Positions 1 through 64,000 of a DNA stretch of 64,000 nucleotides are shown here, in pieces. The DNA is from Brochothrix thermosphacta DSM 20171 = FSL F6-1036 (lineage in GTDB: Bacteria > Bacillota > Bacilli > Lactobacillales > Listeriaceae). The position numbers and the translations under genes were made by a program. The stretch lies in NCBI RefSeq assembly GCF_036884295.1, contig NZ_CP145608.1:1178001-1242000 (forward strand). Direction: 5' to 3'. Each line of letters begins with the position of its first letter. Positions within the stretch are counted from its first letter, which is position 1. A model generated the notes under the pieces. That model was not told the DNA's origin, did no database searches, and saw only the letters and a program-made list of their open reading frames with translations.

Positions 1-555
1 GGCTACTCCAGGGCAGTAGGCATTGACAGTTATTTGTTCCGAAGCTAATTCTTTAGCAGCGACATGTGTAAATGCTTTAACCGCATGTTTTGTCGCAGAG
101 TAGGTACCGAGCATTTCATACGCTTCATGCCCAGCAATACTACAGGCATTAATTACCTTACCTTTAGTACCTTGTTTCATGAATTGTTTTGCGGCTGCTT
201 GCGTTCCAAAAACCACACCATTGACGTTGATTGAAAACAAGCGATTTAATTGTGCTTCATCAATCTCCAAGAAAGGTGAAACCGCATCAATGCCTGCATT
301 ATTTATAAATACATCAATATGATCAAAGGCTTTTACAGCTTCTGCAACTAAATTGAGCTGATCTGCCTGTTTCGAAACATCACCGGTGACAGCGACCGCA
401 TCAATACTGTTGTCTTTAAATTCTTTCAATGTATCGGCGAGCATGTCGCCATTAATATCATGTAATACAAGTTTAAAACCATCTTTCGCTAAACGTTGTG
501 CAATCCCTTTACCTAAACCACCAGCTGAGCCAGTCACTACTGCTACTTTACTCAT
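1..555 (-). CDS. Acetoin/diacetyl reductase, SDR family (3' end outside window)
   Basis: The ATG is at 555 behind a good ribosome binding site (AAAGGAG). The 185 codons present run off the left edge. The Rossmann nucleotide motif TGSAGGLG is at residues 8-15, NNAG at 85-88, and the catalytic triad is Ser139, Tyr152 (YSATK) and Lys156, so this is a classical NAD(P)-dependent short-chain dehydrogenase. The overall pattern is that of the diacetyl/acetoin reductases (ButA/BudC type), which interconvert acetoin with diacetyl or 2,3-butanediol. The exact substrate is an inference. A cre-like site overlaps the promoter region, which suits a carbon-overflow enzyme. About 70 C-terminal residues are missing. 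Confidence 0.85.
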
Positions 556-580
556 TTAAACATCTCCTTTAGTTAGATTT

Positions 581-605
581 GGTAACCGCTTACAAGTGCA
601 TTCTA
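581..605 (-). promoter_or_regulatory. CcpA cre-like site next to a -10 box
   Basis: On the minus strand the sequence TGTAAGCGGTTACC (581-594) matches the Gram-positive cre consensus at nearly every fixed position. It lies a few bases downstream of a -10-like TAGAAT (600-605) and upstream of the reductase ribosome binding site. That placement would let CcpA block transcription. The matching -35 is weak, so the promoter itself is less certain than the operator. Confidence 0.55.
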
Positions 606-644
606 ACAAACCTATTAACAATATGCTAGTGATTTGATTTAAAA

Positions 645-1523
645 TTATTTTGCAGGTGGGATGAGTACCTTTTTCTGAGGTCGAATAGCATAAAAAAGAC
701 CAAAGAATATTGCTAAAATACCAATAATTTGTAACGATGAAGGTAAAAAGCCGATGATAATGATGTCTAGCAAAATCGCAACTGCAGGATCGATAAATAC
801 CATAAATGAGACGACAGTGGGTGTGAGGTTTCGAATACTACTATAGAGCAGTAAATAGACGATACCGGTATGAACAACACCAGTTAATAAAGCGTAAAAC
901 CATTGTGTATTTGTTAAATGTTGATAACTATCGTATTTAATAAAAGGAGCAAGTAACACAACTGCTGTAAACATTTGTATTAATGTCGTCATATAAACAC
1001 TTGTTTTATGGAAGGTGGTTCCTAATAACATGGTACTTGCATAGAAGACAGCTGCCAAAAGGCCATAGCTGATGCCTTGCCAATTTGGTGTTTCAGCTGT
1101 GAAAACATCGGTACCCATTATAAAGATAGTTCCGACAAAACAAGCAAACATCGCAATCATAATACCGCGTGATAATTTCTCCCGGTAGATCATTGCCCCA
1201 ACAACGAGCATAAGAATTGGTCCAATGTGGTAAAGCGAGATGGCAACTGTGATAGAAATTACTTCAAATGCTTTGAAAAGGAAAATCCAATTAAAAAGGT
1301 TACTGACGCCAAAGAGTGTAATCATTAACAGTTCGCGTTTGTCCCAGGTTTCTTTTTTATACGTACGGGTGAGTAGCCATACTGCTAAAAGGAATAGTGT
1401 GGCGCAGATTGAACGAACGAAAATCAATTCAATTGCAGGTAAACCAGTCAAGCGTGAAAAAAGTCCGATGGACCCAAAGATTGCCATCGCAATCGATAAT
1501 TGTATTAAAGCTATTTTATTCAT
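645..1523 (-). CDS. EamA/DMT-superfamily transporter
   Basis: This 292-residue protein is almost entirely hydrophobic, with about ten predicted membrane helices arranged as two halves. Both halves have the look of EamA repeats of the drug/metabolite transporter superfamily, whose members export amino acids, sugars or drugs; the substrate cannot be read from sequence. The ATG at 1523 follows a G-rich ribosome binding site (AGGGGGGG). The C-terminus is lysine-rich, consistent with a cytoplasmic tail. The gene lies upstream of and co-directional with the acetoin reductase, 89 bases apart, and the reductase appears to have its own control region. Confidence 0.8.
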   Translation of the reverse strand: MNKIALIQLSIAMAIFGSIGLFSRLTGLPAIELIFVRSICATLFLLAVWLLTRTYKKETWDKRELLMITLFGVSNLFNWIFLFKAFEVISITVAISLYHIGPILMLVVGAMIYREKLSRGIMIAMFACFVGTIFIMGTDVFTAETPNWQGISYGLLAAVFYASTMLLGTTFHKTSVYMTTLIQMFTAVVLLAPFIKYDSYQHLTNTQWFYALLTGVVHTGIVYLLLYSSIRNLTPTVVSFMVFIDPAVAILLDIIIIGFLPSSLQIIGILAIFFGLFYAIRPQKKVLIPPAK

Positions 1524-1592
1524 AGTGACCCCCCCTGTAGGTTAATGTAATTTTATTATGTAAACTTGAGGCGAAAGGTTTAAGTTTCAGAT

Positions 1593-1621
1593 AAAAAAAT
1601 ACGGAGAGTATATCTCCGTAT
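1593..1621 (-). terminator. Rho-independent terminator of rqcH
   Basis: The inverted repeat ATACGGAGA-N5-TCTCCGTAT is perfect over nine pairs. On the minus strand it is followed by seven T residues, and it lies 46 bases after the rqcH stop codon. Confidence 0.85.
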
Positions 1622-1666
1622 CAAGTTTGAATAATAAAGATTGTTTGTATTGCTTATGGTCCTTCG

Positions 1667-3370
1667 TTATTTAGCTTCTAATGACTCAACTAACTCTTTA
1701 TCTGGTGTTACAAAGAGGGTTGTTTGATGATCATAAATAACATAACCAGGCTTAGCGCCATTTGGTTTGTGTACATGTTTGACTAACGTGTAGTCAACTG
1801 GGACTTGCGATGACAGTGATGCTTTAGAGTAGTAGCCGGCAATATTAGCAGCTTCTTCAAGCGTTTCTTGACTTGGCTCTAAGCTTTTCACAATAACATG
1901 TGACCCTGGTAAGTCTTTAACGTGTAGCCAAGTATCCATCTTATGAGCAAAACGATGTGTCAAATAATCATTTTGGATATTATTTCTTCCCACGAACATT
2001 TCAGTACCATCCGATGAAACATAACGGTGCAGATTTGGCTTTTTAGCTTTTTTCACTCGGTTATTTTTTGTTTTTTTAGCGCGTAAGTATCCTTGTTCAA
2101 TCAACTCGTCACGAATTTCATCAATATCTGCAGGTGAAGCTGTATGAACTTGTTCAGCAACGCTGTTGAGATAAAGCAGTTCTGCCTCAGTTTTAGCTAT
2201 TTGTTCAGCAACAATAATCACTGCTGTTTTAAGTTTTTGGTATTTATTGAAATAAGCCTGTGCATTTTGAGAGGGTGTTTTAAGAGGGTCAAGTGTAATA
2301 GTGACCTCTTTACCTTCATCATCATAATAGTTAACAACTCTTATTTTTGACATCCCTTTTTTAATTTCATGCATATAAGTCGTCAATAACTCACCTTGTA
2401 AACGAATATCATCCGCTTTCGTTGTTTCTTCAAGCGTTTGGTTTAACTTGGTGATTTTAAGTTCAGCTTTATTAATTTCGAGCTGTAACATATGTTCAAT
2501 ATCTTTTCCAATTTGATGAACTCTGTCTCGACGTGCTTTATCAGCATAAAAATTATCTAACAGCTCACTGAGTGAGTCGAATTTTTTAACCACAGTGTCG
2601 CTAGTCGCTAACTCAAAGTGGTAAAAATCCTCTTTATTGTTTGTAATAGTCCAAGTAGGCACGATAGGCTGTTTCATAGATTCTTTAAGTGCTATTAAAA
2701 TAGCATTAGGATCATTTTTATCAGTAGCAGCTGCTACAACTTCGCGAGCAAATAATGGCGAGAAGCCAGCTACAACTTGTACCAAACGTTTAGCCAAGGG
2801 TAATTCATCTGCTAACATTGCTTCAATATCTGAAACGGTTAAGTCTTTTGGTGCAATTTTTTCTGTTTGAGCAGGTGGTAATAGATACGTTGCATTAGGT
2901 AGAAGTGTTCGATAAGAGTTATAGGCCATCGAAACATGTTTAATACAATCAATAATTGTGCCTTTTTCTTTATCTACTAGCAAGATATTAGAGTAACGGC
3001 CCATGATCTCAACATAAAGATCACAGAGACGCTCGTCGCCAATCTCATTTTTACCACGAAGATTAAATTTTAAAATACGTTCATTGGGCACTTGTTCAAT
3101 CGATTCAATCACTGCACTTTCAATATATTTACGCAAAATCATGCAGAAGTTTGGTGGGACTGCAGGATTTGTTGTTTCCAAATCACTGATTTGAATACGT
3201 GCATAAGTTGGATGAGCAGATATAAGTAATTTATGGTTTTTACGTTGATTTCTTACGACAAAAATCAATTCCTGTGAATACGGTTGTTGGATACGCATAA
3301 TTCTACCGCCGACAAGTTTTTCAGTAAGTTCTTGTGTCATAGCGGATAGAAAGAGACTGTCAAAAGCCAA
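1667..3370 (-). CDS. rqcH: Ribosome quality control protein RqcH (NFACT family, FbpA/YloA)
   Basis: About 567 residues. The protein has the family layout: an NFACT-N domain, a central helical and coiled-coil region, and a C-terminal NFACT-R domain near residues 445-545 that contains GRNN and the WLHVKDLPGSH block. Family members bind split 50S subunits with stalled peptidyl-tRNA and add C-terminal alanine tails. They were long annotated as fibronectin-binding proteins. An upstream in-frame GTG (3379) sits directly on the ribosome binding site, so I prefer the TTG at 3370, which is correctly spaced from AAAGGGTGAG and gives the typical start MAFDSLF. The gene is divergent from gmk, as in Bacillus and Listeria. 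Confidence 0.92.
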   Translation of the reverse strand: MAFDSLFLSAMTQELTEKLVGGRIMRIQQPYSQELIFVVRNQRKNHKLLISAHPTYARIQISDLETTNPAVPPNFCMILRKYIESAVIESIEQVPNERILKFNLRGKNEIGDERLCDLYVEIMGRYSNILLVDKEKGTIIDCIKHVSMAYNSYRTLLPNATYLLPPAQTEKIAPKDLTVSDIEAMLADELPLAKRLVQVVAGFSPLFAREVVAAATDKNDPNAILIALKESMKQPIVPTWTITNNKEDFYHFELATSDTVVKKFDSLSELLDNFYADKARRDRVHQIGKDIEHMLQLEINKAELKITKLNQTLEETTKADDIRLQGELLTTYMHEIKKGMSKIRVVNYYDDEGKEVTITLDPLKTPSQNAQAYFNKYQKLKTAVIIVAEQIAKTEAELLYLNSVAEQVHTASPADIDEIRDELIEQGYLRAKKTKNNRVKKAKKPNLHRYVSSDGTEMFVGRNNIQNDYLTHRFAHKMDTWLHVKDLPGSHVIVKSLEPSQETLEEAANIAGYYSKASLSSQVPVDYTLVKHVHKPNGAKPGYVIYDHQTTLFVTPDKELVESLEAK

Positions 3371-3492
3371 ATTTCTCACCCTTTCTGTTGTTTAACCTAT
3401 TAATTATAACATGATGATAGATATTAATGGGAAGGAAAGGTCTAAAAAGCGAGAGTTAAGGAAAAAATATCTAACAGGATATCAATTTTTAC

Positions 3493-3521
3493 TTGCAGTT
3501 CTGACGGATTACAAGTAATAT
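3493..3521 (+). promoter_or_regulatory. Candidate sigma-A promoter for gmk
   Basis: TTGCAG (3493-3498) and TAATAT (3516-3521) are separated by exactly 17 bases. The -10 ends about 30 bases before the gmk start. Confidence 0.55.
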
Positions 3522-3553
3522 TAGAGATGACTTTAAATAAAAGGAGTAGTCTC

Positions 3554-4174
3554 ATGTCTGAAAAAGGTTTGTTGTTTGTATTATCAGGACCATCTGGCGT
3601 TGGTAAAGGTACGGTACGCCGTGCTGTCTTTGAAGATGAGAACACTAATTTCTCATATTCAATCTCGATGACAACCCGCACAAAACGCCCCGGTGAAGAA
3701 GAAGGCGTTGATTACTATTTCCGCACGAAAGAGGAATTCGAGTTATTGATTGAAAAAGATGAATTGCTAGAGTATGCGCAATTTGTGGATAACTATTATG
3801 GAACGCCACTGGAATATGTTGAAAAAACATTGTCAGAAGGGCAAGACGTCTTTCTAGAAATCGAAGTTCAAGGTGCGATGCAAGTACGCGAGAAAATGCC
3901 GGAAGCTGTCTTTATCTTCCTAACTCCGCCAAACTTGTCAGAGTTGAAAAATCGTATTGTTGGACGCGGAACAGAAACAAGTGATGTTGTTGATAAGCGT
4001 ATGGAAACAGCACATCATGAGATTGAAATGATGAAGCATTATGATTACGCAGTGGTTAACGATGAAGTCGAACTTGCTGTTGAAAAAATCAAAGATATTG
4101 TTAGAATTGAACATATGCGTACAAAGTGGATGTATCCTAAGTATCGCTCAATGTTAGATGAAATTGTTGAATAA
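3554..4174 (+). CDS. gmk: Guanylate kinase
   Basis: Gmk phosphorylates GMP/dGMP to GDP/dGDP with ATP in the cytosol. The 206-residue protein has the P-loop GPSGVGKG at residues 12-19, the GMP-binding block around [11 protein letters not shown], and the conserved FLEIEVQGA segment. Length is normal for the family. The reading frame extends upstream to 3527, but the ATG at 3554 follows an AAAGGAG ribosome binding site and gives the expected N-terminus. It is the first gene of a run with rpoZ, 32 bases upstream of it. Confidence 0.96.
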
Positions 4175-4206
4175 ACCCAACGATTATAAATTGGAGGAAT
4201 GTCAAA

Positions 4207-4422
4207 ATGATGATTAAACCATCAATCGATTCATTATTAGAAAAAATAGATTCAAAATATTCACTTGTAGCTGTCGCTTCAAAGCGTGCTCGTGAAATGC
4301 TAGAAAAACCAAATAGCATGACTTTGGAAAATTATTCATCTGCTAAAAATGTTGGTAAAGCATTAGAAGAAATCGATGCTGAAACGTTGAAAATGATTCC
4401 TGCAAAAGGATACGAAGATTAA
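4207..4422 (+). CDS. rpoZ: RNA polymerase omega subunit
   Basis: A 71-residue protein with the omega pattern: a start of the type [10 protein letters not shown], the [16 protein letters not shown] core helix, and a short acidic tail ending KGYED. Omega helps assemble and stabilise RNA polymerase. Two adjacent ATG codons (4207, 4210) follow a GGAGG-like site, so the first Met is not certain. It lies directly downstream of gmk, the usual Firmicutes order, and is followed by a terminator. Confidence 0.95.
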
Positions 4423-4433
4423 ATTTAAAATTG

Positions 4434-4469
4434 AGAGCCGGCTCCTTAAAATGAGTTGGCTCTTTTTTT
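4434..4469 (+). terminator. Terminator after rpoZ
   Basis: AGAGCC and GGCTCT arms, extended by CTC/GAG, close a short loop and are followed by a run of seven T residues. This ends the gmk-rpoZ unit before the coaBC promoter. Confidence 0.8.
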
Positions 4470-4519
4470 AAATCTATTGAGAAATAGCGTGGCTATTTAC
4501 TGCCTAAATACTAATATCG

Positions 4520-4528
4520 TGGTAAAAT
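4520..4528 (+). promoter_or_regulatory. Extended -10 promoter element before coaBC
   Basis: TGG-TAAAAT forms an extended -10 box 29 bases before the coaBC start, downstream of the rpoZ terminator. No convincing -35 is seen, which is acceptable for an extended -10 promoter. Confidence 0.45.
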
Positions 4529-4556
4529 AGACTGTATGAATAAGCGAGGTGGGACG

Positions 4557-5762
4557 ATGATGAAAAAAAATATTGTGCTAGGTGTTACAGGCGGTATCGC
4601 ATCTTATAAAGCTGTAACCTTAACCAGTCAATTAATAAAAGCCGGCTACAATGTCAAAGTCATTATGACTGAAAATGCCACACAATTTGTAACGCCGCTT
4701 ACTTTCCAGGTGATGAGTCGAAATACGGTATATACTGATACATTTATAGAGCCTAATCCTGAAAAAATTGCTCATATTGAAGTGGCAGATTGGGCAGGTT
4801 TAATGATAATTGCGCCAACAACTGCCAATACAATTAGTAAAATGGCAACAGGAATTGCTGATAACATGCTAACGAGTGTTTATTTAGCAACATCAGCGCC
4901 TGTATGGGTTGCTCCTGCTATGAATGTTCATATGTATCAACACCCAGCAATTATCCGCCAAATCAATCAATTATTTGAAGATGGTATTCGTTTTATCGAA
5001 CCATCTGAAGGTATATTAGCATGTGGCTACGTTGGAAAAGGCCGTCTAGAAGAGCCTGAAAAAATTGTTGCCAATATTGATGGTTTTTTTTCGAAAGAAC
5101 AAACACTAGCAGGTAAAAATGTACTTGTTACTGCTGGACCTACAATTGAAGCAATCGATCCAGTGCGTTTTTTAACGAATCGCTCAACAGGTAAGATGGG
5201 TTTTGCGATTGCGAATGAGGCAGCGTCGCTAGGAGCTAACGTAACGTTGGTCACTAGCGTGAAAAATCTTGCTGTTGATGAACGGATTGAAGTGATCACA
5301 ATTCAATCGGCGGAGGATATGTATAAAGCAGTGACGCAACGCAGTGAAACGATGGATATTATCATCAAAGCGGCTGCTGTAGCAGATTACACTCCGGATG
5401 CTTATCGTCCACATAAAATTAAGAAAAGCAACGACGACAAAGAAGCGTTTCATTTTATCCGTACCACAGATATACTAAAAACTTTAGGTCAAAATAAACC
5501 ACAAGGACAATTGTTGATTGGTTTTGCTGCTGAGTCGCAAGATGTCGAAAAAAATGCACGCTTGAAATTAGAAGCTAAAAACCTCGATATGGTTGTTGCA
5601 AATGATATCTCTCGACAAGATACAGGATTTGGCGTTGATACCAACCAAGTGACATTGATTACAGCAAATGACATGAAAAAACTACCGCTCGTTACTAAAG
5701 AAGAAACAGCGTTGTTAATTTGGAAGGCTATTATTGCGTTACCTTTGATTGAGGTGAAGTAA
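4557..5762 (+). CDS. coaBC: Bifunctional CoaBC (phosphopantothenoylcysteine decarboxylase / phosphopantothenate-cysteine ligase)
   Basis: This enzyme carries out two steps of coenzyme A synthesis. The N-terminal flavin-dependent CoaC half shows VTGGIASYKA, the APTTANT segment, PAMNVHM, and the Cys-containing flap (ILACGYVGKGRL). The C-terminal CoaB half starts at VTAGPT and has RFLTNRSTGKMG and the KIKK loop. The frame is open from 4536, but the ATG at 4557 has the ribosome binding site (GAGGTGGG) and gives 401 residues, a normal length. The stop codon directly abuts the priA ATG, so the two are probably translated in tandem. Confidence 0.95.
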   Translation: MMKKNIVLGVTGGIASYKAVTLTSQLIKAGYNVKVIMTENATQFVTPLTFQVMSRNTVYTDTFIEPNPEKIAHIEVADWAGLMIIAPTTANTISKMATGIADNMLTSVYLATSAPVWVAPAMNVHMYQHPAIIRQINQLFEDGIRFIEPSEGILACGYVGKGRLEEPEKIVANIDGFFSKEQTLAGKNVLVTAGPTIEAIDPVRFLTNRSTGKMGFAIANEAASLGANVTLVTSVKNLAVDERIEVITIQSAEDMYKAVTQRSETMDIIIKAAAVADYTPDAYRPHKIKKSNDDKEAFHFIRTTDILKTLGQNKPQGQLLIGFAAESQDVEKNARLKLEAKNLDMVVANDISRQDTGFGVDTNQVTLITANDMKKLPLVTKEETALLIWKAIIALPLIEVK

Positions 5763-8171
5763 ATGCCGATTATTGCAAAGGTAATTGTTGATACACCTGC
5801 GATGACTGTTGACCGCCCTTTTGATTATTTGATTCCAGAACAGTGGCAAGACGTTATCCTGCCAGGAATGCGTGTAGCTGTTCCATTTGGTCCACGACAG
5901 TTGCTTGGGTATGTCGTAGCAGTCGCTGATGTGACAGCTCTTACCGATACAAAAAAATTAAAAGAAATCGTCGATATCTTTGATGTACGACCCGTTTTGA
6001 CACCTGAAATGTTAGCGTTGGGTGAATGGATGGCGCAAGATTCACTTAATTTCAGAATTTCAATTTTCCAAACGATGTTACCCAACTTAATGCGTGGTTC
6101 CTATGAAAAGTATTTTGTATTGAAAAATTGGGACAATACCGCAGCTGTTAAACTGTTTGAAGGTTCTGAAACGCTTGATTGGAAAGCTGTAAAAGATAGT
6201 GAGTTTGTGACCGCGTTACAGCGCTGGATTCAAGCAGGTGACATTGAAACGGTTTATCGTGTTTCGAGTAAAGAGACCAAGAAAACAAAACGAGCATTGA
6301 AAAATTGTTTAACAGAAACTGAGTTGATTGCAGCTCTTGAGAGTTTAGGGAATCAAGCGAAAGCACAACAAAAATGTTTGGCAATGTTACTTGAATTAGA
6401 AGCAACAGAGTTGTGGGTGGATGAAGCAAAAGCGCGAGGTATTAGTGATGCTGTCTTACGTTCAGTAGCCGAAAAAGGTTGGGTGACTATTTTTGCTAAA
6501 GAAATTGATCGAGACCCATATGCTAACCACCATTTTGAAAAATCAGAGCCACTGGATTTAACGACAGATCAAGAAACAGTTTTTCAACGTATTTTTGAGG
6601 TGCAACGTGAAAAAATTGCTAAAACATTTCTGCTTCATGGTGTTACGGGCAGTGGTAAAACAGAAGTTTACCTCCAAACAATTGCCGAGGCACTTAAATT
6701 AGGGAAACAAGCGATTATGCTAGTGCCAGAAATTGCGTTGACACCACAAATGGTCGAGCGTTTCAAATCACGATTCGGAAAAAAAGTTGCCGTTCTTCAT
6801 AGTGCTTTATCAGCGGGTGAGCGTTTAGATGAATGGCAAAAAATCGAACGTGAGGAAGCAGATATTGTTGTAGGTGCGCGTTCTGCTATTTTTGCACCAC
6901 TAACCAATATTGGGTTAATTATTATTGATGAAGAACATGAAGCAACATATAAACAAGAAGATTACCCACGTTATCATGCACGTGAAGTTGCCTTATGGCG
7001 AGCACAACACCATCAATGTCCAGTAGTGCTTGGAAGTGCAACACCCAATGTGGAAAGTTTTGCACGTGCAACAAAGGGTGTTTATGAGTTACTAGAGTTA
7101 CCCGAACGCGTTAATAATCGTCCATTACCCACGGTTGAAATTGTCGATTTGAAGGATGAGTTACGTCAAGGCAATACGAGTTCTTTTTCTACTGTGTTGC
7201 TAGATAAAATTAAAGATCGTCAGCAAAAAGGTGAACAAACTGTTTTGATGCTTAACCGTCGTGGTTTTGCATCGTTTGTCATGTGCCGTGATTGCGGTTT
7301 TGTTCCTGAATGCCCCAACTGCTCAATTACATTAACCTATCATAAATTACGTCATCAGTTAAAATGCCATTATTGTGGTCATCAAGCACCAATGCCACCC
7401 CAATGCCCAAGTTGCCAATCTGAGCATATCCGTCAATATGGTACAGGAACGCAAAAAATTGAAGAAGAATTGTTAGAATTATTACCCGATATTCGTATCA
7501 TCCGGATGGATGTTGATACAACAAGTCGCAAAGGCGCTCATGAAAAATTATTAACAGCATTTGGTAACGGTGAAGCAGATATATTATTGGGCACACAAAT
7601 GATTGCGAAAGGGCTCGATTTTCCTAACATTACATTAGTGGGTGTCCTCAATGCAGATACTGCATTAAATGTCCCTGATTTTAGGGCTTCTGAACGGACC
7701 TTCCAATTACTAACACAAGTGAGTGGTCGGGCAGGGCGCCATCAATTGTTAGGTGAAGTGGTGATACAAACTTTTAACCCAGATCATTACAGCATCCAAC
7801 TGGCACAATATCAAAATTATATCGCTTTTTATAATCAAGAGATGGGATTGCGGAAACTTACAGGATACCCACCTTATTATTTAACAGCCTTAATACAAGT
7901 GACAAGTACTGATGAACGTAAAGGAGAAGAGACAATTGCTAATATCACTGGCTTCTTGAAACGTGAATTAAATGAGCAAACAATCCTCTTGGGACCTACA
8001 CCAGCACCAATCGCTAAAATAAAAAATCGCTACCGTTACCAATGTCTGATAAAATATAAAGTAGAGCCCAATTTAAGGGATGTGTTACGACGCGTTTTAG
8101 AAACGTATCAAAAAGAAATACGAAACGGTTTGACGGTATCCATCGATTTCGAACCTTATACAATGATGTGA
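5763..8171 (+). CDS. priA: Primosomal protein N' (replication restart helicase)
   Basis: PriA recognises stalled forks and reloads the replicative helicase. At 802 residues it is full length: an N-terminal DNA-binding domain, a helicase core with Walker A GVTGSGKTE and Walker B DEEH, and a cysteine-rich zinc region between the two helicase lobes (CRDCG, CPNC, CHYCG, CPSC; eight Cys). Motifs GRAGR and the QMIAKGLDFP block are present. It starts immediately after coaBC. In Bacillus and Listeria a def gene usually follows priA; here fmt follows directly. Confidence 0.96.
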   Translation: MPIIAKVIVDTPAMTVDRPFDYLIPEQWQDVILPGMRVAVPFGPRQLLGYVVAVADVTALTDTKKLKEIVDIFDVRPVLTPEMLALGEWMAQDSLNFRISIFQTMLPNLMRGSYEKYFVLKNWDNTAAVKLFEGSETLDWKAVKDSEFVTALQRWIQAGDIETVYRVSSKETKKTKRALKNCLTETELIAALESLGNQAKAQQKCLAMLLELEATELWVDEAKARGISDAVLRSVAEKGWVTIFAKEIDRDPYANHHFEKSEPLDLTTDQETVFQRIFEVQREKIAKTFLLHGVTGSGKTEVYLQTIAEALKLGKQAIMLVPEIALTPQMVERFKSRFGKKVAVLHSALSAGERLDEWQKIEREEADIVVGARSAIFAPLTNIGLIIIDEEHEATYKQEDYPRYHAREVALWRAQHHQCPVVLGSATPNVESFARATKGVYELLELPERVNNRPLPTVEIVDLKDELRQGNTSSFSTVLLDKIKDRQQKGEQTVLMLNRRGFASFVMCRDCGFVPECPNCSITLTYHKLRHQLKCHYCGHQAPMPPQCPSCQSEHIRQYGTGTQKIEEELLELLPDIRIIRMDVDTTSRKGAHEKLLTAFGNGEADILLGTQMIAKGLDFPNITLVGVLNADTALNVPDFRASERTFQLLTQVSGRAGRHQLLGEVVIQTFNPDHYSIQLAQYQNYIAFYNQEMGLRKLTGYPPYYLTALIQVTSTDERKGEETIANITGFLKRELNEQTILLGPTPAPIAKIKNRYRYQCLIKYKVEPNLRDVLRRVLETYQKEIRNGLTVSIDFEPYTMM

Positions 8172-8186
8172 GACAAGGAGACATAC

Positions 8187-9131
8187 ATGACAAAAATTAT
8201 CTTTATGGGAACACCTGATTTTGCAGTACCTGTATTACAAAAATTAATTGCTGACCCATCTATTAGCATCGAGGCTGTGGTAACACAACCCGATCGTAAA
8301 GTAGGGCGCAAACATATTTTGACACCAACCCCAGTTAAAAAAGCAGCAGTTGCTGCAGATTTAAACGTTCTTCAACCAGAAAAACTACGCACTTCGGAAG
8401 AATTAGAAACACTGATCAACATGGATGTTGATTTGTTAATTACAGCGGCCTATGGTCAAATTTTACCGAACAGTCTTTTGGAAGCGCCTCGTTTAGGTGC
8501 GATTAATGTGCATGCGTCATTATTGCCAAAATTACGTGGTGGGGCACCGATCCATTATGCATTGATTGAAGGGCATAAAGAAGCGGGCGTTACGATTATG
8601 TATATGGCTGAAAAATTAGATGCCGGTGACATGTTGAGCCAATCAGCAATTCCGATTGAAGAAGAAGATAATGTGGGCACGCTGTTTGAAAAATTAAGCA
8701 TTGTTGGCGCTGATTTATTGGTAGAAACGTTGCCAGCAATTTTAGATGGTTCAATTGTTGCAGTGCCGCAAAATGAAGCAGAGGTAACTTTCGCGCGTAA
8801 TATTAGTCGTGAGCAAGAACGTATTGACTGGAATAAGTCGGCACGTGCGATTTTTAACCATGTACGTGGAATGAACCCATTCCCATCAAGTTTCACTACA
8901 TTTGAAGGTGGAAACTGGAAAATTTGGGAAGTGGTTGAAAGTTTTGAAGAAACAACAGCGCCTGCAGGTACAATCGTAAGTGTGGATCAAACAATCCGTG
9001 TCGCTGCTGGCGATGGAAAAACAGTGGATATTAAAGTATTCCAACCCGCTGGAAAACAGCGAATGACAACAAGTGATTATTTAAGAGGCTCAGGTAAAAA
9101 CCTTGAAGCCGGAAAGCGTTTAGGTGAATAA
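8187..9131 (+). CDS. fmt: Methionyl-tRNA formyltransferase
   Basis: Fmt formylates initiator Met-tRNA using 10-formyl-tetrahydrofolate. The 314-residue protein has the N-terminal GTPDFAVPVL, the catalytic region with INVHASLLPKLRGGAPI (Asn and His of the active site), and a C-terminal OB-like domain. An AAGGAG ribosome binding site precedes the ATG at 8187. It overlaps the next gene, rsmB, which indicates translational coupling. No peptide deformylase gene is nearby. Confidence 0.95.
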   Translation: MTKIIFMGTPDFAVPVLQKLIADPSISIEAVVTQPDRKVGRKHILTPTPVKKAAVAADLNVLQPEKLRTSEELETLINMDVDLLITAAYGQILPNSLLEAPRLGAINVHASLLPKLRGGAPIHYALIEGHKEAGVTIMYMAEKLDAGDMLSQSAIPIEEEDNVGTLFEKLSIVGADLLVETLPAILDGSIVAVPQNEAEVTFARNISREQERIDWNKSARAIFNHVRGMNPFPSSFTTFEGGNWKIWEVVESFEETTAPAGTIVSVDQTIRVAAGDGKTVDIKVFQPAGKQRMTTSDYLRGSGKNLEAGKRLGE

Positions 9132-10461
9132 AGTGGGAACAGTCCGTGAAGTATCATTAAGCATATTAGAAAAAATTGAGAAACAACAAGCATACAGTCA
9201 TTTATTGATTCATGATGCGATGACAAAAAATCATGTTAAACCGATTGATAAAGGTTTGTTAACAGAACTTGTTTACGGTACGATTCAACGCCAAATGACG
9301 TTGGACTTTTACATGGAGCAATTTGTATCTAAACCAGAAAAATTAGAAATTTGGGTCAAATTATTATTGCGTGTTTCTTTTTACCAGTTATATTTCCTTG
9401 ATAAAGTACCCGATCATGCCATCGTAAATGAAGCGGTCAACATTGCTAAAAAACGTGGACATGTCGGCGTGTCTAAATTAGTAAACGGCGTTTTGCGTAC
9501 AGCGATTCGTGAAGGTCAACCTGATGTTGCGGCATTAGTGAAAGAGCCAATGAAACGTTTATCAATTGAAATATCTGTGCCACTTTGGTTAACAGAACGT
9601 TGGGTTGCGCAATATGGCGAAGCTAAGACACGTGAAATTGGTGAAGCTTTACTTGTACCACCACATCAAACATTACGCGTGAACCCATTAAGAGGTAACA
9701 TTGATGAAATCATCGAAGCGCTCGTTGCTGATGGTTTTGAAGCAGAAGCCCATCCATTAGTACCTGAAGCGATCATGGTATTTGGTGGTAATGCTGCAAA
9801 TCATCCAATGTTCCAATACGGTGCGTTTTCAATTCAAGATGAAAGTTCAATGCTTGTTGCACATGCGCTACATCCAGAACCAGGTATGCGTGTGTTAGAT
9901 GCTTGTGCAGCACCGGGTGGGAAAACAACTCATATTGCTGAATTGATGAATGATGAAGGACAAATCGATGCATTAGATATTCATGCACATAAAACAAAAT
10001 TGATTGCACAAGGTGCTAAACGCCTAGGTCATACTATTATCAAACCATTCCAAGCGGATGCACGCCAATATGGTAAAGATATTGAAGAAGAATTATACGA
10101 TCGTATCCTTGTAGATGCACCTTGTAGTGGTTTTGGTGTTATTCGCCGCAAGCCAGATATTAAGTATCAAAAAACAGCAAAAGATGTGGCATCACTTAGC
10201 GTGATTCAATTTGATATTTTGGATGCACTTGCACCATTACTCAAAGTGGGTGGCCGTCTTGTCTATAGTACATGTACGATTGATGAAGATGAAAACCGTA
10301 ACGTATGGGAACGTTTTTTAGAAGCCCATCCTAACTACGAAAAAGCGCCTTTATCATTACCAAATGATTTAACAACGTTAGATCAAACGGATTTACAGTT
10401 GTTGCCAGACAATAATTTTAGCGATGGTTTTTATATATCTTCATTTAAGCGTATTCGTTAA
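9124..10461 (+). CDS. rsmB: 16S rRNA (cytosine-967-C5) methyltransferase RsmB
   Basis: The N-terminal third is a NusB-like RNA-binding domain. The C-terminal part is a Rossmann methyltransferase with the SAM motif DACAAPGGKTTH, the catalytic PCSGFG (Cys) and the STCTIDEDEN motif with the second Cys. The 445-residue length is normal. I take the GTG at 9124, overlapping the fmt stop, because it gives the usual five residues before TVRE. A second GTG at 9133 has a better spaced AGGTGA and is a real alternative. It sits in the fmt-rsmB-stp order typical of Bacillales. Confidence 0.93.
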   Translation: MNKVGTVREVSLSILEKIEKQQAYSHLLIHDAMTKNHVKPIDKGLLTELVYGTIQRQMTLDFYMEQFVSKPEKLEIWVKLLLRVSFYQLYFLDKVPDHAIVNEAVNIAKKRGHVGVSKLVNGVLRTAIREGQPDVAALVKEPMKRLSIEISVPLWLTERWVAQYGEAKTREIGEALLVPPHQTLRVNPLRGNIDEIIEALVADGFEAEAHPLVPEAIMVFGGNAANHPMFQYGAFSIQDESSMLVAHALHPEPGMRVLDACAAPGGKTTHIAELMNDEGQIDALDIHAHKTKLIAQGAKRLGHTIIKPFQADARQYGKDIEEELYDRILVDAPCSGFGVIRRKPDIKYQKTAKDVASLSVIQFDILDALAPLLKVGGRLVYSTCTIDEDENRNVWERFLEAHPNYEKAPLSLPNDLTTLDQTDLQLLPDNNFSDGFYISSFKRIR

Positions 10462-10481
10462 TTGTATAGAGGTGAATATAA

Positions 10482-11234
10482 ATGAGAGCAGTAGGCCAAA
10501 CAGATAAAGGTAAAGTCAGAACAAATAATGAAGACCGTGTGGCGATTATCACAAACCAAACAGGACAACAACTATTTGTTGTTGCTGATGGGATGGGTGG
10601 TCATCGCGCTGGGCAAATCGCCAGTGAGTTGACAGTGAGTTACTTAACCACTTATTTTGAGAAGTTAATGATTCGTATGGATGATGACCAAGCACAAAGA
10701 TGGTTGGGTCAAACTCTTCAATTAATTAACGAGAAACTTTTTCAAGAAGGCGAGTTAAACCCTGACCTAAAAGGGATGGGAACAACGATTGTTTGTGCGA
10801 TTGATATCGATGAGGACACATTAGCTATTGCGCATGTAGGCGATAGCCGTGCCTATATCGTTAATGAAAAAGAGTTCAAGCAAATAACAGAAGATCATTC
10901 ATTGGTACAAGAGCTTGTAAAAAAAGGTGAAATTTCAAATGAAGAAGCGAAGATTCATCCGCGACGTAATATTGTATTACGTTCTTTGGGTGTATCGGGA
11001 TTTGTAAAAGTTGAATGTCAGATTATCGAAAAAGAAAGCAAAGATATTTTGTTGCTTTGTTCAGATGGTTTGAATGACGCTTTGACCGAACAAGAGATGA
11101 TTACCCTGTTGACTTCGAAACTGACGATTGAAGATAAAGTAAAAAAACTAATTGATGCTGCAAATGCTCATGGTGGGCAAGATAATATTTCAGTTATTAT
11201 TGCTGTTTCTGAAAAGGGAGGTGACGAGTTATGA
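10482..11234 (+). CDS. stp: PP2C-type Ser/Thr protein phosphatase Stp (PrpC)
   Basis: A metal-dependent phosphatase of 250 residues that reverses phosphorylation by the kinase encoded next. PPM motifs are visible in order: the N-terminal RTNNEDR, DGMGGH, the GDSRAYI block, CSDGLND, and the C-terminal GGQDNIS, supplying the acidic metal ligands. It is soluble, with no signal peptide or membrane helix. The ATG follows GAGGTGA. Its stop overlaps the prkC ATG (ATGA), so kinase and phosphatase are made in coupled fashion. Confidence 0.94.
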   Translation: MRAVGQTDKGKVRTNNEDRVAIITNQTGQQLFVVADGMGGHRAGQIASELTVSYLTTYFEKLMIRMDDDQAQRWLGQTLQLINEKLFQEGELNPDLKGMGTTIVCAIDIDEDTLAIAHVGDSRAYIVNEKEFKQITEDHSLVQELVKKGEISNEEAKIHPRRNIVLRSLGVSGFVKVECQIIEKESKDILLLCSDGLNDALTEQEMITLLTSKLTIEDKVKKLIDAANAHGGQDNISVIIAVSEKGGDEL

Positions 11235-13249
11235 TAATTGGAAAACGACTGAGTGGTCGTTACGAAATTCTTCGTGTGATAGGTAGCGGGGGAATGTCTA
11301 ATGTCTATCTTGCGCGTGATGTTATTCTGGAACGAGATGTAGCAGTAAAGCTAATGCGTGTTAGCATGGCCAATGAAGAACAACTCGTTCGCCGCTTTCG
11401 AAGAGAAGCACAAGCAACCACACAATTAATGCATCCTAATATTGTTGATATTTTTGATGTTGATGAGGACCATGATAATCATTTTATCGTTATGGAGTAC
11501 ATTGCGGGGATGGATTTAAAAGCTTATATTAATCATGCTGCGCCATTGCCCTTATCGATTGTTGTACGTATGATGCTGCAGATATTATCTGCAATTTCTC
11601 ATGCGCATGGGCAACATATTATCCATCGAGATATTAAGCCTCAAAATGTCTTAATCGATGCAGAGGGTAATGCTAAAATTACAGATTTTGGTATTGCGAT
11701 GGCGTTATTTGAAACATCGATGACGCAAACGAATACTACCTTAGGTTCTGTGCATTATCTCTCGCCTGAACAGGCGCGTGGGGGTGTCGCGACGCCTAAA
11801 TCGGATGTTTATTCTTTAGGAATCATGCTCTACGAAATGATTACAGGTATTTTACCGTTTGACGGTGAATCTCCTGTTGCCATTGCAATTCAACAATTAC
11901 AATCACCGATGCCACTCCTATCAGATAAAGTGCCTGATATTCCAATGAGTTTACAAAACATCGTGATGAAAGCAACGGCAAAAGAATCAATTAATCGTTA
12001 CAGTACTGTTGAAGAAATGAAAGAAGACATTGCGACAGCCTTAATGCCTAGTCGTATCAATGAAGCACCGTATGATATTCATTCCGCTGATTATTCCGAA
12101 ACAAAAACAATTCCCATTCAAACAGCAACAATTAAAGATAAGATTGCCGACATTGAAGGTTTGGAAACGAATAAGGTTGATGAACCAATTATCGATCAGA
12201 AAAAAGAAAAAAAGAGCAACAAAAAAGTAAATAAAAAGCGCCGGTGGCTTATTATTATCATCGCATTCATAGCCATAGCTGGGATTGTGGGTTCATACTT
12301 TTACTACACGAGTCAAAAAACATATGCTGTAGCTGACGTCACTAATATATCGCAGCAGGCAGCGATTGCTCGTTTACAAAAAGATGGTTTTCGTATTGGT
12401 AAAACAACGGAACAAAACAGTGATAAAGTTGAAAAAGGCTATATCATTAAGACCGATCCAGAAGCGGGTGAAAAGCTCAAAAAAGGTGACACAATTGATC
12501 TCTTTATTTCCATCGGAAAGAAAGAATTCGCAATTGATGATTACCGAGGTAAAAATATCGATGATGTAAAAGAAGAGCTGGAAAAAGCGGGCTTCAAAAA
12601 AGTAACAACTACACCAGTAAATAGTGATGAAATAGAGACTAATGAAATTACTTCGCAAAGTATTCAAAAAGGCTTAAAAATTGTGCCTAGCGAGACAACA
12701 ATTGAGTTAGAATTTAGTTCAGGACCAGCTGCTATCACCTTGAAAGATTTATCAGGTTACAATAAAAGTTCTGTGAAAGATTATGCGACAGATAATGGCT
12801 TCGAATTGACAACCACTGATGAATTTTCAGATAAGGTTGCAGAAGGTCAAGTCATCTCACAAACACCTGAAGCAGGTACAGCGATGAATAAAGGTCAGGC
12901 ATTAGCCGTTGTTATCTCTAAAGGTGTTGAAAAACCGGAGAAAACGATTGATAGAAAACTGACGATTAAATATACGGGTGACGAAGATATAGCAGGTGAT
13001 CCTACAAAAGAAGATGAGGAAGACGAAGGCAATGACTCATCTTCTAGTGAAAAAGAAAAAACATCACAAAACATAAAAATATATCTTAAAGATAAAACGC
13101 ATAAAATAAGTGATGTGTATCAATCCTTCTCGATTACAGAAGACCATGATGTCACGTTATCTTTTGTGTTAGATGCAAAAACTGAAGGTGCCTACATTAT
13201 TGAACGTGATGGCGAAAAAATTGAGCAAGATACCGTTGTTTATGAATAA
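11231..13249 (+). CDS. prkC: PASTA-domain Ser/Thr protein kinase PrkC
   Basis: A 672-residue membrane kinase that senses muropeptides or lipid II in related species. Residues about 11-270 form the kinase: glycine loop GSGGMSNV (18-25), Lys40, HRDIKPQN and DFG. A basic linker precedes one membrane helix (near 338-360). Outside the cell are three PASTA repeats (about 362-570), followed by an acidic Ser/Glu-rich spacer and a further domain of about 70 residues that is not a clear PASTA. Neighbours are its phosphatase upstream and rsgA downstream, the standard Bacillales arrangement. Confidence 0.95.
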   Translation: MIIGKRLSGRYEILRVIGSGGMSNVYLARDVILERDVAVKLMRVSMANEEQLVRRFRREAQATTQLMHPNIVDIFDVDEDHDNHFIVMEYIAGMDLKAYINHAAPLPLSIVVRMMLQILSAISHAHGQHIIHRDIKPQNVLIDAEGNAKITDFGIAMALFETSMTQTNTTLGSVHYLSPEQARGGVATPKSDVYSLGIMLYEMITGILPFDGESPVAIAIQQLQSPMPLLSDKVPDIPMSLQNIVMKATAKESINRYSTVEEMKEDIATALMPSRINEAPYDIHSADYSETKTIPIQTATIKDKIADIEGLETNKVDEPIIDQKKEKKSNKKVNKKRRWLIIIIAFIAIAGIVGSYFYYTSQKTYAVADVTNISQQAAIARLQKDGFRIGKTTEQNSDKVEKGYIIKTDPEAGEKLKKGDTIDLFISIGKKEFAIDDYRGKNIDDVKEELEKAGFKKVTTTPVNSDEIETNEITSQSIQKGLKIVPSETTIELEFSSGPAAITLKDLSGYNKSSVKDYATDNGFELTTTDEFSDKVAEGQVISQTPEAGTAMNKGQALAVVISKGVEKPEKTIDRKLTIKYTGDEDIAGDPTKEDEEDEGNDSSSSEKEKTSQNIKIYLKDKTHKISDVYQSFSITEDHDVTLSFVLDAKTEGAYIIERDGEKIEQDTVVYE

Positions 13250-13267
13250 AACTAAAGGAGTGAGAAT

Positions 13268-14152
13268 TTGCATAAAGGTCGAATTGTAAAGTCATTAAGC
13301 GGCTTCTACTATGTAGAAACAGCAGAAAAAGAAATGTACCAAACACGAGCGAGAGGTAACTTTCGTGCTAGCGGTATAACACCATTAGTAGGTGATTGGG
13401 TTGAATTTCAAGCAGACAACAAAAAAGAAGGTTACATTCGCGCGATGGGCAAGCGAGATAATTCGTTTGTTCGTCCACCTATTGCGAACGTTGATCAAGT
13501 ATGGCTGTTTTTTTCAGCAGCAGAACCCGATCTTTCAACCACGTTGATTGATCGTTTTCTGGTGGCCATTGAAAAAGAAAATGTCACGCCATTAATGTTC
13601 ATTACTAAAATGGATTTATTATCTGATGAAGAGCAAACAGAAATCAGAAAAACAACGGATGTCTATGTTAAAATGGGTTATAAAGTAATCATTTTAAATG
13701 AGTACAAACAAGAATCAATCAAAGAACATGCAGCAGAATGGCTCGGTGATAATGTTTGTGTAATTGCTGGACAATCAGGTGTTGGTAAATCAACATTTTT
13801 AAATTCATTACACCCTGAATGGAAATTAGAAACAGGCATCATTTCAGCAGCATTAAATCGTGGTAAACATACAACACGACATGTTGAATTATTACCTTTT
13901 GGATCAGGCTACATTGCTGACACACCAGGTTTTAGCCAAATTGATATAACAGACTTAACACCAGAAGGTTTGGGTTATTGTTTCCCAGACTTTATGCAAC
14001 AAGGTAGCTGTAAATATCGTGGATGTGTCCATCAAAATGAACCACATTGTAAGGTGAAAGAAGCCGTTGAAACAGGTGACATTGCAGCGTTTAGATACAA
14101 ACATTATTCATCGTTTTTAATTGAAATACAACAAAAAAAACGGAGGTATTAA
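13268..14152 (+). CDS. rsgA: Ribosome small subunit-dependent GTPase A
   Basis: RsgA is a late 30S assembly GTPase. The 294-residue protein has the family's circularly permuted G domain: an OB fold first, then TKMDLL (G4), the P-loop GQSGVGKST (G1), DTPGF (G3), and a C-terminal zinc motif with CKYRGCVH and a final Cys (CKV). The start is a TTG at 13268 correctly spaced from AAAGGAG. It follows prkC by 18 bases, as in Bacillus and Listeria. Confidence 0.95.
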
Positions 14153-14153
14153 C

Positions 14154-14807
14154 ATGAAAAAAATAGCCCCATCAATTTTAAGTGCCGATTTTTCAAAACT
14201 TGGTGAAGAGATTGCCGCAGTTGAACAAGGCGGTGCTGATTATATTCATATTGATGTAATGGATGGACAATTTGTACCTAACATTACATTTGGACCTAAT
14301 ATCGTTGAAGCTGTTCGTCCGACAACTAAATTACCATTAGATGTTCATTTGATGATTGTAGACCCTGACCGTTACATTGGAGACTTTGCGCGAGCAGGTG
14401 CCGATATCATTACAGTACATGTGGAAGCTTGTCCTCATGTCCACCGTACGATTCAGTTAATTCATAGTTTTGGCGTTAAGGCAGGGGTTGTTTTGAATCC
14501 AGGTACATCGCTGGATGCTTTGAAATACGTGATTAACGATGTTGACATGGTTTTAATTATGACAGTTAATCCTGGATTCGGAGGCCAATCCTTCATTGAG
14601 GATATGATACCTAAAATGAAAGAACTTCGCCAGATGATAGATGCAACAGGCAGAGACATTGAGATAGAAGTTGATGGTGGAATAAATGAAACCACTGCTA
14701 AACTTTGTGCAGATGCCGGTGTTAACGTCTTTGTAGCAGGTTCATATATTTATAATAAAGAAAATCGTAAAGCAGCAATTGAAACACTGAAAAAAGCAAT
14801 TAATTAA
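14154..14807 (+). CDS. rpe: Ribulose-phosphate 3-epimerase
   Basis: Rpe interconverts ribulose-5-phosphate and xylulose-5-phosphate in the pentose phosphate pathway. The TIM-barrel signatures are present: APSILSADF at the N-terminus, [26 protein letters not shown] and EVDGGIN. The frame is open from 14121 inside rsgA, but the ATG at 14154, one base after the rsgA stop codon and behind GGAGG, gives the normal 217 residues. Confidence 0.95.
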
Positions 14808-14821
14808 GAGGGGGTCTTCTA

Positions 14822-15460
14822 GTGAGAATCTGTTTATTACTTGGTGGTCCAATGAGTAACGTGCCTGACTTGACTCCTTATAAAGACGATTATTGGGTGG
14901 GGATTGATCGAGGTGCTTTCCGTTTATTAGAAATGGGGATTACATCTAAAGCCGCTATGGGCGATTTTGACTCATTGTCTTCGAAAGAATTAGCATTTGT
15001 TAGAGATAATGTTGTTTTTGTAGAACAATATCCGGCTGAAAAAGATGAAACGGATGCGATGCTAGGTATTACTTATGCATTAAATCAAAAAGCCGATGAA
15101 ATCTTAGTTTTTGGTGCAACAGGTGGGCGTATGGATCATACATTAGCCAACTTATTTATGCTTACATATGAGTCTTATCAAGCAGCGATACCAGTTACCA
15201 CGTTTGTGGATAAACAAAACACACTTAAGATGTATCAACCCGGCCGATATGAGCTTGAAAAGCAAGATAAAATGAAGTACATTGCTTTTACAGTTGTGAG
15301 TGCAGAAGTGACCGGTTTGACGCTGGAAGGGTTTAAATACCCGCTAAACAACGCAACGTATCCTTTTGGATCAGCACTCTCAAGCAATGAATTTGTTGAT
15401 GAACACGGTGTTTTATCATTTTCTGAAGGACTCATTTTAATGAGCCAAAGCCACGATTGA
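14822..15460 (+). CDS. thiN: Thiamine pyrophosphokinase
   Basis: This enzyme makes thiamine pyrophosphate from thiamine and ATP. The 212-residue protein has the family features: GIDRGAFRLLE, GDFDSL, an EKDETD segment, and GATGGRMDH. It starts with GTG at 14822 behind GAGGGGG. It is the last gene of the coaBC-to-thiN run, and its downstream region is a repeat-rich, gene-free kilobase. Confidence 0.92.
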   Translation: MRICLLLGGPMSNVPDLTPYKDDYWVGIDRGAFRLLEMGITSKAAMGDFDSLSSKELAFVRDNVVFVEQYPAEKDETDAMLGITYALNQKADEILVFGATGGRMDHTLANLFMLTYESYQAAIPVTTFVDKQNTLKMYQPGRYELEKQDKMKYIAFTVVSAEVTGLTLEGFKYPLNNATYPFGSALSSNEFVDEHGVLSFSEGLILMSQSHD

Positions 15461-15469
15461 AAGTGGAAA

Positions 15470-15720
15470 CACCTTGCTCATTCTCTAAAAAAATGGAAAA
15501 ATAAAAAACATTCGTTAGGCTAGAAATTTTAGTTTATGCAGACTGCTCCATGTCTGCTCCCAAACTTAAATTTCAGGTCTAATGTTTTTTATTTGTTCTG
15601 AAATTTTGCAAGAGAATAGGTGTTGCAACTGGAGATAGAAAAAAGCGCCAAAGAGACTACTCTCCCAAATTTAGATTTCAGGTCTAGTGAGTTTTTTGTT
15701 TGTTATGAAATTACTGTCAT
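15470..15720. repeat. Large nested palindrome with a second half-copy
   Basis: Downstream of thiN, an arm at 15503-15535 (starting AAAAAACATT) pairs imperfectly with an arm at 15562-15590 (ending AATGTTTTTT). The loop contains its own hairpin, GCAGAC (15538-15543) with GTCTGC (15552-15557). The arms extend outward through ATTCTCT and AGAGAAT near 15482 and 15612. The right arm (CCCAAA..TTTCAGGTCTA..) recurs in altered form at 15663-15713. The structure could act as the thiN terminator, but its size and the second copy suggest a dispersed element. Confidence 0.6.
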
Positions 15721-15732
15721 TGTTGCGAAGTC

Positions 15733-15985
15733 ATGAGCTTACAGTGACAGTATGGGACGGAAATTGCGTAAGCAATTGAGTACCAATCAGTAGTTAGAAG
15801 CTTTACGAGAATACCAATCAGTAGTTAAAAGCTTTACGAGAGTAGTATGGGATGCAGCGACAAACAGCACCAAATCTTCAAGAAAGCGAGCGCCAATCCT
15901 TTTTTACGGGTTAAAAGGTCGATATGGGACGGAAATTTCATCGGAAATTGAGTACGATGCTATAGCGCAATTGAGTAACAATTCT
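15733..15985. repeat. Cluster of hairpin repeats sharing TATGGGACGG..GAGTACCAATC
   Basis: Units at about 15751-15789, 15846-15897 and 15923-15960 share TATGGGA at the start; the first and third share GAGTAC after an inner hairpin. The inner arms are AATTGC/GCAATT in one unit and AATTTC/GAAATT in another, so pairing is kept while sequence changes. Between them lies a short direct duplication (TACCAATCAGTAGTTA..AGCTTTACGAGA, two copies from 15781). The same family occurs after rplS. The rest of the gap (15986-16513) has no gene that I can support. Confidence 0.7.
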
Positions 15986-16797
15986 TATATTCCACCACCA
16001 TGTTTTATGTTGAAGTGCTGGAGACAGACAATATAAACAAAATTACTAAGCCTACTTTTATTAAAAATTTGAAGATTCGAGAATGAAAACGACTTGTTTG
16101 GTGTTGAAAGTAGTGGAAAAATCAGCAGGTTAACTATGCGTGCTGATTTTTTGGAAATAGATAAAAATATCGGTTGTCGTAATTGTAGCTATTGTTTTTT
16201 ATTTAACTTTTGCATTCATTATTAATAAAATAAGAAAAAACGCCTTTAGGAAAATTGTTTTGAGATGACTTACTTTAACTATGGTCTAACCATATAGTCT
16301 TAGAGATATAGTTTGCCACCAGCTCGATAAATTATAGTATTAGCTGTTTTAATCTTGTTATGAAATTTGTGTTCAATTAGTTTGAAGTGTTAGTGAGTGT
16401 TAATATGGAAACCTTTTTACAAATAAACATAGGTATGTTAAAGTTACGATAAATAGTTACAGCAAAAAAATGTATTTATTATAGGTGTTTCATATAATAA
16501 GGAGGTTATCTCAATGGTGTTTTGGTTAATTTTCAGCGCAATTGTTCTAGCACAATCGGCCCATAATTTGTTTGTAAAACGAAAATGTAAAAAAAGAAGT
16601 TTTCGTTTCTGGGATAAAGATTACCATAATCAACATTTAGTGACTATTTCGGATATTAAACATTATTATGAAAACCACCACAATGATAACTGCTCACTAG
16701 ATGTTGATGAAACAACTTGGTCTGATTTAGAACTTGATCGTTTATTTAACCGCATCAATTATTGTCATACTAGTATTGGTGAGGAATATTTATATAA

Positions 16798-17862
16798 CGC
16801 CGATTGTAAAATTAAGCTAGACAATTAAAAAAATCATTTGTGATACACTCAAATTGTATTTCCGACGAAAGAAAACAAGGAGAGTGATCACAAATGACCT
16901 ATACACATCTTACTACAGATGAACTCGTTTTAATAGAATCATATTATCATCAAACTAAGAAAGTTAAATTTGTTGCAGAGACTTTAAAACGTTCGAGACA
17001 AACTATTTATAATGTTTACAACGCTTTAGATGATGGTTTATCTATGCTAGATTACTACCAACGATACAAAAATAATAAAAAAAATTGTGGGAGACTTCCT
17101 ATCCTTTTACCTGATAATGAAACTGACTATATTCAAAAGAAAGTGGCTCAAGGGTGGACACCAGACGTGATTATTGGTCGTAACGAGTTTCCTATTTCTT
17201 GTTCTGTTCGTACTCTTTATAGACTATTTAAGCGTGGCTATTTTAACTTAGCCGCCTTACCAATGAAAGGGAAAAGAAAGCCGAATGGTCACAAAGAAAA
17301 GAGAGGTAAACAAGCTTTTAAAAGAACGATTCATCAGCGTGATAAGGAAAATCGTCACTTCAAAAGTGAGTTTGGTCACCTTGAAGGTGACACTATCGTT
17401 GGCAGAAATCATAAAAGTGCTGTTATTACCTTAGTTGAAAGACTATCAAAAGTAATTATTACGTTGAAACCTACCGGCAGACAAGCAATAGATATTGAAA
17501 ACAGTTTAAACAACTGGTTTAAAACAATTCCCACTCATTTATTTAAGTCTATTACGTTTGATTGTGGTAAAGAATTTTCTAATTGGAAATCTGTCAGTAA
17601 CTCCAATGATATTAATATCTACTTTGCTGATCCAGGTACTCCCTCACAAAGAGGGTTAAATGAGAACTCCAACGGATTATTACGCAAGGACGGACTACCT
17701 AAGAGAATGAATTTCAATGAAGTTGATGAAGCGTTCATTCAGTCTGTTGCTTCTAAAAGAAATAACATTCCTAGAAAGTCATTGAACTATAAAACACCAT
17801 TGGAAGTATTTTTGAGTTATGTTAATAATGATATTTTGTCTAGCTTAATTTGACAAATAAAA
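16798..17862 (+). mobile_element. IS30-family insertion sequence, copy 1 (1065 bp)
   Basis: Bounds were set by comparison with the inverted copy at 37721-38785: sequence identity stops at both ends where the flanking genes resume. A 3-bp target duplication TAA flanks it (16795-16797 and 17863-17865). The terminal inverted repeats share about 20 of 21 bases (TTGTAAAATTAAGCTAGACAA versus TTGTCAAATTAAGCTAGACAA), starting six bases inside each boundary. It carries one transposase gene and lies in the same orientation as the interrupted gene. Confidence 0.92.
16894..17853 (+). CDS. IS30-family transposase
   Basis: A 319-residue DDE transposase. The N-terminus has a helix-turn-helix (LKRSRQTIYNVYN). 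The catalytic residues are Asp166 in LEGDT, Asp223 in FDCGKEF and Glu257 in RGLNENSN, giving the DD(33)E spacing of IS30 enzymes. An AAGGAGAG ribosome binding site precedes the ATG. The protein is identical to that of the second copy, so at least one of the two insertions is recent. Confidence 0.95.
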   Translation: MTYTHLTTDELVLIESYYHQTKKVKFVAETLKRSRQTIYNVYNALDDGLSMLDYYQRYKNNKKNCGRLPILLPDNETDYIQKKVAQGWTPDVIIGRNEFPISCSVRTLYRLFKRGYFNLAALPMKGKRKPNGHKEKRGKQAFKRTIHQRDKENRHFKSEFGHLEGDTIVGRNHKSAVITLVERLSKVIITLKPTGRQAIDIENSLNNWFKTIPTHLFKSITFDCGKEFSNWKSVSNSNDINIYFADPGTPSQRGLNENSNGLLRKDGLPKRMNFNEVDEAFIQSVASKRNNIPRKSLNYKTPLEVFLSYVNNDILSSLI

Positions 17863-19341
17863 TAATAATATTAAAAAGCGTGAGTCAGTTATTGATGAAG
17901 CATTAATTGAAAAGCTCGAAACGGATAAATGTTCACGTCAGCGTTTAACGCAAATGTTCCAAAGAACGGGCTATTTAGAAGGATCTGATACGTCTGCTTT
18001 CTTTTCTAGACGTTTAGCACCACACATAAAAAAGCGTTATCTTTACTGTGCTACCTTACCGATTATATGTTTTTTACTACTGTTAATTTCGATGAAAGTG
18101 TGGCTACTTACAACGATTGCTGTCAGTTTATTTAATGTCTTCTATTTTTATCGGACAAAGTTAACTTTAGAATATGAATTGAACCGTGTTTTTTATTTAG
18201 CACGATTATTAAAGGGTAGTGCTCTTTATATAAAGTGGAAAAAGAGCGCTAATTTAACGTTAAGTTATAAAAGGTTGCTTAGTTTCCGTTTACTTGCGTT
18301 TTTTTTTAATCGCAATTCATTGGACGGAGGTATTAATCTATTCAACGTTTTTCGTGGTGTTTTTTTGTTTGATTTAATATTATATAATTTTATGCTAGGT
18401 TCAATAGCGAAAAAGCAAAGTGATGTTGCAATTATCTGGCATGCGCTTGCAAAGTTGGACATTAATATAAGTGTCTGTAAATATCGAGAGACCTTATCAT
18501 TTTACGCGATACCAGTATTTTCTGACGTAGATAGATTCCTATTTAAAGAAATGGTCCACCCGCTAACAGAAGAAGGAGTGCCTAATTCGTTAACATGGAA
18601 TGATAACATTATTTTAACGGGAACCAATTCCGCTGGAAAATCCACCTTCATAAAAGCTTTGGCCCTTAATGTTATTTTGGCGCAAGCTATTAATACTGTT
18701 GTAGCTGAAAAAGCAGTGTTAAACAAGATAGTTGTGCAAACATCGATGGCTATTAAGGATGATCTTTTAACAGGAGAGAGTTTTTTTGTTGCAGAAACCA
18801 AATCAATCCGACGCTTATTGACTTTAGTTGCAAAAAAACAGCCGACATTAGTGATTATGGATGAAATTTTGAAAGGAACAAATGCTAATGAGCGTATTTC
18901 TGCTTCTCTAGCGTTGATGAAATGGTTTAATCAATTTGATGAATTAAAGGTTTGTATTGCCACGCATGATTTAATGCTAGCAGAAGTAGGGATGAGAGGT
19001 TTTGTTAATTACCATTTTTCCAATAAAGTAGTAGGTGAACAGATTGAGTTTGATTACAAATTGCAAAAGGGTATTTCAAAAATAAGAAATGCTATTGGGA
19101 TTTTAGCAGCCTATGATTTTCCGGCAGAAGTTGTTATGGAAGCGAAGCGTATTAGTAAATTGATTGATAGTGTTGGGGGGATTGATAACGTTGTATATAG
19201 AAGAACATATATAAAGTAATGGCGAAAATAAGTAAAAGAGAACTTTAGAAGGAATGAAATGAAAAATAGCAGTATCAATCCAACAAGTAATAGTATTTGT
19301 GTTTTTAAAATGAACTCTGAATTATTCAAAATATAGACAAT

Positions 19342-19375
19342 AAAAAACCATCTTCCAGTGGAAGATGGTTTTTTT
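19342..19375. terminator. Bidirectional terminator between mutS-like gene and rpmB
   Basis: A perfect hairpin (AACCATCTTCC-AGT-GGAAGATGGTT) is flanked by A residues on the left and T residues on the right. It can stop transcription from the mutS-like gene (plus) and from rpmB (minus, ending at 19384). Confidence 0.9.
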
Positions 19376-19383
19376 AGGTTAAA

Positions 19384-19572
19384 TTAAACACGTTCAACTT
19401 TACCTGATTTTAATGCACGAGTTGAAACCCATACTTTTTTAGGTTTACCATCAACAAGAATACGAACTTTTTGCAAGTTAGCTTTCCAAGTACGACGGTT
19501 AGCGTTTAAAGCGTGAGAACGACGGTTACCAGTTGAAGTTTTACGTCCAGTAATTACACATTGTTTTGCCAT
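19384..19572 (-). CDS. rpmB: 50S ribosomal protein L28
   Basis: A 62-residue, highly basic protein with the L28 start [16 protein letters not shown] and the [12 protein letters not shown] core. Usual length. The ATG at 19572 follows AAAGGAGGAA. It stands alone on the minus strand and is divergent from asp23, the arrangement seen in Bacillus and Listeria. The 5' untranslated region is about 100 bases. Confidence 0.97.
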
Positions 19573-19682
19573 TTTAGAATTTCCTCCTTTGCGTGAAGAT
19601 GATGATTGCGATGAAATTCGTCAATCAAAGTTGTGTATAAGTATCTATACGATTTCGGTGTTCTAACACACTTAATTAATTT

Positions 19683-19711
19683 ATCATATATATCTAACGT
19701 TTGCAAGTCAA
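19683..19711 (-). promoter_or_regulatory. Promoter of rpmB
   Basis: On the minus strand TTGACT and TATGAT are separated by exactly 17 bases, a near-consensus vegetative promoter, reading toward rpmB. Confidence 0.75.
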
Positions 19712-19837
19712 AATCACTTATCTATAAAGTTTTTTTACTTGACAGCTGTTTATTGATAGAAGTCACTTTATTTATACTCAGTACTAGTGTAGAATAAAGT
19801 GGATAGTAATGCACTAAAGAAATAGGGAGGAATTTAA

Positions 19838-20200
19838 TTGTCTATTGAAATCGAAACTAAATTGGGACAGATTGATATTGCAGATGAAGTTATTGCAACA
19901 ATAGCTGGCGATGTGGCATCAAGTCAAGTTGGCGTAGTAGGCATGACTTCTAAAAAAAATATTCGCGATAGTTTTACTGACCTGTTAAAAAAAGAAAATA
20001 ATTCAAAAGGCGTTGTCGTAAGCAGAAATGACAAAGGTTATGTTGTGGATGTTTATGTCGTTGTCACATACGGTGTGAAGATTTCTGAAGTCGCACGTAA
20101 CATTCAAGAAAATATTAAATATAATCTAGCGAAGCAACTGAATATTCAAGCAGAAGAAATTAATGTTTATATTCAAGATGTTCGTTTGATGATCGATTAG
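19838..20200 (+). CDS. Asp23/Gls24 family envelope-stress protein (YloU)
   Basis: A 120-residue soluble protein of the Asp23 family with the pattern LGQIDIADEVIATIAGDVAS, a central GVVVSR..YVVDVYVVV strand region and a C-terminal NVYIQDVRLM. The start is TTG at 19838 behind GGGAGGAA. Its position directly upstream of fakA is the conserved yloU-yloV order. Biochemical function is not known; family members are linked to envelope stress and alkaline shock. Confidence 0.9.
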   Translation: MSIEIETKLGQIDIADEVIATIAGDVASSQVGVVGMTSKKNIRDSFTDLLKKENNSKGVVVSRNDKGYVVDVYVVVTYGVKISEVARNIQENIKYNLAKQLNIQAEEINVYIQDVRLMID

Positions 20201-20233
20201 CCAATAAAAGGCTAAAGAGGAGGATAATCACAA

Positions 20234-21889
20234 GTGGTTATAAAGACGATAAATGGAGATAAGTTAGCAGCGATGATTGCGCAAGGCGCAACACAGCTTG
20301 CAGCGAATGCAGAATATGTGGATTCACTAAATGTTTTCCCAGTACCGGACGGAGATACAGGCTCAAATATGAGTATGACATTGACTGCAGGTGCAGAGGA
20401 AGTATTGAAACATGAAAGCGCAACAGTAGCTATTGTTGGTAAACATCTTTCAAAAGGCTTACTTATGGGAGCACGAGGAAATTCAGGCGTGATTCTTTCA
20501 CAATTATTCCGCGGTTTTTCTAAAACAATTGAAGATAAAGAAGAAATTAATGCGAGTGGACTAGCACAAGCGTTTGATAACGGTGTTAAAACAGCCTACA
20601 AGGCCGTGATGAAACCAGTAGAGGGAACAATCCTAACTGTGGCTCGTGAATCAGCAGAAGCAGGTATTAAGGCTGTGAATAACGGTGTTGAAGATGTTGT
20701 TGAACTGATGGCTATTATTACAGAAGCAGGCGAACGTTCATTAGCGGGCACGCCAGACCTCTTGCCAGTATTAAAAGAAGTTGGCGTAGTTGATAGTGGC
20801 GGCCAAGGTTTACAAATCGTTTATCAAGCGTTTTTAGCTGAATTAAAAGGTGAAGCGCAAGCGACACCGTTACAACCAACATCATTATCTAATTTAGTAA
20901 CAATTGAACACGAAAACGCAGTAACTGACTACATGAATCCGGAAGATATCAAATTTGGTTACTGTACTGAAATTATGGTCCAAATTAATAATCCTGGTGA
21001 AAAAGCATTCAATGAAGATCAATTTCGTAACACATTAGCTGATTACGGGGATTCACTGATTGTCATTGCAGATGATGAAATAGCGAAAGTACATGTTCAT
21101 TCCAACACGCCAGGTCAAGTCATTGATTATGGTCAATCTTTTGGACCATTGCTTAAGATTAAAGTGGATAATATGCGCGAACAAAATTCTGACTTGCAAG
21201 GTAAAAAAGCACCTGCAGCAACTCCTAAAAAAGATGTAGCAGTGATTGCTGTATCATCTGGAGCAGGCTTGGATGAAATATTCAAGAGTTTAAATGTGGA
21301 TATTATAGTATCAGGTGGCCAAACAATGAACCCGAGCACAGCTGATTTATTGCGTGCAGTTGAACAAGCAAATGCGAAACATGTGATTATTTTACCTAAT
21401 AATAAAAATATCATTATGGCAGCAGATCAAGCAGTTGAAATGTCTGAAACGACACAAATAGCAGTGGTGAAGTCCAAAACGATTCAACAAGGTTTAGCAG
21501 CTTGTTTCGCATATATGCCAGACGAAACGTTTGAAAATAATCAAGCAGAAATGAACGAAGCGCTTGAGAGTGTATGTAGCGGCTCAATTACAACAGCTGT
21601 TCGTGATACCGAAATTAAAGGTGTTAAAATTGTTAAAGATGAGTTTATCGGTATTGTTGAAGGCACAATCGTTCTTTCTGAAAAAGCGCGTGATGAAGCA
21701 GCTTTCAACACATTGGTACAGATGATTGAAGAAGATACTGAGATAGTTACAATTATCACAGGTGAAGAAGCAACCATCGAAGATGCAGAAGCAATTGCTG
21801 AACGCATTGAAAATAAATTTGAAGATGTTGAAATTGAAATTAAAGAAGGTAATCAAGCGGTTTATCCTTACTTATTTTCTGTCGAATAA
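20234..21889 (+). CDS. fakA: Fatty acid kinase catalytic subunit FakA-like (YloV, DAK2 domain)
   Basis: A 551-residue protein beginning with a DAK2 kinase domain (PVPDGDTGSNMSMT near residue 35, and GARGNSGVILSQ). A middle region and a C-terminal DegV-like domain follow. FakA phosphorylates fatty acids carried by DegV-family FakB proteins, feeding them to the PlsX/PlsY pathway; plsX is encoded about 3 kb downstream. Start is GTG at 20234 after AGGAGG. In Bacillus and Listeria serine dehydratase genes follow; here a hairpin and recG follow instead. Confidence 0.88.
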   Translation: MVIKTINGDKLAAMIAQGATQLAANAEYVDSLNVFPVPDGDTGSNMSMTLTAGAEEVLKHESATVAIVGKHLSKGLLMGARGNSGVILSQLFRGFSKTIEDKEEINASGLAQAFDNGVKTAYKAVMKPVEGTILTVARESAEAGIKAVNNGVEDVVELMAIITEAGERSLAGTPDLLPVLKEVGVVDSGGQGLQIVYQAFLAELKGEAQATPLQPTSLSNLVTIEHENAVTDYMNPEDIKFGYCTEIMVQINNPGEKAFNEDQFRNTLADYGDSLIVIADDEIAKVHVHSNTPGQVIDYGQSFGPLLKIKVDNMREQNSDLQGKKAPAATPKKDVAVIAVSSGAGLDEIFKSLNVDIIVSGGQTMNPSTADLLRAVEQANAKHVIILPNNKNIIMAADQAVEMSETTQIAVVKSKTIQQGLAACFAYMPDETFENNQAEMNEALESVCSGSITTAVRDTEIKGVKIVKDEFIGIVEGTIVLSEKARDEAAFNTLVQMIEEDTEIVTIITGEEATIEDAEAIAERIENKFEDVEIEIKEGNQAVYPYLFSVE

Positions 21890-21911
21890 ATATTAATAGT
21901 TAGTGGAAATC

Positions 21912-21946
21912 GTCCATCGCAATTGTTTGTGATGGACCTTTTTTTT
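21912..21946 (+). terminator. Terminator or attenuator just ahead of recG
   Basis: Arms GTCCATCGCA and TGTGATGGAC (nine of ten pairs) are followed by C and an eight-T run. The T run ends only a few bases before the recG ribosome binding site, so full termination would also silence recG unless it has another promoter. Confidence 0.75.
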
Positions 21947-21961
21947 AGAAAGGAGTTTCTC

Positions 21962-24022
21962 ATGAAAGTGGATTTGGCAAATGCGCCTATTAAATTTGTA
22001 AAAGGTATTGGTCCGAGTGCAGCGGAAAAATTAGAACGTTTGCATATTGAAACAGTAGCAGATATGTTGGGCTATTTCCCTTTTCGGTATGAAAATAATG
22101 AATCGGTTGATTTGAGCCAAGCGGCACATGATACACGTGTTAATGTAATTGGTGAAATTGTTACGCCTGCTATGGTCGCGTATTTTGGTCCAAAACGTAA
22201 TCGTTTAACTTTTAAACTCAAAGTAGATCATCTCGTTGTACAAATCACCTTTTTTAATCAAGCGTATCTAAAAAGTAAATTGAATGTAGGTGAGCAAATT
22301 CGTGTCAGCGGCAAGTGGGATCGCGCACGGCAAGCAATTTCTGCATCAAAATATTTCTTAGTGAGTGGCAGTGAAACTGAAAGTGATGAGAAGAAATTAG
22401 AACCCGTTTATCACATGACAGAAGGCTTAAAACAATCGCAGTTTCAAAAATGGTTAAAAACAACATGGGAGGCTTATCATGAACAGATACCTGAATTGCT
22501 GCCCGAATCATTACGACAACATTATCAGTTAATCGATAGCCATGATGCCTATGAAGCGATACATTACCCGACTGATCCAGGTGTTTTACTGCAAGCGAGA
22601 CGCCGTTATACTTATGAGGAACTGCTCCTGTTTCAATTAAAGATGCAATTGATGCGTCAACGAGACAAAGAACAAAGTGGTGGCATCTCGATCCAATATG
22701 ATGTGCAAGAATTACGCCGTTATATAGCTTCGTTACCATTTGAGTTAACAGGAGCTCAAAAGCGTGTGGTGAATGAAATTTGTGGAGATATGCGTTCAGT
22801 CACTCACATGAATCGATTACTTCAAGGCGATGTTGGGTCTGGAAAAACAGTTGTTGCCTCAATCGCGATGTTTTCAGCAATTAATGCAGGTTTTCAAGCA
22901 GCACTCATGGTGCCAACGGAAATATTAGCTGAACAACATTTTGCGGAATTGACACGCCTGTTAACACCATTTAATATCTCAGTAGCGTTGTTGACGGGTT
23001 CAACAAAGAAAAAAGATCGTGTACAATTACATGAACAACTAGCCAACGGTTCACTCGATGTATTAATCGGGACACATGCGCTTATTCAAGAGGATGTTGT
23101 GTACCATCGCTTAGGTTTAGTAGTCACAGATGAGCAACACCGTTTTGGTGTAAATCAGCGTCGTGCATTTCGTGAAAAAGGGGAACAACCAGATGTGTTG
23201 TTTATGACAGCAACCCCCATTCCAAGAACGTTAGCCATTACGGCGTTTGGTGAAATGGATGTTAGTGTAATTAACGAACTTCCCGCAGGACGAAAACCGA
23301 TTGTGACACAATGGTTTAAACATGAGCAAATGCCTGATGTCTTGGCTTTTACGCGGAATGAAATTGCCAGCGGGCGTCAAATATATATGGTAGCACCTCT
23401 GATAGAAGAATCAGAAAACATGGATTTACAAAATGCATTTGATTTACATCAGCAAATGCAACAGTACTTTGGGGATAAGATTCCAATTGGTTTAATGCAC
23501 GGTCGGTTAAAATCAGCAGAGAAAGAAGCTGTTATGCAAGCCTTTGAAGCGGGAGACATCAAGATGTTAGTGACCACAACTGTTATTGAAGTGGGGGTCA
23601 ATGTTCCCAATGCTAGCACGATGATTATCTACGATGCAGAACGCTTTGGATTAAGTCAACTACATCAATTGCGTGGACGTGTGGGACGAGGTGGTTATCA
23701 ATCTTATTGTTACTTAGTGGCTGATCCTAAGACTGACAACGGTAAAGAACGTATGCAAATTATGTGTGAATCAAATGATGGTTTTGTTATTTCGCAACGT
23801 GACCTAGAACTTCGTGGTGCAGGAGACTTCTTTGGAAATAAACAAAGTGGTATCCCGCAATTTAAAGTTGCAGATTTAGTTGAAGATTATCGTGTCCTCG
23901 AAGTTGCACGCGATGACGCCATGGCGATTGTAAAAGAAAAGCGCTTTAAAACAAAAGAATATCAAGCACTTGCCGCCGCAGTTGAACACCAATTAGCTGT
24001 AGAAGCGGGACAATTAGATTAA
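21962..24022 (+). CDS. recG: ATP-dependent DNA helicase RecG
   Basis: RecG remodels stalled forks and Holliday junctions. The 686-residue protein has an N-terminal wedge/OB domain (KGIGPSAAEKLERL, then a beta-rich region), Walker A GDVGSGKTVVA, DEQH box, TATPIPRT, and the C-terminal QLRGRVGRGG and ELRGAGDFFGNKQSG motifs. The frame is open from 21923 through the upstream hairpin, but the ATG at 21962 with AAAGGAG is the proper start. Confidence 0.95.
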   Translation: MKVDLANAPIKFVKGIGPSAAEKLERLHIETVADMLGYFPFRYENNESVDLSQAAHDTRVNVIGEIVTPAMVAYFGPKRNRLTFKLKVDHLVVQITFFNQAYLKSKLNVGEQIRVSGKWDRARQAISASKYFLVSGSETESDEKKLEPVYHMTEGLKQSQFQKWLKTTWEAYHEQIPELLPESLRQHYQLIDSHDAYEAIHYPTDPGVLLQARRRYTYEELLLFQLKMQLMRQRDKEQSGGISIQYDVQELRRYIASLPFELTGAQKRVVNEICGDMRSVTHMNRLLQGDVGSGKTVVASIAMFSAINAGFQAALMVPTEILAEQHFAELTRLLTPFNISVALLTGSTKKKDRVQLHEQLANGSLDVLIGTHALIQEDVVYHRLGLVVTDEQHRFGVNQRRAFREKGEQPDVLFMTATPIPRTLAITAFGEMDVSVINELPAGRKPIVTQWFKHEQMPDVLAFTRNEIASGRQIYMVAPLIEESENMDLQNAFDLHQQMQQYFGDKIPIGLMHGRLKSAEKEAVMQAFEAGDIKMLVTTTVIEVGVNVPNASTMIIYDAERFGLSQLHQLRGRVGRGGYQSYCYLVADPKTDNGKERMQIMCESNDGFVISQRDLELRGAGDFFGNKQSGIPQFKVADLVEDYRVLEVARDDAMAIVKEKRFKTKEYQALAAAVEHQLAVEAGQLD

Positions 24023-24037
24023 ACGACTGTAGAAGAC

Positions 24038-24066
24038 TTGCGACCTATAACGTTTCTTTGTATAAT
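24038..24066 (+). promoter_or_regulatory. Promoter of the fapR-plsX-fabD-fabG operon
   Basis: TTGCGA (24038-24043), a 17-base spacer and a consensus TATAAT (24061-24066). The FapR operator lies just downstream. Confidence 0.8.
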
Positions 24067-24089
24067 GGGTAAGAGATTGTTATTGACTA

Positions 24090-24106
24090 TTAGTACTAAG
24101 TGCTAA
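24090..24106 (+). promoter_or_regulatory. FapR operator
   Basis: TTAGTACTAAGTGCTAA is a 17-base inverted repeat (TTAGTAC-N3-GTGCTAA, one mismatch) with the arms known for FapR sites in Bacillus and Listeria. It lies in the early transcribed region between the -10 box and fapR, a position suited to autorepression released by malonyl-CoA. Confidence 0.8.
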
Positions 24107-24125
24107 AGAGGAGTGAAAACAAGTT

Positions 24126-24701
24126 ATGAGAAAACATGCGAAAAAAGATCGGCAGCGCTTATTAGTTGAAACGATTGAACGTAATCCATTTACAACTGAT
24201 GATATGTTGGCGACACAATTTAATGTGAGTGTACAAACTATTCGTCTTGATCGCATGGAAATTGGTATTCCCGAACTGCGTAAACGTGTAGAAGATGTTG
24301 CCAATCGTCAATTTCAAAACGAAGTACGTTCATTGCCGTTGGAAGATATTATCGGTGATGTGATTGATTTGGAATTAGATAAACGTGCAATATCAATCTT
24401 TACAATAGAAGAGGAACATGTTTTTCAACGAAATAAAATTGCACGAGGGCACTATTTGTTTGCACAAGCCAATTCATTAGCAGTAGCCGTAATGGGCAGC
24501 GATAGTGCATTGACGGCACAAGCAAATGTAAAGTTTGTGAAGTCAGCTCAATTAGGAAATCGCGTTATTTGTAAGGTTAAAGTTGATGAAAAATCAATTG
24601 GTCATACCATTCGAATTGTAAAAGTGGAAAGTTATGTGGACAATCACGTGGTCTTAAAAGGCACGTTTGAAATGTATCCCGAAGCAGATTCGCAAGAGTA
24701 G
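24126..24701 (+). CDS. fapR: Fatty acid biosynthesis repressor FapR
   Basis: A 191-residue repressor with an N-terminal DeoR-like helix-turn-helix ([15 protein letters not shown]) and a hotdog-fold effector domain that binds malonyl-CoA ([18 protein letters not shown]). It matches Bacillus FapR closely along its length. The start ATG is 13 bases from GGAG, rather far. It leads the operon fapR-plsX-fabD-fabG and has its own operator upstream, so autoregulation is likely. Confidence 0.95.
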
Positions 24702-24730
24702 AAGACCTATCAAAAGGAGACGAAAGACTT

Positions 24731-25741
24731 ATGAAAATTGCCATTGATGCAATGGGTGGCGATCATGCCCCACAATCAACAGTAGAGGGTGTCATGCTAG
24801 CCGCAAAAAAACACAGTCACGTGACGTTTCAACTTTATGGGGATAAAGTTAAAATGGCTCCTTATCTAGAGCAGTTAAGCAATGTTGAAATCGTACACAC
24901 GGAAGAAAAAATTGAGAGCACAGATAGTCCCGTTGAAGCTGTTCGTAAAAAGAAACAAGCATCCATGGTATTAGCCGCTAAAGCAGTTAAAGATGGTGAA
25001 GCCGAAGCCTGTATTTCAGCAGGAAACACCGGTGCATTAATGAGTGCAGGATTATTTGTCGTTGGGCGTATGAAGGGCATTAAACGTCCTGCATTAGCAC
25101 CAACAATTCCAACAGTAGATGGTAGTGGTTTTGTTTTACTTGATGCAGGAGCAAATGCAGATGCGAAACCAGAACACCTTTTGCAATTTGGGATGATGGG
25201 TTCCGCTTATGTGTCAGCTGTGAAAAAAATTGAGCGTCCACGAGTGGGCTTGCTTAATATCGGAACAGAACATAATAAAGGCACCGATTTAACGAAAGAT
25301 GCCTTTGCACTTCTTGACGCTAGCAGTGTGATTAATTTCGTAGGGAATGTTGAAGCACGTGATTTGTTAAATGGCGTTGCTGATGTTGTCGTTACAGATG
25401 GTTTTACAGGGAACATGGTGCTTAAAACAATTGAGGGCACAGCTGGTAACTTGATGAAAATGATTAAAGGCGCAATGACAGCGACACCTCTTAGTAAACT
25501 AGGCGCTTTAACAATGCGCAAAGGAATTTATGAAATTAAAGATATGATGGATTACAGCAACTATGGCGGTGCTTGTCTTTTTGGGCTAGCAGGAACAGTA
25601 GTAAAAGCACATGGTTCTTCAAATGCGCATGCAATAGCAACCACAGTCACGCAAGCGATTCAAATGGTTGAAGGAAACATCATTGGTAATATAAATAGTG
25701 CGTTACAACAAACAAAAGAGGAGGAAACTACAAATGAGTAA
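24731..25741 (+). CDS. plsX: Phosphate acyltransferase PlsX
   Basis: PlsX converts acyl-ACP and phosphate to acyl-phosphate for phospholipid synthesis. The 336-residue protein has the family start [14 protein letters not shown], the SAGNTGALM motif and VVTDGFTGN. Ribosome binding site AAAGGAG. Its last codons overlap the fabD start (ATGAGTAA), implying translational coupling. Confidence 0.96.
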
Positions 25742-26669
25742 ATTAGCATTTGTCTTTCCAGGACAAGGTTCACAAATTATTGGTATGGGTATGGATGCTT
25801 ATGCAGCTTCACCAATTGCAAAAAAAATCTTTGATGATGCAAACGCATTATTACCGTTTGACTTAGTAGATATTATTCAAAATGGTTCAGATGAGGATTT
25901 AAAAGCATCACGTGTTGCACAACCTGCGTTAGTAACAACAAGTTCGGCATTGTTAGCATTAGTTAAAGAAGCAGGAATCACAGCTGATTATGTTGCAGGA
26001 CATAGTTTAGGCGAATATTCTGCATTGGTTGCAGCGAATGTGCTTACGAGTGCAGAAGCCGCACAATTGGTTAATAAACGTGGTGAGTTGATGGAAGATG
26101 CGGCAACTGGAGCGATGGCAGCAGTCATGGGTACAAGTGAAGCCGATTTAGAAGCGATTTTAGAAACAGCACGTCAACAAAGTGGTGAAATTGTTCAATT
26201 AGCTAACCTAAATTGTCCAGGACAAATTGTTATTTCTGGTTCAGTTGTAGGTATTGAAGCCGCACAAGTTGCAGCAAATGAGGCGGGCGTTAAACGTGTT
26301 ATTCCTTTAAAAGTGAGTGGTCCTTTCCACTCTGAATTAATGGCACCGGCAGCTGAAGCTTTTGCAAGTCTATTGGGAACAGCGACGTTTAGTGACGCAT
26401 CAACACCCGTTATTACGAACGTCGATGCAACGCCAACAACGTTAGCTGCTGACTTCAAAGTGAAATTAGAACAACAATTAACAGCACCTGTACAATGGAT
26501 TAATACAATGGCGTATTTGATTGAACAAGATGTGGATACAATCATTGAAATTGGACCAGGTAAAGTATTGGCTGGATTAATGAAAAAAATGGATCGTTCA
26601 GTGACTGTTCATAACGTTCAAGATTTAGAAACGTTAGAAGCAACACTTGCTATCTTAGGGGGTAAATAA
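25734..26669 (+). CDS. fabD: Malonyl-CoA:ACP transacylase
   Basis: FabD loads malonyl onto ACP. The 311-residue protein begins FVFPGQGSQ after a short lead, has the nucleophile motif GHSLGEY, and the catalytic His in SGPFHSELM. The frame is open from 25698 inside plsX, but the ATG at 25734 with GAGGAGG is the right start. The stop directly abuts the fabG start. Confidence 0.96.
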
Positions 26670-27416
26670 ATGGAATTAACAAATAAAGTTGCAATCGTAA
26701 CAGGTGCCTCTCGTGGTATTGGCCAAGAAATCGCGTATAAATTAGCATCACTCGGTGCTAAAATTGTTGTTAATTATGCAGGTAATGTTAAAGCAGCGGA
26801 TGAAACAGTCGCTAAAATTAAAGCTGATTACAACACAGAAGCAATTGCTGTACAAGCGAACGTTGCTGATGAGGACGATGTAAAACGTCTCTTTAAAGAA
26901 ACGTTGGATACTTTCGGAGGCATTGATATCTTAATTAACAATGCAGGGATTACGAGAGATAATTTATTAATGCGTATGAAAGCCGAAGAATTTGATGATG
27001 TAATTAATGCTAACTTACGAGGCACATTCTTATGCCTTAAAGCAGCTGCACGTCCAATGATGAAAAAACGTCAAGGAACAATCGTAAACATGACATCTGT
27101 CGTAGGTATTACAGGTAATGCTGGTCAAGCTAACTATGTTGCTAGTAAAGCAGGCGTGATTGGCTTAACTAAAACAGCATCACGCGAGTTAGCACCGCGT
27201 GGTATTCGTGTAAACGCTGTAGCACCTGGGTTTATCGATACAGATATGACTGATGTACTACCAGAAGAAGTGAAATCAGGCATGTTATCACAAATTCCTT
27301 TAGGCGCAATGGGGAATACAAAAAACGTTGCTGACGTGGTAGCCTTCCTTGTAAGTGATGCAAGTGCTTATATGACAGGACAAACATTATCAGTTGATGG
27401 CGGAATGTCGATGTAA
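26670..27416 (+). CDS. fabG: 3-oxoacyl-[ACP] reductase
   Basis: FabG reduces beta-ketoacyl-ACP with NADPH. At 248 residues it is a standard SDR: TGASRGIG at the N-terminus, NNAG, catalytic Ser in MTSVVG, and YVASK with catalytic Tyr and Lys; the C-terminus ends VDGGMSM. It abuts fabD and is followed by about 300 non-coding bases before acpP. Confidence 0.96.
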   Translation: MELTNKVAIVTGASRGIGQEIAYKLASLGAKIVVNYAGNVKAADETVAKIKADYNTEAIAVQANVADEDDVKRLFKETLDTFGGIDILINNAGITRDNLLMRMKAEEFDDVINANLRGTFLCLKAAARPMMKKRQGTIVNMTSVVGITGNAGQANYVASKAGVIGLTKTASRELAPRGIRVNAVAPGFIDTDMTDVLPEEVKSGMLSQIPLGAMGNTKNVADVVAFLVSDASAYMTGQTLSVDGGMSM

Positions 27417-27725
27417 AAGCAGCTTCAACCTGGTAAAACATTGTAATCGAGTCAACGAACAAGTTGTCTTAATTTATCAATAAATACCTACTTGAAGATA
27501 TGTGATGAACCGTGAGATTACATAAGTTTTTTCACGTGTTGGTATATAATACCAGTATTGCTTTTAGAGCTATTTTATTAACTTTTGTCACGGTCAGTGA
27601 TTAAAACCACCTAGACATGATAGTCAAGAGGCTATTATTTAAGTAATGGTGGGAATAACTTGTAAAATTTCCTTTCTAAATGGGGATGAATCAATTATAA
27701 TAATTGAAGGGAGGTGAATTATATA
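27417..27725 (+). other. fabG-acpP intergenic region with possible acpP promoter elements
   Basis: No gene is seen. Two -10-like boxes (TATAAT near 27544 and near 27699) read toward acpP, but neither has a good -35. The first lies within a perfect palindrome TGGTATATAATACCA (27540-27554) that could bind a dimeric regulator. A separate acpP promoter is likely, since ACP is needed in large amounts. Confidence 0.35.
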
Positions 27726-27962
27726 ATGTCTGAAAACATATTTGATAAAGTAAAAGAAATCGTCATCGATCGTTTAGACGTTGATGAATCAAAAGTAACT
27801 AAAGAGGCCTCTTTTAAAGATGACTTGGAAGCTGATTCACTTGAAATCGTTGAATTGGTAATGGAATTTGAAGATGTATTTGATACTGAAATTTCTGATG
27901 AAGCATCAAAACAAATCCTTACAGTAGGTGACGCTGTAAAATACATTGAAGAAAACGCGTAA
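27726..27962 (+). CDS. acpP: Acyl carrier protein
   Basis: A 78-residue acidic protein with the phosphopantetheine site DSLEIVEL (Ser attachment). ACP carries growing acyl chains in fatty acid synthesis. The frame is open four codons upstream from a GTG at 27714, but that codon lies inside the GGGAGGTG ribosome binding site, so the ATG at 27726 is chosen. Followed by a long hairpin and rnc. Confidence 0.97.
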
Positions 27963-27973
27963 GTTACGATAAA

Positions 27974-28031
27974 AAATGATGAGGGTATGTTGTTCTGTCC
28001 ATTGGATGAACGGCATCCCTCACTCATTTTA
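27974..28031 (+). promoter_or_regulatory. Long hairpin in the acpP-rnc gap
   Basis: Arms AAAATGA-TGAGGG (27974-27986) and CCCTCA-C-TCATTTT (28018-28031) pair over 13 positions with one bulge. Pairing continues inward through ATG/CAT and GTTC/GAAC. Only a weak U-run follows. It lies directly before the RNase III ribosome binding site, so it may be a processing site or weak terminator. Confidence 0.6.
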
Positions 28032-28047
28032 TAAAAGGGGAATTAGA

Positions 28048-28749
28048 ATGAAAACATTAAAAGAATTGCAGGAACGTATTCAGATTTCATTTAAACAAGA
28101 GGCATTACTTGAACAAGCATTCACGCATGCTTCTTATGTGAATGAAAATCGAAGCAAAGGTTCTAAGCATTATGAACGGTTGGAATTTCTTGGTGATGCA
28201 GTATTAGAGCTAACAGTTTCAGATTATTTATTCAATCGTTTTCCAGAACGTCCAGAAGGCCAACTAACAAAATTAAGAGCAGCTTGTGTGTGTGAAGGTG
28301 CTTTGGTCGTTTATGCAAAAGAATTAAACCTCAGTGACTATTTCCGTATTGGTCGAGGAGAAGAAAATGCTGGCGGACGTACACGTGACGCATTAGTCGC
28401 GGATATTTTTGAAGCATTTATCGGGGCAATGTATTTAAGTGAAGGCATCGACTGTGTACGCTCATTTTTAGGAAAAGTTATTTTTCCGAAAATTGATGAT
28501 GGCACTTTTGAAGCAAATAATGATTATAAAACCTTATTACAAGAATGGTTACAAAAAGATGGCGATATTTCCATCTCATATGAGATTTTATCTGAAAATG
28601 GTCCAGCACATGATAAAGCTTTCCAAGTGCGTTTAGTGGTCAATGGCGAACCGCAATCAATGGGTGAGGGTCGCACGAAAAAAACAGCAGAACAATCAGC
28701 CGCTCAAGCAGCATTAGCATCATATCAGTCACAGGAAAAGAACAGCTAA
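28048..28749 (+). CDS. rnc: Ribonuclease III
   Basis: RNase III cleaves double-stranded RNA in rRNA and mRNA processing. The 233-residue protein has the nuclease signature ERLEFLGDAVLEL, a second acidic cluster (DALVADIFEAFIGA), and a C-terminal dsRNA-binding domain ending KKTAEQSAAQAAL. The frame is open from 27976, but the ATG at 28048 has AAAGGGG and gives the normal length. It precedes smc and ftsY as in Bacillus. Confidence 0.96.
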   Translation: MKTLKELQERIQISFKQEALLEQAFTHASYVNENRSKGSKHYERLEFLGDAVLELTVSDYLFNRFPERPEGQLTKLRAACVCEGALVVYAKELNLSDYFRIGRGEENAGGRTRDALVADIFEAFIGAMYLSEGIDCVRSFLGKVIFPKIDDGTFEANNDYKTLLQEWLQKDGDISISYEILSENGPAHDKAFQVRLVVNGEPQSMGEGRTKKTAEQSAAQAALASYQSQEKNS

Positions 28750-28765
28750 AGGGGGAACAGTCGCA

Positions 28766-31700
28766 ATGCAATTAAAACGTTTAGAAATGCATGGTTTCAA
28801 ATCCTTTGCAGATAAAGTTGCAATCGATTTTGTACCAGGTATTACGGCTGTTGTTGGGCCAAATGGAAGTGGAAAAAGTAATGTTACAGAAGCTATCCGT
28901 TGGGTGTTAGGTGAACAATCAGCAAAAGCATTACGTGGAGGCAAAATGAGTGATGTTATCTTCTCAGGGAGTGATTCACGCGCAGCGATTAATATTGCTG
29001 AAGTAACACTTGTATTTGATAATGAAGATGGCTTTTTACCAGATGATCATACAGAAGTCAGCGTCACACGTCGCGTCTATCGTAATGGTGATAGTGAATT
29101 TGAAATTAATCAACAAGCATGTCGCCTTAAAGATATCGTAGAGTTATTTATGGACTCTGGATTAGGACGCGAGTCGTTCTCGATTGTGTCACAAGGTAAA
29201 ATAGATAGTATTCTTAATAGTAAACCCACTGAACGTCGTTCTATCTTTGAAGAAGCAGCAGGCGTTTTAAAATATAAATCACGTAAAAAACAAGCAGAAA
29301 CAAAGTTAGTCGAAACTGAAGACAATCTAAACCGTGTGCAAGATATCCTTTTTGAACTTCAGGATCAGGTGGAACCACTAGAAATTCAGGCAGCTATCGC
29401 CAAAGATTATCTTGCTCAAAAAGAAACACTAGAGAAGTATGAAGTTGGTGTTTTAGCAGATGAAATCCAGGAGCTAACAAAAGAGGCAGATGCTACAACT
29501 GTCGCTTTACATCAATGGCAATCTAAGTTAATCGATAGTAAGAAACAAGCACAGTCACTTTTAGAACAATGGCAAGCGAAAAAAGATTTATTTGCGAAAG
29601 TGACGCGTGATGCAGATGTTATTCAAGAAAAATTAGTTGAAACAGCGCGCGAACTTGAACGTGTTAATGGTCAATGTGACGTACTAAAAGAGCGGGCACT
29701 TCATGGTCAAGCAAGTGATTCTGATGTAGTTGAACAACTCGAAGCAATTAACGAGATTATTGTGAGTGCAACTGTTGAAAAAGAAACACAACAAGAACGT
29801 TACGATGTACTCTTGCAAAAAGTAACAGTGATGCGTGAATCTGTGAAACAACTACAAAACTATCTAGATGGTAAAGTAGAATGGACACCGGAGAAAATTG
29901 AGCGTTTGAAAAATGATTACATCGATGTGCGACATGAGCAAACGAATTTAAAAAATGAAAATGTTTTTTTCATTAAGCAACAAGAACAAAATCAACAACG
30001 TTTAGAAAAATTACGCAGTGAAAATGCGAACGTGATCAAAAATCATACCGAAACGGATGTTTTACAACAAGAAAAACAACGTCTTTTAGCTGAAAAAACA
30101 GCAAACATAGAGAGTAAACGTGCGGAATATGAGCAACTGACACAAAAACTTAAAGCTACAGAAGCTGATGCAGCAGTCGCAGACAATCAGTTATATAAAG
30201 CCTATGAAATGCGTCAACATGCAAAAGCAAAGCATGATACATTAGTTGATTTAGAAAATGATTACGCAGGTTATTATCAAGGCGTTAAGATGCTATTAAA
30301 AGAACGTCAACAATTCCCTGGGTTGATCGGTGCTGTTGCTGAACAAGTAACGATTCCATCACGCTTCGATACAGCAATTGATATTGCTCTGGGTGCAAGT
30401 ACGCAACATATTATTGTCGAAGACGAACAAACGGCGCGCGCAGGTATTGGCTATTTAAAATCAAACCGTCTAGGCCGTGCAACATTCTTGCCTATTACAA
30501 CAATTAAACCACGAGTAATGCCTAACGATGTCATCCAACGTTTACAACAACACGATGGCTTTTTAGGAATTGGAGCCGACTTAGTTACAATTGAGCCACG
30601 TTTCCAAGGGATTTTAGGCAACTTATTAGGTCAAGTAATTATAGCAGATACCTTAGTTAGTGCGAACCAATTGGCAAAATTAGCAAATCATCGCTTTCGT
30701 ATTGTGACACTTGAAGGGGATGTTGTAAATCCTGGTGGATCAATGACTGGTGGGGCAATGAAACAAAACAAAGCGCCTTTATTAGGACGTAAAAATGAGA
30801 TCGCTACTTTAGCTAAACAATTGGTACAGATGGAAGAGGTTATCCATCAACTGGAAGATAAAGTGAACAGTTTAAAACAAACGGTTATAAGTACGCGTGA
30901 AACACGCGATAGTCTAAGAGTTGAGGGTGAACGTCTAAACTTTGAAGTACAGCGTATCGAAGAAGATATTGCATCAACAACAGCAGCGATGTCACGTATT
31001 AATGAAAATATGCATATTTATGACTTTGACGTGAAAGAATTGACTGATGAAAATAATTCATTGGCACAACGATTGGCAGCAAACGAAGCAAAAATTGCTG
31101 AGATGGCACAAACATTAATCTCTCAAGAAACTGCGATTGAGCAAGCAACCCAAAATCAAAATATGGCAGATGAACAACGTGCTGAACAAGTTGAAAATCT
31201 AACAGCACAAAAAACAGAGCTAGCGGTATCAGAAGAGAAATTAACACATGCCAATACTAAGTTAGCAGAAATGCGTGCCACATTAAAAACGAATAATGAA
31301 CGTCGTGAACAACTGCAAGAAAAATTAACGTTTATTCATACACAACAAACGGAACACGCGTCTTCAAGTGAACAACTTGAAGCATCTCGTGTAGCTTTGG
31401 AAGCTGTAATGTCAGAAGTCCAAACGCAATCAGATTCACTAAAAGCGAAACGTATTGATGTAGAAGCTGAGCTTAACGAAGTGGCCTCGACACGTGAGTA
31501 TCAACTCAACGAAGTGGCGACCTATGAGAAACAATTCAATGAAGCATCGATGAATTTAGAACGATTCACAAGTGAACGGACGTATCGTTTAAGTGCGTTG
31601 ATGGATAACTATGAATTAACTTTAACCGATGCCTTAGAACGACCAGCTTTGACGTTGCCAATTGAAGAAGCGAAGAAAAAAGTCCGTTTGATTAAACGTA

Positions 31701-32329
31701 CAATTGATGAATTGGGCCCAGTCAACATTGGTGCCATCGATGAATTCCAACGTATCCAAACACGCTATAATTTCTTGACGCAACAACAGACAGATTTGTT
31801 GACGGCCAAAGAAACGTTAAACGTGACCATGAGTGAGATGGATGAAGAAGTTTCTCGTCGTTTTTACGCAACGTTTATGCAAATTAAAGATCAGTTTGAA
31901 AAAATCTTCCCTAAAATGTTTGGTGGAGGACAAGCTGCTTTAGTATTAACAGATCCAGAAGACTTACTGAATACAGGTGTTGATATCGTTGCACAACCGC
32001 CGGGTAAAAAGTTACAAAACTTGATGTTATTATCAGGTGGTGAACGAGCTTTAACTGCAATCACGTTGTTATTTGCGATCATTGAAACCCGTCCTGTACC
32101 ATTCTGTATTCTTGATGAGGTCGAAGCAGCATTAGATGAGGCAAACGTTTTACGCTTTGGTTCCTATATGCAAGCATTCCAAAAAGAAATGCAATTCATT
32201 GTAATTACTCACCGTAAAGGTACAATGGAAGCAGCGAATGTATTATATGGTGTAACAATGCAAGAATCAGGGGTATCTAAATTGGTATCTGTTCGTCTGG
32301 AAGAAGCAAATGTGTTAACTAACACTTAA
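28766..32329 (+). CDS. smc: Chromosome segregation ATPase SMC
   Basis: The core subunit of bacterial condensin. The 1187-residue chain has Walker A GPNGSGKSN at the N-terminus, long coiled coils (about 170-500 and 670-1000), a central hinge (about 510-660, with GGSMTGGAM near its end), and at the C-terminus the LLSGGERALTA signature and Walker B FCILDEVEAALD. Normal length, intact. It lies 16 bases after rnc and 24 before ftsY. Confidence 0.97.
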   Translation: MQLKRLEMHGFKSFADKVAIDFVPGITAVVGPNGSGKSNVTEAIRWVLGEQSAKALRGGKMSDVIFSGSDSRAAINIAEVTLVFDNEDGFLPDDHTEVSVTRRVYRNGDSEFEINQQACRLKDIVELFMDSGLGRESFSIVSQGKIDSILNSKPTERRSIFEEAAGVLKYKSRKKQAETKLVETEDNLNRVQDILFELQDQVEPLEIQAAIAKDYLAQKETLEKYEVGVLADEIQELTKEADATTVALHQWQSKLIDSKKQAQSLLEQWQAKKDLFAKVTRDADVIQEKLVETARELERVNGQCDVLKERALHGQASDSDVVEQLEAINEIIVSATVEKETQQERYDVLLQKVTVMRESVKQLQNYLDGKVEWTPEKIERLKNDYIDVRHEQTNLKNENVFFIKQQEQNQQRLEKLRSENANVIKNHTETDVLQQEKQRLLAEKTANIESKRAEYEQLTQKLKATEADAAVADNQLYKAYEMRQHAKAKHDTLVDLENDYAGYYQGVKMLLKERQQFPGLIGAVAEQVTIPSRFDTAIDIALGASTQHIIVEDEQTARAGIGYLKSNRLGRATFLPITTIKPRVMPNDVIQRLQQHDGFLGIGADLVTIEPRFQGILGNLLGQVIIADTLVSANQLAKLANHRFRIVTLEGDVVNPGGSMTGGAMKQNKAPLLGRKNEIATLAKQLVQMEEVIHQLEDKVNSLKQTVISTRETRDSLRVEGERLNFEVQRIEEDIASTTAAMSRINENMHIYDFDVKELTDENNSLAQRLAANEAKIAEMAQTLISQETAIEQATQNQNMADEQRAEQVENLTAQKTELAVSEEKLTHANTKLAEMRATLKTNNERREQLQEKLTFIHTQQTEHASSSEQLEASRVALEAVMSEVQTQSDSLKAKRIDVEAELNEVASTREYQLNEVATYEKQFNEASMNLERFTSERTYRLSALMDNYELTLTDALERPALTLPIEEAKKKVRLIKRTIDELGPVNIGAIDEFQRIQTRYNFLTQQQTDLLTAKETLNVTMSEMDEEVSRRFYATFMQIKDQFEKIFPKMFGGGQAALVLTDPEDLLNTGVDIVAQPPGKKLQNLMLLSGGERALTAITLLFAIIETRPVPFCILDEVEAALDEANVLRFGSYMQAFQKEMQFIVITHRKGTMEAANVLYGVTMQESGVSKLVSVRLEEANVLTNT

Positions 32330-32353
32330 AAACAATAAAGCGAGGGCAAATAA

Positions 32354-33346
32354 ATGGGCTTTTTTAAACGCATGAAAGATAAGATGACAAATTCATCGAC
32401 AGAAATGACGGATAAATTTAAGACGGGTTTAGAAAAAACACGTGATAGTTTTTCAGGAAAACTTAATTCATTAGTGGCACGTTATCGTACGGTTGATGAA
32501 GACTTTTTTGAAGAATTAGAAGAAATTTTAATCATGGCTGATATTGGTGTTAATACCGTTATGGAATTGATTGAAGAATTAAAAGAAGAGGTAAAACTTC
32601 GTAATATTAAAGAAACAAGTGCGCTTTATGAAGTGATTTCAGAAAAATTAGTTGCTATATATGAAGAAGCGGGCGAAACAGAAACTGAGTTGAACATTAA
32701 CAATGAAGGACTCAATGTTATCTTATTCGTTGGTGTTAATGGCGTTGGTAAAACAACGACAATTGGTAAATTAGCACACAAGCTTAAAGCAGAAGGTAAA
32801 TCAGTTATGCTTGCAGCTGGTGATACGTTCCGAGCAGGAGCAATTGAACAACTTGAAGTTTGGGGCGAACGTGTAGGCGTACCAGTCGTTAAACAAAAAG
32901 AAGGCTCTGATCCGGCATCAGTTATTTATGATGCGTTGCAAGCAGCTAAAACACGTCATGTTGATGTGCTTATTTGTGATACCGCAGGTCGTTTACAAAA
33001 CAAGGTAAACTTGATGAGTGAATTAAGCAAAGTGCGCCGTGTTATTGAACGTGAAGTACCTCATGCACCACAAGAGGTATTACAAGTGATTGATGCGACA
33101 ACAGGCCAAAATGGCTTACAACAAGCGAAAGTTTTTGGTGAAGCAACAGATGTCACAGGTATCGTATTAACTAAGCTTGATGGAACAGCTAAAGGTGGGA
33201 TTGCCTTAGCCATTCGTCGCGAGTTAAAAGTACCCGTTAAATTTGTAGGATTAGGTGAACAATTGAATGACTTACAAGTCTTCGATTCAAATCTATTCGT
33301 CTACGGCTTGTTTGGCGATATGATTGATGCTGAAAAAGCTGAATAA
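32354..33346 (+). CDS. ftsY: Signal recognition particle receptor FtsY
   Basis: FtsY docks SRP-ribosome complexes at the membrane. The 330-residue protein has a short charged N-terminus, the helical N domain, and the GTPase G domain with GVNGVGKTTT, DTAGR, TKLDGTAKGG and the terminal GLGEQLNDLQVFD. The Bacillus-type protein lacks the long acidic A domain of E. coli. It ends the rnc-smc-ftsY run. In Bacillus ylxM-ffh follow at once; here about 16 kb of accessory genes intervene. Confidence 0.96.
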   Translation: MGFFKRMKDKMTNSSTEMTDKFKTGLEKTRDSFSGKLNSLVARYRTVDEDFFEELEEILIMADIGVNTVMELIEELKEEVKLRNIKETSALYEVISEKLVAIYEEAGETETELNINNEGLNVILFVGVNGVGKTTTIGKLAHKLKAEGKSVMLAAGDTFRAGAIEQLEVWGERVGVPVVKQKEGSDPASVIYDALQAAKTRHVDVLICDTAGRLQNKVNLMSELSKVRRVIEREVPHAPQEVLQVIDATTGQNGLQQAKVFGEATDVTGIVLTKLDGTAKGGIALAIRRELKVPVKFVGLGEQLNDLQVFDSNLFVYGLFGDMIDAEKAE

Positions 33347-33366
33347 AAGATTAAAATACTAATACT

Positions 33367-33402
33367 AAGCTCATCATTGATATACCAGTGATGAGCTTTT
33401 TT
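33367..33402 (+). terminator. Terminator after ftsY
   Basis: AAGCTCATCA and TGATGAGCTT arms followed by a T run. It closes the core operon. The next 285 bases before the ABC gene contain no supported gene, only AT-rich sequence with weak promoter-like boxes. Confidence 0.88.
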
Positions 33403-33687
33403 GCTTTGTTTTTTAATAACTTGCGAGTAACATTCAATCGAGTGAGTACAATTTTTTTCATATAAAAAGGGTGATCGCTTAACGCGACATTATAAAAAAT
33501 GAATTGTTAGTATACAAAGAGGTTTCTGTTAACGCTAACAAACAGTTATCGCTTTTATTAATGCTATACTAAAAGTAATTTGAATGAACTTTTGAATACA
33601 TTATTGATGTTAAAATGAAAAATAGTTATTAAATCATCTTATTTTTATGAAAAATTTGAGATTGCAACAAAGAAAGAAGGGGTTTCT

Positions 33688-34629
33688 TTGGAAATGATAA
33701 AAATTGAAAGCGTTACCAAATCTTTTAAGCAGAAAAATAAAAAAATTATCGCCGTAAATAATGTTAGTTTAACTGTTGAACAAGGTGATATGCTCGGACT
33801 CATAGGTGTGAATGGTTCAGGCAAATCGACGTTAATTAAAATGATGAATGGTATTTTATATCCTGATCAAGGTGAAATAATAATTAATGGTAAAAATCCA
33901 TGGAAGCATCAAAAAGAAATCGCATATCAAATTGGCAGTATTTTTGGACAAAAATCACAATTATGGTATCACCTGACACCTAGAGAAACGTTTATGTTCT
34001 TGGGATCTGTTTATAGTGTTAAACTCGCAGCGTTGAAATTACATGTCGCAGAGTTAATTCAACAATTTGACTTGCATTCTTTTGTTGATAGACCCGTGCG
34101 GAAATTAAGTTTGGGACAACGAATGAAATGTGAAATTGTTGCTTCATTAGTGCATAATCCGAGTATCCTTTTTTTAGACGAGCCGACAATTGGTTTGGAT
34201 TTAATAGCAAAAGATAGTTTGACAAATCTATTGTCTGAATATAATAAAGTGCATAATAAAACAATGGTGATTACAACACATGATATTAGTGATATAGCAA
34301 AATTATGTAACCGGGTTGTTATTATCGATCAAGGAGTGATTATTTACAATGGAACAACAATAGCACTAACTGAGAAATTTGCGAATATTGTTTTGTTAGA
34401 AATTGTTTTAGCAAGTGATATAGCTCAATTACCTATTGAAGTATTACAACATGAAAAAAGTGATGCGTATGCACATAAAATAAAAATAAATACCGATAAA
34501 ATTGCAGTTAGCGAAGTATTTAATAAATTGGAAATATATGAAATCATCAGATACTATCAACACTCTTTAGATTTAACAGCTATTGTGAGAGTGTTGTTTG
34601 AAGAAGGTGTGATCGATGACAGGAAATAA
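33688..34629 (+). CDS. ABC transporter ATP-binding protein (COG4586-like)
   Basis: A 313-residue ATPase with Walker A GVNGSGKST, signature LSLGQRMKCE, Walker B SILFLDEPT and an H-loop TTHD. After the ATPase comes a C-terminal extension of about 80 residues, as in the uncharacterised ABC-2 systems where this ATPase is paired with two different DUF990-type permeases. The start may be TTG at 33688 or ATG at 33694; both use the GAAGGGG site. It overlaps the first permease gene. Substrate unknown. The second permease is broken, so the transporter may not be functional. Confidence 0.85.
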   Translation: MEMIKIESVTKSFKQKNKKIIAVNNVSLTVEQGDMLGLIGVNGSGKSTLIKMMNGILYPDQGEIIINGKNPWKHQKEIAYQIGSIFGQKSQLWYHLTPRETFMFLGSVYSVKLAALKLHVAELIQQFDLHSFVDRPVRKLSLGQRMKCEIVASLVHNPSILFLDEPTIGLDLIAKDSLTNLLSEYNKVHNKTMVITTHDISDIAKLCNRVVIIDQGVIIYNGTTIALTEKFANIVLLEIVLASDIAQLPIEVLQHEKSDAYAHKIKINTDKIAVSEVFNKLEIYEIIRYYQHSLDLTAIVRVLFEEGVIDDRK

Positions 34630-35404
34630 ATATTTTAATATGATTGTTTTAGGGCTAAAAGAACAACTTATTTATGTTAGAGCGATGTTGTTTAGACAAT
34701 TTCTAATGGTTACAATCATGATTATTTTTGTTAATTTATGGTCTGTTGTTTACCAAGGTCAAACAGAAATAAACGGTCATTCATACAATCAGGTTATTTG
34801 GTATTTATTAATTACAGAAGCTTTTTTTATGTCTCGTGCACCAGTTGCTTATAAAATAGCGGACGAAATTAAAAATGGTACATTTGCTTATACATCATCA
34901 CGTCCATACAGTTATGCACTCTATCATTTTTTTGTATCTTTAGGAGACTCATCATTTAAACTTCTAACAAACTTTATTGTAGGTGCTGTTTTAGTTATGC
35001 TATTAGGGATTAAACTAAATATCAGTTTTTTAGCAATCCTTTGTTTTTTCCTTGTAATGCTCATTGGTTATATTATCGATTATTGTTTGCAATTTATGAT
35101 TGGCACGTTTAGTTTTATACAAGAAGAAATTTCGGGTTATGTATTTATTTATGAGAAGTTGTTATTCATATTTGGTGGCATTATTTTTCCGCTTTCGATT
35201 CTGAGTAACTACGTCGAACAACTTTTCTTTTTGATGCCATTTGTATATGTAATTGGTTTCCCGGCACAGTTATTAACACAAGGGTTATCAGAGTTAAATA
35301 TTCTTTATTTAGGACTGCAACTCCTTTATCTAATGATTTTTATAATTTCTGCCAAAGCATGTTATACAAGCTTGAGAAAAAAAACCATGATGAATGGAGG
35401 TTGA
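34616..35404 (+). CDS. ABC-2 type permease (COG4587/DUF990-like), first subunit
   Basis: A 262-residue membrane protein with about six helices. The segment with VAYKIADEIKNGTFAY (a cytoplasmic loop between helices) is typical of DUF990-like ABC-2 permeases that pair with this kind of ATPase. Its ATG overlaps the end of the ATPase gene. It lies two bases before the second permease reading frame, so the three genes form one operon. Confidence 0.75.
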   Translation: MTGNKYFNMIVLGLKEQLIYVRAMLFRQFLMVTIMIIFVNLWSVVYQGQTEINGHSYNQVIWYLLITEAFFMSRAPVAYKIADEIKNGTFAYTSSRPYSYALYHFFVSLGDSSFKLLTNFIVGAVLVMLLGIKLNISFLAILCFFLVMLIGYIIDYCLQFMIGTFSFIQEEISGYVFIYEKLLFIFGGIIFPLSILSNYVEQLFFLMPFVYVIGFPAQLLTQGLSELNILYLGLQLLYLMIFIISAKACYTSLRKKTMMNGG

Positions 35405-35406
35405 CT

Positions 35407-36186
35407 ATGTTTTATTTGAACTTATTTAAAATGAATTTTAGAAGTAATTATGAATATAAAAAAAATTTTTAAATTCAGGTGGTAACTATGTTATTAAATA
35501 ATGTGTTTTTTTTAGGATATTGGATTATGTTTTTTGATATTTTCGAGTCAGATATTTTCAGTTTAATAGATATCTTTTATGTTTATTCTGTTGTATATGT
35601 TGCCTTTGGATTAACACAGTTAATCGCCGGTAATCTTCCTAATATTGCTACTATTATCGCGACTGGTCAATTAGACATTTATTTGATTAAACCACGCAAT
35701 TCACTTTTATATATGATAATGTCTAAATCTTCTATTGTCGCTTTAGGTGATATTATTTATGGTTTAATTGCGCTGTCAGTTACACTTGTAAAAACCTCAG
35801 AATATTTGTTTATACTACTACTATATTGGTTGCTTTTAGTGGTATTAGTCGTAACAGTCATTGCCAGTTATTATATCATTTTAGGATCTTTAACGTTTTT
35901 TATAGGCAATTCCAAGGCAATCACAGATACAGGGACTTCGGCGCTTATTATGTTTGCAACTTATCCACAAGTAAAATTAAATCCAACGATGACATTAGTG
36001 TTATCGACGATTATTCCATCGCTAATTATTAGTATATTTCCACTACAAATACTTAGATATAGTTCTAGTTATTATCTGTTGTTGCTATTTATAGCAACAG
36101 CTGTGTTTCTGTTATTGAGTTTAGTGACGTATAAACAAGGATTAAAAAGATATGAGTCGTCAAATAGTATTAACTTAAATGTCTGA
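35407..36186 (+). pseudogene. ABC-2 permease, second subunit, with early nonsense codon
   Basis: The frame opens at ATG 35407 and encodes MFYLNLFKMNFRS..., then meets TAA at 35470-35472 after 21 codons, and continues open in the same frame to 36186. The reading across the stop (NF-stop-IQVVTML) matches the expected N-terminus of a COG3694-like permease. Without the lesion the protein would be 259 residues with about six helices. An ATG at 35488 sits behind a well-spaced AGGTGG, so a shortened protein missing only the N-terminal tail could still be made. Confidence 0.75.
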
Positions 36187-36231
36187 AATAAATGAACAGA
36201 ATTAAAATGAGAAATTTCAACTTTTAAAATT

Positions 36232-36273
36232 AAGTAGCTAACTTCGTTATCAGAGGAGATTGCTACTTTTTTT
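36232..36273 (+). terminator. Terminator after the ABC operon
   Basis: AAGTAGC and GCTACTT arms around a 23-base loop, followed by a T run. Separates the ABC operon from the MFS pseudogene. Confidence 0.6.
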
Positions 36274-36366
36274 ATACAATAAATTTAGCAGGGCTAATTA
36301 GCGCACTCGAAAAACAGTTATGATAAGATTAAATTAAGACTTTTATGGTTTAAAGGGGACAGACAG

Positions 36367-37592
36367 ATGGATAATGATATTATAAAGTTAGTGCGAAAAT
36401 TCAATGTTATTACGGTAATGTACAGCGCGGGAATCGTTATTTGGGCCGCTAGTATTGAGTTATATTTACAATAAATTGGCTATACAATTGCTGCAATTAT
36501 GCTTTTTAATTCTTTTTTTTGGATATTCAGTACGTTGAGTGAAATACCAGCAGGGGTAATATCCGATACGTTTGGTCGAAAAAAAGCGATGTTAATCAGT
36601 TGTATATTAAGAGGCTTTGGTCTCGGATTATTATTTATACCATCCCATCAGTTGTGGATATTGTTGCTTTCTGGTTTGTTAACAGCGGTTAGTGAGTCTT
36701 TTAACTCAGGAACAATGTCTGCATGGGTAATTGATAAAGTGAAAAGTATCGACGAAAAATATGACATTGAAAATATTTTTAGTAAAAATAGCTTGTTTTT
36801 AACATCAACATCCATGGTAGTAGGTTTTGTCGGTGGGAGAATATTAGGGGTGAAAAACCTTTCCTATCCTCTTTTAGCAGGAATTATCTTATTTATAATC
36901 ACCATTGTTTATATTAGTCTTTTTTTCAAGGACAATTCGCACCAACAGCAAGACAATCAACCTATCAATTTATTTAGCGGTTTTGTATCTTCGTTTAAGG
37001 AAGGTTACGCTTTTTTACGAACAGATAAATTATATTTTTCACTCTGTATTTCATTTTTACCGTTAATTTTATTAATCGTTGCGCCGAGTAATAAATGGCA
37101 ACTCTACTTTGGAAACGAGTATGGCGGTGTTAAAATAACAGCCTATATATGGGTTGGAATGGGTTTATTTGGGATAATAGGTTCGAGAATTCCTCAGCTA
37201 TTAGCGAGGGTTATTAAAAATAAACTGAGCAGTTTGCAATTATTATTATTATTAAATATGTGCGCCATTATATTGTGTGTTGTAATAACTAATGTGTATC
37301 TTTCAGTCTTACTTTTTTAATGCACGTCAGTTTTACGACAGCTGATGCTATTATTCGAACAGGATTATTACACAACACAATCCCAGCTAAAAGTACTAAT
37401 CGCAACACACTTATATCTTTCTTTTACACAATTGAATCTTGTATGACAGCAGTAGTCATCATCGTTATTGGTGTGTTAACAACCGTTATTAATTTAGGGA
37501 CGATTTGGATTATGTTCGCATTGATTGCGACCGTTATTTCCCTATCAAGTTTGCGTAAGTTAAATAAAAAAATTGAAACGGAGGCTTTTTAA
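36367..37592 (+). pseudogene. MFS transporter with a nonsense and a frameshift mutation
   Basis: Starting at ATG 36367 behind AAAGGGG, the frame reads 35 codons and stops at TAA 36472-36474, then stays open in the same frame with typical MFS sequence: EIPAGVISDTFGRKKAM is the loop 2-3 signature. At the six-T run 37313-37318 the frame ends (TAA 37318) and continues one base off as LMHVSFTTADAIIRTG, fitting loss of one T. The repaired protein would have about 408 residues and twelve helices. Substrate unknown. Its last codon overlaps the next start (TAATG). Confidence 0.85.
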
Positions 37593-37720
37593 TGGAATAT
37601 AGTGCTGAACAATCTGAAGTATTGGAACGACATGTAAAGGAGCACACCATCATTTCAATTCCACGTAAATTAAAAAAGAAAGTCGTATTGTTAGAAGTCA
37701 TTGCAAACGATTTTAGTATG

Positions 37721-38785
37721 TTTTATTTGTCAAATTAAGCTAGACAAAATATCATTATTAACATAACTCAAAAATACTTCCAATGGTGTTTTATAGTTCA
37801 ATGACTTTCTAGGAATGTTATTTCTTTTAGAAGCAACAGACTGAATGAACGCTTCATCAACTTCATTGAAATTCATTCTCTTAGGTAGTCCGTCCTTGCG
37901 TAATAATCCGTTGGAGTTCTCATTTAACCCTCTTTGTGAGGGAGTACCTGGATCAGCAAAGTAGATATTAATATCATTGGAGTTACTGACAGATTTCCAA
38001 TTAGAAAATTCTTTACCACAATCAAACGTAATAGACTTAAATAAATGAGTGGGAATTGTTTTAAACCAGTTGTTTAAACTGTTTTCAATATCTATTGCTT
38101 GTCTGCCGGTAGGTTTCAACGTAATAATTACTTTTGATAGTCTTTCAACTAAGGTAATAACAGCACTTTTATGATTTCTGCCAACGATAGTGTCACCTTC
38201 AAGGTGACCAAACTCACTTTTGAAGTGACGATTTTCCTTATCACGCTGATGAATCGTTCTTTTAAAAGCTTGTTTACCTCTCTTTTCTTTGTGACCATTC
38301 GGCTTTCTTTTCCCTTTCATTGGTAAGGCGGCTAAGTTAAAATAGCCACGCTTAAATAGTCTATAAAGAGTACGAACAGAACAAGAAATAGGAAACTCGT
38401 TACGACCAATAATCACGTCTGGTGTCCACCCTTGAGCCACTTTCTTTTGAATATAGTCAGTTTCATTATCAGGTAAAAGGATAGGAAGTCTCCCACAATT
38501 TTTTTTATTATTTTTGTATCGTTGGTAGTAATCTAGCATAGATAAACCATCATCTAAAGCGTTGTAAACATTATAAATAGTTTGTCTCGAACGTTTTAAA
38601 GTCTCTGCAACAAATTTAACTTTCTTAGTTTGATGATAATATGATTCTATTAAAACGAGTTCATCTGTAGTAAGATGTGTATAGGTCATTTGTGATCACT
38701 CTCCTTGTTTTCTTTCGTCGGAAATACAATTTGAGTGTATCACAAATGATTTTTTTAATTGTCTAGCTTAATTTTACAATCGGCG
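37721..38785 (-). mobile_element. IS30-family insertion sequence, copy 2 (1065 bp)
   Basis: The same element as copy 1, opposite orientation, same 1065-base length. It is flanked by the 3-bp duplication ATG (37718-37720 and 38786-38788). Ends and inverted repeats are as described for copy 1. Confidence 0.92.
37730..38689 (-). CDS. IS30-family transposase
   Basis: 319 residues, identical in sequence to the transposase at 16894-17853, with Asp166, Asp223 and Glu257 in place, so it should be active. It is transcribed against the gene that the IS interrupts. Confidence 0.95.
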   Translation of the reverse strand: MTYTHLTTDELVLIESYYHQTKKVKFVAETLKRSRQTIYNVYNALDDGLSMLDYYQRYKNNKKNCGRLPILLPDNETDYIQKKVAQGWTPDVIIGRNEFPISCSVRTLYRLFKRGYFNLAALPMKGKRKPNGHKEKRGKQAFKRTIHQRDKENRHFKSEFGHLEGDTIVGRNHKSAVITLVERLSKVIITLKPTGRQAIDIENSLNNWFKTIPTHLFKSITFDCGKEFSNWKSVSNSNDINIYFADPGTPSQRGLNENSNGLLRKDGLPKRMNFNEVDEAFIQSVASKRNNIPRKSLNYKTPLEVFLSYVNNDILSSLI

Positions 38786-38943
38786 ATGAATAAAAGTTAT
38801 ACGGAAAAAGAAGTGAACACCATTTTATACAATTGGTATGATGATTTCGTCATCTTAAGACGTTACTTAGTGGATTATCATTTTTTGAAGCGTGAAGATG
38901 ATGGTTCATTGTATTATAAATTGGACAAATAAGTCCATAAGAG

Positions 38944-38977
38944 GCCGTTCCAGTGATTTATTGGGAACGGTTTTTTT
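38944..38977 (+). terminator. Terminator after the DUF2087 gene
   Basis: GCCGTTCC and GGGAACGG arms followed by seven T residues, just after the broken gene's stop codon. Confidence 0.85.
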
Positions 38978-38993
38978 GATGAGAAGACTTATT

Positions 38994-39347
38994 TTAAGAA
39001 AACAATATGTGTAGATAGATTAAATTACAAGAGTAGATATATTGTTTACTCCCAGAAGCTGATATTAACAAATCACCCTTAGTTGGGTAAGGATATTTTG
39101 ATTTATACTCTTCAAATAATTCCCTTGATATAAAGGCGTCTGATACTCCGCCAAATGTACCGAATTTATAAAAAGGAATTTCACCATTATCTGAGGTTTC
39201 TTCTTTAAAGATACGTTTATTCATCGCTACAGAACCTAACACTCCTAACTTACGCTGTTCCCAAGTGTCAAATGAGTTAGTTATATAATTCTTTATTATC
39301 TTTATTGGATGAAAATTGCTCTTATAAATAATCTGTATATTGCTCAC
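38994..39347 (-). pseudogene. hsdS: Fragment of a type I restriction specificity subunit (HsdS)
   Basis: The reading frame of 117 codons contains DTWEQRKLG followed by GSVAMNKRIF, IPFYKFGTFGGVSDAFIS and the PTKGDLLISASGS block. This is the start of an HsdS target-recognition domain (usual HsdS length is about 400 residues). After SASGS the homology is lost and the last 17 codons look random. No hsdM or hsdR is nearby, so this is a remnant. The DNA at 39348-39650 has no supported gene. Confidence 0.75.
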
Positions 39348-39650
39348 AGATAAAGTCTGTAAGTCTTATTTAGCGTTAGCAATTTTTTGATTGATGGCAT
39401 AGGAATTAGCGTTCAAAAAGGAGAGTTGAAAATATTTTCAGTGTAACTATACGTGATGATTATATTGTGTGGAAATTGTAATAATTTAAAGGAGCAGTCG
39501 TAAAAAACATATATTTAAAAGAGTTAAAAAGGTATGTGAAACCCTTATTAAACAAAGGTTTTTCTATTGGCATATGAAATCAGGCGGTGATATAGTTGCT
39601 GTGTGAAAGCAGATGTAATCTTTCTCAAAAAAACTGAAAGGATTGATTAT

Positions 39651-40060
39651 ATGAAGAAAAAAGGAATGTTTTTCTTATGTTGTGTACATCTTTAATATTA
39701 GTTTCTACTGCAATGGATGCACATGCATCTACATATAAAAGAACCACCGAAGTAAAAAAAGCCTCACCTTGGTACGGCACCCAAATTACATTACCACGAA
39801 ATGGTTGGTGGTATTCAACGACACGTAAAGCCACACAAAATACGCAAGGAATGAAGGCAAGTAAAAATAAATATAAAATGATTGGTGAAATTACAAATGT
39901 AAATAATGAAAAAGTGAGTACCACTAAGACATTTTCAGCCAAGAATAAAACAGCACAGTATTCTAGGACCTATATGACCGGTGCCAAAACAAAGGTAAGG
40001 TATAAATCTTCAGCTATTAATGTTTTAACAAATAGCGGTTATTTAGAGTGGCTCCCTTAG
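39651..40060 (+). pseudogene. Small secreted protein with a frameshift in its signal peptide
   Basis: The ribosome binding site AAAGGA serves ATG 39651, which reads only 14 codons. The main frame starts at 39677 without a ribosome binding site. Adding one A to the six-A tract (39657-39662) joins them as MKKKRNVFLMLCTSLIL...DAHA, a textbook signal peptide with cleavage after AHA. The mature part, about 110 residues, is basic and rich in Thr, Lys and Tyr, with WWYSTTRKATQNTQG and no cysteine. I do not recognise the family. A bacteriocin-like or cell-surface role is possible given the ABC genes downstream. Confidence 0.6.
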
Positions 40061-40071
40061 GTTAAACAACT

Positions 40072-40116
40072 GCTTGTCACGTTGCTTATTACCTTAAGTA
40101 GTGACAGGCTCTTTTT
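40072..40116 (+). terminator. Terminator between the secreted protein and the ABC cassette
   Basis: GCTTGTCAC and GTGACAGGC arms around a 20-base loop, followed by TCTTTTT. Partial read-through could lower expression of the downstream membrane genes. Confidence 0.75.
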
Positions 40117-40154
40117 ATTTGCTTTCAAACTAAAAAAGTTTATAAGGAGTGACT

Positions 40155-40898
40155 ATGAAAAAACAACGTCTATCTTTCTTACTTATTGGTATCGTTACAA
40201 TACAAGTGATTGCTATTTATTTAGGAAGTAACAACAGTCTTGTTAGATTACCACTGCACCAACAGTTTTTCGTTAATCTATTTGGCGATAATTATATCAA
40301 TCTTATTATGCCGGCGTTATTCATGTGGTTAATAAGTTATCATCTCTCATTGATACATCTCACACATATGCAACAATGGTTTATTATGCGTGGTGGTTAT
40401 TTTGCGTATTACCGTAAACTACTTTCTAAGGCGCTCAAATTAATTAGTGTTTATATTTTGTTAGTTGATGTATTTGGTTTCATTTGTTTGATAGTTGTGA
40501 CTTTAGGTAATCGTGTGGAACATGTGAAAGAAAGTATTTTTTCAGCGCTACCATCTTTTGGAGCAGTCTTGTATTTAATTGCTAGTCAGTTTTTAAGTTT
40601 ATTATTTTTAGCATTACTGGTTCTAATTATGACTCTCATTGTTAATTATCAGTGGGAAGCGGTCATTTATCCATATCTCGTTTATGCAATTGTACCGATA
40701 CCGTTGGCTTATGCTTTAGATATTTGGCCTGAACGTTATATTCCGTTAACTTATTATGAAACATTGGTGATGGGTAATGAGCCTGATTCAGTCCTACATT
40801 ATTTTGGACAGCTAGGTGTGTTATGTCTCTTTTGTTTGTTATTGGCAAGCATTTATTTCATGTTTGCGAAGTTGAAAATTAAAAAAGGGAGCGATTAA
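40155..40898 (+). CDS. Multi-pass membrane protein of an ABC cassette
   Basis: 247 residues with about six hydrophobic helices and short charged loops, resembling ABC-2-like permeases in layout but with no motif that I can name. The frame is open from a GTG at 40149, but the ATG at 40155 fits AAGGAG. Its stop directly abuts the ATPase gene, so it is the likely membrane partner. Confidence 0.65.
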   Translation: MKKQRLSFLLIGIVTIQVIAIYLGSNNSLVRLPLHQQFFVNLFGDNYINLIMPALFMWLISYHLSLIHLTHMQQWFIMRGGYFAYYRKLLSKALKLISVYILLVDVFGFICLIVVTLGNRVEHVKESIFSALPSFGAVLYLIASQFLSLLFLALLVLIMTLIVNYQWEAVIYPYLVYAIVPIPLAYALDIWPERYIPLTYYETLVMGNEPDSVLHYFGQLGVLCLFCLLLASIYFMFAKLKIKKGSD

Positions 40899-41558
40899 AT
40901 GAGTTTATTAGAATTGAAAAATGTTATTAAAACATTCAAAAGAAAACGCATTTTACATGGTGTTTCACTCGAGGCAGATAAAGGGATGATTATTGGTATT
41001 TCAGGTGCTAATGGCTCTGGAAAAACAACCATATTACGCTTATTAGCGGGATTGGTTTATCCTGATAGTGGTAAGGTTTTTGTGGGGAATCAACAATTGC
41101 AAGTAGGCGATATTCCTCAGTCAGTGGGTGTTTTATTGGAGACGCCAGTGTTTATTAATAATCGTACAGCCATTGATAATTTAATGCTATTAGCTAATAT
41201 TCGTGGGGCTATCAAACAGTCAGATATTGAAAAATGGCTGTTGCGTTTTGGTTTGGAAGAAGATAAAAATTTGAAAGTAAAAACATATTCTTTGGGGATG
41301 AATCAGCGTTTAGGTTTGATACAGGCAATGATGGAAAAACCGGAGGTGCTGTTACTCGATGAACCGACAAATGCTTTAGATGATTATTATAAAACTATTT
41401 TTTATGATACGTTACTGGAAGCGAAGGCGAATGGCACAACAGCGGTTATTGTGTCGCATGATCAAATTGAATTAGCGAAATTGTGTGATCGTGTCTATCG
41501 GATTGAGGAGGGACGTTTATCAACGAAGACGGCAGCGTTAGAAAGTGCAGGGAAATAA
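40899..41558 (+). CDS. ABC transporter ATP-binding protein
   Basis: A 219-residue single ATPase domain: Walker A GANGSGKTT, Q-loop region VGVLLETPVF, signature YSLGMNQRLG, Walker B VLLLDEPTN, and H-loop SHD. The VLLETP and SLGMNQRLGLI patterns are typical of the BcrA-like subfamily linked to peptide-antibiotic resistance or self-immunity. Three membrane-protein genes surround it. Role inferred, not shown. Confidence 0.85.
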   Translation: MSLLELKNVIKTFKRKRILHGVSLEADKGMIIGISGANGSGKTTILRLLAGLVYPDSGKVFVGNQQLQVGDIPQSVGVLLETPVFINNRTAIDNLMLLANIRGAIKQSDIEKWLLRFGLEEDKNLKVKTYSLGMNQRLGLIQAMMEKPEVLLLDEPTNALDDYYKTIFYDTLLEAKANGTTAVIVSHDQIELAKLCDRVYRIEEGRLSTKTAALESAGK

Positions 41559-41596
41559 TCAAGGTATTAATCCCTTATATCATCGTTACATTACTA

Positions 41597-42229
41597 ATGT
41601 TATTATTTTTGAAAAATTATCAACCGTTTTTAATTGATCCTAACAAGACGCCTCATTTAAATGATTGGTTGTTGGATATAACAGGGTCGCTAATGATCGT
41701 TTTTTTAATGCCTTTGCTGATGTTACTTATTACTTTTACAATAACGAAGCAGCTATGGACCGGTTTTGGTAGTTTTATCTTTTTACGATTTAAATCACGT
41801 GCAGCATTAATGAAAAAATATTGCGTGCTTATACTCATTAATGCCAGTTGTTTGGTACTATTAGTGTTTTTTTTAGGATGGTTATTAGCTCCTGAAACTG
41901 GTAGAGAAAGTGTTTTAAGCGATATGTTGCCTTTTGAAAACAATGGATTTATCGTTGTTTCACGATTGCTTACTTTATGGCTAACACTTGTTATGATTGG
42001 CCTGCTCTACTTAATGGTTGTTTTTAAACTCAAAAGTATTGGGATTACATTTGCAGTAATCTTTGCTTTTAATGGTATTTTATATGCCTCTGCTCGCGAT
42101 GCGTACTTTTTACCTTGGTGGTTCCCTGGGAAAATGCTGTTTTTGCCTGTGTATTGGCAACAAAATATACCACTACAGTTTGTTAATTTAGTGTATGTGC
42201 TTGAAACAATCGTCTTACAAAGTATGTGA
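41597..42229 (+). CDS. Membrane protein of the ABC cassette
   Basis: About 210 residues with four or five predicted helices; no recognised family. The ATG at 41597 has no ribosome binding site and lies within a hydrophobic stretch. The frame stays open back to the end of the ATPase gene without a standard start codon, so the N-terminus may be longer, using a rare start coupled to the ATPase stop, or damaged. Confidence 0.5.
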   Translation: MLLFLKNYQPFLIDPNKTPHLNDWLLDITGSLMIVFLMPLLMLLITFTITKQLWTGFGSFIFLRFKSRAALMKKYCVLILINASCLVLLVFFLGWLLAPETGRESVLSDMLPFENNGFIVVSRLLTLWLTLVMIGLLYLMVVFKLKSIGITFAVIFAFNGILYASARDAYFLPWWFPGKMLFLPVYWQQNIPLQFVNLVYVLETIVLQSM

Positions 42230-42266
42230 TTAAAGGGATTGATTTTACGGTTATGAGGAGAAAACG

Positions 42267-42845
42267 ATGAACATAAAAACCATTGTATTAGTGATTTTAT
42301 TATTTTTAATAGTCATTACAGAACAACAAGTAGATGGGCCGAGTATGATTACTGCAGGGGAATTAATGTTTAATGGAAAGTACGTGGTCGGTGAAAATAT
42401 CATTTGGCTTGGATATACAATCACGGTGCTACTTCTTAGTAGTAAAAGTAAAGAAGTCGGTCTGGATTACTCATTTCGATATATCAGGCATCGTAATCGG
42501 AATCATCTTTTTTGGAAGACCTTTTGGAAAGGTACCGTTCGTTTAGTTTGTTATGTTAGTATGACTACAGTGATGTATGCCTATCAGGACGTTATAACAT
42601 TAGCTTTATTGAAAGGGCTATTTCAAACATTTTGTGGGCTGATTATTTTAACACTTATCATCCAGATTAGTAGGATATTATACGGCTATAAACGAATGTT
42701 ATTCTTAGTATTGTTGAGTTTGTTTGTTTGTATATACCCACAGTTTAATATGACAAGCATTTCAGCACTTTTAAGTGTTGTATTGACTCTTTTAGTAATG
42801 ATATACACCAGTAGAGTTATCTTTTTACGAGCGGATACTCGTTAG
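42267..42845 (+). CDS. Membrane protein of the ABC cassette
   Basis: 192 residues, start ATG behind GAGGAG. An N-terminal hydrophobic helix, a loop, then about four more helices; a central basic stretch (YIRHRNRNHLFWKTFWKG) lies in a probable cytoplasmic loop. No known family recognised. Last gene of the cassette, followed by a terminator. Confidence 0.6.
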   Translation: MNIKTIVLVILLFLIVITEQQVDGPSMITAGELMFNGKYVVGENIIWLGYTITVLLLSSKSKEVGLDYSFRYIRHRNRNHLFWKTFWKGTVRLVCYVSMTTVMYAYQDVITLALLKGLFQTFCGLIILTLIIQISRILYGYKRMLFLVLLSLFVCIYPQFNMTSISALLSVVLTLLVMIYTSRVIFLRADTR

Positions 42846-42921
42846 TGATAAGTAGGATATGAAGCGGCTAAGAGTAATAGGGTTACAGCTTTAATTTTGT
42901 TACGTCAATTTAATAGATAAT

Positions 42922-42955
42922 AAAACCACTTGCTATTACTTTGGCAAGTGGTTTT
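42922..42955. terminator. Bidirectional terminator
   Basis: AAAACCACTTGC and GCAAGTGGTTTT form a perfect 12-base hairpin with A and T flanks, between the convergent ABC cassette and the minus-strand gene ending at 42963. Confidence 0.85.
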
Positions 42956-42962
42956 AGCGTAT

Positions 42963-43145
42963 TTAGTTATTTTTGGCAGTTTTTCTATCATCAATATAGC
43001 GTAGAAGCAAGTAAAAAAAACCGAAAGACACAACGCCTTTTATAAAACGGCCGAACATGCCTGGAATAATTGTTTCAATGTTAAAAATGATATGAACTAA
43101 TAATAGCGCTCCGAAAATAATCAGTAAAAACAGTCTGTTCTTCAC
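42963..43145 (-). CDS. Small two-helix membrane protein
   Basis: 60 residues: a short basic start (MKNR), two hydrophobic helices (about 5-21 and 36-48) and a basic tail. Function unknown. It overlaps the end of the HxlR regulator gene upstream by one base, so it is probably co-expressed with it. Confidence 0.55.
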   Translation of the reverse strand: MKNRLFLLIIFGALLLVHIIFNIETIIPGMFGRFIKGVVSFGFFYLLLRYIDDRKTAKNN

Positions 43146-43477
43146 TAATCAACACGCTCCTTAGGGCGGCTACAGCAATCTTCGCCCCAATCATTGAGTG
43201 CTTCGATGATAGGGTATAAAGTTTCGCCATCTTTTGATAAAGAATACTCGACGCGTGGGGGATTTTCTTGATAATCTTTTCGTATGACCATATCATGAGC
43301 GACAAGATCATCGAGCGAACGTGTTAACATGATGGTTGTAATGCCTGTGATGGTTCTTTTCAGTGTATTGAAACGAATGGGGCCTTCTTGTCCAATATGC
43401 CAAATAATAGACACACGCCATTTTCCACCAATAACAGACATCACATCTGTAATCGCACAACTTTGCATTTTGTTCAT
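43145..43477 (-). CDS. HxlR-family winged-helix regulator (HypR-like)
   Basis: 110 residues with the HxlR pattern: an N-terminal Cys (MQSCAI, Cys7), VIGGKWRVSIIWHI, RFNTLKRTITGIT and the C-terminal PRVEYSLS wing. The frame opens at 43540, but the ATG at 43477 follows AGGAGG and gives the usual N-terminus. In Bacillus HypR, a conserved N-terminal Cys senses hypochlorite or disulfide stress and controls a nitroreductase. Here a nitroreductase gene is divergent next door, so a similar redox role is likely. Confidence 0.82.
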   Translation of the reverse strand: MNKMQSCAITDVMSVIGGKWRVSIIWHIGQEGPIRFNTLKRTITGITTIMLTRSLDDLVAHDMVIRKDYQENPPRVEYSLSKDGETLYPIIEALNDWGEDCCSRPKERVD

Positions 43478-43645
43478 TAGATGCCTCCTGTCATTCTTTT
43501 TTATTACTATAAATATAGCTTTTTTTACTGTCAATTGCAATCAGTTAAGTAGTTACAAAAATGTGCGTACTTGTATTTTTTTGTTTAATACCTATACTTA
43601 AAGGACTAGGTAATTTATTAAATGAAAAGAGAAGGTGCACAAAAA

Positions 43646-44260
43646 ATGGATTTAGAAAAAGTAATAAAAGAACGAAAAGCAGTAAGGCATTATAAAGAAA
43701 ATGTGACAATTCCAAAATCAGAGATTGAGGAACTTTTACGTTTGAGTTCACAGTCACCGTCAGGTCATAACTTACAAAGTTGGCGTGTCGCAGTCATTAC
43801 AAATAACGAGCTACGTGAAAAAATTAAACCGTTTGCTCATGATCAAGAACAAGTCGTTACAGCGTCAGCATTGCTTGTGTTTTTTGCAGATACTCATTCA
43901 GCTGAGCGTCTGGATGACATCTATAAACAAGACGTTGCTGAAGGATTTTTACCTGCCGAAATGTTAGAAGCTAAAATAGCTGACTCACATGCTTATCATG
44001 CTACTTTAACAGCGCAACAATTAACAGAAAATGCGATTATTGATACGAGCTTATTCGTAATGCACTTTATGTTATTAGCAAAAGCAAAGGGGTATGATAC
44101 GGTGCCAATGCGCGGTTTTTCAGCAGATGCAATTGATGCTCTTGTTGAAACACCGGCTAATTACAAACCGTTATTATTGATGGCAATTGGAAAAGCAGAA
44201 AAAGAGGGTTATGGAACATCACGACTAGCTATTGATGAATTTGCAGAATTTATCCAATAA
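43646..44260 (+). CDS. Nitroreductase-family flavoprotein
   Basis: 204 residues with the FMN-binding pattern of the family: RKAVRHYKE near the N-terminus, SPSGHNLQSWR, and a C-terminal IGKAEKEGYGTSR. Members reduce nitro compounds, quinones or flavins with NAD(P)H. The frame opens at 43622, but the ATG at 43646 gives the typical start and has AAGGTG upstream. It is divergent from the HxlR regulator with a 168-base control region that includes TACAA-N12-TTGTA (43554-43575), a possible operator. Confidence 0.85.
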   Translation: MDLEKVIKERKAVRHYKENVTIPKSEIEELLRLSSQSPSGHNLQSWRVAVITNNELREKIKPFAHDQEQVVTASALLVFFADTHSAERLDDIYKQDVAEGFLPAEMLEAKIADSHAYHATLTAQQLTENAIIDTSLFVMHFMLLAKAKGYDTVPMRGFSADAIDALVETPANYKPLLLMAIGKAEKEGYGTSRLAIDEFAEFIQ

Positions 44261-44312
44261 AAAAATAATATAGAGCGACACAATGTTTATCTTTCCCCGC
44301 TCATTTCCTCAA

Positions 44313-44347
44313 AAAAAGAAGAACTCTATTGTAGAGTTCTTCTTTTT
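44313..44347. terminator. Bidirectional terminator
   Basis: AAGAAGAACTCTA-TTG-TAGAGTTCTTCTT, perfect, with A and T runs at its sides, between the convergent nitroreductase and YczE-like genes. Confidence 0.9.
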
Positions 44348-44363
44348 CGATGTTAAATTTTCT

Positions 44364-45002
44364 TTATAGTCCGTTCTTTTTAACAATAAAAGCTTCAAAA
44401 GCTTTTTTAGTCAGTGAAATTGTGAAAGTAAGTAACACTAAGCTAATAATTGTACCTTCTCTTACGACAAAGGGTAAAGAACTAGCGACAGAGATAATAA
44501 TAGAAATTGTTACTGAGAAAATATCGATACCATAACGTAATTTTGCAAAAGGGATAGGATGTTTATTAGAAATCTCTACGCAAACACTTTCAATCGGGAA
44601 AGCAAGCGTTTTTAAATTTAAGACCATACCTGTACCCAACCCAGCAACAATCGACCCTAACATAAATAAACCTAATTTACTTGCATAATGTGTAATCTGA
44701 ATGGCATCAAATACTTGGTATGTGAAAAAATTAATAACGAAGCCAAGTGATAATACTGCAATGGCTTGTATCAAATAGGCCAACGGTTTTTTTGCTTTTG
44801 TGAGATAAATATATAACATTAAAAAGCAAAGGTTAACAATCGTCGTCATTGTACCCACTTTAACTTTGAATAGACCAGCTAAGCTTAAATTTAAAGCATT
44901 GAAGCTGCTTACTCCAACATTTGCAGCAATAGTTAAACTAATTCCAAAACCTGTTAATGTATAAAATAATAACGATAAAAATAATAAACCTGTTTTTTTC
45001 AT
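44364..45002 (-). CDS. YczE/YitT-like integral membrane protein
   Basis: 212 residues with about five or six helices. The pattern GFGISLTIAANVGVSSFNAL in the first half and the GLGTGMVLNLKTLAFPIE region are typical of the YczE/YyaS family, whose molecular function is not established. It is divergent from the Crp/Fnr regulator at 45115, a pairing that suggests local control. Confidence 0.75.
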   Translation of the reverse strand: MKKTGLLFLSLLFYTLTGFGISLTIAANVGVSSFNALNLSLAGLFKVKVGTMTTIVNLCFLMLYIYLTKAKKPLAYLIQAIAVLSLGFVINFFTYQVFDAIQITHYASKLGLFMLGSIVAGLGTGMVLNLKTLAFPIESVCVEISNKHPIPFAKLRYGIDIFSVTISIIISVASSLPFVVREGTIISLVLLTFTISLTKKAFEAFIVKKNGL

Positions 45003-45114
45003 GTGAACATCATTCCTTTCACTTGTAATATATCAAGAAACGATAGATAATAATGTGAGATATAGCACATTTTTCGAATAAAAAATTTAAGGAAACTAAG
45101 ATTAGAGGTGCATA

Positions 45115-45786
45115 ATGAAAAAAATAAGCTTGAGTAATGCTCAACACTATAAAAAATTATGGCAACCTGTCAGTAATTTGACATCATTTCAAATTGAAGA
45201 AGTTGCTCACATTGAAACATTTGAAAAAGGGCAACACATCATTCGTCATGATGAAGGAACAGAAACCTTATTTATTTTATTACAAGGGAAAGCAAAAATA
45301 TACTTATTACATGAAGACGGTAAACAACTAATCGTGCACTTTGTTCAAAAAGGGGAGTTAATCGGTGAACTGAGTTTGCTTGGTGTTGAAGAACGGACAA
45401 AAGATGTGGTTGCACAAATCGATTGTATTTGTCTTGCTATTCCATTAGCCGACAATAAAGAACGATTATTAACAGATATAAACTTCTTACAACAATTAAA
45501 TGTTTATTTAGCTAAAAAAATGTTGAATCGGACAGAACGTTTTGGTCAAGGGTTAAATTATCCATTGCTTAATCGACTCGCCGCTTTTATTTTATATACT
45601 GAGAATGAAGGGCTCTATCATGAAAAACATACCGAGGTAGCAGAATATTTGAGCAGCAGCTATCGTCACCTGTTGCATACTTTTGAACAATTGCGTGAAA
45701 AAAACATCATTATCAAGGAAAAACGAGGTTATCGTATTATTGATCGTATGGAGTTAGAACGTTTGGCAGGGGAGATAAAGAGTTGA
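45115..45786 (+). CDS. Crp/Fnr-family transcriptional regulator (YeiL-like)
   Basis: 223 residues: an N-terminal cyclic-nucleotide-binding-type beta roll (about 20-130, with GKAKIYLLHEDGK and GELIGELSLLG) and a C-terminal winged helix (about 150-215, EVAEYLSSSYRHLLHTFEQL). It lacks the Fnr cluster of N-terminal cysteines. The overall pattern resembles YeiL, a stationary-phase regulator in enteric bacteria. Effector unknown. Confidence 0.82.
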   Translation: MKKISLSNAQHYKKLWQPVSNLTSFQIEEVAHIETFEKGQHIIRHDEGTETLFILLQGKAKIYLLHEDGKQLIVHFVQKGELIGELSLLGVEERTKDVVAQIDCICLAIPLADNKERLLTDINFLQQLNVYLAKKMLNRTERFGQGLNYPLLNRLAAFILYTENEGLYHEKHTEVAEYLSSSYRHLLHTFEQLREKNIIIKEKRGYRIIDRMELERLAGEIKS

Positions 45787-45846
45787 TTATCAAGACTTTA
45801 TAATATGCCTACGAAGTTATTATCTTATAAAAAAGGAGATGGGAAG

Positions 45847-46746
45847 GTGCTACTTAATCAATTGAAATATTTTGTTGCTGTTGTTGAAAATAATAGTTTT
45901 ACAGAAGCTGCGAGTCGTTTATATATGTCGCAATCAGCGGTTTCTCAACAGATTCAAGTGTTGGAAGAAACACTAGGCGTTGTATTATTAACAAGACAGC
46001 ATCGCCGTTTTCAATTAACACCAGCAGGCAACCATTTTTATCAACGGAGTAAGATGATTCTTGCACAAGTTGATGAAATGACCAAAGAAACCATAACGAT
46101 TGGCACAAATGAGGAAGTAGAACTCAAAATTGGTTATTTACGTGTGTATGGTGGTCAAGAACTACATGAAGCCATTACGCAGTTTTCAGAAATATATCCT
46201 GAAATTACCCTAAGTGTGATAAATGGGACGCACGAAGAACTTTACCATGAAATAATAAATGATCGTGTTGATATTATTTTAAGCGACCAGCGTCGTGCTT
46301 TTTCAGATGAATGCGTGAATTTTGAGTTGGTGAAATCACCTATGTATGTTGAGATATCGAAGCGGCATCCATTGAGTGAAACAAACATACTGACCTTGAA
46401 AATGTTAGAAAATACACCATGTATTTTAATCGCTGCCAATGAACAAAAAGCAGTCGAAGAGGAGTATTACAAAAATACACTTGGTTTCAGTGGTCATTTT
46501 ATCTTTGCAGAAAATTTAGAGGCTGGCCGCTTGTTAGTAGCAGCCAATCAAGGTTTTCTTCCAATCGAAAGCGTCGGAACATTGGCGCCCGTCACTAGCA
46601 GAGTTAAGCGACTTCCCTTATACAGAACTGAGCAACCCATTATCAGAAATTATTGTGCGTTTTGGATGAAAAGAACAGCTAACTACTATATTGAAGAATT
46701 TGCACTGATTTTACAAAAGTTATTACAGAAAGATGCCACTCTATAA
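45847..46746 (+). CDS. LysR-family transcriptional regulator
   Basis: 299 residues: an N-terminal helix-turn-helix (NQLKYFVAVVENNSFTEAA, SQSAVSQQI) and a periplasmic-binding-like effector domain (about 90-295). The frame opens at 45805, but GTG at 45847 is correctly spaced from AAAGGAG and gives the usual start. It precedes the CMD-AKR-cupin genes in the same direction, is closed off by a terminator, and a perfect palindrome lies just after it; it is the obvious candidate activator of those genes. Confidence 0.88.
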   Translation: MLLNQLKYFVAVVENNSFTEAASRLYMSQSAVSQQIQVLEETLGVVLLTRQHRRFQLTPAGNHFYQRSKMILAQVDEMTKETITIGTNEEVELKIGYLRVYGGQELHEAITQFSEIYPEITLSVINGTHEELYHEIINDRVDIILSDQRRAFSDECVNFELVKSPMYVEISKRHPLSETNILTLKMLENTPCILIAANEQKAVEEEYYKNTLGFSGHFIFAENLEAGRLLVAANQGFLPIESVGTLAPVTSRVKRLPLYRTEQPIIRNYCAFWMKRTANYYIEEFALILQKLLQKDATL

Positions 46747-46762
46747 ATGAGCGGCTTTTTTT
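46735..46762 (+). terminator. Terminator of the lysR gene
   Basis: GCC-A-CTC and GAG-C-GGC arms followed by seven T residues; it overlaps the lysR stop codon. Confidence 0.65.
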
Positions 46763-46781
46763 GTATAAGTAATACTTATAC
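46763..46781 (+). promoter_or_regulatory. Palindromic operator, candidate LysR-type box
   Basis: GTATAAGTAATACTTATAC is a perfect inverted repeat (nine-base arms, one central base). It contains the T-N11-A spacing of LysR boxes and ends 19 bases before the -35 of the downstream promoter, a typical activator position. Confidence 0.65.
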
Positions 46782-46800
46782 TAGCGATTAGTAACTCAAA

Positions 46801-46829
46801 TTGATAGGGCATTATCCAAGTATTACAAT
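46801..46829 (+). promoter_or_regulatory. Promoter of the CMD-AKR-cupin operon
   Basis: TTGATA, a 17-base spacer, and TACAAT. The next gene starts 29 bases later behind GAGGGGG. Confidence 0.75.
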
Positions 46830-46857
46830 GAATGTATCATAGAAGAGGGGGAAGAAA

Positions 46858-47613
46858 ATGATGATCACAAAAGCAGCAGAAGCTTATCATGAAAAAATGT
46901 TTCCCGACTATCAATCCAGTTTTTTAGAAACGGATCCAGAATTTATTACATTGTTTGATAACTTTGCATTCGATACTGTTATAAATCAAGCTGATTTCGA
47001 TAATAAAACAAGAATGCAGGTTATCCTTGCCGTTTTGATTGGTTGTCAAAGTTTGGCTGAATATAAGGCGATGTTACCCGCTGCATTAAATTTTGGTGTG
47101 TCTCCAATTGTTGTGAAAGAAATTATTTATCAAGCCGTTGCTTATTTAGGAATCGGTCGTGTGTATCCTTTTTTAATCGCAACAAATGACATTTTAACAG
47201 AAAAAGGTATTGCTTTACCACTTGCTAATCAAGCCACAGTAACAGAAAAAACACGACTTTCAGATGGTGAAGCAGCACAAATTGCTATTTTTGGCGAAGA
47301 GATGAAATGATTTGCGCAATCAGGACCAAAATTAAGTCGCCATATTAACCAGTGGTTAACTGAAAATTGTTTTGGTGACTACTACACTCGAACTGGTTTA
47401 GATTTAAAAAAAAGAGAGCTTTTAACCGCTTGCTTTTTGTTAGCACAAGGAGGCTGCGAGCCACAGTTAATCGCACATTTTAAAGCAAATATTCGCTTGG
47501 GCAATGACCCGGAATTTTTAGTAACGATGATATCCCAATGTATACCCTATATTGGTTATCCGCGCAGTTTAAACGCATTGCGTTGTCTTACTGAAGCTGA
47601 AATGAATGAATAA
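46858..47613 (+). pseudogene. Carboxymuconolactone decarboxylase-family protein with in-frame TGA
   Basis: The gene reads 150 codons, meets TGA at 47308-47310, and continues in the same frame to TAA 47611. The joined product of 251 residues has two CMD-like (AhpD-type) halves: one with GCQSLAEYKAML and GRVYPFL, one with KRELLTACFLLAQGG and IGYPRSLNAL. The family includes decarboxylases and thiol peroxidase-like proteins. The stop falls between the two halves, so the first half could still fold, but the second is lost. Confidence 0.82.
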
Positions 47614-47641
47614 ATAAATCTATTAAATAGGAGGAATTACA

Positions 47642-48622
47642 ATGGACTATGTAAAATTTGGTAATACAGGAATGGATGTTTCTAAAATATGTTTAGGCAC
47701 AATGGGATTTGGTGATCCTAATAGTGGATTCCATGAATGGGTCAATGAGGAAGAAGAAAGTACCGAAGTTATCAAAAAAGCATTAGACGTAGGCATTAAT
47801 TTTTTTGATACTGCAAATATTTATTCGTATGGAGCAAGTGAAACGATATTAGGAAACGCTCTGAAAAAACATGCCAATCGCGATGAAATTGTTGTGGCAA
47901 CAAAGGCATACATGAAAATGAAAGATGCCCCTAATAGTGGCGGTTTATCACGTAAGGCGTTATTTTATCAATTAGACCAAAGTTTAGAACGGTTACAAAT
48001 GGATTACGTTGATTTGTTTATCATTCATAGATGGGACTATGAGACACCCATTGAAGAAACGATGGAAGCCTTACATGATATTGTAAAAGCTGGTAAAGCT
48101 CGTTATATTGGAGCCTCTGCGATGTATGCTTGGCAATTTGAAAAAGCACAACAAGTTGCTGAAAAAAATGGTTGGACAAAATTTGTTTCTATGCAGAATC
48201 ATCTCAACTTGTTATATCGTGAAGAAGAACGTGAAATGTTACCGCTATGTGAAGATCAAGGGGTGGCGGTTACACCATATAGCCCATTAGCATCAGGGCG
48301 ATTAACACGTGATTGGGAAGCGATGACAGAGCGTTATCTAAAAGATCAAACGGCAAAATCAAAATATGATAAAACAGCTGAACAGGATAAAATAATTGTT
48401 CAACGGGTGGCAGAAATAGCGGAAAAATACAATGTGAAACGTGCTCAAGTTGCATTGGCATGGTTGCTTCAAAAAGAAGCAGTGGTATCTCCTATCATTG
48501 GTGCAACAAAAATAAGCCATCTATTAGATGCTTTACCTGCAATCGATTTACAGATAGACCCAGCAGATATTAGCTACTTAGAAGGGGCCTACTTACCTCA
48601 CGAAGTTGTTGGGGCCATCTAA
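47642..48622 (+). CDS. Aldo/keto reductase
   Basis: A 326-residue NADPH-dependent oxidoreductase of the YakC/YhdN-like group. Catalytic tetrad visible: Asp and Tyr in FDTANIYSYG, Lys in VVATKAY, His in FIIHRWD. C-terminal PIIGATKISHLLDAL is the cofactor-binding region. Start ATG behind AGGAGG. It lies between the CMD pseudogene and a cupin gene, an arrangement suggesting detoxification or conversion of small carbonyl compounds; substrate unknown. Confidence 0.9.
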   Translation: MDYVKFGNTGMDVSKICLGTMGFGDPNSGFHEWVNEEEESTEVIKKALDVGINFFDTANIYSYGASETILGNALKKHANRDEIVVATKAYMKMKDAPNSGGLSRKALFYQLDQSLERLQMDYVDLFIIHRWDYETPIEETMEALHDIVKAGKARYIGASAMYAWQFEKAQQVAEKNGWTKFVSMQNHLNLLYREEEREMLPLCEDQGVAVTPYSPLASGRLTRDWEAMTERYLKDQTAKSKYDKTAEQDKIIVQRVAEIAEKYNVKRAQVALAWLLQKEAVVSPIIGATKISHLLDALPAIDLQIDPADISYLEGAYLPHEVVGAI

Positions 48623-48655
48623 TACAAAGCTAAAGAATGAAAAGGGGGAACTAAG

Positions 48656-49063
48656 ATGGCAAAATTTGAAGAAATTAAACAAGGAACAATCTTTCCAATT
48701 GGAGAAAAAAACAAGGCATTTGCCCATTATTTTACAGGACAAAGTTATTTGCGAACATTGGTGGCTGATGAAGCTATTGATGTTGGCGTAGCAACAGTCA
48801 GCTTCGAACCTGGTTGCCGTAATAATTGGCATATCCACTGTAACGGCTATCAACTATTGCTAGTGACAGGTGGTGAAGGATGGTATCAGGAAGAAGGCGA
48901 AGTCGCACAATCATTAAAAGTAGGGGATGTCGTTGCAACGCATGACGGAGTGAAACATTGGCATGGCGCCAAAAAAGATAGTTGGTTCGAACATATTGCC
49001 ATCACAGCAGGGACACCAGAATGGCTTGAAGCAGTGGCGGATGATTGGTACCAAGCACTTTAG
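48656..49063 (+). CDS. Cupin-domain protein
   Basis: 135 residues forming one cupin barrel. Motif 1 is NNWHIHCNGYQLLLVTGGEG (His, His, and a Gln in place of the usual Glu), and motif 2 is GDVVATHDGVKHWHG with the metal-binding His. Such proteins often accompany CMD-family genes, as here. Ribosome binding site AAGGGGG. Last gene of the operon, with a terminator after it. Confidence 0.85.
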   Translation: MAKFEEIKQGTIFPIGEKNKAFAHYFTGQSYLRTLVADEAIDVGVATVSFEPGCRNNWHIHCNGYQLLLVTGGEGWYQEEGEVAQSLKVGDVVATHDGVKHWHGAKKDSWFEHIAITAGTPEWLEAVADDWYQAL

Positions 49064-49094
49064 TTATAGTTGAAAAAGATAAGAATGACTTTTG

Positions 49095-49123
49095 AAAACG
49101 CAGAGATCTATCTGCGTTTTTTT
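49095..49123 (+). terminator. Terminator after the cupin gene
   Basis: AAAACGCAGA-GATC-TATCTGCGTTTT: a strong hairpin followed by a T run. It marks the end of the accessory block. Confidence 0.88.
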
Positions 49124-49183
49124 GCATAGACAATTTAATTACACATCAATTTAAAATTAAACGCGCTCATTTAGACAAGGTAA

Positions 49184-49212
49184 TTGTCTTTACAGGCAAA
49201 TACATGTAAAAT
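49184..49212 (+). promoter_or_regulatory. Promoter of ylxM-ffh
   Basis: TTGTCT, a 17-base spacer, TAAAAT; 31 bases before the ylxM start. Confidence 0.7.
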
Positions 49213-49243
49213 AGGGGTATGCATAAAAATTGAGGTGAAATCG

Positions 49244-49582
49244 ATGCTTGAAAAAACAACGCGTATCAATATGCTTTTCGCCTTTTATCAACCTTTGCTA
49301 ACAGCAAAACAAAGCGAGTACATGACGCTGTACTATGAGGATGATTATTCGCTTGGAGAAATCGCTGAAGAGTATGAAATCTCACGCCAAGCGGTTTACG
49401 ATAACATTAAACGAACGGTGAAAATTCTTGAAACTTATGAAGAAAAACTGGGGCTTGTTGCTGTCTTTAAAAAGCAAAACGATATTGTCACAGGTTTAAG
49501 GCATCAAATCACTGAAAATCAGTGGGAAGATCCTAAAGTAACTGCTCTATTAAACGAACTTGATGAAATTAACTTATATTAG
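49244..49582 (+). CDS. ylxM: YlxM, SRP-associated helix-turn-helix protein
   Basis: 112 residues, a small DNA-binding-like protein ([24 protein letters not shown]) that in Gram-positives is always next to ffh and has been linked to SRP function. The frame opens at 49184 inside the promoter, but ATG 49244 behind GAGGTGA is the start that gives the conserved [12 protein letters not shown]. It lies 11 bases before ffh. Confidence 0.93.
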
Positions 49583-49593
49583 GAGGTCCTACA

Positions 49594-50958
49594 ATGGCTT
49601 TTGAAGGATTGTCAGAACGATTACAGAATACGATACAAAGAATGCGTGGAAAAGGTAAGATTAGTGAAGCAGACGTTAAAGAGATGATGCGTGAGGTACG
49701 CCTTGCATTGCTTGAAGCGGATGTTAACTTTAAAGTTGTTAAAAACTTTGTTAAAACAGTAGGAGAGCGTGCGATTGGCCAGGATGTCATGAGCAGCTTA
49801 ACACCAGGTCAGCAAGTCGTTAAAATCGTTAATGAAGAACTGACTGACTTAATGGGTGGGGAAGAAAGCAAGCTCACAATGAGCACACAACCTCCAACCG
49901 TATTAATGATGGTTGGTTTACAAGGTGCTGGTAAAACAACGACGACAGGTAAATTAGCTTCGTTATTACGTAAAAAATACAATAAGAAACCATTATTAGT
50001 TGCTGCCGATGTTTATCGTCCAGCTGCGATTCAACAACTTGAAACACTAGGGAAACAACTGGATATGCCTGTATTTAGTATGGGAGATCAAGTGAGTCCC
50101 GTTGAGATTGCTAAAAAAGCAATTGAACATGCTAAAGCGGAACATTTAGATTACGTTTTAATCGATACAGCAGGTCGCCTGCATGTTGATGAAGCATTAA
50201 TGACTGAATTAGTTGAAGTGAAAGAAATAGCGAAACCTGATGATATTTTACTTGTTGTCGATGCGATGACAGGTCAAGATGCAGTGAATGTTGCACAAAA
50301 CTTCAACGAAACACTTGAATTAACAGGTGTAGTATTAACAAAATTAGACGGGGATACTCGTGGTGGGGCAGCATTATCAATCCGCTCTGTTACTGGGAAG
50401 CCAATCAAATTCGTTGGTATGGGTGAAAAACTGGATGCGTTAGAACCTTTCCATCCTGATCGTATGGCATCACGTATATTAGGTATGGGTGACGTTATGA
50501 GCTTGATTGAAAAAGCACAAGCTAACGTTGATGAAGAAAAAGCAATGGAATTAGCGAATAAAATGAAAGATAATTCAATGACATTCGATGATTTCTTAGA
50601 ACAATTGCAACAAGTTAAACAAATGGGACCATTAGATGATTTATTAAAAATGATTCCAGGTATGAACAAAATGAAAGGCGTCGAAAACATGTCGATTGAT
50701 GACAAACAAATGGCGCACATCGAAGCAATCATCAAATCAATGACAACGAAAGAACGTACAGATCCAACGTTGTTAAATGCAAGTCGTCGTCGCCGTATTG
50801 CAACTGGGAGTGGACGTCCTGTGCAAGAAGTGAATAAACTTGTTAAACAATTTGATGAAATGAAAAAAATGATGAAACAAATGAGTGGAATGGGCGGTAA
50901 AAAAGGTAAAAAGAATCCTTTAGCAGGCCTTGGTGGCAATTTTAAACTGCCATTTTAA
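49594..50958 (+). CDS. ffh: Signal recognition particle protein Ffh
   Basis: 454 residues: N and G domains with GLQGAGKTTT, DTAGR, TKLDGDTRGG, and a methionine-rich M domain (about 300-440) that binds the 4.5S-type RNA and signal sequences. Normal length, start behind AGGAGG. Its partner FtsY is encoded about 16 kb upstream across the accessory region. Confidence 0.97.
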   Translation: MAFEGLSERLQNTIQRMRGKGKISEADVKEMMREVRLALLEADVNFKVVKNFVKTVGERAIGQDVMSSLTPGQQVVKIVNEELTDLMGGEESKLTMSTQPPTVLMMVGLQGAGKTTTTGKLASLLRKKYNKKPLLVAADVYRPAAIQQLETLGKQLDMPVFSMGDQVSPVEIAKKAIEHAKAEHLDYVLIDTAGRLHVDEALMTELVEVKEIAKPDDILLVVDAMTGQDAVNVAQNFNETLELTGVVLTKLDGDTRGGAALSIRSVTGKPIKFVGMGEKLDALEPFHPDRMASRILGMGDVMSLIEKAQANVDEEKAMELANKMKDNSMTFDDFLEQLQQVKQMGPLDDLLKMIPGMNKMKGVENMSIDDKQMAHIEAIIKSMTTKERTDPTLLNASRRRRIATGSGRPVQEVNKLVKQFDEMKKMMKQMSGMGGKKGKKNPLAGLGGNFKLPF

Positions 50959-51055
50959 ACTTTTTTGAAGATGTAAAGAAAAAATATTTTACAACCAGAA
51001 GAATTGATGGTAATATTAATTCTTGTGAGATACAAATTATGGAGGTGTTATTCAA

Positions 51056-51328
51056 ATGGCAGTTAAGATTCGTTTAAAACGTATGGGTTCTCGTAAATCT
51101 CCTTTCTACCGTGTCGTAGTAGCAGACTCACGTTCACCACGTGATGGTCGTTACATCGAAACAGTTGGGACATTTAATCCTTTAACTCAACCAGAAACAG
51201 TTGTAATTAATGAAGAATCTGTTTTATCATGGTTAAGCAAAGGTGCGCAACCTTCTGATACAGTTCGTACTTTATTATCATCAAAAGGAATTTTAGAAAA
51301 ATTCCACAACGCTAAATACTCTAAATAA
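51056..51328 (+). CDS. rpsP: 30S ribosomal protein S16
   Basis: 90 residues with the family start [19 protein letters not shown] and [14 protein letters not shown]. Behind GGAGGTG. In Bacillus and Listeria the KH-domain gene khpA follows; here a terminator and ylqD follow. Confidence 0.97.
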
Positions 51329-51352
51329 GATATTAAGCAATCATATTTAATG

Positions 51353-51399
51353 AAACCGTCCCATCATTTATATTCATTTATGATGTGGGCGGTTTTTTT
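51353..51399 (+). terminator. Hairpin with T run between rpsP and ylqD
   Basis: AACCG-CCCA-TCAT on the left pairs with ATGATGTGGGCGGTT on the right (one bulge each side) and a T run follows. Partial read-through is needed if ylqD-rimM-trmD lack their own promoter. Confidence 0.75.
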
Positions 51400-51423
51400 A
51401 TTTTATTAAAGAGGGGTGCTCGT

Positions 51424-51816
51424 ATGAATATTTTGCAACGTATCCAAGTCAAGCGAGTCTTAACAACGGAAGCGCTTGAACATATTCAAGAATCTTTTGA
51501 TCTGAAAAAAAAGCAACTTCAAATGGAAATTGAACAATTGAAATTTCAACAGAAGAAACAGCTTCACCTTTCTAAACAACCAGAAGATAAAATTACAGCC
51601 TACTTTGTTAATGAAATAGAAAAACGAGAAGAACAACTTGCTATCATTGTTTATGAAGGCGATCAACTCAATATATTACCCCTCGGTTCTGAAATTATCG
51701 AACGGGAAGTTGAAGCGTTGGTGCCGATTAAAGTGGGTGACCAAGGGTCGTCAATCCAAACAAATAAAGAAATCGTGATTAAAGACGATATTATAATAGA
51801 AATTAGAACGAGGTGA
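51424..51816 (+). CDS. ylqD: YlqD-family protein
   Basis: 130 residues, with a coiled-coil N-terminal half (KKKQLQMEIEQLKFQQKKQ) and a beta-rich C-terminal half (PLGSEIIEREVEALVPIKVGD). Found between rpsP/khpA and rimM in Bacillales; function unknown. Start ATG 51424 behind GAGGGGTG. Seven bases before rimM. Confidence 0.85.
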   Translation: MNILQRIQVKRVLTTEALEHIQESFDLKKKQLQMEIEQLKFQQKKQLHLSKQPEDKITAYFVNEIEKREEQLAIIVYEGDQLNILPLGSEIIEREVEALVPIKVGDQGSSIQTNKEIVIKDDIIIEIRTR

Positions 51817-51822
51817 AACACA

Positions 51823-52341
51823 ATGACAGAATATTTGAATGTAGGTAAGATTGTTAATACGCACGGTGTTCAAGGTGAATTACGTGTGATGAGTGTGACC
51901 GATTTTGCTGAAGAACGTTTCCAAGTGGGTAATGAATTAACAATGTTTAAACCAGGTGAAACAAAACCGACGAAAGTTAAAATTTTAACACACCGTCAAC
52001 ACAAAAACTTTGATTTGATTACACTGGAAAATGTGTATAACTTAAAATTAGCTGAGGAACTTAAAAACAGCGAACTCAAAATTGAAAAAGATCGTGTACA
52101 AGCATTGCCAGAAGGCGAATATTACTACCATGAAATTTTAGGATGCGTTGTTTTTGCTGAAGACGGCTCTAAAATTGGTGAAGTTAAAGAAGTTTTAGAA
52201 ACAGGTGCCAACGATGTCTGGGTTGTAAAAGATGCCAAAGGGAAAGATCAGTTAATTCCATTTATCCCATCAATCGTATTAGAAGTTGATGTTGCTGAAA
52301 AACGTATTGTGATTGAAGTGATAGAAGGGCTGTTAAGCTAA
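51823..52341 (+). CDS. rimM: Ribosome maturation factor RimM
   Basis: 172 residues: an N-terminal domain with [16 protein letters not shown] and a C-terminal PRC-barrel ([38 protein letters not shown]). RimM binds S19 and helps mature the 30S head. Its stop overlaps the trmD start (TAATG). Confidence 0.95.
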
Positions 52342-53090
52342 TGAAAATTGATATCCTTACGCTATTTCCAGAGATGTTTAAAGGTGTCACTGAATCATCA
52401 ATTATCAAAAATGCGATTGAAAAAAAGTTGGTCGATGTAACGGCGAATGATTTTCGTCCTTTTTCGACACATCGCCAAGGTCATGTGGATGATTATCCTT
52501 ATGGTGGTGGCGCAGGGATGCTCTTAATGGCACAGCCATTATTTGACGCTGTAGCGCATTTGAAAAAAGATGAGGTAAAACCCCGCGTTATCTTGCTGGA
52601 CCCCGCAGGTGTGCCTTATACGCAGAAATTAGCGGAAGAACTTGCACAAGAAGAACAATTAATTATGATTTGTGGGCATTATGAAGGTTATGATGAACGT
52701 ATTCGCGAGCATCTAGTAACAGATGAAATCTCAATCGGTGATTATATCTTAACAGGTGGCGAAGTTGGTGCAATGGCGATTATGGATAGTGTGGTGCGTT
52801 TGTTACCAGGTGCATTAGGTAATGATGAATCTGCTATTACTGATTCATTTTCAACTGGTTTACTGGAACACCCACACTACACGCGCCCAGCAGAGTTTCG
52901 TGGGTTAGAAGTGCCTAGTATCTTAACAAGCGGCCATCATGCTAATATCGAACGCTGGCGCCATGAGGAATCATTACGCCGTACAGCAGTGCGACGCCCT
53001 GATTTATTGGAAGTTTATCCATTAACTGATGAAGACCGAGCCTTTTTAAAAGCAGAAAACCTTTTTGAAGCTAAAGAAACAAACATATAA
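52341..53090 (+). CDS. trmD: tRNA (guanine-37-N1)-methyltransferase
   Basis: A 249-residue SPOUT methyltransferase making m1G37 in tRNA to prevent frameshifting. Start [13 protein letters not shown], knot motifs [18 protein letters not shown], and [11 protein letters not shown] are intact. Translationally coupled to rimM. Confidence 0.96.
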
Positions 53091-53099
53091 AGAATAACT

Positions 53100-53221
53100 A
53101 CTTGTCAGGCAACTAATAATATGATAACATTACATGGTGACTGAAAAAATCAGTCCAATTAACGATATTCCGCTTTGCGTCAATAGTGCGAAAGAATGTC
53201 CGTTGAGGAGGAGAAAATTAA
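53100..53221 (+). ncRNA. Candidate L19 leader upstream of rplS
   Basis: The 131-base gap before rplS contains a perfect hairpin GACTGA-N5-TCAGTC (53139-53155) and further weak pairing toward the GAGGAGGAG site. Firmicutes have a structured L19 mRNA leader at this place that is thought to allow feedback by L19. I assign it by position and hairpin content only. Confidence 0.4.
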
Positions 53222-53566
53222 ATGCATATTCTTGATGAAATTACTAAAGGTCAATTGCGTACTGATGTACCGGATTTCCGTCCTGGTGACACTGTCATCG
53301 TACACGCGAAAGTTGTCGAAGGAACACGCGAACGTATCCAACTTTTTGAAGGTGTGGTTATTAAACGTCGTGGTGCTGGAATCAGCGAAACTTTCACTGT
53401 TCGTAAAATTTCTTACGGCGTAGGTGTTGAGCGTACATTCCCTGTACACACTCCACGTATTGCTAAATTAGAAGTTAAACGTCACGGTAAAGTACGTCGT
53501 GCTAAATTGTACTACTTACGTGAATTACGTGGTAAAGCTGCACGTATCAAAGAAGTTCGTCGCTAA
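53222..53566 (+). CDS. rplS: 50S ribosomal protein L19
   Basis: 114 residues with the L19 pattern: [46 protein letters not shown] and a basic C-terminus ending IKEVRR. Strong ribosome binding site (GAGGAGG). Last gene of the rimM-trmD-rplS group. Confidence 0.97.
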
Positions 53567-53603
53567 GAATCGCTTAATCGCGTTCAAAGGTACAACTTTT
53601 GGA

Positions 53604-53633
53604 GACCCCTTGTTTATACAAGGGGTCTTTTTT
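53604..53633 (+). terminator. Terminator of rplS
   Basis: GACCCCTTG-N6-CAAGGGGTC, a perfect nine-pair hairpin followed by six T residues. Confidence 0.92.
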
Positions 53634-53940
53634 ACTGTCCTCGTAGCGGATTTATCCGCTTTACGAGGACAGTATGGGACGGAAATTGCGGAGGCAATTG
53701 AGTACCAATCCTTTGATTAAAATCGTTGCGAATTTATTCGTTTTACGAGAACAGTATGGGTGCTAATATCGTAGTGGATTTATCCACTTTACGAGGATAG
53801 TATGGGACGGAAATTGCGGAGGCAATTGAGTACCAATCCTTTGATTAAAATCGTTGCGAATCTATTCGTTTTATGAGGACAGTATGGGACGACGGAGCGA
53901 CAGCGAGTACCAATCCATAGTGAATGGAGTACCACTCCAT
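53634..53940. repeat. Tandem hairpin repeats (about 128-bp period)
   Basis: Units begin with a hairpin such as GCGGAT-TT-ATCCGC (53646 on) or GTGGAT-TT-ATCCAC (53774 on), continue TTTACGAGGA(C/T)AGTATGGGACGG, then a second hairpin AATTGC-GGAG-GCAATT and GAGTACCAATCC. Positions 53643 and 53771 start near-identical copies, 128 bases apart, with half-units between (GCGAAT/ATTCGT arms) and a diverged last unit to 53916 plus AT-rich copies of GAGTACNACTCCAT. No coding frame is supported. Confidence 0.8.
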
Positions 53941-54041
53941 GTATTAATAACTAAAGAGTACTACTCCATAGAAAATTGATTACCAACTTATTAGCAGATT
54001 CTCTCCCAAGTAGTGTAGATGAGAAAAATAAAGCACAAAAC

Positions 54042-54070
54042 AACCCCCTAAAATCTAATTTTAGGGGGTT
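54042..54070. terminator. Terminator of the WYL gene pair
   Basis: AACCCCCTAAAA-N5-TTTTAGGGGGTT, perfect over twelve pairs. It lies just after the minus-strand WYL gene stop. On the minus strand GTTTTG follows, on the plus strand TATTATT. Confidence 0.8.
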
Positions 54071-54075
54071 TATTA

Positions 54076-55053
54076 TTAAAAATTATCTAATAGCTGTGCT
54101 TGTGCGTCGACACGTTCTTTAATTTTAGCTACAAATTCTGTGGGGCTTGTAACGGTTATAAAGGGTCCAAATGATAGTAGGCGAATGAGTAGTTCTGTTT
54201 CATCGCCAAGATAATAGTGAATTGTGAGTTGATAGCGCGTATCATCTAAACGTTGTGTGCTTTTATTGTAGTCAGCAAAATGTAGCATGCTGCGTTCTAA
54301 GGCTTTGCGTTTATCAACAAGAATACAAGTCATCTGTGCTTGTCTACGCCGTGCTGTAATTGGTAATTCAAGGTACTTGCGTGTCGCCTTAGCTGGATGA
54401 ACAGTAAGCATACGATTGAGATTCAGTGTGACTTCAAAGCGACTGTTGCGTAACAAGCGCCATGCACGTAAGCGAAAGAGATTGTTTTTCTGTGAATATT
54501 CCAGTTTAACAGGTAAAAAGAGCGCTTTTTTACTGGGAATATTCGGACGTCGTTGATACTCAATTTTCACAGGTTGCTCTGTGTTTATCGCAGCGAGGAG
54601 TTGTTTAAAATGAGCGTGTTGTTGTTTTTGCTCAACCAGCGAGTCTACTTGGTTAAAATGATCATAATAAGTCACCGCTTCTAAATCAAATAAAGGTTCA
54701 ACATGGATAAGTTGCTGTTGTAATTCTGCAATCTCAGCCTTATCCAAAAAGAATAATAATCGAGGATCATTTATAAGTGTCTTTAGCCACCGTCTCTCTA
54801 TATTGGTATTTATAAGCGGTGTTTTATTTTGTGTGATAGGAGACCAATGATCTATCGTTTCTTCTTTTAACAAATACCATGGGGTGCGCTGATTTGTTAA
54901 TGAAGGCAATAGTTGAAACGCTGTCTCGTCAAATCCTTGCTCTTTGATGAGGCATTCCAGTTCTTTTACCGTCAAAGTCTGCTGTTTACTTAAAATTGTT
55001 CGAACAATAGTGAAATAGGTGCCATGAACTTCGTGAAATAAAGAATCAGTCAT
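54076..55053 (-). CDS. WYL-domain regulator, second gene of pair
   Basis: 325 residues. The N-terminal third is helix-turn-helix-like (TVKELECLIKEQGF). The middle contains a WYL-type sandwich (about 155-245: VKIEYQRRPN, FLPVKLEYSQKNNLFRLRAWR), followed by a C-terminal extension domain. WYL proteins bind nucleic-acid or nucleotide ligands and regulate defence and repair genes. An ATG at 55062 lies directly on the ribosome binding site, so I use ATG 55053, behind GAGGAGG. It overlaps the first WYL gene by eight bases, so both are one unit. Confidence 0.75.
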   Translation of the reverse strand: MTDSLFHEVHGTYFTIVRTILSKQQTLTVKELECLIKEQGFDETAFQLLPSLTNQRTPWYLLKEETIDHWSPITQNKTPLINTNIERRWLKTLINDPRLLFFLDKAEIAELQQQLIHVEPLFDLEAVTYYDHFNQVDSLVEQKQQHAHFKQLLAAINTEQPVKIEYQRRPNIPSKKALFLPVKLEYSQKNNLFRLRAWRLLRNSRFEVTLNLNRMLTVHPAKATRKYLELPITARRRQAQMTCILVDKRKALERSMLHFADYNKSTQRLDDTRYQLTIHYYLGDETELLIRLLSFGPFITVTSPTEFVAKIKERVDAQAQLLDNF

Positions 55054-56287
55054 GAATACCATCCTCCTCAGGCGTGTGATAAAGCGTAATTAACTCTTTC
55101 ATATCATCAATGAAGTGCGCTTTCCAAGTGTTATCATTCGTTTCAATCGAAACGATACGCCCAATAAAAGTTCTAAGGAAAGGATTAATCGCATAGAGGT
55201 CAATGAGTTCGATTTCAAAAACAACTGTCATAGAATCAAGTCGTTTACTGCTACCCATTCGCTGTTCGCGAGCAAGACGAGTAATTAAATAATCTTCAGT
55301 ACCTTCTTGAACCCGCAACAACACCCGTAAATGTTTTAAAGGTTGTCTATTAAAGCTGCCATTCCATGACGTATTTTTTTTAAGAGCAAAACGTTGCTTT
55401 ATTTTAGGATAATTAGTAATGCTGTCCATCATTCTTACTTCTTTAATATTATCCAGTCTTATTGATGTTAATAGTTTTTTGTGCAAGTAGCCCACTAAAT
55501 ATTGGCGACCCGTTTCCGTACTAACATAAAGTGATAAGGGTGTAATATCTGTTTCTTTTCCGTTATATTGCATCACCTTTAAAGAAAAGTGGAGAGAAAT
55601 TGCTTCTAAACAATTTAGAGCAATTTGTTCGTCAAGGGTATGGACAATAAAATGATGTTTAAAAGCAAAGGGACTCTCACTGTCTGAATCAATTTGATTT
55701 AAAAGAAACTGGCCAACGACACCACCAGGCATTACTTCCTTAAAAAAGTGCAGGACGGGGACAAGATTAGCAGAAATGTGTAGCGGTGCTGCTATTTTAT
55801 AAGACAGTCGCTTTTCATTTTCTACTTCTTGAAGAACTCCTAATTGGCAGTATTCTTTCAGCTTGTTGCGAACAGTAATCTCAGAAAATGTGGGTGCCTC
55901 ATCAAACTGGCTCAAATAACAATCATGAAGAAGCTCAGTTAATTGTGTGAGTGACAGCAAATTGTCATTAACCAAACAATCAAGAAGTGTGAAATGTAAG
56001 AAAATATCATTTTTAGTAAAACTTTTTGTTTGCCATAACTTAAAAAAAGGATTGGCTGCGGGTTGTTGCTGTTTCAATTCTAAACGGATACTTTTACCAT
56101 TACTATTTTGTTCAGACTCAATGTATTGATGTAAATAACTTTCAATGCGACGACGTTCATTATCGTAACTCCGTAGGCTTTTTTCGCGAAATTCTTCACG
56201 AAGTTTAAAACCATTAATGTAGAACTCGCGGGCATACAAACGAATACTATTAAACTCTTTTATTAATTCATTAAACTGTCTGCTCAT
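55046..56287 (-). CDS. WYL-domain regulator, first gene of pair
   Basis: 413 residues, larger than usual. A charged helical N-terminus (REFYINGFKLREEFREKS, RRRIESYLHQYI), a winged-helix-like part (about 90-170: EITVRNKLKEYCQLGVLQEV), and a WYL-type domain (about 215-300: LKVMQYNGKETDITPLSLYVSTE) with a C-terminal extension. Divergent from rtcB across 142 bases that include AT-rich DNA and small palindromes such as TAACGCGGTTA (56352-56362). Two unequal, overlapping WYL genes suggest a heteromeric regulator; this is an inference. Confidence 0.7.
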   Translation of the reverse strand: MSRQFNELIKEFNSIRLYAREFYINGFKLREEFREKSLRSYDNERRRIESYLHQYIESEQNSNGKSIRLELKQQQPAANPFFKLWQTKSFTKNDIFLHFTLLDCLVNDNLLSLTQLTELLHDCYLSQFDEAPTFSEITVRNKLKEYCQLGVLQEVENEKRLSYKIAAPLHISANLVPVLHFFKEVMPGGVVGQFLLNQIDSDSESPFAFKHHFIVHTLDEQIALNCLEAISLHFSLKVMQYNGKETDITPLSLYVSTETGRQYLVGYLHKKLLTSIRLDNIKEVRMMDSITNYPKIKQRFALKKNTSWNGSFNRQPLKHLRVLLRVQEGTEDYLITRLAREQRMGSSKRLDSMTVVFEIELIDLYAINPFLRTFIGRIVSIETNDNTWKAHFIDDMKELITLYHTPEEDGIHD

Positions 56288-56429
56288 GTTAATTCCCCAC
56301 TCATTTATTTATTACATTCTATTATATCATGTAAGCTCGCAACATTTTTTTAACGCGGTTACTTTTAAAATATTTTACAATAAAGGCAGTTAAGAGATAT
56401 AAAAGATATTAGAAATGAGGAGTGAGAAA

Positions 56430-57662
56430 ATGTTTGTACATTATAATGAAACTCAAAATTACGTTCCAATTAAGGTCTGGTTGCCAGAAAAAGAACTTGA
56501 GGATAATGTTCTTGCACAGACGAAAGAGTTAGCTCAATTGCCGTTTGTCTTTAAATGGGTAGCATTGATGCCAGACTGTCACTACGGGTATGGTATGCCA
56601 ATCGGTGGTGTTATGGCAGCAAAAAATGGAATAGTCCCTAATGCTGTTGGTATGGATATCGGTTGTGGCATGTGTTATATTCAAACTGATATGTTATATG
56701 ATGATTTGGCAAAAGTTCAACACGATCGTCAACCGCTTTTGAAATTAATTGTGAATCAAGTCATGCGAGATGTACCCGTTGGTTACAATCTACATAGAGA
56801 TAAGCAAACATCGGATGTTGTCGATAAAGCTTTAATTGAAATGGCAAATGACCAAAGTTTACCTGGTGGAATAGAACTTCTAGAAAATGCTTATTACCAA
56901 ATTGGAACGTTAGGTGGAGGTAATCACTTTATCGAATTTCAACAAGATACTGAGGGTTATATTGGTATCATGCTTCACTCTGGAAGTCGCAATTTAGGAG
57001 CGAAAATTTGTGAGTATTTTAATGGGGTTGCAAAGGAACTCAATGTTAGCTGGTACAGCAATGTTCCGGAAAATAATCAATTACCTTTTTTACCAACCTC
57101 AACGGCAGAAGGTCAAGCGTATCTTAAATGGATGAATATTGCTTTAGATTATGCCTATGAAAATCGTGAGAAAATGCTTGAGCAAACAATGGCAATTTTC
57201 ACTCGTTTGGTATCTAAACATATGAATAGGGATGTTAATTATAGTATGCGTATTAATTGTCATCATAATTATGCCGCTTTGGAAAATCATTATGGTGAAA
57301 ATGTTTGGGTGCATCGAAAAGGTGCAACTCGTGCACGTGAAGGTGATTTAGGAATTATTCCGGGAGCAATGGGATCATCAAGCTATCTTGTTAAGGGCTT
57401 AGGAAATGCCGAGAGTTTTAATTCATCATCACATGGCGCTGGACGCGTGTATTCTCGTACAAAAGCGAAAGCAGAAATTTCAGTGGAACAAGTTATTGTT
57501 GATTTGAAAGAACAAGATGTTATTCTTGGAAAAGTAAAAAAAGCGGATGTAGCAGAAGAAAGTCGCTTCGCTTATAAAGAGATTGATGAAGTAATGGCTA
57601 ATCAACAAGATTTAGTCGTTCCGATAAAAAAATTGAAAACGATTGGTGTAATCAAAGGGTAG
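56430..57662 (+). CDS. rtcB: RNA-splicing/repair ligase RtcB
   Basis: RtcB joins RNA ends with 2',3'-cyclic phosphate or 3'-phosphate to 5'-OH using GTP and Mn2+. In this 410-residue protein all key residues are present: Asp76 and Cys79 in MDIGCGM, GGGNHF with His166, MLHSGSR with His183, CHHNY with His278/279, and the guanylylated His335 in NSSSHGAGR. The frame opens at 56415; ATG 56430 is set by GGAG. It is the first of two genes, divergent from the WYL pair, 15 bases before the 691-residue protein. Confidence 0.93.
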   Translation: MFVHYNETQNYVPIKVWLPEKELEDNVLAQTKELAQLPFVFKWVALMPDCHYGYGMPIGGVMAAKNGIVPNAVGMDIGCGMCYIQTDMLYDDLAKVQHDRQPLLKLIVNQVMRDVPVGYNLHRDKQTSDVVDKALIEMANDQSLPGGIELLENAYYQIGTLGGGNHFIEFQQDTEGYIGIMLHSGSRNLGAKICEYFNGVAKELNVSWYSNVPENNQLPFLPTSTAEGQAYLKWMNIALDYAYENREKMLEQTMAIFTRLVSKHMNRDVNYSMRINCHHNYAALENHYGENVWVHRKGATRAREGDLGIIPGAMGSSSYLVKGLGNAESFNSSSHGAGRVYSRTKAKAEISVEQVIVDLKEQDVILGKVKKADVAEESRFAYKEIDEVMANQQDLVVPIKKLKTIGVIKG

Positions 57663-57677
57663 AGAAGAGGAGACGTT

Positions 57678-59753
57678 ATGGTAAAAGCTATCATTAATCT
57701 AGAGAATCATCATTATGATAATTTTGAAAAAAGTATAAAAGATGACTTCGCGGAGATTATTAAAAATAAAAAGCAGTTATTTAAGGTTAGGATATCAACA
57801 GATTTATGGGAAGCTTATATCGATGCTCTGGATCCCAATGAAAGGCAACAATACAAGTGCAGTTGCTGTCGAAGCTTTATTAGAAAATACGGCGACTTAG
57901 TAATTATAGACACTGATGGTCGTTTGAAATCTGCTATTTGGCATCCCGCTAGCGCACCTAGCTATTTCAAAGAAGCAGTCGGAAATTTGAAATTGTTAGT
58001 TGAAGAAAGTCGAGTTACATCTGTTTTTCATTCCGATCAACGTCATTTAGGTAAAGTTATGTCTGGTGAAAGACATCATTTGGCTGTAGCTTTACCTGAA
58101 AGTTATATCAATCAGTCCGTTTGGAAAAAAGCTAATCAGTTAATGATTGAAAGTCAAAAAGACTTTGAACAACTTTCAGCTGCTTTAAACACATATAGGA
58201 CAGAAAGTGTTGCAACAATAAAAGCGCTTATCTTATCTGATGTACTTTATCGAGGGGGACGTTTTAGTGATATGATCTCTTGGTTTAATCAAGTGATACT
58301 ACATGTTGAAAATGAAACTGATCTCGAAGTCATTCGACATCTAACATGGTTATACGTTGCCGAAGCTAAATCAGGCTATTGTGATATAAAAAAATCTGTG
58401 GTTGGAGCATTGATAGCGGACTATGAATTTGGGATACCAATTGAGACGATAATACAGCGTTATAACGAAAAGTTAGATCCTGCTAACTATATGCGCATAA
58501 GAAAAAAACCTTCAGAAGAAGAAGTTATTAAAGCTGAAGAATTAGTTGGGAAACTGGGTATCACGGATTCGTTAAAACGTCGTTATGCAAAGTTAGAAGA
58601 TATTCCAACCTTTATGTGGCGTTCTAGATATAGTGATAATGGAAATGTATTTAGTAAAATAATTACTCAAAGTAGACCGTTTGAGATTCCTCGATTACGT
58701 GTACCAATAAAAACAATGACTTGGAAAAAATTCAAGGAAACGGTGCTGCCGAAAGCAACGAATATCGAAGCAAAAGTTGAGAACACAAGTCGTCTGATGG
58801 GATTAGTAACCGAAAGTATTTCAAATTCAAAACCACTTTTTCAATGGAATAATGCTTTTTCATGGTATTATCATGGTGGTGTCGACGGGAAAATAAAAAA
58901 AGGTAGCCAGTCGGTGAAAATCAGCGATGATAGTAGTGAAAAAGATCGTGAAATTGAACGTCGCATTCAAGTAGCTGGTGGTAAATATGATGATAATGAT
59001 ATTCGTTGTTCATTGAGATGGGAAAATTATACTGATTTAGATTTACAGTGTCTCACTCCAAAAGGCAAGCAGATAGACTTTAGTCGCAATAAAGTGGGGA
59101 AAGGAAAAATGGACGTTGACATGAACCTTATGGGTGAGAGTGAAATGCCTGTTGCAAACATTCGTTGGCCCAAAAATACTGCAGCAAATGGTTCGTACTG
59201 TTTTACTGTTGTTAACTATGATGATCGAAGTAACGGAAGTGGTACTTTTTATAAGGTTGAGTTAGAAGTTGAAGGATATATTTACCATTATCACGGTTAT
59301 TTTCCGTTTGATGATATGCATGAACATGTTTTTGAGTTCAACTATGAAAAAGGACGTCCAATTAATCTTATAGGGGTATATCATAACTTGGGTTATAGTG
59401 ATTGGAACCTTGAAATAGGTAATTTTAAGACGGTGAACGCTATCGTTAAATCGCCAAATTTATGGGATGGTAAAGATGCTGAAGAGAGTGGTAATCATAC
59501 ATTTTTCTTGCTAGAAGGATGCCACGATAAAAGCAAGGGCAAAAGCAGGGGATTCTTTAATGAAATGTTAAGATCTGATTTTAAAGAGATAAACAAAATT
59601 CTTGAAGCTTATACCGCTTCAACGCCTATACAAGGAGCAGAGGATGCAACTGCCTGTGGGCTTGGTTTCAGTAAGGAATCAACTTGGAATTTAACGCTAA
59701 AAGTTACTGCTGATGGATTGGAACGATTGATTTTAATTGATCGTTTTGATTGA
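57678..59753 (+). CDS. Large uncharacterised protein linked to RtcB
   Basis: 691 residues, no signal peptide or membrane helix. I do not recognise the family. The N-terminal part has a Cys motif (YKCSCCRSFI, Cys61, 63, 64) followed by DTDGRLKSAIWHP, a possible metal site. A helical middle (about 150-330) follows. The C-terminal part from about 440 is beta-rich with CSLRWENYTDLDLQCLTPKG and YCFTVVNYDDRSNGSG, reminiscent of DUF2135-type beta sandwiches. Ribosome binding site AGAGGAG, 15 bases after rtcB, so co-translated. A partner or substrate-recognition role in RNA repair is likely but unproven. Confidence 0.7.
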   Translation: MVKAIINLENHHYDNFEKSIKDDFAEIIKNKKQLFKVRISTDLWEAYIDALDPNERQQYKCSCCRSFIRKYGDLVIIDTDGRLKSAIWHPASAPSYFKEAVGNLKLLVEESRVTSVFHSDQRHLGKVMSGERHHLAVALPESYINQSVWKKANQLMIESQKDFEQLSAALNTYRTESVATIKALILSDVLYRGGRFSDMISWFNQVILHVENETDLEVIRHLTWLYVAEAKSGYCDIKKSVVGALIADYEFGIPIETIIQRYNEKLDPANYMRIRKKPSEEEVIKAEELVGKLGITDSLKRRYAKLEDIPTFMWRSRYSDNGNVFSKIITQSRPFEIPRLRVPIKTMTWKKFKETVLPKATNIEAKVENTSRLMGLVTESISNSKPLFQWNNAFSWYYHGGVDGKIKKGSQSVKISDDSSEKDREIERRIQVAGGKYDDNDIRCSLRWENYTDLDLQCLTPKGKQIDFSRNKVGKGKMDVDMNLMGESEMPVANIRWPKNTAANGSYCFTVVNYDDRSNGSGTFYKVELEVEGYIYHYHGYFPFDDMHEHVFEFNYEKGRPINLIGVYHNLGYSDWNLEIGNFKTVNAIVKSPNLWDGKDAEESGNHTFFLLEGCHDKSKGKSRGFFNEMLRSDFKEINKILEAYTASTPIQGAEDATACGLGFSKESTWNLTLKVTADGLERLILIDRFD

Positions 59754-59786
59754 TTTTATAAATAAATAGGTTATTTTATCCACTTG

Positions 59787-59813
59787 AGCAGCCTATTTTG
59801 GCTGCTCTTTATT
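59787..59813 (+). terminator. Terminator after the rtcB operon
   Basis: GAGCAGCC and GGCTGCTC arms with a six-base loop, followed by TTTATTATATT. Confidence 0.8.
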
Positions 59814-59996
59814 ATATTACGGCATTAAGCGAGTGTATAAAAAAGTTATTATTGTATGTTATACCTATAGTAGTAACTTGTTAGCAATTTATCCATAAAT
59901 TGAAAAATACCGTTATAGAAACCTAGTTATTTCTGTCATATGATAATTGTGAATGATATACTAGAAAAAAGTTTTTTAAATAGAGGTGGTGTCATA

Positions 59997-60365
59997 ATGG
60001 GCTGTTTAGGAAATATACTTTGGTTTATTTTTGGTGGTTTGGTACAAGGTCTCGCGTGGTTTTTAACAGGTTGTTTATGGTATATTTCAATAGTCGGGAT
60101 TCCAATTGGTTTACAATGTTTTAAAATATCTAAATTATCATTCTTCCCGTTTGGTAAGGAAGTTGTTTATGGTGGCGGGGTTGGTTCCTTTTTATTGAAT
60201 TTAATTTGGCTACTCATCAGCGGTATTTGGTTGGCTATTAGTTCAGCACTATTAGGTGTTGTGTTTTGTGTGACAGTAGTTGGGATTCCTTTTGGTTTAC
60301 AGTGTTTTAAACTAGCAAAACTATCGTTGCTGCCATTTGGTACAACAATTGTAACTTATCGCTAA
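59997..60365 (+). CDS. YccF-family membrane protein
   Basis: 122 residues made of two similar halves. Each has hydrophobic helices followed by GIP(I/F)GLQCFK...PFG (about 34-53 and 96-114), the YccF-domain repeat. Function unknown. The frame opens at 59940, but ATG 59997 with AGAGGTGG gives the family N-terminus MGCLGNILW. Confidence 0.85.
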   Translation: MGCLGNILWFIFGGLVQGLAWFLTGCLWYISIVGIPIGLQCFKISKLSFFPFGKEVVYGGGVGSFLLNLIWLLISGIWLAISSALLGVVFCVTVVGIPFGLQCFKLAKLSLLPFGTTIVTYR

Positions 60366-60398
60366 ATCACACAAACTAAAGGGGGGAGAGAATGACAA

Positions 60399-60857
60399 AT
60401 GTCGCTAAGTTTGGAAAATATTACGTTTGAGCTAAATACTAAAACGAGAGATACTGCTTTTTTTATTCATGATGGGACTAACGGTTTGGAGTATATGATG
60501 GATTGTACTTTTAGAGAAGGCGCCTATGATGGTTGCGAGATAACACCTTATTTATGTATCAATTCGATAGAAACAACTGCTGTTACTAAAGAAGAACTAG
60601 TTGGGATATCTTTCAGTATTCACAGCATTGAAGAAGCAGATGAGCGTGAGGATAGTTTTTATGTTTTTGAACATGAACCATTGGAGCAATATCACTTGCA
60701 AATACTTGAAATCAAAAATGAAAAAGCACGTATTCATTGCAGAGGAACAGCGATTGTTGATGGGTATGCTAATCCTTATGTCACGAAAAATTTTGAGATT
60801 GATTGCTGGTTGCCGATCATTACAAACGTTTCTGATTGGCATAAATTTAATCTTTAG
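60399..60857 (+). CDS. Uncharacterised 152-residue protein
   Basis: A soluble, acidic, beta-rich protein with no motif that I recognise. A downstream AGGGGGGAGAG gives a strong ribosome binding site; the first ATG after it (60392) is in another frame and short, so ATG 60399 is used. It follows the YccF-like gene by 33 bases and is probably in the same transcript. Confidence 0.6.
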   Translation: MSLSLENITFELNTKTRDTAFFIHDGTNGLEYMMDCTFREGAYDGCEITPYLCINSIETTAVTKEELVGISFSIHSIEEADEREDSFYVFEHEPLEQYHLQILEIKNEKARIHCRGTAIVDGYANPYVTKNFEIDCWLPIITNVSDWHKFNL

Positions 60858-60867
60858 GAATTTGAAA

Positions 60868-60893
60868 AGAATCGAGTAATCGGTTCTTTTTTT
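60868..60893 (+). terminator. Terminator
   Basis: GAAtCGA-GTAA-TCGgTTC hairpin with a seven-T run, directly after the 152-residue protein gene. Confidence 0.7.
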
Positions 60894-61060
60894 GTGATTT
60901 AAGGTTTATGTAGTCCTTACGTAAGAAACAGTTAATGTTTATTTGTTAAGCTTTCTACATGTTCTAAATAACTCAATGAAGTTTTTATAAGCGATTTATT
61001 CCAGTAATGGATAAAATAACTTTTGAATACTAAATTGAAGATGAAAGAGGAGAAGAGAAA

Positions 61061-61804
61061 ATGAAAACATTTAAAATTTTATTTATTACTGCATTAGCCA
61101 CAATTGTGTTAGCGGCATGTAATAACACCACAGAGGAAAAAGATAATGGGAAAATGGACAGTGGCTCAAAAAGTGGCATGATGAAAGAGAAGTCAGATAA
61201 AGAGATGACAGCAACTTTTATGGGTGACTTCAAAGGAGAGAGTGGACATACTGTCAGTGGTAAAACGAAGATAAAAGACGGTAAATTGATGTTAACAGAT
61301 TTTAAAACAGATGAAGGTCCAGACCTCCATGTTTATTTAAGTAAAGGAACAGATGTGAAAGATGCAAAAGAAATTTCAAAAATTGATCTAAAAGAATCAG
61401 AGCAAACGTTTGATTTGGCAGGTATTGATGTTGAAAAGTATGATACTGTGTTAATATATTGTGATAAAGCTCATGAGTTGTTCGGTAGCGCAATGTACAG
61501 TGATAAAACAGCTGATATGATGGGAAATTTTAAAGGGTTAAACGATAAAAAAGTTACTGGAATGGTAACGCTTAACGATAATAAACTGATGCTTTCTGAT
61601 TTTTCAACTGATAAAGGCCCTGATCTTCATGTTTATTTAGTGAAAAATGACAAAATTGAAAGTGGTGTATCGTTAGGTAAAGTGGACTTAAAAAACAAAG
61701 AACAATCTTTTTCAATCCCAAAGGATATTAATCTGAAAGATTATAAAAAAGTAGTGATTTATTGTGATGAAGCACATGTCATGTTTGGAGAAGCGGTGTT
61801 GTAA
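61061..61804 (+). CDS. Lipoprotein with two DM13 domains
   Basis: 247 residues. A lipoprotein signal peptide (lipobox VLAAC, Cys20) precedes a Lys/Met/Ser-rich linker. Two DM13 repeats then follow (about 49-147 and 149-247). Each contains GxF.G....VSG or VTG, LMLTDFKTDEGPDLHVYL or its equal, and a VxIYCDxAHxxFGxA end with one Cys. DM13 domains are thought to take part in electron transfer using that Cys. Its stop abuts the DoxX-like gene. Promoter not clear; 203 bases upstream have no gene. Confidence 0.82.
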   Translation: MKTFKILFITALATIVLAACNNTTEEKDNGKMDSGSKSGMMKEKSDKEMTATFMGDFKGESGHTVSGKTKIKDGKLMLTDFKTDEGPDLHVYLSKGTDVKDAKEISKIDLKESEQTFDLAGIDVEKYDTVLIYCDKAHELFGSAMYSDKTADMMGNFKGLNDKKVTGMVTLNDNKLMLSDFSTDKGPDLHVYLVKNDKIESGVSLGKVDLKNKEQSFSIPKDINLKDYKKVVIYCDEAHVMFGEAVL

Positions 61805-62251
61805 ATGTTAGTCGAGAAAATTTCGGCGTATGTTTTAACGCTATTACGACTACTGCTCGGATTCTCATGGTTACAAGAAGTTATCTTTAAAGTACAGGCA
61901 CATTTTAATATACAAGGATTAGTCAATACAATCGATGGAGGAACTGCTTCTCCAGGGTGGTATCAACACTTTTTTAGTACAGTTGTTTCATCCTCAGTCC
62001 CGTTGTTTAATTTTTTAATCCCCGCAGGAGAAATAGCAATTGGATTAGGCTTAATCTTTGGTATATTGACACGCAGTGCAATTTTAGCTGCTTGTTTTAT
62101 GGCAATCAACTATTGGTTGGCAAACATGATATATATTTATCCAATACAATTAATGGGTAGTATAATATTGTTAGCATGTTATAATCAAGCTACAAAATAC
62201 CGCTTATTATCTTTATGGCGTTACTTCAAAAAAAGAAAATTAGCATCTTAA
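61805..62251 (+). CDS. DoxX/DoxD-like membrane protein
   Basis: 148 residues with four membrane helices and the pattern LLRLLLGFSWLQEV..K, an extracytoplasmic loop, and FLIPAGEIAIGLGLIFG. This is typical of DoxX-like proteins, which include thiosulfate:quinone oxidoreductase subunits and redox partners. It starts at the base after the DM13 lipoprotein stop, so the two are coupled and may act together in extracytoplasmic redox chemistry. Confidence 0.75.
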   Translation: MLVEKISAYVLTLLRLLLGFSWLQEVIFKVQAHFNIQGLVNTIDGGTASPGWYQHFFSTVVSSSVPLFNFLIPAGEIAIGLGLIFGILTRSAILAACFMAINYWLANMIYIYPIQLMGSIILLACYNQATKYRLLSLWRYFKKRKLAS

Positions 62252-62262
62252 TAATCATATAA

Positions 62263-62303
62263 ACAAGTGAAGCATAAGTTAAATAGACTTATGTTTCATT
62301 TGT
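62263..62303 (+). terminator. Hairpin between doxX-like gene and response regulator
   Basis: ACAAGTGAAGCATAAGT pairs with ACTTATGTTTCATTTGT with three G-T pairs. There is only a poor T run (CATTTTG), so termination is uncertain. Confidence 0.45.
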
Positions 62304-62329
62304 CATTTTGTTGGTAAAGGAGGGGTAAT

Positions 62330-63019
62330 ATGAAAAGAACTATTTTACTTGTAGATGATGAAAGAACAATTATTGATATTTCAAAAAAATATTTAGAAAA
62401 AGAAGGTTATCGTGTATTTCAAGCAACGAGTGCAAAAGAGGCGATGAGCATTTATGATAATCAAACAATCGATTTGATTATTACGGATATCATGATGCCG
62501 GAAATTGATGGTTATGAGTTTATAATGGACACACTCGAAAAGAATGAGCAGATACCATTTATTTTTATCACAGCAAAAAATGCCAATCAAGATCGTTTAT
62601 ATTCCTTAACATTAGGGGCAGACGATTATATTACAAAACCGTTCAATCCACTAGAACTTGTACTAAGAGTTAAAAATATCTTACGTAGAGTGTATCGTGA
62701 AACAGATAAGACAATTGAAATTGCTCAGTTATCAATGGATTTTGATCGTCGTTTTGTTAAAATTGGAGAACAATCCCTCGATTTAACAACGAAAGAATTT
62801 ATGCTATTATGGGTGCTATCAAACGACTCTGATAAGGTGTTCTCAAAATCGGAAATTCTGAGCTTGGTTTGGGATAGTTATAGTAGGGATGATCGTAACA
62901 CTGTGAATGTTCATATCCACCGACTGAGAGAAAAATTAGCCCCTTATTCTGATATTGTGGGTGCACCATTAATTAAGACAATCTGGGGCACAGGGTATAA
63001 ATTAGAGGTAACGTCATGA
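62330..63019 (+). CDS. OmpR/PhoB-family response regulator
   Basis: 229 residues. Receiver domain: acidic pair Asp9/Asp10, phosphorylation site Asp53 (IITDIMMPE), and Lys in DDYITKPF. Winged-helix output domain: about 130-229, with LDLTTKEFMLL and RNTVNVHIHRLREKL. Ribosome binding site AAGGAGGGG. Overlaps the sensor kinase start (ATGA). Target genes unknown; the adjacent DM13-DoxX genes are candidates. Confidence 0.93.
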   Translation: MKRTILLVDDERTIIDISKKYLEKEGYRVFQATSAKEAMSIYDNQTIDLIITDIMMPEIDGYEFIMDTLEKNEQIPFIFITAKNANQDRLYSLTLGADDYITKPFNPLELVLRVKNILRRVYRETDKTIEIAQLSMDFDRRFVKIGEQSLDLTTKEFMLLWVLSNDSDKVFSKSEILSLVWDSYSRDDRNTVNVHIHRLREKLAPYSDIVGAPLIKTIWGTGYKLEVTS

Positions 63020-64000
63020 AATTAAGAAGAATAATATTTTTTAGTTATATTGGTGTTTTTTTATTGGTCTTACTTGTTACAAAATACTTTTTGAAATACA
63101 TGTTATTTGAGCAAAAAACAGCAAATATCGTTATGATTGTTGCTCTCGTTATTACGGTTTTATTGTTGTGCTTAAATTATTTAATTATGAAACCAATATT
63201 AAAAATTATTATAGCATTACAAATAACAAGTCAAAAAAATGCTAATGGCGATTTTACTATTTTAAAAGAAAAAGCATTTGCTTCAGAAATTGCGCTACTC
63301 TTGAATGATTACAATGTGATGGTGAAACAATTGGAGCAACAGGTTGTACAAATAAAAGCAGGTGAAAAAGAGAAGAATGAGATAATTGCTAACCTATCTC
63401 ATGATATTAAAACGCCAGTAGCTTCACTAACGGCCGTAGGTCAGGCTTTATCCGATGACATTTTAGATGATGACGAAAAGAAATACTATTTACAAGCTGT
63501 ATTAGATAATTGTCACCGAATTGCTGATTTATCAGATGAGCTTGCTCAATTCGTGGAACAAGAGAGTGCTGTGATAGGGATGTGCAAAGACGAAATATGG
63601 TTGGATGAAGTTTTAATCAGTGTTTTAACAGCATTCAAAGGAAAAATTGATCGTTCCCAGCGAGAAATTCTTGTCGAAGGTACTGAATTTTCAGAGCCTA
63701 TTTATTCCAATGAATCCGCGATATTCCGCATCCTTTACAACGTGATTGATAATAGTTTGAAGTACTCACAACCACAAACACCTATAAAAATCAGCGTGGA
63801 AAAGCAGCCTACTTATATTAGGATTTCGATTAAGGATTTTGGTCAAGGTATTGCTGAAGCTGAATTAGAAAAAATCTTCCAACGGACCTATCGCATAGAA
63901 AAATCACGCAACCAAACGACAGGGGGCAATGGCTTGGGGTTGTCGATTGCTAAAAAACTATTAGAAAATTTAGGTGGAAATATTTCAGTTTGCTCAAAAG
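63016..64000 (+). CDS. Sensor histidine kinase (3' end outside window)
   Basis: 328 codons present. Two membrane helices near the N-terminus (about 7-28 and 37-58) separated by only a few outside residues; a HAMP-like linker; H-box LSHDIKTP with His129; N-box NVIDNSLKYS; G1 DFGQG and G2 GGNGLGLSIAKKLL. The tiny outside loop is like the intramembrane-sensing kinases of Firmicutes that respond to cell-envelope stress. It overlaps the response regulator gene by four bases; only the last few residues are missing. Confidence 0.92.
   Translation, partial: MKLRRIIFFSYIGVFLLVLLVTKYFLKYMLFEQKTANIVMIVALVITVLLLCLNYLIMKPILKIIIALQITSQKNANGDFTILKEKAFASEIALLLNDYNVMVKQLEQQVVQIKAGEKEKNEIIANLSHDIKTPVASLTAVGQALSDDILDDDEKKYYLQAVLDNCHRIADLSDELAQFVEQESAVIGMCKDEIWLDEVLISVLTAFKGKIDRSQREILVEGTEFSEPIYSNESAIFRILYNVIDNSLKYSQPQTPIKISVEKQPTYIRISIKDFGQGIAEAELEKIFQRTYRIEKSRNQTTGGNGLGLSIAKKLLENLGGNISVCSK

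Follow-up and report, generated by a model that had tools for sequence, protein, structure and literature searches.

The gene for the RNA ligase RtcB in Brochothrix thermosphacta lies opposite a pair of WYL-domain genes, and 14 loci in which WYL genes face RNA-repair genes have a common promoter element at a fixed distance from the -10 box. This shared element is what is new here. We think it fairly likely that the locus is an inducible RNA-repair operon with its own dedicated regulator, a PafBC-like WYL1-WYL2 pair, which would control RtcB and a phage-derived accessory protein.

In the window, by which we mean the whole 64,000-nucleotide stretch of DNA that was analyzed, the locus has four open reading frames: two minus-strand WYL genes (54076-56287), a divergent rtcB and, behind rtcB, a gene for a 691-residue protein (Table 1). 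The layout described in the initial annotation is all present in the sequence, including the 17-base overlap of the WYL genes, the divergent order and the 15 bases that separate rtcB from the 691-residue gene. The terminators placed at both ends of the locus were found as well, as consensus matches only.

Table 1. Positions of the features of the WYL-rtcB locus in the window.
Feature	Position	Strand	Basis
WYL1, divergent HTH?-WYL-WCX regulator, 328 aa	54076..55062	-	weak PF13280/PF25583, family WCX matches, PafBC profile match
WYL2, partner WYL regulator, 413 aa	55046..56287	-	PADLOC WYL 6e-7, family WYL/WCX matches, WYL1 homology
rtcB RNA ligase, 410 aa from likely start	56430..57662 (ORF opens 56415)	+	PF01139, 1uc2 alignment
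691-residue protein, phrog_1735	57678..59753	+	PHROG match, tblastn, AF2 model
Conserved promoter element CGCAACATTTTTTTAA, candidate WYL-pair site	56338..56353	+	comparison of intergenic regions
-10 box TACAAT, rtcB promoter	56376..56381	+	sequence and anchored comparison
Terminator-like hairpin ending WYL transcript, 13 pairs, bidirectional	54042..54070	-	consensus match
Terminator-like hairpin ending rtcB-691 transcript	59786..59807	+	consensus match

The host genome is a single contig of 2.56 Mb. The neighbors of the locus genes are ribosomal and repair genes, and pafA and the Pup-proteasome genes are not among them. The block is a variable insert, with other genes after rplS in one further genome of the genus and in one member of the family. 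WYL2 and rtcB were not found in that family member or in the sole other genus genome, which is 85% complete and gives a weaker absence call. A direct repeat of 120 nt is present twice (53641-53888, 95% identity) in the DNA that separates the terminators of rplS and WYL1. Upstream of rplS, at the expected site (53162-53202), the leader of ribosomal protein L19 (RF00556) gives a match below threshold.

From its sequence, we regard the identity of RtcB as certain. It matches PF01139 over its full length (E 6.6e-111) and aligns along its length with RtcB from P. horikoshii (1uc2). In this alignment the motifs MPDxH, D-x-x-C-G, GNHF, H-S/T-GSR, HN, VHRKGATRA and SHGAGR are intact, and the Asp, Cys and His metal ligands and the histidine nucleophile in SHGAGR are present, as expected from the earlier description of an rtcB with all catalytic residues. 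The start is probably the ATG at 56430 with the RBS GAGGAG, giving 410 aa, rather than 56415, because the listed ATG at 56415 overlaps this RBS. The host has no other rtcB gene. Neither an RtcR regulator nor an RtcA cyclase is among the ORFs of the locus, a search within the locus for a Y RNA or tRNA-like partner found none, and TROVE (PF05731) was not found anywhere in the host genome. The absence of TROVE and RtcA from the locus had been noted correctly, and RlaP and Hen1 are absent from it as well. The accompanying claim that the make-up is unlike described RtcB loci held only in part: TROVE, RlaP and Hen1 are partners in sister loci, so the locus departs less from the described RNA-repair syntax than had been thought.

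The WYL assignment is weak for each sequence taken singly and becomes firmer through family alignments. Alone, WYL1 gives weak scores with PF13280 (E 7e-4), WCX (PF25583, 3e-3) and the PADLOC WYL profile (4e-13), and WYL2 matches the PADLOC WYL profile only (6e-7). At the family level, 10 of 11 WYL1 members have a WCX match, and both WYL and WCX matches occur among the WYL2 members. The WYL1 and WYL2 profiles match each other with an E value of 1.8e-5, with the homology in the WYL domain, and the two genes are adjacent in nearly all of the intact loci that we read. WYL1 and WYL2 thus have the PafBC-type trait of two neighboring WYL-WCX genes of common ancestry. When the WYL1 profile was compared with solved structures, the best match was PafBC (6sj9, E 1.3e-4), and BrxR scored 0.78. 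The match of the WYL2 profile to PafC was marginal (E 0.85) and the AF2 model of WYL2 is poor (pLDDT 47). The WYL2 family was not found in IMG/VR.

Of the 298 genomes that represent the order, 16 have WYL2 and 16 have an rtcB of the window type. The WYL pair is divergent from this rtcB in 13 of the 16 WYL2 genomes, compared with 0.86 co-occurrences expected (hypergeometric 1.7e-17, a guide only since related species are not independent). At L133 and L137, WYL2 faces Hen1 and PNKP or Hen1, PNKP and RlaP and there is no adjacent rtcB; at L138 WYL2 is degraded. Among the 13 loci with rtcB are some that combine the WYL pair with rtcB and RlaP (L130), with rtcB and Hen1 (L134), or with rtcB, a 707-aa protein and Hen1 (L135). 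The comparison shows that the repair enzyme is swapped behind one regulator, with either rtcB or hen1 opposite the WYL pair. The conserved pair is beside repair genes in 15 of the 16 loci of the order, which bears out the earlier idea that the WYL genes are tied to RNA repair, and this link is strongly supported by context. The 707-aa protein of L135, encoded between rtcB and hen1 (10075-12195), is a phage-family protein that is phrog_33734-like. At L139 (4961-8702), rtcB is interrupted by a 604-aa ORF resembling a group II intron reverse transcriptase.

Across the phylum, distant WYL pairs face TROVE, RlaP, Hen1/PNKP or Band_7 (L173, L183-L185, L188 and L189), and the family also occurs without repair genes (L177, L178, L180-L182, L187 and L191). 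Some of the wider-family loci look CRISPR-like or unrelated, so the wider WYL-pair family is not repair-specific. In two Clostridia-type genomes, WYL1 is fused in frame to an RtcB of another type than that of the window, giving a protein of 756 aa (L110:5545-7815 and L174:5114-7381). Because this length is kept at 66% identity in the two genomes, the WYL1::RtcB fusion is a real protein and no sequencing error.

Comparison of the divergent intergenic regions gave the promoter element CGCA[AC]C(H)T6-8, which is CGCA[AC]C with a run of 6-8 T behind it, in some cases after one intervening base. It starts 38-39 bp before the -10 box, in front of rtcB and hen1 alike, and is present in 14 of 15 intact WYL loci of the order. 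These are the loci with the element before rtcB (the window, L129, L131, L132, L134-L136, L139-L141, L200 and L201) and before hen1 (L133 and L137). In the rtcB promoter, a TTGACA-like -35 is absent at 16-18 bp from the -10 box. The element was derived from these same 14 intergenic regions and its mere presence there is no independent test. The spacing to the -10 box, the placement of matches in DNA from relatives and the single exact match in the host genome were not used in defining it. By a simple estimate, the chance of the fixed spacing arising in six lineages is about 5e-7. All 13 matches in 577 kb of sequence from relatives (both strands) fall in WYL/repair intergenic regions, and the 15-base form has a single exact match in the 2.56-Mb host genome, at this locus. 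With one mismatch, there are 8 matches to the element in the host genome versus 17 to a reversed control pattern. The element was not found upstream of three window-type rtcB genes that have no WYL pair. One variant of the site is common to the window and L129, the nearest relative (WYL2 60% identical), and another, in which the T run is followed by AAAAGATA or ATAAGATA, to the more distant WYL pairs. Site variants that track the relatedness of the WYL pairs are expected if the WYL pair reads the element. The promoter common to the WYL pair and the repair genes is apparently regulated, in keeping with the regulatory role first proposed for the WYL genes. On the WYL2 side, the intergenic region also contains an imperfect inverted repeat, TTACATTCTAT/ATATCATGTAA (56312-56334), which possibly serves autoregulation.

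PafBC, a heterodimeric WYL activator that is activated by ssDNA, adapts sigma-A to promoters that carry an element of their own, and no heterodimeric WYL proteins other than PafBC and its orthologues have been reported (PMC11804915). Damaged RNA was earlier proposed as a possible PafBC ligand (PMC6789036), and WYL regulators have been proposed, in general terms, to detect RNA ends with a cyclic phosphate and to govern RNA repair (PMC9503650). The promoter in this study is suited to an activator because there is no -35 box, the element is upstream and the spacing is fixed. This layout and the structural match of WYL1 to PafBC point to a PafBC-like heterodimeric activator. The layout is no more than compatible with sigma adaptation, and we consider the regulatory mechanism to be a well-founded prediction. 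Most likely, WYL1 and WYL2 would form a PafBC-like heterodimer that binds a signal of nucleic-acid damage, for which cleaved tRNA or other RNA ends are the probable candidates. The ligand-bound pair would then bind CGCAACATTTTTTT upstream of the -10 box and let ordinary RNA polymerase initiate at this promoter without a -35 box. RtcB would join the 2',3'-cyclic-phosphate and 5'-OH ends made by ribonuclease toxins or phage-defense nucleases. The 691-residue protein, predicted to be co-transcribed, may be an accessory that takes the place of the TROVE or Band-7 scaffold-type proteins of sister loci.

BrxR, the characterized WYL regulator of BREX defense loci, is a repressor (PMC9122601). By analogy with BrxR/CapW, the WYL pair could repress a constitutive rtcB promoter and be released by a nucleotide or oligonucleotide ligand. 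The divergent, autoregulated gene arrangement is typical of repressors and the inverted repeat on the WYL2 side also fits with this. However, an element upstream of the -35 position, with fixed spacing to the -10 box and no -35 consensus, is the layout of an activator-dependent promoter, and WYL1 matches the solved structure of PafBC better than that of BrxR, so we regard repression as unlikely. The nature of the signal can also be questioned. PafBC senses ssDNA (PMC11804915), DriD reportedly does likewise (PMC12340889), and the RNA repair operon of Salmonella is induced by DNA damage via tRNA cleavage (PMC7790460). The operon might then respond, like PafBC, to DNA damage or ssDNA, and RtcB would be one of several outputs of a general response to damage. 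This seems quite improbable to us, given that the repair genes opposite close WYL pairs all act on RNA (RtcB, Hen1, PNKP and RlaP) and that the element occurs once in the host genome, so that no wider damage regulon is seen. A PafBC-like activator that responds to damaged RNA is the reading we prefer.

The 691-residue protein belongs to phrog_1735 (PHROG E 7.8e-153), with homology over the whole protein, and has no Pfam or NCBIfam match. Homologues of phrog_1735 occur in phage-like plasmids, in 494 phage records (tblastn) and in hundreds of viral contigs, many of the phages being 130-250 kb in size. The protein is 35-45% identical to members from Bacillales phages and phage-plasmids. Its AF2 model is confident (pLDDT 88) and matched no PDB fold, only uncharacterized phage proteins. 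With no TROVE match and no PDB fold match, the idea that it is a TROVE protein was rejected. The conserved residues C61, C64, H134, R273, R301, E629 and E643 could be a metal or RNA site. An inserted beta domain at about residues 425-570 is optional and is missing in the L010/L011 forms. Its likeness to DUF2135 was by eye with Pfam support of E 0.1 only, and this assignment was dropped. The match in G734 is confined to the inserted domain and has no repair genes nearby. In 41 of 101 loci, such as a viral contig (L063:11962-12366), phrog_2018 (about 132 aa) comes directly after the 691-family gene, and the two are a conserved two-gene phage unit.

When genomes were scanned with the 691-residue sequence alone, no relatives were found, the patterns being too specific; an alignment scan found 16. 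The protein was not found in 297 other genomes of the order and 398 sampled genomes of the phylum (~700 Bacillota), nor in the other WYL-RtcB loci of the order. An rtcB is near a homologue in 1 of 16 loci in bacterial records. Tight linkage of phrog_1735 and rtcB was looked for in phages and not found, the two being within 10 kb in about 3 of 80 viral loci. The 691-residue homologues are thus usually away from rtcB, an outcome that the initial annotation had named as counting against its reading. The claim that the four genes form one system stands for the WYL pair and rtcB, with their linkage and common promoter, and is weakened for the fourth gene.

Besides the copy in the window, phrog_1735 is next to rtcB on an Eleftheria plasmid (L010) and in Clostridium C8-1-8 (L110), where WYL2 and WYL1::RtcB are present too; on a C. 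difficile plasmid (L005) it is within 2 kb of rtcB. The copies adjacent to rtcB (window, L110 and L010) are in separate branches among phage sequences, and phrog_1735 has joined rtcB on at least three separate occasions. At L174, the gene after the WYL2-WYL1::RtcB core is a broken TROVE gene (PF05731 E 6e-7), and L110, with a core 66% identical, carries a 691-family gene where its sister has these TROVE remains. A 691-family protein is thus in a TROVE slot at least once. Mainly because of this slot in L110, it is plausible that the 691-residue protein is a repair accessory. We give some credence, short of favoring it, to the possibility that the gene is a hitchhiking phage or counter-defense gene on the rtcB transcript and that WYL1-WYL2-RtcB alone is the working system. 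There are sister loci without the gene, the protein is found only here among the ~700 sampled Bacillota genomes, and its nearest relatives are in phages and phage-like plasmids. Yet the gene is 15 bases from rtcB with a common terminator, its 691-codon frame is intact with host-like base composition, and separate phrog_1735 lineages are beside rtcB; the Clostridium lineage among these is accompanied by the same WYL pair.

With the phage-family protein added to the operon, the locus is a concrete candidate system for signaling and repairing RNA damage. The promoter element and paired WYL regulator give a concrete answer to how broken RNA could be sensed in Gram-positive bacteria without RtcR, and the repeated pairing of rtcB with phrog_1735 is a functional lead for an uncharacterized protein of hundreds of large phages. 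Tentatively, and with more doubt than confidence, we suggest that the WYL pair may be a second class of heterodimeric WYL activator, sensing RNA damage instead of ssDNA and turning on any RNA-repair cassette across from it, and phrog_1735 a new kind of RNA-repair accessory repeatedly adopted by bacteria.

The locus resembles the RtcR-controlled rtcBA operon of enterobacteria (rsr-yrlBA-rtcBA in Salmonella) in having an RtcB ligase and a divergent dedicated regulator, in that an RNA-binding partner is optional (there Ro60/TROVE) and in that sensing of cut tRNA is proposed. Unlike that operon, where the regulator is a CARF sigma-54 activator, it has a WYL pair and a sigma-70-type promoter, and a phage-family protein instead of RtcA, TROVE or Y RNA. 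With PafBC, the mycobacterial DNA-damage activator, it has in common tandem WYL-WCX proteins and a special element at a fixed distance from the -10 box with no -35 box. It differs from PafBC in having one local target rather than about 150, no pafA/Pup neighborhood and a linkage to RNA repair, and the element is further upstream than the -26 motif of PafBC. The 691-residue protein is homologous over its full length to phage phrog_1735 proteins, but here the gene is in a bacterial rtcB operon, without the frequent phrog_2018 partner. RNA-repair modules with RtcB, Hen1-Pnkp, RlaP and TROVE were reportedly described by Burroughs and Aravind in 2016, and the loci in this study have the same enzymes and a similar modular exchange of ligase and cofactor. 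Compared with those modules, the phrog_1735 partner, the WYL pair with its promoter element and the WYL1::RtcB fusion appear to be different.
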